From Prevotella sp. (lineage in GTDB: Bacteria; Bacteroidota; Bacteroidia; Bacteroidales; Bacteroidaceae): a stretch of 36,115 nucleotides of DNA. A program made the translations under genes and the position numbers. Below are positions 1 through 36,115 of this stretch, piece by piece. The notes under the pieces are model-generated. The model had not been told where the DNA came from. It worked only from the letters and a program-made list of their open reading frames with translations, and made no database searches. The stretch spans positions 1 to 36,115 of the forward strand of contig JAFQGS010000018.1 in assembly GCA_017415455.1 (NCBI GenBank). Reading direction: 5' to 3'. How positions within the stretch are numbered: position 1 is the first letter of the stretch; each line of letters opens with the position of its first letter.

Positions 1-1148
1 CTATAGTGGCGTATGGCTCGTCTGTGCTCAACAATGCGATAGTAGAGAACTGCTATGTGGGCGAGGCCTGCTGTGTGACAAACGCCTTCAGCGCGGAGAG
101 CAGCATATTCTTTGCTAACAGTTTCATGGGCAACGGAGAGGCTTGCGCTGCCTTCTGCGGACCCTTCTCGATAAGTCACCATAAGAGTTCACTGCTCATT
201 GGAGGTATGTTCTCATTCTATAATGCCGGCTCGGGAACAAACTTCAGCAATCATGCGTATAAGATGGGCCCCATACATTATGGCACGTTGGAGCGCGGAT
301 GCAAGACGGCAAGCGGCTCACATCTGCTCATGCCGGCGGAGATAGGAGCCTTCTCGGTGTGTCTCGGGAAGATATCCTGCCACCCAAACACCACAGCTCT
401 GCCTTTCTCTTATGTAATAGCAAACGGAGAGAAGACTTTCATTGTGCCGGGAATAAACCTCACAACGGTGGGATTATACCGTGATGTGCGCAAGTGGAGG
501 AAGCGGGACATGCGACCGGCGGGCGGCAAGAAGAGCACGGTGAACTTCGACTGGCTCAACCCGCATACCGTAAATGAAATAAGAAGAGGTCTGAAACTGC
601 TCCGCACATTGCAAAAGACACAGGCTGAAGAGACAGAGGAGTACTTGTATAACGGATGCGTGATAAGACGAAGTGCACTGCAGAAGGGACTGGCATTGTA
701 TAGTCTTGCGCTGCGACTGTTTATCAGGCAGGAGATGTCTGGTATGCAAAATGAAGATATTGAGCCAAGAGAACATAAGGAAATAATGGCCGACGGAATG
801 GGAGAGTGGTTCGACTTGGCGGGCATGATGATACCGGAGACGGAGGAAAACCAACTGACCGAGGATATAAAAAACGGTATTATATCCGACATTACGGAGC
901 TTGACAGGCGTCTGAAAGGAATAAACAACCGGTATGCCGAGTATAAAAAAGAATATGCTCTGGGGCTTGTCAGAGAGTGTTATAACATCAGCGATATCAC
1001 ATCAGATGACTGGAACGATATAGAAGAAGACTGTGAGGCGGCGCATCAGGAGTGGATATCAAAGGTGAGACAGGATGCAGAGAAGGAGTATCAGATGGGT
1101 GATGTGGCTCAGGCAACCCTGGAGAAGTTCCTGGCAGAGCTCGAATGA
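1..1148 (+). CDS. DUF4954 family protein, 3' part (5' end outside window)
   Basis: The reading frame is already open at the left edge (codon ATA at 3-5, then GTG at 6), so this is the C-terminal ~380 residues of a longer protein. The first ~150 residues have the short repeats rich in N, G, A and S expected of a left-handed parallel beta-helix (for example NNAIVENCYVGEACCVTNAF), as in hexapeptide-repeat sugar nucleotidyl/acyltransferases. The rest is charged and alpha-helical (many E, R, K) up to the stop. I recognise this arrangement as the Bacteroidota-specific DUF4954 family, whose biochemical role is not established. Family members are often described as related to UDP-GlcNAc pyrophosphorylase-type beta-helices. 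No catalytic residues can be assigned here. The start codon lies outside the window. Confidence 0.8.
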   Translation, partial: IVAYGSSVLNNAIVENCYVGEACCVTNAFSAESSIFFANSFMGNGEACAAFCGPFSISHHKSSLLIGGMFSFYNAGSGTNFSNHAYKMGPIHYGTLERGCKTASGSHLLMPAEIGAFSVCLGKISCHPNTTALPFSYVIANGEKTFIVPGINLTTVGLYRDVRKWRKRDMRPAGGKKSTVNFDWLNPHTVNEIRRGLKLLRTLQKTQAEETEEYLYNGCVIRRSALQKGLALYSLALRLFIRQEMSGMQNEDIEPREHKEIMADGMGEWFDLAGMMIPETEENQLTEDIKNGIISDITELDRRLKGINNRYAEYKKEYALGLVRECYNISDITSDDWNDIEEDCEAAHQEWISKVRQDAEKEYQMGDVAQATLEKFLAELE

Positions 1149-1270
1149 GACATGAGTGAATGTGATATGAGATGTCGCTTGAATGTGTGATACTGGCATA
1201 GCTGTGGCAAATCATAACAAGAAATATGAGAACAAATATGAAAGATAATATAAAATCAAAGACAGAAACC

Positions 1271-4174
1271 ATGATTAAACGACTATTTACAATTGCAAGT
1301 ATGGTGGCAATGGTATTGTGCTTGCAGGCTAAAGAGTATAAATATGTTACCGTGAAGGGCGACCTTATGAACACGCGTATTTATACTCTTGATAACGGAC
1401 TGAAAGTGTATCTCAGCGTGAACAAGGAAAAGCCACGTATCCAGGCGAATATTGCCGTGCGCACAGGAAGCCGTAACGACCCGGCGGAAACTACCGGACT
1501 GGCACACTATCTGGAGCATATCATGTTTAAAGGAACCAAGCAGTTTGGTACGTCTGATTATTCAAAAGAGGCTCCTTTCTTAGATGAGATAGAGCGAAAA
1601 TATGAGATTTACAGAAAACTTACAGATCAAGAGGAAAGACGTAAGTGCTATCATGAGATAGACAGTATATCACAGCTGGCTGCAAAATATTTCATACCTA
1701 ATGAGTATGACAAGCTTTTATCAAGTATAGGAGCACAAGGAACGAATGCATATACAAGTAATGATGTGACCTGTTATGTGGAGGATATACCTGCAAACGA
1801 AGTGGAAAACTGGGCAAAGATACAGGCAGACAGATTCCAGAATATGGTTATCCGCGGCTTCCATACTGAGCTTGAGGCTGTTTATGAGGAGTTTAACATG
1901 AGTCTTGCGAAGGACAGTCGCAAGATGTGGCAGGCCTTTAACGGTAAGATGTTTCCATCACATCCATACGGAACACAGAGCACCATAGGTACGCAGGAGC
2001 ATCTGAAGAATCCTTCAATAACAAACATCAAAGAGTATTTCAAGCGTTACTATGTTCCGAATAATGTCGCAATATGCATGGCTGGAGACCTTAATCCGGA
2101 CGAAGTGATGGCTATTATCGACAAGTATTTTGGCTCTTGGAAGAAGAGTGATACTCTCTCGCGCCCTGAATATGCACCAATGGCACCGCTGACACAACCG
2201 ATAGACACTACGGTTATTGGTCAGGAAGCGGAGTATATGATGATGGGATGGAGAGTCAATGGCGCTGCTGATGCTCAGAATGATACCCTTAATGTTATTG
2301 CAAGCATATTGGCTAATGGCAAGGCAGGTATCTTTGAGATAAATCTTGAGCAGCAAATGAAACTTTCTGCGGCAGGAGCTTTCTGTAACTCGCTTACTGA
2401 TTACAGCACATTCATGCTTTATGGATATCCTAAGGCGAACCAGTCTTTGGATGAGGTAAGGCAACTTCTGCTTGGCGGTATGGCACAACTTAAGGCGGGA
2501 GATTTCTCTGATGACCTTCTGCCTTCTGTCATAAACAACCGCAAATTGCAATATTATCGCTCGCTGTCAAATAATGAGAGCAGGGTAGATGCTTATGTGG
2601 ATGCGTTCATAAACAATGAGAATTGGGAGGATGTGGCGCTTGAACTGGATAGAATCTCTAAGATTACAAAGCAGCAGATAGTTGATTTCGCCAACAAATA
2701 TTTTAATGATAACTATGTATGTGCTTATAAGGTGATGGGTACAGACTCGCTGGTTAAGAAGATAGAGAAGCCTGCCATAACCCCGATTCCTACTAACAGA
2801 GATTTGTCAAGTGACTTCCTTAATGAGATAAAGAACACAAAGACAGAGCCGATAAAGCCTCGCTTCCTTGACTTTAAGAAAGACCTTACGGTGACAAAGA
2901 CAACCAAGAACATTCCATTACTGTATAAACATAACGCGGAGGATGGCCTGTTCAACCTCACATTCAACTTCGATTTCGGAACAGAGGATGTCAAAGGAAT
3001 GGATGTTGCGGCACAATACCTTAATTATATAGGTACAGAAAGCAAGACAGCAACAGAGATAAAGCAGGAGTTCTACAAGTTGGCTTGTAATTATTCAATC
3101 AATATCGGCGCAAAGAATGCAAGTATAAACCTCAGCGGATTGAATGAGAACTTACCTCAGGCACTGGCTCTTCTTGAGGAGATAATTAATAAATGCAAAG
3201 GTGACAGTGAGTCATATAGCAAGTGTCTGGATATTCTTCTGAAGGAAAGAGCTGATGCAAAGACCAACCAAAGCAACAACTTCTCATGCCTGAGAGAATA
3301 TGGAATGTATGGAGATTATAACAGCATGACAAACGTTCTTAGTGAGAATGAGTTGAGAAATGGCTCTCATGAGATGCTGACAGATATGATAAAGGCTTTC
3401 AGTTCATATAAGCACACCATATTATATTATGGTCCTTATAGTGAGAAAGAGATATCATCTTTGCTGAAGAAGCAGCACACTACGGCAAAGAAACTTGCCG
3501 AAGTGCCACAGGGTAGAGAATATACCAAGCAGCCAACACCTGCCAACGAGGTTGTGATTGCACCTTATGTGGCAAAGAATATATACCTGATGCAGTATCA
3601 TAATGAGAATAAGACGTGGTCTCCAGAGGATGCGGCTGTCCAGGCCTTGTTCAATTCTTATTTCGGAAGTGGTATGAATGCCATTGTCTTCCAGGAGCTA
3701 CGTGAGGCTCGAGGCCTGGCTTATAGCGCAGCGGCACGTTATTCTTCTCCTTCTCGTAAGGGTGAGCCGGAGGATTGTTACACATATATAATCTCTCAGA
3801 ATGACAAGATGACAGACTGTATAAACGTGTTCAACAATATCATAGACACTATTCCTCAGAGTGAAAGTGCTTTCGAAATAGCCAAGCAGAGCTTAATAAA
3901 GAGCATAGAGTCAAGGCGTGTAACAAAGGCGAATGTTCTCTTCTCATATCTTGCTGCACAGCGTCGTGGCATTGATTATGACATTAATGAGAAAGTATAC
4001 AATGACCTTCCATCCCTCACTTTGGATGATATAGTAGAGTTTGAAAAGCAGAATATGGCCAAAAAGACCTACAAATATCTGATTCTTGGCAATGAGAAAG
4101 AACTTGATATGGACTTTCTTGGCAAGATAGGTCCTATAAAGCGCGTGTCTACGGAGGATATTTTTGGATATTAG
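1271..4174 (+). CDS. Exported M16 (pitrilysin/insulinase) zinc metalloprotease
   Basis: A 967-residue two-halved M16 peptidase. I prefer the ATG at 1271 over the upstream in-frame ATG at 1226, because it gives a clean signal peptide (MIKRLFTIASMVAMVLCLQA). The zinc site HYLEH (the inverted HxxEH motif) is at about residues 79-83. The downstream Glu ligand is probably in ELEAVYEEF near residues 206-207. Between them lies a charged insert of roughly 55 residues compared with pitrilysin. The C-terminal half carries the family's second-domain signature LREARGLAYSAAARY, which completes the substrate chamber and lacks its own zinc motif. Inferred role: periplasmic degradation of unfolded peptides or oligopeptides. 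It stands alone, with 116 bp to the fumarase gene. No promoter of the TAnnTTTG type was seen upstream. Confidence 0.93.
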   Translation: MIKRLFTIASMVAMVLCLQAKEYKYVTVKGDLMNTRIYTLDNGLKVYLSVNKEKPRIQANIAVRTGSRNDPAETTGLAHYLEHIMFKGTKQFGTSDYSKEAPFLDEIERKYEIYRKLTDQEERRKCYHEIDSISQLAAKYFIPNEYDKLLSSIGAQGTNAYTSNDVTCYVEDIPANEVENWAKIQADRFQNMVIRGFHTELEAVYEEFNMSLAKDSRKMWQAFNGKMFPSHPYGTQSTIGTQEHLKNPSITNIKEYFKRYYVPNNVAICMAGDLNPDEVMAIIDKYFGSWKKSDTLSRPEYAPMAPLTQPIDTTVIGQEAEYMMMGWRVNGAADAQNDTLNVIASILANGKAGIFEINLEQQMKLSAAGAFCNSLTDYSTFMLYGYPKANQSLDEVRQLLLGGMAQLKAGDFSDDLLPSVINNRKLQYYRSLSNNESRVDAYVDAFINNENWEDVALELDRISKITKQQIVDFANKYFNDNYVCAYKVMGTDSLVKKIEKPAITPIPTNRDLSSDFLNEIKNTKTEPIKPRFLDFKKDLTVTKTTKNIPLLYKHNAEDGLFNLTFNFDFGTEDVKGMDVAAQYLNYIGTESKTATEIKQEFYKLACNYSINIGAKNASINLSGLNENLPQALALLEEIINKCKGDSESYSKCLDILLKERADAKTNQSNNFSCLREYGMYGDYNSMTNVLSENELRNGSHEMLTDMIKAFSSYKHTILYYGPYSEKEISSLLKKQHTTAKKLAEVPQGREYTKQPTPANEVVIAPYVAKNIYLMQYHNENKTWSPEDAAVQALFNSYFGSGMNAIVFQELREARGLAYSAAARYSSPSRKGEPEDCYTYIISQNDKMTDCINVFNNIIDTIPQSESAFEIAKQSLIKSIESRRVTKANVLFSYLAAQRRGIDYDINEKVYNDLPSLTLDDIVEFEKQNMAKKTYKYLILGNEKELDMDFLGKIGPIKRVSTEDIFGY

Positions 4175-4290
4175 AATTAATGTCTTGACATCAGCAGCAT
4201 TATATTCTGTATCCATTTAAATATGTTTCCGAAGCGATATTAATAAAGATTTGGATATTAAAGAATAATAAATCTAAAATACAAACGAAT

Positions 4291-5940
4291 ATGGCAACAG
4301 CACCAGAATTTAAGTATGCCCCTATGTTTCAGCTGGGCAAAGACAACACAGAATACTATCTTCTGACAAAAGAAGGTGTATCTGTCAGTGAGTTTGAGGG
4401 AACACCGATGCTTAAGGTATCCCCAGAGGCACTTACCATGATGGCAAATGCCGCTTTCCGTGATGTGTCATTCCTGCTTCGCAGGTCACACAACGAACAG
4501 GTGGCAAAGATACTCAGCGACCCTGAGGCGAGCGAGAACGACAAGTATGTGGCGCTCACTTTCCTCCGTAATGCAGAAGTAGCAGCCAAAGGAAAGTTAC
4601 CACTCTGCCAGGATACAGGCACCGCAATCATCCATGGAGAGAAAGGACAGCAGGTCTGGACAGGCTTCTGTGATGAGGAAGCATTGTCTCTCGGTGTTTA
4701 CAAGACATACACAGAAGAGAATCTCAGATACTCTCAGAACGCCCCACTTGATATGTATAATGAGGTGAACACTAAGTGCAACCTTCCTGCTCAGATAGAC
4801 ATTGAGGCCACAGAAGGCATGGAGTATCATTTCCTCTGTGTCACCAAAGGCGGTGGCTCAGCCAATAAGACATACCTTTATCAGGAGACCAAGGCCCGCA
4901 TTCAGAATCCGGGAACCCTCATTCCGTTCCTTGTTGAGAAGATGAAGAGCCTCGGAACAGCAGCATGTCCGCCTTATCATATTGCCATTGTTATTGGTGG
5001 TACATCAGCAGAGAAGAATCTTCTCACCGTGAAACTTGCCTCTACGCATTACTATGACACCCTTCCTACAACAGGAGATGAGACAGGTCGTGCCTTCCGT
5101 GATGTTGAACTGGAGAAGCAGTTGCTTGAGGAAACCCACAAGATAGGTCTCGGAGCCCAGTTCGGTGGTAAGTATATGGCTCACGATGTACGTGTTGTCC
5201 GCCTGCCACGTCATGGTGCTTCCTGTCCGATTGGTCTTGGAGTGTCATGCTCTGCCGACCGTAATATAAAGTGTAAGATAAACAAGGACGGTGTATGGAT
5301 TGAGAAAATGGACGACAAACCATACGAGCTTATCCCTGAGTCATTGCGTAATGCAGGCGAGGGCGAGGTTGTTCGCGTAGACCTTAACCGTCCGATGGAC
5401 GAGGTTTGTGAGCAACTCTCACAATATCCTGTAAGCACACGTCTCTCGCTTAATGGTACTATCATCGTAGGTCGAGATATAGCACATGCCAAAATAAAGG
5501 CTCGTCTTGACGCAGGTGAGGGCATGCCAGAGTACCTCAAGAACCATCCTATCTATTATGCAGGCCCAGCCAAGACACCGGCAGGTATGGCATGCGGCTC
5601 TATGGGACCAACTACCGCCGGCCGAATGGACCCATATGTATATGAGTTCCAGGATCATGGCGGCAGCCGTATTATGTTAGCCAAGGGCAATCGCTCAGAA
5701 GACGTAACCCGTGCCTGCAAAGATCACAAGGGATTCTATCTTGGTTCTATAGGCGGTCCGGCTGCTATTCTTGCTCAGAACAACATCAAGAGTATTGAGT
5801 GTGTAGAGTATCCTGAGCTTGGAATGGAGGCCATCTGGAAGATAGAGGTTGAGGATTTCCCTGCCTTTATACTTGTTGATGACAAGGGTAACGACTTCTT
5901 CAAGCAGTTGAAGCCAGCCACACCGGCATGTAAGAAATAA
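4291..5940 (+). CDS. Class I (iron-sulfur) fumarate hydratase
   Basis: A 549-residue enzyme interconverting fumarate and L-malate in the cytoplasm. It is full length for the FumA/FumB type, which fuses the alpha and beta Fe-S hydro-lyase parts in one chain. Likely cluster ligands are C106 (in LCQDTGTA), C226 (GTAACPPYH) and C320 (GVSCSADR), matching E. coli FumA C105, C224 and C318. The C-terminal domain has [19 protein letters not shown] and [25 protein letters not shown] (read as two adjacent motifs). In this phylum fumarase usually works in the reductive branch leading to succinate and propionate. MeaB, associated with methylmalonyl-CoA mutase, is encoded further along in this window. The oxygen-sensitive cluster fits an anaerobe. 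A hairpin follows the stop codon. Confidence 0.96.
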
Positions 5941-5974
5941 TATTATTTATTCTCCCTGAGATAAATTCCATGAG

Positions 5975-6013
5975 TAATGCGGGAACATCTGTGAAGCAGA
6001 TTGTCCCGCATTA
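5975..6013 (+). terminator. Hairpin downstream of fumarase, probable terminator
   Basis: Arms TAATGCGGGA (5975-5984) and TCCCGCATTA (6004-6013) are perfectly complementary over 10 bp. An inner stem CATCTG/CAGAT extends the hairpin. There is no real T-run afterwards, only an AT alternation, so it may be a weak terminator or a 3'-end stabiliser. Confidence 0.55.
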
Positions 6014-6125
6014 TTATATATATAAGGTGTAATGAAGAGCCGTCAGGTGTCCGCTGCTGTTATGTCTTATATCCGGCAGAAAGCTGATTTTCCGCCGTTT
6101 AATGCCCAGACAAATAAAAAAGCTA

Positions 6126-6134
6126 TACCTTTGC
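6126..6134 (+). promoter_or_regulatory. Bacteroidota -7 promoter element at the DUF454 gene start
   Basis: TACCTTTGC matches the TAnnTTTGC -7 element of Bacteroidota primary-sigma promoters. It ends 3 bases before the ATG at 6138. If the first T is at -12, transcription starts at or next to the A of that ATG. No good -33 TTTG is seen at 19-bp spacing. Confidence 0.55.
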
Positions 6135-6137
6135 GGC

Positions 6138-6509
6138 ATGAAAATAGTGATGACCATATTCGGAACCCTCTTTCTTGTGCTCGGTATTGTGGGCATCTTT
6201 GTTCCCGTTCTTCCCACCACACCCTTCCTTCTGCTTGCCGCGGCATTATATTTCCGCAGCTCGCCACGCCTCTATGACTGGCTGATGAAACACAAGCGGC
6301 TGGGCCCCTACATACGCAATTTCCGTGAGTTCAGAGCCATACCGCTTCGTGTTAAGATAATATCCGTGTCACTTGTATGGCTCACATTATTATACAGCTC
6401 GTTCTTTATTGTCACTGCCTGGTTGCTGCGCATATTATTGCTGGTGCTTGCCGTGATACTCACATGGCACATCCTTTCTTATAAGACACTCCGTAAGCAC
6501 AGCCGCTGA
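6138..6509 (+). CDS. DUF454 (YbaN-like) small inner-membrane protein
   Basis: A 123-residue membrane protein with start ATG at 6138. An in-frame ATG at 6102 lies upstream of the -7 promoter element and is unlikely to be used; another ATG at 6150 is a possible alternative. The family signature is VPVLPTTPFLLLAAALYF followed by SSPRLYDWLMKHKRLGPYI. Hydrophobic segments are at about 4-22 and 25-40, then two more at about 70-113, giving probably four membrane passes with a short basic cytoplasmic tail. The molecular function of DUF454 proteins is not known. The gene stands alone, between fumarase and the sigma factor operon. Confidence 0.9.
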   Translation: MKIVMTIFGTLFLVLGIVGIFVPVLPTTPFLLLAAALYFRSSPRLYDWLMKHKRLGPYIRNFREFRAIPLRVKIISVSLVWLTLLYSSFFIVTAWLLRILLLVLAVILTWHILSYKTLRKHSR

Positions 6510-6612
6510 CAGCCATCTTCCCAGCGGTTCAGGCGTTTAACCTTTTATAACACATACAGATTTAACTTTCCCCTTGTCATTGGTTCTAACTAAACAGAGA
6601 AGCATAATAAAG

Positions 6613-7146
6613 ATGACAGATAACAATATCATAACGGCATATAAGGCAAACCCGGCGGCAGGATTCAAACTCCTGCTCGACGAATATCAGGAAAAGATAT
6701 ACTGGCATATACGCCGTTTGGTTGTTACTCATGAAGACGCGGAGGACGTAATGCAAGAGACCTTCATCAAGATATTCAAGAGTCTCGACACGTTCCGTGG
6801 TGACAGCAGTCTCGCCACATGGCTTTATCGCATCGCGACAAACGAGAGTATAAGGCTGTTGAGGAAGCAACGACCAGAAACGTTGGCACAAGATGACGAT
6901 GGATACACCCTTGCCGACAAGCTGGAAGCCTCCGAATACGTTGACTATGGTGATGAGACGGCGGTGAGATTTCAGAAAGCCATCCTCTCACTTCCTGACA
7001 AGCAACGCATCGTTTTCAACCTTCGTTACTACGATGAGCTTACTTACGAGCAGATAGCCAACATCACAGGCGACAAGGTAAACACCCTGAAGGTGAATTA
7101 TCATATAGCAAAAGAGAAGATAAAGACATTAATGATAAACAGCTGA
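6613..7146 (+). CDS. ECF-type sigma-70 family RNA polymerase sigma factor
   Basis: A 177-residue sigma factor. I start it at the ATG at 6613, because the longer frame from 6574 adds 13 residues without family character. Region 2 is visible at about residues 20-85 (HEDAEDVMQETFIKIFKSL, then FRGDSSLATWLYRIATNES, the -10 recognition and melting helices). Region 4 is at about 120-175 (LPDKQRIVFNLRYYDELTYE and the helix-turn-helix EQIANITGDKVNTLKVNYHIA). Only regions 2 and 4 are present, as in extracytoplasmic-function sigma factors. The next gene starts 4 bp after the stop and encodes a single-pass membrane protein, the classical anti-sigma position. The third gene encodes a Spy-like periplasmic protein. 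Inferred role: envelope stress response. The signal is unknown. Confidence 0.93.
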   Translation: MTDNNIITAYKANPAAGFKLLLDEYQEKIYWHIRRLVVTHEDAEDVMQETFIKIFKSLDTFRGDSSLATWLYRIATNESIRLLRKQRPETLAQDDDGYTLADKLEASEYVDYGDETAVRFQKAILSLPDKQRIVFNLRYYDELTYEQIANITGDKVNTLKVNYHIAKEKIKTLMINS

Positions 7147-7150
7147 GAAT

Positions 7151-7543
7151 ATGAGAACAGATAACAACAGCTTTGAAAATATAGGCAAGAAGATGCCTTA
7201 CACAATTCCCGAAGACTTCTTCTGCGATATGCAGAAAAAGCTGCTTGCCGAGGCAGAGGCACAGCAGGCGTCAGCCGCATCACAGCCAGCTGCCACACGC
7301 AAAGCCCGCCATATATGGCTGGGAGTTGCCGGAACGCTTGCCGCCGCAATGTTAGCCGGCGTGATATTCCTGCCGAGATACATGAGTGTAAGCAGCGGAG
7401 AGGAAACACCGTTCATGGCCGAGACCACATCAATAACAGACCAGGAGTATGTGGAAACCACCGAACTCTACTACTCTACAATGTCTGACGAGGAACTGGC
7501 ACAGGCCGTGGCATTCTGCGACAACGATATATTTGTAAACTGA
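7151..7543 (+). CDS. Single-pass membrane protein, probable anti-sigma factor
   Basis: A 130-residue protein with a ~54-residue cytoplasmic N-terminus, one transmembrane helix at about 55-74 (IWLGVAGTLAAAMLAGVIFL) and a ~55-residue acidic C-terminus on the periplasmic side. I do not recognise a named family in the sequence. The call as anti-sigma rests on topology and on its position 4 bp downstream of the ECF sigma gene. The N-terminal part would have to hold the sigma-binding helix, but no zinc-binding HxxxCxxC motif is present. The start has no obvious Shine-Dalgarno, but the tight spacing suggests translational coupling. Confidence 0.7.
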   Translation: MRTDNNSFENIGKKMPYTIPEDFFCDMQKKLLAEAEAQQASAASQPAATRKARHIWLGVAGTLAAAMLAGVIFLPRYMSVSSGEETPFMAETTSITDQEYVETTELYYSTMSDEELAQAVAFCDNDIFVN

Positions 7544-7585
7544 TACGACATATCATTATTAACTGAAAACCAAAAAAAGAAAATT

Positions 7586-8122
7586 ATGAAGACAAGAAGA
7601 TTATTCATTATGATTACCGCACTCATAGTATGCGGTACGATGTGGGCACAAGGTCAGACAACCGACACACAACGCAAGGAGCGCAAGCGTCCTACAAAGG
7701 AGCAGATGCAGAACATGAGATGCGCAAGACTTGCCGAGGAACTGGCGCTGAGCGATGACGCAAGAGAGAAGTTTGTAGCCACATATAAGGACTATCTCAA
7801 CGAGCGTTCAAAGATAAACCAGTCACAGCGTGGCGACTTCAACAACAAGAAGAAAGATGTGAAGACCGACGCCGAAGTGGAGAAAATGATAAAGAGCCGC
7901 TTTGCAACAAGCAGACAGATTCTGGACCTTCGCGAGAAGTATTATGACAAGTTCCGCAAGTTCCTTACTCCGAAGCAGATTCAGAAGATATACGACTTTG
8001 AGGGACGTGACCATGACAACATGCGCAAGGCGATGATGAAGCGCAAGGGAAACAAGGCTCCTCGCAAGCAGCGTCCTTCCCATCCAGGTCACAAAGGCGG
8101 CAGACCTCAGACAGTAAAGTAA
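7586..8122 (+). CDS. Spy/CpxP-like periplasmic protein
   Basis: A 178-residue exported protein. The signal peptide is MKTRRLFIMITALIVCGTMW, with likely cleavage after AQG. The mature part is almost entirely charged helix: ARLAEELALSDDAREKFVAT and FRKFLTPKQIQKIYDFEG are two LTxxQ-like segments as found in Spy/CpxP helical-hairpin chaperones. A strongly basic tail (KAPRKQRPSHPGHKGGRP) ends the protein. By analogy with Spy and CpxP it may bind unfolded proteins or sense envelope stress in the periplasm. It is the third gene of the sigma/anti-sigma operon and is followed by a strong terminator. It may therefore be both the effector and a feedback sensor of that system (inference). Confidence 0.75.
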   Translation: MKTRRLFIMITALIVCGTMWAQGQTTDTQRKERKRPTKEQMQNMRCARLAEELALSDDAREKFVATYKDYLNERSKINQSQRGDFNNKKKDVKTDAEVEKMIKSRFATSRQILDLREKYYDKFRKFLTPKQIQKIYDFEGRDHDNMRKAMMKRKGNKAPRKQRPSHPGHKGGRPQTVK

Positions 8123-8156
8123 GTTCCACATACAGTATAGTTAAAGCATTTACATA

Positions 8157-8197
8157 AGAGATGCAGACAACCCGGTGTGTTGCCTGCATCTCTTTTT
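8157..8197 (+). terminator. Rho-independent terminator after the sigma operon
   Basis: AGAGATGCAG (8157-8166) pairs perfectly with CTGCATCTCT (8184-8193). After one mismatch, CAAC/GTTG continues the stem around a 7-base loop. A T-run (8193-8197) follows directly. This closes the sigma/anti-sigma/Spy-like operon. Confidence 0.9.
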
Positions 8198-8316
8198 ATT
8201 GCCACAGCCCGTCTTCTGTGGTGCATTATGTCACTTCTGCGCGCAAGATATGCCGCTCAAGACTAAAAAAATAATAAAAGAATGCAGTATGATATGGCAT
8301 AGACGAAATAATTGCA

Positions 8317-8325
8317 TATTTTTGC
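8317..8325 (+). promoter_or_regulatory. Candidate -7 promoter element of the Nudix gene
   Basis: TATTTTTGC fits TAnnTTTGC and lies 88 bases before the ATG at 8413. The predicted transcription start is near 8329-8331, leaving a leader of about 80 nt. The -33 region is poor. Confidence 0.5.
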
Positions 8326-8338
8326 ATAAATAACAAAT

Positions 8339-8389
8339 CACGGCAATGGCGGCATGCCCTTCTGGCATATTGCAGTCATGCAGGCCGTG
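8339..8389 (+). promoter_or_regulatory. Structured 5' leader of the Nudix gene
   Basis: Three nested complementary pairs lie between the promoter and the start codon. CACGGC (8339-8344) pairs with GCCGTG (8384-8389), CAAT (8345-8348) with ATTG (8369-8372), and ATGCC (8354-8358) with GGCAT (8364-8368) around a CTTCT loop. It does not match any riboswitch class that I recognise. It may be a regulatory leader or chance structure. Confidence 0.35.
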
Positions 8390-8412
8390 CAACAGAAAAC
8401 AGATGACAATAT

Positions 8413-8958
8413 ATGGAAAAGCGTGACATGACATGGAAGACTCTGGAGAGTGAGTATATAATAAAGCGTCCGTGGCTTACCGCCCGCCGCGACAAGGTGC
8501 AGCTGCCTACGGGAGCTGTTCATGACGAGTATTATGTGCTTGAATATCCAGACTGGGTGAACGTCATTGCCATAACGGATGACGGCCGTTTCGTCTTCGT
8601 AAGACAATACCGCCATGGCTTAGGAGAAACCTCTTACGAGATATGCGCTGGTGTAATGGAGCCCGGTGAGGCACCACTTGACGCCATGAAGCGCGAACTT
8701 GAGGAGGAGACAGGATACACCGGTGGCGAGTGGAGGCTGCTGATGCAGCTTACTTCAAACGCAAGCACATGTACAAACATGTCATACTGCTTTGTGGCTG
8801 AGGGCGTTACGCAAACCGCAATGCAGCATCTTGACGAGACGGAAGACATAGAGGTGCATCTCTTTACAGAGCAGGAGGTGAGACAGATGCTTGCCGACGG
8901 AGTGATAAAGCAGTCGCTTATGGCAGCCCCTTTGTGGCGCTATTTCGCAGAGAAATAG
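8413..8958 (+). CDS. Nudix hydrolase (ADP-ribose pyrophosphatase-like)
   Basis: A 181-residue hydrolase of nucleoside-diphosphate-linked compounds, metal dependent and cytoplasmic. The full Nudix box (G-x5-E-x7-REUxEExGU) is present: G(VMEPG)E(APLDAMK)RELEEETGY, at about residues 80-102. Upstream strands VFVRQYRHGLGETSYEICAG are typical of ADP-ribose/NDP-sugar pyrophosphatases (NudF-like), which have a conserved QYR. The actual substrate cannot be read from the sequence. Start ATG at 8413 was chosen; ATG at 8428 is also possible. The gene has its own promoter and a structured leader, and is followed by a 22-bp-period repeat region before the next gene. Confidence 0.93.
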   Translation: MEKRDMTWKTLESEYIIKRPWLTARRDKVQLPTGAVHDEYYVLEYPDWVNVIAITDDGRFVFVRQYRHGLGETSYEICAGVMEPGEAPLDAMKRELEEETGYTGGEWRLLMQLTSNASTCTNMSYCFVAEGVTQTAMQHLDETEDIEVHLFTEQEVRQMLADGVIKQSLMAAPLWRYFAEK

Positions 8959-8967
8959 TCACATTGC

Positions 8968-9099
8968 GCCGCGTTTTATGTCCGGCGGAAATGCGGAAGG
9001 ATATTAAACGCGCTGCGTTTCATGCCTGAACGGCTGCCGTTTGATGCTCTCTTGCGGTGCGTTTGGGCATCTTTCTGAATGCGGTGGGTAATGGCTTGA
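8968..9099. repeat. Degenerate tandem array, 22-bp period (about six units)
   Basis: Between the Nudix and HD genes the core GTTT recurs at 8973, 9017, 9039 and 9061, that is at spacings of 44, 22 and 22 bp. It sits within related words: CCGCGTTTTATGTC, GCTGCGTTTCATGCC, GCTGCCGTTTGATGC and GGTGCGTTTGGGCATC. Two further 22-bp windows, starting at 8990 and 9078, both begin with AATGCGG. A loose consensus is nnTGCGTTTSATGCC plus about seven variable bases. No reading frame is preserved, because 22 is not a multiple of 3. Function unknown. Confidence 0.6.
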
Positions 9100-9199
9100 T
9101 ATTCAGTAGGATATCTTCTGTATGCAGAATGGGAGTTATTCGCCCACACATATCTTGTATTATGTATATAACGAAACAACATAACAAAGAATATTTACT

Positions 9200-9787
9200 A
9201 TGAAAGAAGAATTTATTAGATTGCTGCAGTCAACAGGAAGACAGGGCATCGACCAGCTGACAGAACATCTTGAGCGGCTCGGATTCTTCACGGCTCCAGC
9301 CTCCACAGGCTTCCATCTGAGTCGTGACGGCGGTCTGCTTGAGCACTCTCTCAATGTGTGTAAGACAGCGCTGAGGCTCAGAAGCGCGATGATAGAGATG
9401 AAACCCGAGCTGGAGGAGCGCCTGAGCGAGTCGAGTGTCATCATCGCCACACTGCTGCATGATATATGCAAGAGCGATATTTATATAAAGAAGACAAAAT
9501 ACAGAAAGGATGAATACGGCAGATGGGAGACCTATGAGGGCTACGATGCCGACTACACCCACTTCCCAATGGGGCATGGAGAGAAGTCGGTCATCATGCT
9601 CCTTACGCTCGGAATAAAGCTTACCGCCGATGAGATGGCAGCCATACGATGGCACATGTCGTCATGGGAGATGCCTTTCCAGAGCTATGAGGCACGCTCG
9701 TCTATAGGCGCGGCATATGACAAGTATCCGCTTGTGTCAATCGTGCAGGCGGCTGACAACATGTCAACACATATCCTTGAGGTGTAA
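9200..9787 (+). CDS. HD-domain phosphohydrolase
   Basis: A 195-residue protein with a complete HD metal site: H49 (GLLEHSLNV), H87-D88 (LLHDICK) and D186 (AADNMST). H126 (MGHGEKS) and H152 (IRWHM) could bind a second metal. HD proteins are metal-dependent phosphatases or phosphodiesterases, often acting on nucleotides. This short single-domain form is common in Firmicutes and Bacteroidota, and its substrate is unknown. The start ATG at 9200 follows an A-rich stretch without a clear Shine-Dalgarno. The flavoprotein gene begins 63 bp downstream on the same strand, so the two may be co-transcribed, though no functional link is evident. Confidence 0.88.
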   Translation: MKEEFIRLLQSTGRQGIDQLTEHLERLGFFTAPASTGFHLSRDGGLLEHSLNVCKTALRLRSAMIEMKPELEERLSESSVIIATLLHDICKSDIYIKKTKYRKDEYGRWETYEGYDADYTHFPMGHGEKSVIMLLTLGIKLTADEMAAIRWHMSSWEMPFQSYEARSSIGAAYDKYPLVSIVQAADNMSTHILEV

Positions 9788-9850
9788 GGAGATCCGTTGA
9801 ACGCAGGGCGTGAGGGCACCTTATGAATGCAAATAACAGATAAGTGACGT

Positions 9851-10792
9851 ATGAAGAACAGAATAACCGAACTCTTCGGGATACAATATCCCATAATACA
9901 AGGAGGCATGGTGTGGTGTAGCGGATGGCGCCTCGCCTCGGCAGTGAGCAACAGCGGCGGGCTGGGACTTCTCGGAGCAGGCTCCATGCATCCAGAGACT
10001 CTTCTTCATCATATAGCAATGATGAGGCAGGCCACAGACAAGCCATGGGGCGTTAACGTGCCGCTTATGTATCCGGAGATAGACAGACTGATGCAACTCA
10101 TCATCAGCGAGGGTGTGAAGATTGTCTTCACATCGGCTGGCAGTCCGGCAAAATACACCAAAATGCTGCACGATGTGGGCGTGACAGTGGCTCATGTGGT
10201 GTCCAGCAGCAGGTTTGCCGTGAAGTGTGAGGAGGCTGGTGTGGATGCCGTTGTAGCAGAGGGATTTGAGGCAGGAGGCCATAACGGCAGGGAGGAGACC
10301 ACCACGATGGTTCTTGTTCCACAGGTGAGAGACGCCATATCGTTGCCGCTCATAGCCGCCGGAGGCATTGTCTCGGGGCGCTCGATGCTTGCCGCCATGG
10401 CGCTTGGTGCCGAAGGCGTGCAGATAGGTACGCTCTTCGCGCTCAGCAAGGAGAGCTCTGCCAGCGAGGAATACAAGCAGCGCTGTGCCGGATTGCCTGA
10501 AGGCGGAACGATGCTGTGCCTGAAGAAACTCGCACCTACACGTCTTGTGCGCAACACCTTGTATGAGGCGGTGGCGCAGGCGGAGGCGAGAGGTGCCGGG
10601 GCTGACGAGCTTCGCGCCATTATTGGGCATGCAGCCTCAAAGCGCGGGATATTCCTCGGCGACACAGACAATGGCGAGCTGGAGATAGGGCAGGCGGCAT
10701 CTGCGGTGCGGGAGATAAAGAGTGTGGATGAGATAATGGCTTCTCTTGTTGCCGGATATGAGGCGGAGAAACAGCGCATTATGTTAACTTAA
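9851..10792 (+). CDS. FMN flavoprotein of the FabK / nitronate monooxygenase family
   Basis: A 313-residue TIM-barrel flavoprotein. The N-terminus (ITELFGIQYPIIQGGMVW), the FMN-phosphate region (PLIAAGGIVSGRSMLAAMAL, GAEGVQIGTLF) and the conserved active-site His in AEGFEAGGHNG match this family. His144 has the same number as the catalytic His of Streptococcus pneumoniae FabK. Overall similarity to FabK (enoyl-ACP reductase II) is considerable, for example DKPWGVNVPLMYPEIDRLM. Nitronate monooxygenases share the same fold and motifs, so the reaction (trans-2-enoyl-ACP reduction with NAD(P)H, or oxidation of alkyl nitronates) cannot be settled here. If it is FabK it would serve fatty-acid elongation. 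No fatty-acid genes are nearby. Confidence 0.88.
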   Translation: MKNRITELFGIQYPIIQGGMVWCSGWRLASAVSNSGGLGLLGAGSMHPETLLHHIAMMRQATDKPWGVNVPLMYPEIDRLMQLIISEGVKIVFTSAGSPAKYTKMLHDVGVTVAHVVSSSRFAVKCEEAGVDAVVAEGFEAGGHNGREETTTMVLVPQVRDAISLPLIAAGGIVSGRSMLAAMALGAEGVQIGTLFALSKESSASEEYKQRCAGLPEGGTMLCLKKLAPTRLVRNTLYEAVAQAEARGAGADELRAIIGHAASKRGIFLGDTDNGELEIGQAASAVREIKSVDEIMASLVAGYEAEKQRIMLT

Positions 10793-10885
10793 TTTTCCTG
10801 AAAGCATTTTCCGTCTTATGATTTTTTGTCTTTCCGCTTAAGATTTATTACACATACCACTGAGTTTTATAGCGGACAATAGTGA

Positions 10886-10894
10886 TACATTTGC
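10886..10894 (+). promoter_or_regulatory. Candidate -7 promoter element of the amidase gene
   Basis: TACATTTGC fits TAnnTTTGC. The predicted transcription start is around 10898-10900, about 80 nt before the ATG at 10978. The element overlaps the left arm of a long palindrome. The -33 sequence (AGTTTTA region) is weak, which would fit a regulated promoter. Confidence 0.5.
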
Positions 10895-10927
10895 CGTGCC
10901 GGATGACGATATCCGGTGCGGCAAATG
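10888..10927. promoter_or_regulatory. Palindrome with 17-bp arms overlapping a promoter
   Basis: CATTTGCCGTGCCGGAT (10888-10904) and ATCCGGTGCGGCAAATG (10911-10927) are inverted repeats, with 15 Watson-Crick pairs plus two G-T pairs in the middle, around a 6-base spacer. It overlaps the -7 element and the predicted start site. Two readings are possible: an operator for a dimeric repressor, or a hairpin terminator for the upstream flavoprotein gene. In the second case the tail CTGTTTTG is only weakly T-rich. Confidence 0.6.
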
Positions 10928-10977
10928 CTGTTTTGTGGCATACCGCGATATAATAAGAAAAGAAAGGAGATTCTGAA

Positions 10978-12042
10978 ATGGAGAAATTATTTGTAACATT
11001 GGCAATGTCGTGTGGCGGATTGATGCCTACCTTTGCCTGTACAGGCATCTCGCTGACCTCCAAGGACGGAAGTCTTATACAGGCGCGCACCATAGAAGGC
11101 GCGCAGATGGAGCTGCCAAGCGGCTATGTGGTGATACCGCGCGGACAGCAGTTGGTGTCGTTTACGCCGGAGGATGCTGACGGCATGCGTTTCAAAGCAC
11201 GCTATGGTGTTCTCGGACTCACCGTGGTGCGCAAGGAGTTTATTGCAGAGGGCATCAACGAGAAGGGGCTTGCCGCAGGCTTGTTCTTCTTCCCGCATTA
11301 TGGCAGTTACGCCCCGTTCAATCCGTCTGAGCGCAAGACAACGGTCGGAGACTTGCAACTTGTGCAGTGGATGCTCACCCAGTTTGCCACGGTCGAAGAG
11401 GTGATGGAGGGCATAAAGAAGGTGAACGTGGTGGGACTGGACAAGGAGGCAGTAGTGCATTGGCGCATATCCGATGCCACTGGCCGCCAGGTGGTGCTCG
11501 AGATAGTTGATGGAGAGATGAGTTTCTTTGACAACAAGGTTGGTGTTATTACCAACTCGCCCGGCTTTCAGTGGCATCTTACAAACCTGAACAACTATGT
11601 TAATCTCTTCCCCGGTGATGCACAGGAGCGCACTATGGGTGACTATACGCTTCGTCCGATAGGCGGAAACAGCGGATTTCATGGCATACCAGGCGACGCC
11701 TCGCCGGCATCAAGGTTCGTAAGAGCTGCCTTCTTCCGTGCCACGGCACCGCAACAGGAAAACGCATGGGAGACTGTTAAGCAGTGCTTTCATCTCCTGA
11801 ACAACTTTGATATACCTATTGGCATAGAGCATCCGGTGGGCAAAGGGCCGGATATTCCAAGCGCAACACAATGGACTTCGGTGATAGACATCACTCATAG
11901 GATGGTTTATTACAAAACATCATATAACAACACAATACGCAATATAGATGTCTCTAAGATTGATTTCACAACCGTGGCCTATCAGTATCATAGTCTTGAC
12001 AGCAGTAAGGAGCAGCCTGTTGAGGTTATTGAGATAAGGTGA
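10978..12042 (+). CDS. Exported choloylglycine-hydrolase-family (Ntn) amidase
   Basis: A 354-residue member of the bile salt hydrolase / penicillin V acylase family. The first 20 residues are a signal peptide ending in A20, so cleavage would expose C21 as the N-terminal nucleophile (CTGISLTSKDGSLIQARTIE). Compared with Clostridium perfringens CBAH-1, the nucleophile C2, R18, N175 and R228 are kept as C21, R37, N193 (TNSP) and R246 (PASRF). Two other active-site positions differ: D21 is Glu (E40), and N82, in the GLNFP motif, is Phe (F104). Penicillin V acylases carry an aromatic residue at that second place. The substrate may therefore not be a bile salt; acyl-homoserine lactones, beta-lactams or other N-acyl amides are options. 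A good Shine-Dalgarno (AAAGGAG) precedes the ATG. A terminator follows. Confidence 0.9.
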   Translation: MEKLFVTLAMSCGGLMPTFACTGISLTSKDGSLIQARTIEGAQMELPSGYVVIPRGQQLVSFTPEDADGMRFKARYGVLGLTVVRKEFIAEGINEKGLAAGLFFFPHYGSYAPFNPSERKTTVGDLQLVQWMLTQFATVEEVMEGIKKVNVVGLDKEAVVHWRISDATGRQVVLEIVDGEMSFFDNKVGVITNSPGFQWHLTNLNNYVNLFPGDAQERTMGDYTLRPIGGNSGFHGIPGDASPASRFVRAAFFRATAPQQENAWETVKQCFHLLNNFDIPIGIEHPVGKGPDIPSATQWTSVIDITHRMVYYKTSYNNTIRNIDVSKIDFTTVAYQYHSLDSSKEQPVEVIEIR

Positions 12043-12061
12043 CGGGATGAAGGAGACACCC

Positions 12062-12110
12062 GACTGTCATGCGGAAGTAGGAGATACTGATGTGTGACAG
12101 TCTTTTTTTT
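12062..12110 (+). terminator. Rho-independent terminator after the amidase gene
   Basis: GACTGTCA (12062-12069) and TGACAGTC (12095-12102) form an 8-bp stem over a 25-base loop, followed immediately by a run of eight T (12103-12110). Confidence 0.85.
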
Positions 12111-12182
12111 GCTGTTGTGTAAGGTGCTCTCATGAAATGAATATGGCGAGAACGTGAGCGTTAATGGTATGAGGTGGTTTAT

Positions 12183-12869
12183 TTATCGTTGTCTCTTGAC
12201 TATGTCTTTCACAATAAGCTGCCTGTCATCAACCACAAAACGGATGTCCATACCATTGTATTCCATTCCGTATATACGCTCAGGTGAGTCATGATAATGC
12301 GGACGTGGGTCAAGCGAGAGCAGTCGCTCTATCACCGTCTTGTCTTCATCGTCAACCTTGCTGGCGATATGTTGGGGAATGTCCACGTCAAGAGTGCGCC
12401 ATTGGTTGGCGTCGGTGAATCCGCCACGTGCCTGTGGATAGCAGTCGGCATAGGGCAGATATGGCTTGATGTCGTATATGGGAGTGCCGTGTGTGAGGTC
12501 GGCTCCAAGAACATTTATGCACGGACCCTCGGGCGAGGAGAGGTCAATGCTTTCTATTCTTACCGCCGAAAGCCCCATGCCATTTGGCCTGAACGGTGCG
12601 CGTGTGGCAAAGACGCCCATTTGGGTGTTGCCTCCTAATAATGGCGGCCGGGCTGTCTTGTTGTGGCTTTCGGGGTTCATTGAGAATCCCCAGATAAGCC
12701 AAATGACGTCAAAGTCTTCCAAACCGCGGAGAACTTCAGGGTCTTTGTATTCGCCCTCCATCACAACTCTGCCTCTGAGACACTCAACAATGCCGCTCTG
12801 GCGGGGCACACCGAACTTACTTGTCAGCGGCGAGTGGAAGCGGGCTATAGGCTTAATCGTCTTTTCCAT
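12183..12869 (-). CDS. trmO: TrmO (TsaA-like), tRNA m6t6A37 methyltransferase
   Basis: A 228-residue protein that methylates N6-threonylcarbamoyladenosine at position 37 of certain tRNAs, using S-adenosylmethionine. Family motifs: PIARFHSPLTSKFGVPRQSG (N-terminal beta-barrel), DFDVIWLIWGF, TRAPFRPNGMGLSAVRI (the SAM-binding signature) and GTPIYDIKPYLPYAD. The C-terminal ~70 residues form the usual extra domain. The start is ATG at 12869, although the frame is open to 12908. The -7 promoter element at 12874-12882 lies only 4 bases upstream, and no later Met leaves the conserved N-terminus intact, so the mRNA is probably leaderless. It is transcribed away from clpB. Confidence 0.94.
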   Translation of the reverse strand: MEKTIKPIARFHSPLTSKFGVPRQSGIVECLRGRVVMEGEYKDPEVLRGLEDFDVIWLIWGFSMNPESHNKTARPPLLGGNTQMGVFATRAPFRPNGMGLSAVRIESIDLSSPEGPCINVLGADLTHGTPIYDIKPYLPYADCYPQARGGFTDANQWRTLDVDIPQHIASKVDDEDKTVIERLLSLDPRPHYHDSPERIYGMEYNGMDIRFVVDDRQLIVKDIVKRQR

Positions 12870-12873
12870 AACC

Positions 12874-12882
12874 GCAAAGGTA
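12874..12882 (-). promoter_or_regulatory. Bacteroidota -7 promoter element abutting the trmO start codon
   Basis: On the minus strand TACCTTTGC is followed by GGTT and then the ATG. Placing the first T at -12 puts +1 at about 12870, one base before the A of the ATG. The -33 region is weak. Confidence 0.6.
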
Positions 12883-12945
12883 AGGATTTTTGAAACTATT
12901 TTACACATTATTTAATTAAAATAGGCAAAAAATAATGTAATGAAA

Positions 12946-13031
12946 GTCATGCGGATAAGCATGGAATGGCATGACGCGGAATGCCATTATGGCAAACGTG
13001 ACAGGTCAGAATGTCACAAATTGTCATGCGG
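12946..13031. promoter_or_regulatory. Cluster of inverted and direct repeats upstream of clpB
   Basis: AATGGCAT (12965-12972) and ATGCCATT (12981-12988) are an inverted repeat with an 8-base spacer. GTGACA (12998-13003) and TGTCAC (13012-13017) are a second one, also with an 8-base spacer. GTCATGCGG occurs at 12946-12954 and 13023-13031, exactly 77 bp apart, and its inverse GCATGAC at 12969-12975. This may be a heat-shock operator region, or a third weak copy of the 11/22-bp arrays found elsewhere in the window. Confidence 0.5.
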
Positions 13032-13087
13032 CACGTATTTTGCTCTTTAATCTAACGGATAACTATAATCAAAAGAAAGGACTAAAA

Positions 13088-15679
13088 ATGACACAAGACA
13101 AATTCACAATCAAAGCCCAGGAGGCAATACAAGAGGCTGTAAACATAGCGCAAAGGGCTGGGCAGCAGAGTATTGAGGCAGTTCATCTGCTAAAGGGTGT
13201 GATGCAGAAAGGAAAGGATGTGACAACTTTTCTTATGCAGAAACTTGGACTTAACATCTCAAGAATAGAGCAAATTGTAGATGCGGAGATTGCTCATCTG
13301 CCAAAGGTTCATGGCGGACAGCCTTATCTTAGTAATGAAACGAACGCCATTCTGAACCGGGCTGCGGACATCTCGGTAAAGATGGGGGATGAGTTCGTCA
13401 GCATTGAGCCCCTGATAATTGCCATACTGGAGAGTAAAACAGCGGCAGCCAGAATATTAAAGGAGGCTGGAGTGACGGAAAAAGCACTGCAGGCGGCTGT
13501 CAATGAGCTGAGACAGGGACAGAACGTGAGGTCGCAGTCGGCGGATGATAATTATCAGTCGCTGTCAAAATATGCCAAGAACCTGGTGGAAGAGGCGCGT
13601 CAAGGCAAACTGGATCCTGTTATAGGACGGGATGATGAGATAAGACGTGTACTGCAGATATTGAGCAGAAGGACAAAGAATAACCCTGTACTGATAGGTG
13701 AACCGGGAACAGGTAAGACGGCAATAGTGGAAGGACTGGCGCAAAGAATCGTCAGAGGTGATGTGCCTGAGAACCTGAAGAACAAGAAACTGTACTCGCT
13801 TGACATGGGAGCGCTGGTTGCCGGAGCTAAGTATAAGGGTGAGTTTGAGGAAAGACTGAAAGCAGTTATAGGGGAAGTGACAAGAAGTGAGGGTGGAATA
13901 ATTCTCTTTATTGACGAGATTCACACTCTGGTTGGAGCCGGAGGAGGCGAAGGTGCCATGGATGCTGCAAACATTCTGAAACCAGCTTTGGCGCGAGGTG
14001 AACTGAGATCAATAGGAGCAACGACCTTGAATGAATATCAAAAGTATTTCGAAAAGGATAAAGCGCTTGAGAGAAGATTCCAGACTGTTATGGTGGAAGA
14101 GCCTGATGAACTGAGTGCTATAAGTATTCTTAGAGGACTGAAAGAGAGGTATGAGAATCATCATAAGGTGAGAATACAGGATAATGCATGCATTGCCGCG
14201 GTGCAATTGTCGGAAAGATACATATCAGACAGGTTCCTGCCAGACAAGGCTATTGACCTTATGGATGAGGCTGCGGCAAAACTTAGGATGGAAAGAGACA
14301 GCGTGCCGGAGGAACTTGATGAAACATCAAGGCGCCTTATGCAGCTGGAGATAGAGCGTGAGGCGATAAAACGCGAGGGAGATAATAAAAAAACAGAACG
14401 TCTTGACAAGGATATCGCAGAGCTGAGAGATAAGGAAACACAGCTAAGAGCACGCTGGAAAGGAGAGCGAGAGCTCGTGAACCGTATTCAGCAGGATAAG
14501 CAACAGATGGAGAATCTCAGGTTTGAGGCGGAGAGAGAGGAGCGTGCTGGCAACTATGAAAGGGTTGCGGAGATACGCTATAGCAAACTGAAAGAACTGG
14601 AGGATGACATCAGGAGCATAGAGAATGAGCTTAAAATGGCGCAGGGTGGAGATGCTATGGTGCGCGAGGAGGTGACTGCAGACGATATTGCTGAGGTGGT
14701 AAGCAGATGGACTGGGATACCAGTCAGCAGGATGATGCAGAGCGAACGCGACAAGCTTATGCATCTTGAGGAGGAACTTCACAAGCGTGTCATAGGGCAG
14801 GAAGAGGCCATAATGGCAGTGAGTGATGCCGTAAGGCGGAGCCGTGCGGGCTTGCAGGACCCTAAAAGACCTATCGCATCATTCATATTCCTTGGCACAA
14901 CGGGAGTTGGAAAGACAGAACTTGCAAAGGCTTTGGCGGACTATCTCTTCAATGATGATACCATGATGACGCGTATTGACATGAGTGAATACCAGGAAAA
15001 GTTCAGTGTTAGCAGGCTGATTGGTGCTCCTCCGGGATATGTGGGATATGATGAGGGTGGACAATTGACTGAGGCTGTGAGGCGGAAACCTTATTCTGTA
15101 GTGCTCTTTGATGAGATAGAGAAGGCGCATCCGGATGTCTTTAATATTCTGTTGCAGGTTCTTGACGACGGCAGACTGACAGACAACAAGGGCAGAACGG
15201 TGAACTTCAAGAATACGATTATTATCATGACGTCTAATCTTGGAAGCCATATCATACGTGAGGAGACGGAGAAATGCCAGGGGAAAATGGATGAATCACA
15301 GACCGAGGCGTTAAGAGCCATGCTCTTTACAATGCTGAAACAGACCATACGTCCTGAATTTCTTAACCGCATTGATGATACTATAATGTTCCTGCCATTG
15401 ACAAAACAGGAGATTGCCGGAGTCGTAAGACTGCAGATAAGCATGCTGAAAGATATGCTGAAGGAGCAGGGAATCAGTCTGATTGTTACTGAAAGAGCTA
15501 TTGAAAAACTTGCAGATGAAGGCTATGATCCAGAGTTTGGAGCGCGTCCGGTGAAGAGATGTATCCAGCGTCTGCTGCTAAACGACCTCTCAAAGAAGGT
15601 TATCGGTGGCGAGGTTAGCAGTGATGAGCCTGTAACTGTTGACTGTAAGGATGGCGAACTGGTATTTGTGAATGAGTGA
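13088..15679 (+). CDS. clpB: ClpB, AAA+ protein disaggregase
   Basis: An 863-residue chaperone of usual length. It extracts polypeptides from aggregates with DnaK and hydrolyses ATP in two AAA+ rings. Order of parts: Clp N-domain repeats (about 1-145), NBD1 with Walker A GEPGTGKT at 204-211 and Walker [12 protein letters not shown], a long coiled-coil middle domain (about 400-520) that is unique to ClpB, then NBD2 with Walker A GTTGVGKT at 603-610, Walker [12 protein letters not shown] and the C-terminal [11 protein letters not shown]. Pore loops [10 protein letters not shown] and GYVGYDEGG are intact. No ClpP-binding IGF loop was noticed. Start ATG at 13088 is preceded by AAAGAAAGGA. The frame is open to an ATG at 12971, but that segment lies in the repeat cluster and has no family character. 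Confidence 0.98.
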
Positions 15680-15702
15680 TTTTTAACTGAATAAACTCTG
15701 TA

Positions 15703-15738
15703 AAACTCCATACAATGTATTTTGTGTGGAGTTTTTTT
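15703..15738 (+). terminator. Rho-independent terminator after clpB
   Basis: AAACTCCATACA (15703-15714) pairs with TGTGTGGAGTTT (15723-15734; one T-G pair) over an 8-base loop, running into a T-tract. The promoter of the next gene begins right after it. Confidence 0.88.
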
Positions 15739-15739
15739 C

Positions 15740-15769
15740 TTGTATTGCGGCATTTATCATTATCTTTGC
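15740..15769 (+). promoter_or_regulatory. Promoter of the TlpA-like gene
   Basis: TTG at 15740-15742, an 18-bp spacer, then TATCTTTGC at 15761-15769. This is close to the Bacteroidota consensus TTTG-N19-TAnnTTTGC. It sits directly behind the clpB terminator, so the gene has its own transcription unit. Confidence 0.7.
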
Positions 15770-15811
15770 GGTAAGATATTATATACAGTGTTTAACTAAA
15801 GTGGAATTGAT

Positions 15812-16354
15812 ATGATGAGAAAGTTCTTTATTGCTGTGCTGCTTTTAGTGACTGGTTTGGTGCATGTATCAGCCCAGGATGCCGATGCCAAGTATGCGAA
15901 AGATTTGTTGAAGGCAGGTGCTGAGGTGCCGAACATTGTGATAAATGACATTATTTCGGGAGCGGAGAAGCATCTTTCTGACTTCAAGGGTAAGTATGTT
16001 GTGCTTGATTTCTGGGCATCATGGTGCCCGGATTGCCGTAAGGATGTGCCTGAAATGAAGCGTCTTCATGCTGAATATGGCAAGAAAGGCGTTGAGTTTG
16101 TTGGCATCTCGTTTGACAAAGATGAGCAGATATGGCGCACGTTTGTTAAAGACAACGGCATGAATTGGGTTCAACATCGTGAGCAGGAGGCATGGAAGAA
16201 CTCGCAAGTGGCGGCGTCTTTCTTTATAAAATGGCTGCCATCTGTTTATGTGTTGGACAAGGAAGGCAAGGTGGTTGTTGGTACAGTGATGATAGAAAAA
16301 CTTGACAATGTACTTGGCGGACTTGTTGGAAAGAGTGCGAACTCTGCAGAATAA
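15812..16354 (+). CDS. Exported TlpA/ResA-like thioredoxin
   Basis: A 180-residue protein with a signal peptide (about residues 1-21, ending HVSA) and a thioredoxin fold. The redox site WCPDC is at residues 71-75, within DFWASWCPDCRKDVPEM. The following SFDKDEQIWRTFVKDNGM and the cis-Pro region WLPSVYVLDKEGKVV are those of TlpA/ResA-type periplasmic thiol-disulfide oxidoreductases. The N-terminal linker between signal and domain is short, so this is the minimal form rather than the long DUF4369-linked form often found in this phylum. The likely role is reduction or resolution of disulfides in exported proteins. The partner is unknown. Its own promoter lies upstream and a terminator follows. 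Confidence 0.92.
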   Translation: MMRKFFIAVLLLVTGLVHVSAQDADAKYAKDLLKAGAEVPNIVINDIISGAEKHLSDFKGKYVVLDFWASWCPDCRKDVPEMKRLHAEYGKKGVEFVGISFDKDEQIWRTFVKDNGMNWVQHREQEAWKNSQVAASFFIKWLPSVYVLDKEGKVVVGTVMIEKLDNVLGGLVGKSANSAE

Positions 16355-16375
16355 TACTTATTAAGATAATAGGTA

Positions 16376-16413
16376 GGGCTGATTCTTCTTATGAGTCAGC
16401 CTGCCGTTGTTTT
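16376..16413 (+). terminator. Probable terminator after the TlpA-like gene
   Basis: GGCTGATTC (16377-16385) pairs with GAGTCAGCC (16393-16401; one T-G pair) over a 7-base loop. A T-rich tail with interruptions (GTTGTTTT) follows at 16406-16413. Confidence 0.65.
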
Positions 16414-16472
16414 CAGCAGGGATGTTCCTTGTTAATAACTTTAATATCCGATTGTATATTATTATCTGGTGA

Positions 16473-16492
16473 GGAATGTCGGTTGACATTCC
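16473..16492. promoter_or_regulatory. Perfect 8-4-8 inverted repeat before the flavoprotein gene
   Basis: GGAATGTC, spacer GGTT, GACATTCC. It lies 33 bp before the ATG at 16526. It could be an operator, or an mRNA hairpin in the leader. No TAnnTTTG promoter element was found close by to decide between the two. Confidence 0.45.
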
Positions 16493-16525
16493 GATAAGCC
16501 GGTTCCATACAGACTATATATTGAT

Positions 16526-17821
16526 ATGCGTGTAGCGATTATTGGCGCGGGAGCCGCCGGATGCTTTGCTTCTATTGTATTGAAGAGGATTATGCCCACG
16601 GCTGTTGTTGACATCTACGAAGGTGGTGTACGTCCACTTGCGAAGGTATCGGTGACAGGTGGCGGCAGATGTAATCTTACAAACTCGTTTAATAAGGTTA
16701 GAAGCATAGCTGAAGTATATCCCCGTGGCGAACGCATAATGAAGCGTTTGCTGCGTGAGTTCAGTAATAACGATGCCTGTCGGTGGTTTGAGGCCGCCGG
16801 CGTTAAGTTGCTGACGCAAGAAGACGAATGTGTGTTCCCTGTGTCCCAGGACGCCATGGAGATTGTGAACAGTCTGCTTGGTCTTATAAGAAAACATGGT
16901 ATATCCTTGCATACAAGGCATAAGGTGATGTCAATATCCCATCTGACATATGTTGACGAGAGCCATGATGCGTTGCGATGTGATGAAAAATGCCCGTCTG
17001 CAGGCCGTGGCTTCTACCGCATCTCGTTTGCCGATGCCATGCAGAAAACTGTTGAGGCAGACGTGGTTGTTGTCACAACAGGCGGCAGTCAGCGGAGCGA
17101 CTCGCTTCAGTTTGTCGGTCCTTTGTCGCTGGATATTGTCCCTCCAGTACCCTCTCTGTTCAGTTTCTGCCTCTCGGACAAGTCTGTTAGGGAGATGACC
17201 GGCACTGTTGTGGAGAACGCCTCAGTGTCATTGGCCGGAACAAAGTTACGTTCCCACGGCGCGCTTCTTATCACCCATTGGGGTATGAGCGGTCCGGCAG
17301 TCCTCAAGTTGTCGTCCTATGCCGCCCGGCATTTAAGTGATACCGGCTATAAAGGAACCCTCCTGGTGAACTGGCTTGGTGACAGTAGCGAGCAGGAAGC
17401 AATGCAGATGCTTGCCGATATGGCGCAAGACAATCCGCAGAAGATGCTTTGCAGCGTATATCCCCAGCAACTTAACTCACGGTTGTGGACATATCTCCTG
17501 TTGAAGAGTGGTATAAACAGCAGTATGAGATGGGGCGAACTGGGTCGCAAAGGGTATAACAAACTTGTGAACACGCTTACCAACGACCAGTATGAAGTTA
17601 CCGGCAAGAACCGTTTTAAAGAGGAGTTTGTGACATGTGGCGGCGTCAGTCTTACTAACGTCAGCAGCAAAACCCTTGAGTGTAAGTCGCATGAAGGCCT
17701 CTATTTTGCCGGTGAGGTGCTTGATATAGACGGCATAACTGGCGGTTTCAATCTGCAGGCTGCCTGGTCTATGGCGCATACCGTGGCTCATGGCATAGCC
17801 GGAAAGTATGGTGATAAGTAG
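16526..17821 (+). CDS. BaiN/HI0933 (YhiN)-family FAD flavoprotein
   Basis: A 431-residue NAD(P)/FAD-dependent oxidoreductase. The N-terminal Rossmann dinucleotide-binding motif is AIIGAGAAGCFASIVLKR. It is followed by the family signature KVSVTGGGRCNLTNSF (about residues 40-57), then TTGGSQRSDS, and near the C-terminus FAGEVLDIDGITGGFNLQAA, the second FAD contact. This is the HI0933 or YhiN family. One member (BaiN of Clostridium scindens) acts in bile acid dehydroxylation, but most members have no known reaction. I would not transfer the bile-acid role here. Full length. A strong hairpin terminator follows. Confidence 0.93.
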   Translation: MRVAIIGAGAAGCFASIVLKRIMPTAVVDIYEGGVRPLAKVSVTGGGRCNLTNSFNKVRSIAEVYPRGERIMKRLLREFSNNDACRWFEAAGVKLLTQEDECVFPVSQDAMEIVNSLLGLIRKHGISLHTRHKVMSISHLTYVDESHDALRCDEKCPSAGRGFYRISFADAMQKTVEADVVVVTTGGSQRSDSLQFVGPLSLDIVPPVPSLFSFCLSDKSVREMTGTVVENASVSLAGTKLRSHGALLITHWGMSGPAVLKLSSYAARHLSDTGYKGTLLVNWLGDSSEQEAMQMLADMAQDNPQKMLCSVYPQQLNSRLWTYLLLKSGINSSMRWGELGRKGYNKLVNTLTNDQYEVTGKNRFKEEFVTCGGVSLTNVSSKTLECKSHEGLYFAGEVLDIDGITGGFNLQAAWSMAHTVAHGIAGKYGDK

Positions 17822-17840
17822 TTTTCTGATATATGACAGA

Positions 17841-17893
17841 AACCGCTCCGCACGTCTTCCTTTTAAGGAGTTCTGTGCGGAGCGGTTGTTTTT
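17841..17893 (+). terminator. Strong terminator between convergent genes
   Basis: AACCGCTCCGCAC (17841-17853) and GTGCGGAGCGGTT (17875-17887) are perfectly complementary over 13 bp, with an inner TCCTT/AAGGA stem. GTTTTTATA follows on the plus strand. The convergent PepSY-like gene ends about 40 bp away and may use the same stem, but its side lacks a T-run. Confidence 0.92.
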
Positions 17894-17931
17894 ATACAAT
17901 GATTGAAATGTTTCCGGTCAGCGTATTGTCG

Positions 17932-18378
17932 TCAGTCTATATCCGTCACCTGGTATCTGTTGTTGAATTCCAGTTCAATTCTGTTGCTGAGTTTTACCTC
18001 GTAAGACTTCTTGTTTTTCTCAATCTTTGTGATTTTTGTCTTCGGATAGTTTGCCTTCACATACTTCATGATGCCTTGAGGAATAAGAGCCGCCGGAACA
18101 ACATTGCCGTTCCCCTCAATCTCCGTCCATTCACCCTTGCGGTTGAACTCAATGCTCTCGCCGCTCGTGAACACCACCTTGTACTTCTTGTCGCCCCATT
18201 CAGCGTCATAGTTGGCCATTGCCACCTTCTTGTCGGCAAAGTGTTTCTTTATGATTTGCTGCGCTGCTGCAGGCAGTTCGCTTGTCTGTATCGGCTTCTT
18301 GTTGTCAGCCATTGCCGGTGTCAAAACTGAAACCATGCAGAAGAAAACCGCGATGATTATAAAGAAAATCTTTTTCAT
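17932..18378 (-). CDS. Exported PepSY-like protein
   Basis: A 148-residue protein with signal peptide MKKIFFIIIAVFFCMVSVL (cleavage probably after PAMA). Two PepSY-like units follow: ELPAAAQQIIKKHFADKKVA with YDAEWGDKKYKVVFTSGESI, then ALIPQGIMKYVKANYPKTKI with KSYEVKLSNRIELEFNNRYQ. This is the duplicated 'putative beta-lactamase-inhibitor-like, PepSY-like' family (PF11396 type) that is abundant in Bacteroidota. Its function is unknown, though members often respond to envelope stress. A clear Shine-Dalgarno (AAAGAAAGGA) precedes the ATG. The gene has a ~125-nt leader containing a 14-bp palindrome. Confidence 0.87.
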   Translation of the reverse strand: MKKIFFIIIAVFFCMVSVLTPAMADNKKPIQTSELPAAAQQIIKKHFADKKVAMANYDAEWGDKKYKVVFTSGESIEFNRKGEWTEIEGNGNVVPAALIPQGIMKYVKANYPKTKITKIEKNKKSYEVKLSNRIELEFNNRYQVTDID

Positions 18379-18476
18379 AGTTGTCCTTTCTTTTTAAATG
18401 ATTAACCAAATTGTAAAAAATCTCATGCAGAGAGCAACTTCTCAACAGCTTCGTAACGCCTTTTTTACATCTAAAG

Positions 18477-18490
18477 AAGACAGCTGTCTT
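18477..18490. promoter_or_regulatory. Perfect 14-bp palindrome in the PepSY-like gene leader
   Basis: AAGACAGCTGTCTT is its own reverse complement. It lies 18-31 bp downstream of the -7 element at 18508-18516, that is just after the predicted transcription start. This is a typical place for a repressor operator. Confidence 0.5.
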
Positions 18491-18507
18491 TGTCGTTCTC
18501 TTGCTAC

Positions 18508-18539
18508 GCAAATATACAAAAATGTTTCTTTTTATGCAA
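18508..18539 (-). promoter_or_regulatory. Promoter of the PepSY-like gene
   Basis: On the minus strand TTG (18539-18537), a 20-bp spacer, then TATATTTGC (18516-18508). This fits TTTG-N19-21-TAnnTTTGC with one missing base in the -33 element. Confidence 0.6.
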
Positions 18540-18667
18540 GTATGCGATATAGTCAGAATCTATACTTTCACATTCTTTATGATGTTTTTGGTGATATTCC
18601 GTAAAACGTATTTGCTTTTTGCATATATTAAGTAAATGAGTGTACGTGTGTATGGAAGAAAAGCAAT

Positions 18668-18707
18668 AGGATTAACCTCTCGGCGAGGTGTCAATATCCT
18701 TTTTCTT
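18668..18707. terminator. Hairpin with T-rich tail, possible terminator
   Basis: ACCTC-TCGGC-GAGGT forms an inner stem-loop and AGGAT (18668-18672) with ATCCT (18696-18700) an outer one. TTTTCTTC follows on the plus strand. There is no plus-strand gene before it. On the minus strand it lies downstream of yjbQ and the repeat array and could stop read-through. Confidence 0.4.
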
Positions 18708-18734
18708 CTCCGACTACTCACAACCTACAATTAG

Positions 18735-18766
18735 CTTGTCAACTTGTCTGCTTGTCAACTCGTAAA
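18735..18766. repeat. Four tandem 8-bp repeats
   Basis: CTTGTCAA, CTTGTCTG, CTTGTCAA and CTCGTAAA follow each other without spacers (period 8). The last copy is diverged. Confidence 0.75.
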
Positions 18767-18951
18767 CTTCAAAAACTTTTCTTTTTTTTTGACAAACGCA
18801 ACTCTCAAAATAGAAAAAATGGCGATGCATTTGATGCCTTTTCGCACTTTTTTCATTGCTCCGTCCTGTCTGTTTTTGCGTGTTAACAAATCTGAAAGAT
18901 GCCCGGATGCCGCCGTTGGGCGTTTTTTTTAGCGAGATTTTGTGTGTGTTT

Positions 18952-18987
18952 TATAGTTCATATAGTGTCTATAGTTCCTATATTTCT
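18952..18987. repeat. Four tandem 9-bp repeats
   Basis: TATAGTTCA, TATAGTGTC, TATAGTTCC and TATATTTCT follow each other without spacers (period 9). The period differs from both the 8-bp set to the left and the 11-bp array to the right. Confidence 0.75.
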
Positions 18988-19001
18988 ATTAAGAATGACA
19001 A

Positions 19002-19267
19002 CCATTGCTATGCCATGGCTCCGCCGTTTCATATTGACAGGTGTCCCATTACTATGCCATGGGCTCGCCGTTTCATATGAACTGGCGGTGCGATTACTAT
19101 GTCATGGTGGTAGGATGGCAATTTTATCGTGCCATGATTACGTTGTCATCGCACTGCGATAAAATAGCCATCGCACCGCCGTTACAACGCCATCCTACCG
19201 CCTTCTCAATGCGATGATGCGGCGATAAGTATGCGATGACACAGCCATAAAGGTGCAATGGTGAAAA
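19002..19267. repeat. Degenerate tandem array with 11-bp (22-bp) period
   Basis: From 19147 to 19256 ten consecutive 11-mers (CATCGCACTGC, GATAAAATAGC and so on) all have C or G at position 1, T at 3, G at 10 and C at 11. Read across the joints, the repeated word is GCSAT followed by six variable bases. To the left, longer copies recur at 44-45 bp: CCATTGCTATGCCATGG at 19002 and CCATTACTATGCCATGG at 19046, with GCCGTTTCATAT at 19023 and 19067. Several inverted repeats are embedded. No reading frame is kept. Function unknown. Confidence 0.72.
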
Positions 19268-19282
19268 CAAGTGCCGGTAATG

Positions 19283-19690
19283 CTATAATATGGTGGCAAC
19301 AATCTTGCGCGGCCCTCCGTAGTCTCTGAACTCGCAGAGATAGATTCCCTGCCATGTGCCTAAGTTCAGACGTCCGTTTGTGATTGGAATGTTTATGCTG
19401 ACACCTATTATTGATGACTTTGCATGACTCGGCATGTCGTCACTCCCCTCAAAAGTGTGCAGGAAGAAAGGCTGGCTCTCTGGAACAAGACGGTCCATTA
19501 TCCCCCTCATGTCATGCCTCACGTCGGGGTCGGCGTTCTCGTTAATGCTAAGCGCGCAGCTGGTATGCTTTACAAAAAGGTTTAGAAGCCCGCACTCCGG
19601 TAAGTCGGGAAGGTTTCTGTATATCTCACCCGTTATGATATGGAACCCCCTTGACATGGGTTTCAGTGTGAATTCCACTTGCTTTGCCAT
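19283..19690 (-). CDS. YjbQ/UPF0047-family protein
   Basis: A 135-residue cytoplasmic protein of the YjbQ family, some of whose members show thiamine-phosphate synthase side activity. The physiological role is unsettled. Conserved segments: FVKHTSCALSINENADPDVR (a metal-binding His and acidic residues), HTFEGSDDMPSHAKSSIIG (second His and the SSIIG signature) and GTWQGIYLCEFRD near the end. Length is normal for the family. It has the best promoter of the window on its minus strand. The 11-bp array begins 15 bp behind its stop codon, so it would be transcribed as a 3' tail unless termination occurs. The divergent iron alcohol dehydrogenase starts 173 bp away. Confidence 0.92.
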   Translation of the reverse strand: MAKQVEFTLKPMSRGFHIITGEIYRNLPDLPECGLLNLFVKHTSCALSINENADPDVRHDMRGIMDRLVPESQPFFLHTFEGSDDMPSHAKSSIIGVSINIPITNGRLNLGTWQGIYLCEFRDYGGPRKIVATIL

Positions 19691-19736
19691 ATGAGTAAAT
19701 GATATGTTAAAATGTTAAACTTGATGTCAGACGGCT

Positions 19737-19768
19737 GCAAAAGTAACCAAAATGTCCGTACAAGCAAA
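19737..19768 (-). promoter_or_regulatory. Consensus promoter of the YjbQ-family gene
   Basis: On the minus strand TTTG (19768-19765), exactly 19 bp, then TACTTTTGC (19745-19737). This is a full match to the Bacteroidota TTTG-N19-TAnnTTTGC promoter and the anchor for the taxonomic assignment. Confidence 0.85.
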
Positions 19769-19819
19769 GCGTTTAAGTTTTATTATCAGATAAGTAATGG
19801 GTTTCTACGACATATTTAT

Positions 19820-19828
19820 TACCTTTGT
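19820..19828 (+). promoter_or_regulatory. -7 promoter element of the iron alcohol dehydrogenase gene
   Basis: TACCTTTGT fits TAnnTTTG. The predicted start is near 19832, about 30 nt before the ATG at 19864. The -33 region (ATGGGTTTC) is imperfect. It is divergent from the yjbQ promoter, about 50 bp apart. Confidence 0.6.
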
Positions 19829-19863
19829 AGAATTAAAACAACTTTAGATAAGTTCTATATATT

Positions 19864-21051
19864 ATGAAAGATTTTATATATTATGCACCTACAGAGGTGG
19901 TCTTTGGTAAAGACTCGGAGCAGAAAGTGGCAGAGCTTGTCTCACGTTATGGCGGCACAAAGGTGCTGATACATTACGGAGGTGAGCGAGTAAGAAAAAA
20001 CGGATTGCTTGACAATGTGTGCAGTCAGCTGTCAGAAGCCGGGGTTAAGTATGTCCTTCTGGGCGGCGTAGTGCCCAATCCGCGTCTCTCTCTTGTAAGA
20101 GAAGGTGTTGAGCTTTGCCGTCGCGAGTCAGTAGACTTCATTCTGGCAGTAGGAGGCGGCAGTGTCATCGATTCTGCTAAAGCCATCGGATATGGTGTGG
20201 AATATGACGGTGATGTATGGGACTTCTATACACGCAAGGCAGTGGCAAAGAGTTGTCTGCCTATAGGAACAGTGCTCACCATACCTGCGGCAGGCAGTGA
20301 GATGAGCGAGGGTAGTGTCATAACAAATGAGGACGGATGGGTGAAGCTGGGCTATTCAAGCAGATACTGCAGATGCAAGTTCGCCATAATGAATCCAGAG
20401 CATACCTTTACCCTGCCGCCATATCAGACGGCTGCCGGCGTTGTGGATATCATGATGCACACCATGGAGCGCTATTTCTCACATGATGACGATATGACGC
20501 TGACCGACAACATTGCCGAGGCATTGCTCAGAACAATGATGGACAGTGTGACAAAGGTGCTTGATAACCCCAACGACTACCGCCATCGTGCGCAGATAAT
20601 GTGGGCAGGCAGTCTGGCGCACAATGACCTTACAGGCTGCGGAACAACAGGCGACTGGGCCACTCATCAGCTGGGGCATGAACTCAGCGGTCTTTTCGAT
20701 GCCACACATGGTGCCAGCCTGGCGGCAATGTGGGGAAGCTGGGCACGCTATGTGTACAAGAACAATGTCCAGCGCTTTGTGAGATTTGCTGTCAATGTAA
20801 TGAAAGTGGACAACGATTTCACCTCGCCAGAGGCAACAGCGTTGGCTGGAATACAACGCACAGAGCGCTTCTTCCAGGAGATAGGCATGCCGATAAACAT
20901 ACCACAGCTTGTCGGACGCGATGTGACAGAGGAGGAGATAGAAAGCATGGCATATAAATGCAGCCGCGGCGGTAAGATAGAGCAGGGTATGTTTATGAAA
21001 CTCTCGCAGAGCGACATACATAAGATATACTGCAACGCGGCACTGAAGTAA
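19864..21051 (+). CDS. Iron-containing (group III) alcohol dehydrogenase
   Basis: A 395-residue NAD(P)H-dependent aldehyde/alcohol oxidoreductase of the butanol dehydrogenase/YqhD type, cytoplasmic. Cofactor loop: AVGGGSVIDSAKAIG (GGGS at 97-100). Metal ligands by motif: D195 and H199 (GVVDIMMHTMERY), H268 (GDWATHQLGHELSG) and H282 (DATHGASLAAMWG), each one residue from the YqhD ligands D194, H198, H267 and H281. Length and termini are complete. It probably reduces aldehydes in fermentation or detoxification. The exact substrate cannot be told. It has its own promoter. The following macroglobulin gene starts 65 bp later on the same strand, without an obvious functional tie. Confidence 0.95.
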   Translation: MKDFIYYAPTEVVFGKDSEQKVAELVSRYGGTKVLIHYGGERVRKNGLLDNVCSQLSEAGVKYVLLGGVVPNPRLSLVREGVELCRRESVDFILAVGGGSVIDSAKAIGYGVEYDGDVWDFYTRKAVAKSCLPIGTVLTIPAAGSEMSEGSVITNEDGWVKLGYSSRYCRCKFAIMNPEHTFTLPPYQTAAGVVDIMMHTMERYFSHDDDMTLTDNIAEALLRTMMDSVTKVLDNPNDYRHRAQIMWAGSLAHNDLTGCGTTGDWATHQLGHELSGLFDATHGASLAAMWGSWARYVYKNNVQRFVRFAVNVMKVDNDFTSPEATALAGIQRTERFFQEIGMPINIPQLVGRDVTEEEIESMAYKCSRGGKIEQGMFMKLSQSDIHKIYCNAALK

Positions 21052-21116
21052 TGCGCACAAGCTCTTGCGGAAGTAGTAATTGTTAAAAATCAATAGAAAA
21101 GGAGGGAGTGAGACAA

Positions 21117-24100
21117 ATGAGGCGTATAATTTTCATCTTGATGACAATTCTTATGATAATGCCATCTGCTGCAATAGCAGAGAGCTATGATAAGATGTGG
21201 GCAAAGGTGAGCAAGGCTGAGCAAGCCGATTTGCCGCGCACACAGATGGAAGAACTGGACAGAATCATCCTGAAGGCAGAGAAGGAACGTGAATACGGAC
21301 ACCTTCTGAAAGCAGGGATGATGCACTGCCATTTGCAGGTGGGTCTCACTCCCGACTCAATATATGCCGTTGTGGCTGACATCAGCAGGCAGGCAGAGGT
21401 GGCAGAGGGCAAGGATAAGGCGTTGGCGGCTGTGTATAACACCATCCTGTCGTTGGTTTACAAGAACAACAGAGCCCTTGATGAGAACGGAGAAAAGGCA
21501 CGGGCGCATGCCGATAAAGCCATGGCCGACATAGAAATGCTGGCAAAATGCAGCGTGGACAGCTATGAGCCGTTTGTAGAGAAAGGTATAGAGGGATATA
21601 TCTTTGAACATAGTTTGCTCGGGGTTGTTGGCTATTGGCTTGAGAGATATGCCGATATGCACCAATGGTATAAGTCTGCCGGCAACCGGAAGGCAGCCAT
21701 GCTGACTGCCCTGTACATGAATAACAGGTATCACAGGTATCCGGATGATGTGGAGAAACGGAACATCTATGCACCGGGAAAGTTCAAGGACTCGCCTTAC
21801 AGAACCGTTCTCGACTCGCTGATGGCGGAATATTCCGACTTGGAAGAAGCCGGAGAAATAGCCATCAGCATGTATCGCTATATGTCAACGTGTAGCGATG
21901 TGTCAGTGAAGGACCGTGTAAGTTATATTGACGAGTCGCTTCTCAAATGGAGAAAATGGGAAAGAATGAGCGTATTGCGTACTGCACGCGAGATGCTGAC
22001 ACAACCACAGGTGAACATCTATATTCCCCAACGCATCATAGCCCCGCAGCGGCAGAGTGTGATAAGGCTGATGTCGCTGCGTAATGTGGGCGCGCTGAAT
22101 GTTAAGGTGACGCCTCTGGATGCCGACGGGACTATTGAGATAGACAACTGGAGTAAGGAAAATATAAGCAAGGTAGAGCAACTGAAGAAGTCAAAGGCGG
22201 TATATGAGGAGACAAAACGATATGACTCGCTCACAGACTATGAGATTATTGACGACTCACTGATGTTACCGTGCCTGCAGCCGGGTGTTTATCTCGTTGA
22301 GGTTAATACCGGAATGAAAGGCATTGGGGTGAAGAGAGAACTTCTGTATGTTACAGGATTGTATGTCTTGAATATTGAACAGCCAGGTAAGACGGTAAGA
22401 TATGCCGTGGTGGATGTCATAAGCGGTCAGCCGGTTAGTGGGGCGCAGTTGTCTGTTATGCTCTCAAGCGGAGAAGAGAAAATGCTTACCTGTGATGAGA
22501 AGGGCGAGGCCTTGCTTACATATCGTAGCAATCCGAACGACGCGAGAGCATTTACCGCTGATGACAAGGCTTGTCCGAGAACCTCAGTGTGGAACAGTTA
22601 CACCAATTATGCTCAGAGGTTCACCCGCAATATGGTGAGAATATATACCGACCGGGCAATATACCGACCGGGACAGACGGTCAATGTGGCTGTACTGGCA
22701 TATAAGAACGTTTCCGGAAAACAAGTGTCTGTGCTTGCTGGAGAGCAGATTATGCTGCAACTTCGCGACGCAAACTACAGAACTGTTAGTGAAATGCGGG
22801 TTGTGACAGATGAATACGGAAAGGCGTCGGCGCTGTTCTCACTTCCGGGAAGCGGACTGACAGGACATTATACGTTGCGAACCGACTATGGAACAGGTGC
22901 CGTGACATCTGTAAGAGTGGAGGAGTATAAGCGCCCTACATTCACTGTAGAGTTTGAGGATATCAATGAACGCTATGCAGATGGCGACACATTGCTCGTA
23001 AAGGGATATGCAAAAACGTATTCGGGAGTGCCGGTGCAGGGTGCGAGAGTGAGTTATGTGGCACGTCGCGAGCATTCCGCATGGTGGTGGAAGTATGTGG
23101 ATGAAGAGAGAAAAGATATAGTTCTGGAGCGTGGAACAGCCGTTACCGCGGCGGACGGAAGCTTTGCCGTGAGTATGCCTATTGTGCTGCCAGGCTCAGA
23201 TTTGACAGAAGACAACAACGGAAACAGAGTGTATGGGAGGGCTGCGCGCTTCTATAACTTTGTTGTTGAGGCAGATGTAACAGACTTGGGAGGCGAGACC
23301 CGCCATGGAGAAATACTATTACCTTTGGGTAGTAAACCAACGGCTTTCACTTGTGATATGCCAAAGCAGGTGTTGGCTGATAGTCTGAAACATATCACGT
23401 TCTCACTATATAATGCTGCGGGTAAGCCTGTAGATGGTGATGTGGAGTATTATTTAGATTCCCGGTTGGACCGATATCATGCAAAGGCAAACAAGGCATC
23501 GAAGGCTGGCTGGATGACAAAAGGAGTCTTGAAATCGGGTAGTCATACCCTGACAGCAGTATGTGGAGAGGACACCTTGAAGCATGAGTTTGTGGTGTTC
23601 TCAATGAAAGACACCGTGCCGTGTATAAAGACATGTGATTGGTTTTATTCAAGTGGGAACTTCTTCACGGAAGACGGCACTCCTGTTTATATACAGTTAG
23701 GCTCATCTGATAATGATGTTCATGTGCTTTATTCAATAAACGCAGGTGATAAGGTAATAGAAAGTGGAACGCTTGATATCTCAAATGCGCTTGTTACACG
23801 TGAGTTTACGTATAAAGAGGAATACGGCACAGGCGTGGTTGTTAATTATGCATGGGTGAAAGACGGCAGGTTGTACACTCATAAATCATCAATTGAAAAG
23901 CCATTGCCAGACAAAAGGCTGATAATGAAATGGCAGACGTTCAGGGACAGGCTAACTCCAGGACAGAAAGAGGAGTGGATATTGAACGTGACAAGGCCCG
24001 ACGGGAAGCCTGCTGAGGCTCAGGTGATGGCTACCATGTATGATAAATCGTTGGATGTGATGGCTCCGCTGTCATGGGACTTATATCTTGGCATATACCA

Positions 24101-26756
24101 GAACCTGCCACAATTAAGATGGCGGGGAATGTCGTTGCTGCCTAATAGTATGATGATACAGAAGCAAGTGACGGTAGGCAAGGATGTCAGGGATATAAGT
24201 TTGGACCGCATCTCTGTGCCGATGTTCTTCAGACAGGGGCTCAGTGTGAAGGTGAGAGGCAGCAAGGGCGTTAACGGAAATATGACATATTCATCAGTCG
24301 CGGCTCCATTGGGTAGAATGGAAAGTGAACAGGTATATTCATCTTCTTTGAAGCGTGTGGAGAAAACAGGCTCTGTTGTAAACGCCTATGACGTCAAGGG
24401 AAACGGTGACGAGGCTGTTGTTACAGAGGAAACGGAACGTGATGCGGCTGCTGACCAACTGCTGACCACAATATCTCCGAGGGAGAATCTAAATGAGACT
24501 GCGTTCTTCTTCCCGACTCTCGTGGCGGGGGACAATGGTAGGGTAAGCATAAAGTTCGTTCTTCCGGAGAGTGTTACAACATGGAAGTTTATGGCGATGG
24601 CGCACGACAAGGATATGAATAATGGCTTTGTCAGTGCTGAGGCTGTGGCAAGCAAACCGCTGATGATTGTTCCGAACGTTCCGAGATTTGTAAGGGTGGG
24701 GGATAATGTGAATATCTCAGCGCGTATCTTCAATACAACATCAGAGGTCGTTAATGCAGACGTTGTCATGCAACTTACAGACGCCTCTACAGGTAAGGAG
24801 GTGAAAGTGATAAAGAGACAAGTTGCTGTTTCTGCGGAGGAAACATCAAATGTGACATTTGAATATATACCGGATAACACAACAGAACTTCTTATTTGCA
24901 AGGTAATAGTGAACGGCAGGGATTTCAGCGATGGAGAACAACACTATCTTCCTGTTCTGCCAGAGTATGAGATGCTGACTGACAGCAGGGCTTTTATTAT
25001 AAATGAAACAGGTAGGACAAGTATAGATATATCTGATATGATGCCTGAAACAGGAGGCAGTGATGCTCCGTCTGATGTGACACTGACTGTTGAATATACA
25101 GATAATCCGATGTGGCTGATGCTTCAGGCGCTTCCGTTTGTTGCAGATATGACTGACAAAAATGCTGTAAATGTAGCAGGAGCTTATTACACTAACAGAC
25201 TGGGTAAGTATATTGTGGATAATAACAAGAGTCTGAAAACGGTATTTGAGCAATGGAAACGTGAGGCAGATGATGAAAACTCATCTCTTTCAAGCAACCT
25301 GAATAAGAATCAGGACCTGAAGACTGTTGTCTTGAATGAGACACCTTGGGTTTGTGATGCGATGTCGGAAAGTGACAGGAAGGCAATGATTGGTGCCTTT
25401 TTTGATGACAATCTGCTTGATCAAAGACTGTCTGATGCTCTTGATGAGTTGGCAAAGTCACAAAATGATGATGGTTCGTGGAGCTGGTGGAAAGGAATGA
25501 AAGGTTCCAGGACGATAACTTTACAGGTGGCGGAATATCTTGCACGAGTGAATGCTATCACAGGTGACTCTAATCCGAGGATTGCTTCGTTGATAGAGAA
25601 GGCAATGGCTTTTGTAGGTGCGGGGATAATAGATGAGGTGAAGATGTTGAAGGGCAAAGGGCATGATAATGCTGCGAAACTCAGTAACTCAGCTTATGTG
25701 GCTGATTATCTTTATGTAAATGCTATGTCAAAACGTGTGCTCTCGTCAGAGGAAACAGAGGCTGCTGCATATTTGAAAGATATGATTTTGCAAGAGAAAA
25801 ATGCTTTGAGCTTGTATAATAAGGCTCGAATGGCAGTGGTGTTGGCACGAAGCGGTGATAAGGAACAGGCAGATGAGTTTGTGGAAAGTCTTGTTCAGTA
25901 TAGTGTAAAACCTTCATCTGTCTCTGGAAGATATTTTGAGACTCCGCGTGCGGAAATCACTTGGTGTGATTATCGTATCCCAACACAGGTTGCCGCAATA
26001 GAAGCAATAGAAAGTGTGAGACCCGACAATAAGTCACTTGCTGATGAAATGCGTATGTGGCTACTGCTGCAGAAACGCAGTCAGATGTGGAGTACACCGA
26101 TAAATAGTGTCAATGCCATTTATGCATTCTTTTTAAATGCTCCACAGCCCTCTGCAAATGTTTCGCCGGCTGTAATCAGTGTGGATGGTAGTAGGATTGC
26201 AGACTCAGACCGCAAGGTTGCTACTGGGTATGTAAGAGTGAAGGAACAGGTGTCAAGTGCAAACACACTGACAGTTGATAAACGCTCGGATTCTGTATCA
26301 TGGGGTGCGGCATATGTGCAATATAAGGCAAAGGTAAAGGATATAGAGTCATATTCTGAGGGCTTTGACATCAGACGTCAGATATTTGTCGCGGATGAAG
26401 AGGGCAGATATCACTCAGTAGATTCACAGAAACTCTCCGTTGGAGATAAAGTGAAAGTACGTATCTTGGTAACTGCTGATCGTGATTACGATTTCGTGCA
26501 GATATCAGATAAGCGTGCAGCGTGTCTTGAACCAGTGGAACAGCAAAGTGGGTACAGGTTTGGTTATTATATCGCTGTCAAGGACAATGTCACCAATTTC
26601 TTCTTCGACCGTATGCCTAAGGGCTCATATGTTATAGAGAATGAATATTATGTTAATCGTCGGGGACTTTACACAACAGGCATCAGTACTGTTCAATGTG
26701 CATATTCTCCGGAGTTTATGGCCCGTCAGTCATCCTCGGTTTTAGTAGTGGAATAG
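21117..26756 (+). CDS. Alpha-2-macroglobulin family protein without thioester
   Basis: An 1879-residue exported protein. I start it at ATG 21117, with AGGAGG 11 bases upstream; the GTG at 21108 is in frame but too close to that sequence. Signal peptide MRRIIFILMTILMIMPSAA. The N-terminal ~500 residues are helical and then MG-like. The MG2 domain begins near residue 507 with RIYTDRAIYRPGQTVNVAVL. The central A2M domain begins near 1124 (NETAFFFPTLVAGDNGRVSI, SVTTWKFMAMAHD). The helical thioester-type domain follows at about 1330-1700, with DDGSWSWWKGM. Where thioester proteins have CxEQ, this one reads LPFVADMTDKNAVNVAG, so no covalent trap is possible. Bacterial members are thought to protect the envelope from proteases. 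The DUF1573 gene follows by 57 bp. Confidence 0.93.
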   Translation: MRRIIFILMTILMIMPSAAIAESYDKMWAKVSKAEQADLPRTQMEELDRIILKAEKEREYGHLLKAGMMHCHLQVGLTPDSIYAVVADISRQAEVAEGKDKALAAVYNTILSLVYKNNRALDENGEKARAHADKAMADIEMLAKCSVDSYEPFVEKGIEGYIFEHSLLGVVGYWLERYADMHQWYKSAGNRKAAMLTALYMNNRYHRYPDDVEKRNIYAPGKFKDSPYRTVLDSLMAEYSDLEEAGEIAISMYRYMSTCSDVSVKDRVSYIDESLLKWRKWERMSVLRTAREMLTQPQVNIYIPQRIIAPQRQSVIRLMSLRNVGALNVKVTPLDADGTIEIDNWSKENISKVEQLKKSKAVYEETKRYDSLTDYEIIDDSLMLPCLQPGVYLVEVNTGMKGIGVKRELLYVTGLYVLNIEQPGKTVRYAVVDVISGQPVSGAQLSVMLSSGEEKMLTCDEKGEALLTYRSNPNDARAFTADDKACPRTSVWNSYTNYAQRFTRNMVRIYTDRAIYRPGQTVNVAVLAYKNVSGKQVSVLAGEQIMLQLRDANYRTVSEMRVVTDEYGKASALFSLPGSGLTGHYTLRTDYGTGAVTSVRVEEYKRPTFTVEFEDINERYADGDTLLVKGYAKTYSGVPVQGARVSYVARREHSAWWWKYVDEERKDIVLERGTAVTAADGSFAVSMPIVLPGSDLTEDNNGNRVYGRAARFYNFVVEADVTDLGGETRHGEILLPLGSKPTAFTCDMPKQVLADSLKHITFSLYNAAGKPVDGDVEYYLDSRLDRYHAKANKASKAGWMTKGVLKSGSHTLTAVCGEDTLKHEFVVFSMKDTVPCIKTCDWFYSSGNFFTEDGTPVYIQLGSSDNDVHVLYSINAGDKVIESGTLDISNALVTREFTYKEEYGTGVVVNYAWVKDGRLYTHKSSIEKPLPDKRLIMKWQTFRDRLTPGQKEEWILNVTRPDGKPAEAQVMATMYDKSLDVMAPLSWDLYLGIYQNLPQLRWRGMSLLPNSMMIQKQVTVGKDVRDISLDRISVPMFFRQGLSVKVRGSKGVNGNMTYSSVAAPLGRMESEQVYSSSLKRVEKTGSVVNAYDVKGNGDEAVVTEETERDAAADQLLTTISPRENLNETAFFFPTLVAGDNGRVSIKFVLPESVTTWKFMAMAHDKDMNNGFVSAEAVASKPLMIVPNVPRFVRVGDNVNISARIFNTTSEVVNADVVMQLTDASTGKEVKVIKRQVAVSAEETSNVTFEYIPDNTTELLICKVIVNGRDFSDGEQHYLPVLPEYEMLTDSRAFIINETGRTSIDISDMMPETGGSDAPSDVTLTVEYTDNPMWLMLQALPFVADMTDKNAVNVAGAYYTNRLGKYIVDNNKSLKTVFEQWKREADDENSSLSSNLNKNQDLKTVVLNETPWVCDAMSESDRKAMIGAFFDDNLLDQRLSDALDELAKSQNDDGSWSWWKGMKGSRTITLQVAEYLARVNAITGDSNPRIASLIEKAMAFVGAGIIDEVKMLKGKGHDNAAKLSNSAYVADYLYVNAMSKRVLSSEETEAAAYLKDMILQEKNALSLYNKARMAVVLARSGDKEQADEFVESLVQYSVKPSSVSGRYFETPRAEITWCDYRIPTQVAAIEAIESVRPDNKSLADEMRMWLLLQKRSQMWSTPINSVNAIYAFFLNAPQPSANVSPAVISVDGSRIADSDRKVATGYVRVKEQVSSANTLTVDKRSDSVSWGAAYVQYKAKVKDIESYSEGFDIRRQIFVADEEGRYHSVDSQKLSVGDKVKVRILVTADRDYDFVQISDKRAACLEPVEQQSGYRFGYYIAVKDNVTNFFFDRMPKGSYVIENEYYVNRRGLYTTGISTVQCAYSPEFMARQSSSVLVVE

Positions 26757-26813
26757 ATTATAAGTATAAATGAACGATATTGTATAAATAATAAAAGGAA
26801 TAATAATAGATAT

Positions 26814-27875
26814 ATGAACAAAAGAAAATCAATGCTGCTGTTTGCCGCAATGTCTTTTTTAGGCGTCAGCGCACAGCGCATCACTGCCGTCAATGAGGTT
26901 ATCGATTGTGGTAATGTTGTTTATGAAGTGCCGGTAACAGTAAAGTTTGAAATGCGCAACAAAGGCAATGACCTGGTTATTAATGATGTGCGTACAAGTT
27001 GTGGATGTGTGGTTGCTGATTATCCCAAAGGTGAGATAAAGAAAGGCGATAGCTTTGTTGTCTCTGCTACTTATGATGCACGTCAGTTAGGACATTTTGA
27101 GAAGCAAGTGGCTATTTTCAGCAATGCCTCAAGCAAACCTTATTATCTAAAGCTGCGAGGTGTTGTAGTAGAGGAGTTGGAGGAATACTCAAATAATTAT
27201 GAGTTTGCTATAGGCAGCGTAAAGGTTGATAAGAATGATATAGAGTTTGATGATGTGAATAAAGGTGATTTCCCTATTCAGAAGATTCATATATATAATT
27301 CTGGAAGCAAGGAGGTGAGGCCCGTCTTGATGCATCTTCCTGACTATATTTCTGCTACCATTTCACCTACTGTGTTGCGTCCGGGACGTGTGGGAGTTGC
27401 AACTATAAAACTCAATTCGCATAATCTGCATGACTTAGGTCTTACACAAACATCCATTTACTTAGGTATGTATCCAGGTGACAAGGTCAGCAAAGATAAG
27501 GAAATAACACTGTCTGCCGTACTTCTTCCTGCTTTTGATAATATGTCAGAAACTCAGAAGGCAAATGCTCCAGTGCTTCAGTTGTCAACTTCAAATCTTG
27601 ATTTAGGAGAGTTTAATGGCAAGTCTTCCAAGTCGGGCACTGTCATTCTTCAGAATGTAGGTAAGTCTACGCTTGATATCCGTTCAATGCAAATGTTCAC
27701 CGAAGGTCTTAAAGTGCGTCTCAATAAGACCAAGCTTGCGCCAGGAGAATCGGCAAAACTCAGAGTAACAGCCTATCGCAAGCTGCTTAAGAACGTAAGG
27801 AGCAAACCACGAGTGCTCATGATTACCAATGACCCAGACAAACCAAAGGTAACAGTGAATATTATAGTTAAGTAA
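26814..27875 (+). CDS. Exported DUF1573 protein
   Basis: A 353-residue protein with signal peptide MNKRKSMLLFAAMSFLGVSA. The first domain has the DUF1573 hallmarks: FEMRNKGNDLVINDVRTSCG followed by CV, and YDARQLGHFEKQVAIFSN. These are an immunoglobulin-like (ASPM/MSP-type) strand pattern with the SCGC motif. The rest is two more Ig-like repeats (IYNSGSKEVRPVLMHLP, ILQNVGKSTLDIRSMQMF). DUF1573 proteins are widespread and often multicopy in Bacteroidota; their function is unknown. The gene lies 57 bp behind the macroglobulin gene and 27 bp before meaB, so the three are probably co-transcribed. MeaB is unlikely to share function with the other two. Confidence 0.9.
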   Translation: MNKRKSMLLFAAMSFLGVSAQRITAVNEVIDCGNVVYEVPVTVKFEMRNKGNDLVINDVRTSCGCVVADYPKGEIKKGDSFVVSATYDARQLGHFEKQVAIFSNASSKPYYLKLRGVVVEELEEYSNNYEFAIGSVKVDKNDIEFDDVNKGDFPIQKIHIYNSGSKEVRPVLMHLPDYISATISPTVLRPGRVGVATIKLNSHNLHDLGLTQTSIYLGMYPGDKVSKDKEITLSAVLLPAFDNMSETQKANAPVLQLSTSNLDLGEFNGKSSKSGTVILQNVGKSTLDIRSMQMFTEGLKVRLNKTKLAPGESAKLRVTAYRKLLKNVRSKPRVLMITNDPDKPKVTVNIIVK

Positions 27876-27902
27876 TAACCCTATTCTTATTTCATCAATA
27901 TA

Positions 27903-29000
27903 ATGGAACATCCTGAAAACAGCGAGGAGTATAAAGGACTTGTAGTTAATAGCGGAGTAGAACAGCCCTCAATAATTAATCCTTATCTCAAGCGTGCGCG
28001 TTTCCGCAGACGAGAGATGTCTGTAAATGACATAGTAGAAGGAATACTGAAGGGTGACGTCACCGTGCTTAGTCAGGCCGTAACTCTTGTAGAGAGTGTC
28101 AATCCTGCTCATCAGGCAAAGGCTCAGGAAGTTATTGACCTTTGTCTGCCACATAGCGGACATTCTGTTCGTATAGGTATCAGCGGTGTGCCTGGAGCTG
28201 GTAAAAGTACGTCGATAGATGAGTTTGGCGTACATCTTCTTGACCGATATGGTGGAAAACTGGCGGTCTTGGCAATAGACCCCAGCTCTGAACGCTCAAA
28301 AGGAAGCATCCTGGGTGATAAAACCAGAATGGAGAAGCTCACAACACATCCTCATTCCTTTGTGCGTCCCAGTCCGTCTGCTGGCTCTCTTGGCGGCGTG
28401 GCTCGTAAGACGAGGGAGAGCATTATACTCTGCGAGGCAGCAGGTTATGATAAGATATTTGTAGAGACAGTAGGAGTTGGTCAGAGTGAGACAGCATGTC
28501 ATTCAATGGTAGATTTCTTCCTTCTTATTCAACTGGCAGGAACTGGCGATGAGTTACAAGGCATTAAGCGAGGGATAATGGAGATTGCCGATGGCATTGT
28601 CATAAACAAGTGTGATGGCAACAATGTGGAGAAATGTCAGATGGCGGCAACAAGTTTCCGTAATGCCCTCCATTTCTTCCCACCTCATGAGGGTGGCTGG
28701 ACTCCTCAAGTGTTATGTTATAGTGGTTTCTATGGCACGGGAGTGAAAGAAGTGTGGGATATGATTTATGAGTATATTGCCTTTGTCAAGGATAACGGCT
28801 ATTTTGATTACAGGCGAAATGAGCAGAGCAAGTACTGGATGTATGAGACGATAAACGAGCACTTGCGCAATGACTTCTATAATAATAGTCTTATTGCCGA
28901 TTGTATTAAAGCAGAGGAGGCTGCGGTCCTTGCTGGTGCTAAGACATCATTTGCTGCAGCCCATGAGTTGTTGGAGAAATACTATGGGAGACCGTTTTAG
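27903..29000 (+). CDS. meaB: MeaB, GTPase chaperone of methylmalonyl-CoA mutase
   Basis: A 365-residue G3E-family GTPase (the ArgK/MeaB group) that loads and protects adenosylcobalamin in methylmalonyl-CoA mutase. Walker A is GVPGAGKS at 95-102. Switch segments: AIDPSSERSKGSILGDKTRM and FVRPSPSAGSLGGVARKTRE. The VETVGVGQSE motif, the base-recognition NKCD motif (VINKCDGNN) and the C-terminal helices used for dimerisation are all present. Full length. The mutase subunits (mutA/mutB) are not in the window. The pathway is succinyl-CoA to methylmalonyl-CoA towards propionate, which agrees with the presence of a fumarase of the reductive type. Confidence 0.96.
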   Translation: MEHPENSEEYKGLVVNSGVEQPSIINPYLKRARFRRREMSVNDIVEGILKGDVTVLSQAVTLVESVNPAHQAKAQEVIDLCLPHSGHSVRIGISGVPGAGKSTSIDEFGVHLLDRYGGKLAVLAIDPSSERSKGSILGDKTRMEKLTTHPHSFVRPSPSAGSLGGVARKTRESIILCEAAGYDKIFVETVGVGQSETACHSMVDFFLLIQLAGTGDELQGIKRGIMEIADGIVINKCDGNNVEKCQMAATSFRNALHFFPPHEGGWTPQVLCYSGFYGTGVKEVWDMIYEYIAFVKDNGYFDYRRNEQSKYWMYETINEHLRNDFYNNSLIADCIKAEEAAVLAGAKTSFAAAHELLEKYYGRPF

Positions 29001-29117
29001 GTACTTTGTTCATAGGTTTGGTAGTTAATGGGTTTAATATTCGTGCTGTATCGCTTCTGTGTTTTCCTGTATTAAGATCTGATGTTCTCCTATTCCTAAT
29101 ATAAATATAATAGCAAA

Positions 29118-29990
29118 ATGAAAAAAAACACCATCCAGATAGAGATAGATGATAACAGTGGCTTTTGCTTTGGAGTAACCACAGCCATTCAGAAGGCAGA
29201 GGAAGAGCTCGCCGCCGGTTCTGTGCTTTATTGTCTTGGCGATATTGTACATAATGGAATGGAGTGTGAGCGTCTGAGAGAGATGGGACTTATAACCATT
29301 AATCATGAGCAGTTTGGCAGACTGCATAACTCCAAAGTCTTGTTGCGTGCTCATGGCGAGCCGCCAGAGACATATCAGTCAGCCCGTCAGAACAATATAG
29401 ACATCATCGATGCTACCTGTCCTGTAGTGCTACAGTTGCAGCGCAGGATAAAAAAGCAGTATGACGCAAATCCCAATGCACAGATTGTCATTTTCGGGAA
29501 ACCTGGTCATGCTGAGGTTCTTGGACTTGTTGGTCAGACACAGAGCCATGCTATTGTCATTGCCCGTTTTGAGGATGTACGGCAACTGGATTTTAACAGA
29601 GACATTTATCTATATTCTCAGACAACACAGTCGTTAGACGAGTTCCATCGCATCACCGACTATATTCAGAGTCATATTTCTCCCGATTGTCAGTTTAAGA
29701 GTTTTGACACCATTTGTCGTCAGGTTGCCAACCGTATGTCTCACATCCGTACCTTTGCCAGCCGTCATCACCTGATTCTTTTTGTCTGTGGCGGCAAGAG
29801 CAGCAATGGCAGAGTTCTTTTTGAACAGTGTCAGAGTGTTAATCCCAACACCCATCTCATTGAAGGTCCTTCAGAAATAGATCCCTTATGGCTGGAAAAT
29901 GTTACCACAATCGGTATCTGTGGTGCCACAAGTACTCCAAAATGGCTTATGGAGCAGTGCAAGGAGGCTATTAATAGTATGAACTCCTGA
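29118..29990 (+). CDS. ispH: IspH, 4-hydroxy-3-methylbut-2-enyl diphosphate reductase
   Basis: A 290-residue Fe-S enzyme for the last step of the MEP isoprenoid pathway, giving IPP and DMAPP. The three cluster cysteines are C17 (GFCFGV), C101 (IDATCPVV) and C200 (DTICRQVANR), comparable to C12, C96 and C197 in E. coli. H45, H131 and E133 (GKPGHAEVLGLVGQ) and the YSQTTQ loop form the substrate site. The C-terminal VCGGKSSNGRVLFEQC (usually SSNS/T) and IGICGATSTPKW complete the family pattern. Here the usual SSNS loop reads SSNG, a small variation. It is a stand-alone housekeeping gene with 49 bp to the regulator downstream, on the same strand. Confidence 0.97.
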   Translation: MKKNTIQIEIDDNSGFCFGVTTAIQKAEEELAAGSVLYCLGDIVHNGMECERLREMGLITINHEQFGRLHNSKVLLRAHGEPPETYQSARQNNIDIIDATCPVVLQLQRRIKKQYDANPNAQIVIFGKPGHAEVLGLVGQTQSHAIVIARFEDVRQLDFNRDIYLYSQTTQSLDEFHRITDYIQSHISPDCQFKSFDTICRQVANRMSHIRTFASRHHLILFVCGGKSSNGRVLFEQCQSVNPNTHLIEGPSEIDPLWLENVTTIGICGATSTPKWLMEQCKEAINSMNS

Positions 29991-30039
29991 GTGTGTATAA
30001 GATGTCAATAAGCAGCAATTCTATCTCTTTTATGCAAAT

Positions 30040-32256
30040 ATGAATATCCGTATCTTTATTTTGTTTCTTTTATTTTCATTACCCTTGCATGCAATGTCAG
30101 GGATAAAGGTGAAGCATTATAATCATGAGGATGGACTGAATGAATATGTTTATGACATAAGACAAGACCGCTCTGGGTTGATATGGTTGTCAACCCACGG
30201 AGGACTTTATAGTTTCGACGGCAGGCAGTTCGTCTGTCACATTGACTCTGTCACACAACCGCCCTTGCCTGGATACGACTGGCTGCCACACACGGATATG
30301 GAGCGATATGTGGCAGATGGCATGAAGACTGGCAATGCGATTATGCCGAAACTGGATATCCGCTGCAGTCTTACCGATAAGGACGGTAATTTGTGGGTTG
30401 GTAACAACGAAGGACTTTGGATGATATATCAAGAGCAACACATCTTCTCTACCATTGACATAGGAGAGGAAATCCTGTGTTTGTTCCAAACGTCTGCCGG
30501 TGATATATTGATGACGACTCGCAATGGCCATATCTGTCGTCTTGACAGTATGCTCAATCCTGTTGCCTATCTTACCGCTGAAGGCAGTTGGACTTCAAAG
30601 AAAGAGAGATGCGGCTATGTCGTTATGCAGATAGTGGAGACTACCGACCGCTCCCTCTACCTTGCAGCCCGTCAGCTGGGACTAATAAGACTTAGTCCGT
30701 TGGGAACAAGCATTGCTGACGGTTATTCCATTACCGATGTGTTTGGAACAGACTGCGGTTTTGTAAAGAATGTCTATGCGATATGTCCCTATGGCAACGA
30801 TACTTTTTGGATTGCCAGTCTTAAGTCAGGACTTGGACGTGTGGCAATCTCCACTGCATCCGAAACAAACTGTTACAAGGTGACGAACTACAACAAGCTA
30901 TCGGGCGGTCATCTGTTGTCCGACAACTTCCGCTGTTTTGCTCCTTTGACAGACGATTTTCTACTCGCTGGTTCAGACAACGGCATCTATCTGATAAACA
31001 GCAACGCCAAAGCAAACGAAGTCCCTGAGTTTTCTGTTTGGGGTGATGTCAAGACCGATAACGATGGAATAAGGAACAGTTGCATACTCTCGCTACTTAC
31101 CTTTGGCGACAAAGTATATATAGGCACCTCAGGCGGAGGATTGTCGGTTGCATCAAAGGCGTCGTTCATTAGCAAGCAACCGCTATTTACTACTTATACC
31201 AAGGAGGAGAACGGACTGCCTTCGAATGTCATTTATACAATGGCAACAGATTCGGGAAACAGGATTTGGGGATTCTGCGACTATGGAATGTTTGTCACCG
31301 ACCCGCACTACTCAATGATGATTCCATACAAGACCGCCAATCCTTCGTTCAGCATTGGCAATGCTCTCCTGTTAACCGATGGCAGAATGCTGAAAGGAAC
31401 GCTCAATGGTCTCTTATCTTTCCATACCGACAGCATCAATGATAATAGAGGCCATCATGAAATACTTATACAGTCATATTCTGATGATGCGGAGTCCAGA
31501 CTCCGGTCGTTTGTTATTGGCGATACGTTAATATTGCCTCAGTCAACAGATAATATCAGACTTGCCATTGCTGTACTCGACTATCACCGCGAAGCCTCAC
31601 TCCCTGTTGTCTATCGTTGTCTGCCAGACAGCGTATGGGAAATAACATCAGAAGACAAAGGCATAACCATTGATAACCTGCCTTACGGCTACACCGTCCT
31701 GGAGATACGCTCTGCCAATTCCTATGGAAATTGGACAGGGAGCAGCCGTAAAGTTGTAATATACAATCCATATCCATGGATACGTATTCTAATAGTAGTT
31801 TTAGGTGTCGTTGCTTTAGTTGTTATAAGCATACTGGCATGGCTGTTTATTAAGAGAAGAATGCCCGTTAGCAATCAGAGAACAGACAGCGTCGTATCAC
31901 TTTTTGACGAGCTTCCCACTCTTACCGATGAGCAGAATGCTTTCCGTCAACAAGTAAGGAATGCCATACTCACGCATCTTGATCATCCTGACTTCACCGT
32001 TGGCTATCTTGCTGAACTTCTCAACATGAGTCACAACTCACTGATAACGAAGATACGTGAGAGTTTCGGACAGAAACCTATCGAACTGATAACTGCCATA
32101 CGAATGCAAGCGGCACAGGAAATGTTGCATAAGAGCAGTTATAGTGTATCGGAGATTGCTTATCGCCTTGGCTATAACGACCCGAAGTATTTTGCCCGAG
32201 TATATAAAAAGGTTATAGGCAAGACTCCATCAGAAACTCGTATCAAGACTGAATAA
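30040..32256 (+). CDS. Membrane-bound beta-propeller sensor fused to AraC DNA-binding domain
   Basis: A 738-residue regulator. Order: signal or anchor peptide (MNIRIFILFLLFSLPLHAMS), then seven-bladed two-component-regulator-propeller repeats (DIRQDRSGLIWLSTHGGLYS, LTDKDGNLWVGNNEGLWMIY, TDSGNRIWGFCDYGMFVTD). A Y_Y_Y-type strand domain ends in ANSYGNWTGSSRKVVIYNPY. One transmembrane helix lies at about 581-605 (ILIVVLGVVALVVISILAWL). After only ~30 linker residues comes an AraC helix-turn-helix pair at about 635-738 (FTVGYLAELLNMSHNSLITK, YSVSEIAYRLGYNDPKYFAR). Hybrid two-component regulators of this build normally have histidine-kinase and receiver domains between membrane and DNA-binding part. 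Both are absent here. It probably senses a periplasmic oligosaccharide and activates the neighbouring pectin genes. Confidence 0.9.
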   Translation: MNIRIFILFLLFSLPLHAMSGIKVKHYNHEDGLNEYVYDIRQDRSGLIWLSTHGGLYSFDGRQFVCHIDSVTQPPLPGYDWLPHTDMERYVADGMKTGNAIMPKLDIRCSLTDKDGNLWVGNNEGLWMIYQEQHIFSTIDIGEEILCLFQTSAGDILMTTRNGHICRLDSMLNPVAYLTAEGSWTSKKERCGYVVMQIVETTDRSLYLAARQLGLIRLSPLGTSIADGYSITDVFGTDCGFVKNVYAICPYGNDTFWIASLKSGLGRVAISTASETNCYKVTNYNKLSGGHLLSDNFRCFAPLTDDFLLAGSDNGIYLINSNAKANEVPEFSVWGDVKTDNDGIRNSCILSLLTFGDKVYIGTSGGGLSVASKASFISKQPLFTTYTKEENGLPSNVIYTMATDSGNRIWGFCDYGMFVTDPHYSMMIPYKTANPSFSIGNALLLTDGRMLKGTLNGLLSFHTDSINDNRGHHEILIQSYSDDAESRLRSFVIGDTLILPQSTDNIRLAIAVLDYHREASLPVVYRCLPDSVWEITSEDKGITIDNLPYGYTVLEIRSANSYGNWTGSSRKVVIYNPYPWIRILIVVLGVVALVVISILAWLFIKRRMPVSNQRTDSVVSLFDELPTLTDEQNAFRQQVRNAILTHLDHPDFTVGYLAELLNMSHNSLITKIRESFGQKPIELITAIRMQAAQEMLHKSSYSVSEIAYRLGYNDPKYFARVYKKVIGKTPSETRIKTE

Positions 32257-32277
32257 ATCACAAAACATGGTGTTCAA

Positions 32278-32314
32278 GTGGAGAAATCCTCCCTCATTGT
32301 GAAAAAATCCACCC
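32278..32314. promoter_or_regulatory. Direct repeat with 21-bp period, probable AraC-type activator site
   Basis: GTGGAGAAATCCTCCC (32278-32293) and GTGAAAAAATCCACCC (32299-32314) agree at 13 of 16 positions and start exactly 21 bp apart, two helical turns on one face of the DNA. This is the geometry of araI1-araI2. The second copy ends where a -33 element would begin. It is the first non-coding DNA after the AraC-domain regulator gene. Confidence 0.65.
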
Positions 32315-32322
32315 ATTTTATC

Positions 32323-32342
32323 GGGGGGGGACTTACTTTTGC
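32323..32342 (+). promoter_or_regulatory. Pectin operon -7 element with G8 tract in the spacer
   Basis: Eight consecutive G (32323-32330) lie directly before ACT and the -7 element TACTTTTGC (32334-32342). The nearest -33-like sequence is TTTT (32316-32319), only 14 bp upstream instead of 19. The predicted start is near 32346, about 40 nt before the ATG at 32388. Confidence 0.6.
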
Positions 32343-32387
32343 AAACGCCGGCAAAACCATGACAATAACAATTAACAAACGAAATCA

Positions 32388-33824
32388 ATGGCAAAGAAAA
32401 CATTTTTCCCACTCTTATTATTGATGTTGATAGGCGTCAGACTTCCTCTTCATGCAAAAAAGGCTGATGCCAATGAACGTCCGCATGTAGTCATAATGAC
32501 CGATGCCGAGACTGATGACCGCTGCTCCATGATTCACGCTTTGCTATATGCTAACGATATGGATATCGCAGCCATCATTCAGACGAACTCCTGCTTTCAG
32601 CGACATGGTTGGAGCAAAGACCCATGGCTCAAGAATATGATTGATGCCTACGGCAAGGTGCTGCCCAATCTCAGGGTTCACGATTCCAGATACCCTTCTG
32701 CCGATTATCTGCATAGCGTATGCTTTGTGGGCGATGAGGACAGAACCCACATTCCGAATATTGGCAAGAGTTTCAAATCGCAATACACAGGAGAACCTGT
32801 CTGCATTAATCCTGTCGAATGGGAAGACACACCTGGCTCCGACAGAATAGTGGAGTTGTTGCTTGATAACGACCCACGCCAGGTAATAATACAATGTTGG
32901 GGTGGCGGCAACACGGCGGCAAAAGCATTTGAAAAACTCAAACGCAAATACCCAAAGCAATATGACAAGGCCATACAGAAGGCTGTGCTATATTGTATAT
33001 GGTATCAAGATGCCGCTGGGCCGTATATAGAAAAAGAGCATCCCGGTGCTACGATTCTGCTCAACCATCACTTCTCTGGCAGTTGGGATTATGGAACAAT
33101 GACCAATACCGGCGCTTTCGTTAAGGATTATCTGCAGAACGATAAAAATCCTTTAGGTTCACTCTACGAGCAACCGTACATCAGCGAAGGCGACACTCCG
33201 GCTTTTCTCTATTGCCTTGGAGGTGCAGGTTTGCGCAGTTGGAAGAATCCGTCATATGGCGGATGGGGCGGACGCTTCTATCGTGTGGACGGAACAAAGA
33301 ACGTTTGGCGTGATACAGGTTTCGGTGAGATTCGTGAATGGATGGAGCATGCGCTGCACGATTTTCAGGCTCGCTTGCAGTGGTGCGTCACTCCAGAATA
33401 TTCCAAGGCCAACCATGCCCCAGTTATCAGTTTGATTAGTCCTGCTGACCTTACCATAAAAAGTGGTGAGACGGTTCGTTTGTCTGCCAAAATCACAGAT
33501 ACCGATAGCATTGACATTGAAGCAGTATGGCAACTGAGAGGAAAGATGTGGGAACAGAAAGGGCGTACAAGAGAAATGTTTCTTGCCAATCCGGCAAAGT
33601 TCATTGAGCGTTGGCGTGCGGGATGGAGCCAGATGCCAGCGGGAACATACGACGGATATGTCGATCTCATATTCGATGAAAAGAAAGCAACGTGCTCATT
33701 TGTTGCCCCAGAGGTTGACAAACCGCAGACCATTCACATACTTCTTGAGGCTTTTGACATGGCGATACCTCGCCTTACAAGTTACCAACGTTATATTATA
33801 ACTGTGGTTCCTGAGAAGAAATAA
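32388..33824 (+). CDS. Exported DUF1593 protein (nucleoside-hydrolase-like)
   Basis: A 478-residue protein with signal peptide MAKKTFFPLLLLMLIGVRLP (ending LHA). The first ~330 residues form the DUF1593 domain, related to nucleoside hydrolases. The acidic motif TDAETDD (DAETDD at residues 39-44) replaces the DxDxxxDD calcium site. Further conserved parts are DSRYPSADYLHSVCFVGDED, IIQCWGGGNTAAKAFEKLKR and LLNHHFSGSWDYGTM. The C-terminal ~110 residues are a beta-sandwich (ISLISPADLTIKSGETVRLS). DUF1593 proteins are common beside pectin genes in Bacteroidota. A hydrolase of glycosides is suspected but not shown to my knowledge. It is the first gene of the operon, with 26 bp to the pectate lyase gene. 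A paralogue follows the lyase. Confidence 0.88.
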   Translation: MAKKTFFPLLLLMLIGVRLPLHAKKADANERPHVVIMTDAETDDRCSMIHALLYANDMDIAAIIQTNSCFQRHGWSKDPWLKNMIDAYGKVLPNLRVHDSRYPSADYLHSVCFVGDEDRTHIPNIGKSFKSQYTGEPVCINPVEWEDTPGSDRIVELLLDNDPRQVIIQCWGGGNTAAKAFEKLKRKYPKQYDKAIQKAVLYCIWYQDAAGPYIEKEHPGATILLNHHFSGSWDYGTMTNTGAFVKDYLQNDKNPLGSLYEQPYISEGDTPAFLYCLGGAGLRSWKNPSYGGWGGRFYRVDGTKNVWRDTGFGEIREWMEHALHDFQARLQWCVTPEYSKANHAPVISLISPADLTIKSGETVRLSAKITDTDSIDIEAVWQLRGKMWEQKGRTREMFLANPAKFIERWRAGWSQMPAGTYDGYVDLIFDEKKATCSFVAPEVDKPQTIHILLEAFDMAIPRLTSYQRYIITVVPEKK

Positions 33825-33850
33825 TATTTATAAACTACAAAAAAGATCAG

Positions 33851-35284
33851 ATGAAAAATACGATAAAAATATTCCTTGCAAGTGCATTGCTGCTTGGCTT
33901 GACCGCAACGGGCATGGCACAGCAACTGGCATTCCCGACAGCCGAAGGTTATGGCAAATATACTCAAGGTGGACGTGGAGGCGTGGTCATCGAAGTGACT
34001 AACCTTAACGACTCAGGCGAGGGCAGTCTGCGTGCTGCTGTCGAGGCGGAGGGACCGCGAATTGTGGTGTTCCGCGTGTCTGGTACAATCGACCTGCAGC
34101 GTCCGCTGACAATCCGAAACCCCTATATCACCATTGCCGGACAGACTGCCCCTGGCGACGGAATATGTCTGAAGCGTCATCCGCTTAATATAGGTGCTGA
34201 CAATGTTATAATAAGACACCTGCGTGTGCGCCTCGGCGATGAGTCAGGGCACGACTATGATGCTGTCAGCTGCCGTGGCAGGAAGAATATCATGCTCGAC
34301 CATCTGTCGGTGTCATGGAGCATCGACGAGACATTGTCAGTATATATGTGCGAGAACGTGACAATCCAGTGGTGTCTTGTCAGCGAGAGCCTCGCTAACT
34401 CTAACCACGTGAAGGGCGCACACGGATTCGGCGGAATATGGGGAAGCAACTATTCTACTTATCACCATAACATGCTGGCACACCACTCAAGCCGCAATCC
34501 GCGATTCGCTTCTGGAGCGGGATTCAACGACTATCGCAACAACGTCGTATACAACTGGGGCTATAACTCATGCTATGGCGGTGAGTATAACCATGTCAGA
34601 ATCCAGAATACTTTCGGCACCTTCGATATCAATATGGTAGGAAACTATTATAAGCCAGGACCAGGCACACAGCCAGGCAAGGTGTCATATCGCATTGCAA
34701 GCCCTTCTTACCGTGAGAGCTTGGACAACTACGGACGCTGGTATATTGCCGATAATGTGGTGGAAGGTAATGCTGCAGTCAGTGCCGACAACTGGAACGG
34801 CGGTGTACAGGTATCGGGTGGCGCAGATCATATTGCTGTCTTGAAACGCCAGAAGCCATGGGATGCCATGCCTATCAGCGAGCAGACAGCTGCAGAGGCT
34901 TATCGCACTGTGCTGCAGAACGTAGGTGCTACTATGCCGAAGCGCGACGCTGTAGACTGCCGCATCATAAAAGAAGCAACAGACGGAACTGCCACTTATG
35001 AGGGCAAGAGCAGCAGCCAAGCAGATAAGCACAAGGGGGCTGGTGGTCCGACTGGCATCATCGATTCGCAGAACGATGTAGGCGGATGGCCTCTGCTGCA
35101 GAGCGCACCTGCTCCAGTAGACACCGACCACGACGGCATGCCTGACGAATGGGAGCGTCGCAATCGCCTTAATCCAAATGATGCATCAGACCGCAACCGT
35201 CTTCATACGTCAGGCTATACAGCCATAGAAGTTTATATTAACGAGCTATGTGGCGAATCTGTCAAAGGAGGATTTGTCAGATAG
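33851..35284 (+). CDS. Exported pectate lyase (PL1-like) with C-terminal calcium repeat
   Basis: A 477-residue protein. The signal peptide is MKNTIKIFLASALLLGLTAT (ending GMA). A parallel beta-helix follows, with the pectate-lyase pattern FPTAEGYGKYTQGGRGGVVI, NVIIRHLRVRLGDESGHDYD (from residue 118), DHLSVSWSIDETLSVY and HVKGAHGFGGIWG (about 185). These belong to the family-1 polysaccharide lyase type. Such enzymes cleave polygalacturonate by calcium-dependent beta-elimination. The C-terminus has a thrombospondin-type-3/EF-like loop DTDHDGMPDEWE at about 423-434, a probable calcium-binding spacer. It lies between two DUF1593 genes in one orientation. No SusC/SusD pair is visible in the window, and it may lie beyond the right edge. 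The enzyme likely acts in the periplasm or on the cell surface. Confidence 0.9.
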   Translation: MKNTIKIFLASALLLGLTATGMAQQLAFPTAEGYGKYTQGGRGGVVIEVTNLNDSGEGSLRAAVEAEGPRIVVFRVSGTIDLQRPLTIRNPYITIAGQTAPGDGICLKRHPLNIGADNVIIRHLRVRLGDESGHDYDAVSCRGRKNIMLDHLSVSWSIDETLSVYMCENVTIQWCLVSESLANSNHVKGAHGFGGIWGSNYSTYHHNMLAHHSSRNPRFASGAGFNDYRNNVVYNWGYNSCYGGEYNHVRIQNTFGTFDINMVGNYYKPGPGTQPGKVSYRIASPSYRESLDNYGRWYIADNVVEGNAAVSADNWNGGVQVSGGADHIAVLKRQKPWDAMPISEQTAAEAYRTVLQNVGATMPKRDAVDCRIIKEATDGTATYEGKSSSQADKHKGAGGPTGIIDSQNDVGGWPLLQSAPAPVDTDHDGMPDEWERRNRLNPNDASDRNRLHTSGYTAIEVYINELCGESVKGGFVR

Positions 35285-35370
35285 AGAGAATTAGTGGTAT
35301 CATAGAATAACAATACTAGCATGGTGCACAGAGCATCAGAAATTTTCAAGCATAAACATATAAAATAGAG

Positions 35371-36115
35371 ATGAGACACATAAAAATCCATTTAACTGCG
35401 ATATTTGCATTCGCCATCGCCCTCCTTCCTGTTCAGTTGCGGGCAGAAGAGCGTCAGCGCGTGATAGTGACCTCTGATGCAGAGATAGACGACGAGTGCT
35501 CGCTGGCACGCTTCATTCTCTATCTCAACGACTTCGATGTAGAAGCCATAATTAGTTCCAGTTCGCAGTATCACGCACACGACCACAACTGGGCGGGAGA
35601 CACATGGTATGTGCCGTACATGCAGGCATACCGTGAAGTATATCCTAATCTTGTGAAGCACGACAGACGCTACCCCTCGCCTGACGCTGTAGACAAGATG
35701 TTCTACATGGGCAATGTGGATACCGTAGACGAGATGGAAAAGGTTACACCAGGTTCGCAGCGCATCGTAGAGGTACTGCTCGACAAGAGCGACCCGCGTC
35801 CGGTATGGCTGCAGGCGTGGGGTGGCACGAACACCATAGCACGTGCACTGAAGACCATCGAAGAGGAGCATCCCGAGGAAATGGAACGGGTAGCGAAGAA
35901 GATACGTTTCTATTTCATCTGGGAGCAAGACAACACTTACCAGCAGTACATACGCAGGGTGTGGGGTAAGTATAATATCCCGACTATCATCAGCGACCAG
36001 TTCATTGCGTATTTCTATCACTGGAAGAAATACCTCCCTTCAGACATCCAGAAGCATCTCGACGGCACATGGATGAACCGTAATATTCTCAAGGGACACG
36101 GCCCGCTATGCTCAC
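35371..36115 (+). CDS. Second DUF1593 protein, 5' part (runs off the window)
   Basis: The frame opens at ATG 35371 and stays open to the last base (248 codons), so the gene is cut by the window edge. Signal peptide MRHIKIHLTAIFAFAIALLP (ending QLRA). The DUF1593 domain begins with VIVTSDAEIDDECSLARFIL (DAEIDD at 36-41), then DRRYPSPDAVDKMFYMGNVD, PVWLQAWGGTNTIARALKTI and FYFIWEQDN. It is a clear paralogue of the gene at 32388 but diverged, as in DDRCS against DDECS and CWGGGNTA against AWGGTNTI. The pair may act on different substrates or bonds of the same polysaccharide. The 86-bp gap to the lyase gene holds no recognisable promoter or terminator, so it is probably in the same operon. Confidence 0.88.
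   Translation, partial: MRHIKIHLTAIFAFAIALLPVQLRAEERQRVIVTSDAEIDDECSLARFILYLNDFDVEAIISSSSQYHAHDHNWAGDTWYVPYMQAYREVYPNLVKHDRRYPSPDAVDKMFYMGNVDTVDEMEKVTPGSQRIVEVLLDKSDPRPVWLQAWGGTNTIARALKTIEEEHPEEMERVAKKIRFYFIWEQDNTYQQYIRRVWGKYNIPTIISDQFIAYFYHWKKYLPSDIQKHLDGTWMNRNILKGHGPLCS

Follow-up and report, generated by a model that had tools for sequence, protein, structure and literature searches.

Dispersed repeats between genes

The STRR sequences of cyanobacteria are short tandem repeats with 7-bp units. For REP elements a GTAG or CGTC terminal tag is named (PMC3733652), and some REP and BIME elements have been proposed as gyrase sites (PMC3733652; PMC6379681). According to the accessible text of the latter report, the arms of gyrase sites in E. 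coli carry a GC periodicity of 10.75 bp, and gyrase is drawn to BIME-2 elements; blocking transcription raised the gyrase signal at BIME-2, which is therefore not simply a product of supercoiling (PMC6379681). The available parts of two further papers describe the PINSR element of Prevotella intermedia and Prevotella nigrescens, reported in 177 and 184 copies without terminal inverted repeats (PMC4755523), and the BrickBuilt element of Porphyromonas gingivalis, whose terminal inverted repeats resemble those of ISPg1 and ISPg9 and of which both ends are intact in 4 of 19 copies (PMC4596501). A paper on a REP survey tool, in its accessible text, found REPs to be neither clustered nor periodic along the genome examined there and does not mention Prevotella (PMC12306157).

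Here we highlight a GCSAT array beside yjbQ in a 36,115-nucleotide stretch of a Prevotella genome (the window). The array is one copy of a non-coding repeat that is dispersed between the genes of its own genome (G000), and spacing of about two helical turns, built on different words, is present in four sampled relatives. Within the accessible text of open-licence papers no description of two-turn dyad arrays with lineage-specific words was found, in line with the first-pass annotation of the window, which knew of no named element with this pattern.

Architecture of the element beside yjbQ

The region 19002-19267 shows strong autocorrelation at lag 22 (0.533, z 9.9), lag 44 (0.505, z 9.1) and lag 11 (0.408, z 6.1), and each value was reached by none of 1000 dinucleotide shuffles, so that the periodicity is more than chance. 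The 11-bp period that was originally proposed is borne out in that lag 11 lies above the shuffles, but the dominant period is 22 bp and is composed of two different 11-bp halves. The ten 11-mers from 19147 to 19256 carry T at position 3, G at position 10, C at position 11 and C or G at position 1, exactly as had been noticed. Further left, where the same words had been seen to recur at 22 and 44-45 bp, 19002-19146 taken alone gives strong signals at lags 44 and 22 and a weak one at lag 11 (12 of 1000 shuffles). Tandem Repeats Finder (TRF) reports a period of 44 at 19002-19107 and of 22 at 19209-19250. The pattern GCSAT-N6-GCSAT, with at most one mismatch, matches 24 times in the window against 9.5 expected, and 18 of the 24 matches lie at 19001-19259. 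A coding repeat was rejected, as it had been before, since neither 22 nor 11 is divisible by 3 and the words drift.

The unit of the array is roughly GCSATTAC-nnn-GTAATSGC followed by 3 bp. This 22-bp unit is a quasi-dyad, and successive 11-mers are therefore half-sites in opposite orientation. When 20 copies are aligned, a single 11-bp phase holds 9 of the 12 invariant AT steps, and the earlier description as a helically phased repeat is upheld. Most other copies align from about 19046, and the window copy carries the first 44 bp of its array in duplicate.

The array makes up the right half of a non-coding element of about 480 bp, in which a left module (18782-18931 overall) is followed by a 9-bp TATAG stretch and then by the array (Table 1). 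The extent of 19002-19267 given in the first-pass annotation does hold the array; the feature itself starts about 200 bp further left, at 18782, with sequence that is kept in other copies. The hairpin of the left module has different stem sequences in some of these copies, as judged by eye. Within 18782-18815 we observe a TTTG-N19-TAGA spacing, with the terminator-like hairpin after it, that resembles a Bacteroidetes promoter. Judged by these motifs, a transcript of about 100 nt is possibly made from many copies. Several left-module copies are preceded by 8-bp tandem stretches of the TCAACTCG or CTTGTCAA type (L058, L063, L064), and 9-bp stretches of the CTATAGGAA type, with no array attached, are found in several genus genomes in gaps or next to genes (L032, L033, L036, L037, L039). 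The stop codon of yjbQ lies about 20 bp from the array end, which places the array on the 3' side of this gene. The genes beside element copies look like ordinary chromosomal genes (named by eye, except for three window genes identified by search).

Table 1. Coordinates of the element and its neighbouring genes in the window
Feature	Position	Strand	Description
PepSY-like gene	17932..18378	-	Next gene beyond the element, on the strand of yjbQ
8-bp CTTGTCAA tandem stretch	18735..18769	+	Directly upstream of the left module
Left module core	18782..18905	+	T-run, GACAAACGCAACTCTCAAAATAG, TTTGATGCCYTTTCGCA, GTGTTAACAAA, GATGCC; aligned in 27 copies
Terminator-like hairpin with T8	18896..18931	+	Right end of the left module; predicted fold
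9-bp TATAGTTCC-type tandem stretch	18948..18989	+	Junction of left module and array; matches other genus genomes
Extra 44 bp (two units)	19002..19045	+	Left edge of the array; duplicated in the window copy
Main array	19046..19262	+	About ten 22-bp units, each of two 11-bp half-sites
yjbQ (UPF0047)	19283..19690	-	PF01894, E 9e-37

Copies in the same genome

The genome of origin comprises 2.50 Mb in 135 contigs and is 91% complete. A search of it with the region gave 90 matching rows on both strands, and at 20 places, the window included, at least 190 query bases were matched with identities of 66-100%. The three-word pattern GCSATN6GCSATN6GCSAT has 65 matches in this genome, as opposed to 0 for a reversed control. 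About 200 bp to the left of the array are common to most copies (34 matching rows for the left module, 27 of them aligned), whereas the copy L016 lacks the left module. Local slippage alone was rejected, because beyond the window another 19 places match over 190 bases or more. The earlier suggestion of an element generated by slippage is thus partly right, but the unit exists in many dispersed copies, possesses a left module and keeps no single hairpin register.

Across 15 copies (the window and 14 others), substitution rates are 0.240 in the array and 0.249 in the left module. Indels per substitution amount to 0.0128 in the array and 0.0525 in the left module, about four times fewer in the array; these counts are pairwise and hence not independent, and pairs below 60% identity were skipped. 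Of 68 pairwise indel events in the array, 5 are multiples of 11 and 63 are not, and 39 are one-base events that stem partly from a single 1-base deletion in the copy L003. The lower number of indels agrees with a constraint on helical phase and is no proof of it.

In 7 of 21 copies (L004, L006, L007, L010, L011, L021, L024) a TTTTAGRATTYGCC motif follows the array end at a distance of 96-101 bp. The intervening sequence is mostly unrelated between copies; L004 and L010, however, have a common flank, and these two are perhaps not independent. Array copies are also located at the ends of contigs C4, C22, C34, C78 and C98, and these repeats therefore probably break the assembly, so that copy numbers are underestimated. 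Extrapolation from 43 arrays in 400 kb of long contigs gives about 270 arrays in this genome.

Recurrence of the geometry with other words

The GCSAT element itself was sought in 398 genomes of the genus, its own included, that had been drawn from a larger group, with the two best candidates per genome scored. Eight genomes match at E<=1e-6, and the seven others do so only within query positions 143-213, which is mainly the 9-bp TATAG stretch. The 398 genomes hold no close relative; the best match to the yjbQ-ADH region covers the ADH gene at about 70% nucleotide identity. When as many as 13 candidates per genome were scored in 60 relatives, the array matched in its own genome alone and the left module matched others through the 9-bp stretch only. 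An exact left-module word had 0 matches in a genome contig collection from which the records of its own genome are perhaps left out, and a comparison with plasmids and phages gave nothing worth following.

The shorter patterns reach further. The three-word GCSAT pattern occurs in 42 of the 398 genomes (own genome included), mostly with one match each, and in G365 it has 21 matches against 3 for the reversed control. That control pattern is common in its own right in two genomes, with 17 matches in G356 and 11 in G346, which indicates that other words occur at 11-bp spacing in some genomes; judged from these matches, G356 and G346 probably contain arrays of that spacing with words of their own. 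A four-word GCSAT pattern is present in at least 116 stretches of the contig collection. Nineteen of these, chosen by titles of Bacteroidales type, were read, and the rest may hold many chance matches. Among the 19, several Bacteroidales metagenome-assembled genomes have tandem 11-mers with words of their own, some with inverted arms, and one stretch (L139) looks coding or a chance match.

The spacing was then counted in five genomes of the genus, in 20 stretches of 20 kb per genome (400 kb each), taken at even steps from four single-contig genomes and from long contigs of G000. Intergenic 132-bp windows were assigned by their best lag between 7 and 66. Multiples of 11 account for 106 of 170 intergenic periodic hits (43/54 in G000, 34/48 in G016, 10/27 in G369, 10/25 in G273 and 9/16 in G024), compared with 0 of 4 in one genome of the same order (231 kb) and 0 of 2 in E. 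coli (200 kb), the two genomes that served as outside controls. In G369, lags 21 and 22 are equally common, with 8 hits each. Measured against three dinucleotide shuffles of the intergenic segments, 41, 33, 10, 9 and 9 real hits exceed the shuffled ones in the five genomes. In four genomes no shuffle produced a hit at a multiple of 11; in G273 (36.6% GC) the three shuffles produced 1, 3 and 0, and the excess of its 9 real hits is modest. Lag-7 hits inside open reading frames are probably masked runs of N, which are present in G016, G273 and G024; period counts, shuffles, symmetry and position tests ignore N.

When 95 arrays of lag 22 or 44, the window array included, were compared by BLAST, 76 had a partner within the same genome and none had a partner in another genome. 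Dyad symmetry is significant by column permutation (p<=0.05) in 45 of 106 arrays from the five genomes, with about 5 expected, and not significant in the other 61. The arrays of G000 form two large vocabularies, components of 16 and 14 members, and the window array belongs to the 14. The component of 16 includes arrays of TTTGATGCCC and GGGCATCAAACG words with a 22-bp period (L357:12991, L366:15503, L367:6774), and its TTTGATGCCC words resemble a word in the left module. The first-pass annotation had made recurrence in related genomes a test of its reading. Apart from the 9-bp stretch, the GCSAT element was not found in the relatives searched; 22-bp intergenic arrays with other words do recur, in the four sampled relatives.

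Position of the arrays among genes

In the five samples, with genes taken as simple open reading frames of at least 100 amino acids, arrays occupy 33 of 187 convergent junctions, 16 of 188 divergent ones and 44 of 1024 tandem ones, and convergent junctions are favoured (Fisher test against the rest, 1.4e-8). In tandem gaps, 30 of 44 arrays lie nearer the 3' end of the upstream gene. Among gaps of at least 200 bp, the share for convergent ones is 31 of 68, against 57 of 301; the length of a gap and the presence of an array are confounded, and the convergent bias is thus partly an effect of the gaps.

What the arrays may do

The bias toward 3' sides would also suit an RNA element, with long transcribed hairpins acting as terminators or protecting mRNA 3' ends. 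The terminator-like hairpin of the left module and the fold z-scores of 18876-19270 (-3.8 and -5.1 on the two strands) point the same way, as does a local register near 19076 that stands apart with GT mismatches at 0.126 and AC at 0.029. Ten registers spaced by 22 (S 176-374) have a complementarity of 0.45-0.54 against a background of 0.25, which is expected if each unit is a dyad. None of these registers dominates, and their GT and AC mismatches are similar, with AC higher in the right-hand ones; overall, GT is not raised over AC. The array contains little covariation (L019 left out, and 10 of the 19 other copies kept after a 90% identity cut), and the core of the left module yielded no consensus RNA fold in an alignment from most rows of which the end hairpin is cut off. 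Rfam gives three matches in 18600-19900, the best of which reaches 21.1 bits where the gathering score is 110. Of the 44 tandem-gap arrays in the five genomes, the sense strand is the more stable in 18 and the antisense strand in 26 (p 0.04). Given no dominant register, thin covariation, no consistent fold and a sense strand that is not the stabler one, we read the array as a feature of DNA; an RNA hairpin was set aside as the main reading, and a role as an RNA element is very improbable.

Two further explanations concern DNA. The arrays could be selfish, functionless interspersed repeats of a MITE- or STRR-like kind, spread by a transposase or by gene conversion and grown by slippage, in which case the two-turn period would be a by-product of how they are made and the position bias would reflect tolerance away from promoters. 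We regard this as possible, if somewhat doubtful. The dispersed copies with a common left module fit it, as do the ordinary-looking neighbouring genes, the promoter- and terminator-like sequences that several copies, read by eye, retain undisturbed between the array and the gene, and the example of BrickBuilt, described in the available text as a MITE with 23-nt tandem repeats (PMC4596501). The array ends share CCATT, with one reverse-complemented; the ends of the full element, however, show no match by eye. A Y1 transposase (PF01797), the only family searched, has 0 hits in the 91% complete genome, while 5 of 14 control genomes are positive, and a REP driven by a RAYT was rejected on this ground. 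Two further results speak against a selfish repeat: indels are scarcer in the array than in the left module, and five genomes whose words are unrelated have nearly the same two-turn period. Alternatively, the phased AT/GC pattern could be a topology element, a site wrapped by DNA gyrase where positive supercoils collect, in analogy to BIME-2 of E. coli and the strong gyrase site of Mu. The published GC periodicity and the attraction of gyrase by BIME-2 (PMC6379681) support such a site, and so do the convergent enrichment and a lag-11 correlation of strong and weak bases that 72 of 94 arrays show (mean 0.106 against -0.035 when columns are permuted, p 1e-8). This correlation, though, is weak both for the window array (0.11) and for G000 as a whole (0.05), and G024 lacks it (-0.01); purines and pyrimidines are positively correlated at lag 11 as well (61 of 94 arrays, p 0.002), so that the signal is not specific to GC. 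Indirect readout would need no shared words, yet loci share words; the BIME-2 signal rises under transcription block in the accessible account (PMC6379681), and long convergent gaps may exist because something occupies them. We consider a gyrase site unlikely.

The best explanation, which we hold tentatively and give less than an even chance, is that the array is a DNA platform of phased dyads, bound cooperatively on one face by a lineage-specific dimeric protein. Half-sites recur every 11 bp, or one turn, in alternating orientation, and the pattern repeats every 22 bp, or two turns; with one half-site per turn, they face one side of the helix. A sequence-specific dimer of nucleoid, partition or insulator type would then most likely cover about 220 bp cooperatively, on a platform located between transcription units and mainly 3' of genes. 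Because the word differs from lineage to lineage, the protein would have diverged in step with the words. Arrays gain and lose length partly by whole units, and copies that carry the left module have spread through G000. The analysis establishes the helical phase, the dyad pattern, the dispersal, the lineage-specific words in five genomes, the position bias and the lack of support for an RNA, whereas binding by a protein, its dimeric state and the role of the array are what we infer. Of the binding platform in the first-pass annotation, the helical phase is confirmed and the protein is conjectural. Against a protein platform stand the 61 arrays without significant dyad symmetry, the 63 off-phase indels, the equal frequency of lags 21 and 22 in G369, and the fact that lineage-specific words are expected of selfish repeats too; the conservation of the left module suggests mobility rather than pure function.

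We speculate, with some reservation, that the genus harbours a class of intergenic arrays with a fixed two-turn dyad geometry and a separate vocabulary of words in each lineage. By analogy with satellite DNA and its binder, such a class could conceivably be the mark of a fast co-evolving chromosome protein that binds the arrays, a proposal we regard as uncertain. If the geometry is kept while the words change, something would read DNA by its helical face with a specificity that turns over fast, which, if true, would be a new nucleoid or insulator system. If the arrays are instead selfish, independent families in the genus would converge on a two-turn unit, and a mechanism for this would be needed.

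Comparison with known elements

STRR share with these arrays the short tandem words scattered between genes and differ from them in that the units here are dyads at helical spacing. BrickBuilt resembles the window element, in the text available, as a dispersed intergenic element with a leader and a tandem repeat of about two turns; inverted ends were not found by eye in the window element, whose unit is 22 bp and dyad-like (PMC4596501). PINSR is likewise lineage-specific, intergenic, multi-copy and judged non-coding; compared by description only, it differs in its length of 188 bp, and the accessible text mentions no 11- or 22-bp period (PMC4755523). REP and BIME elements, as described in the accessible text, are palindromic, intergenic and present in many copies, mostly in convergent or unidirectional gaps, and high-copy palindromic intergenic repeats are what we find here too, with symmetry significant in the 45 arrays given above. 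They are hairpins of 20-40 bp, however, whereas the window element is a continuous phased array of 22-bp units (PMC3733652; PMC6379681).
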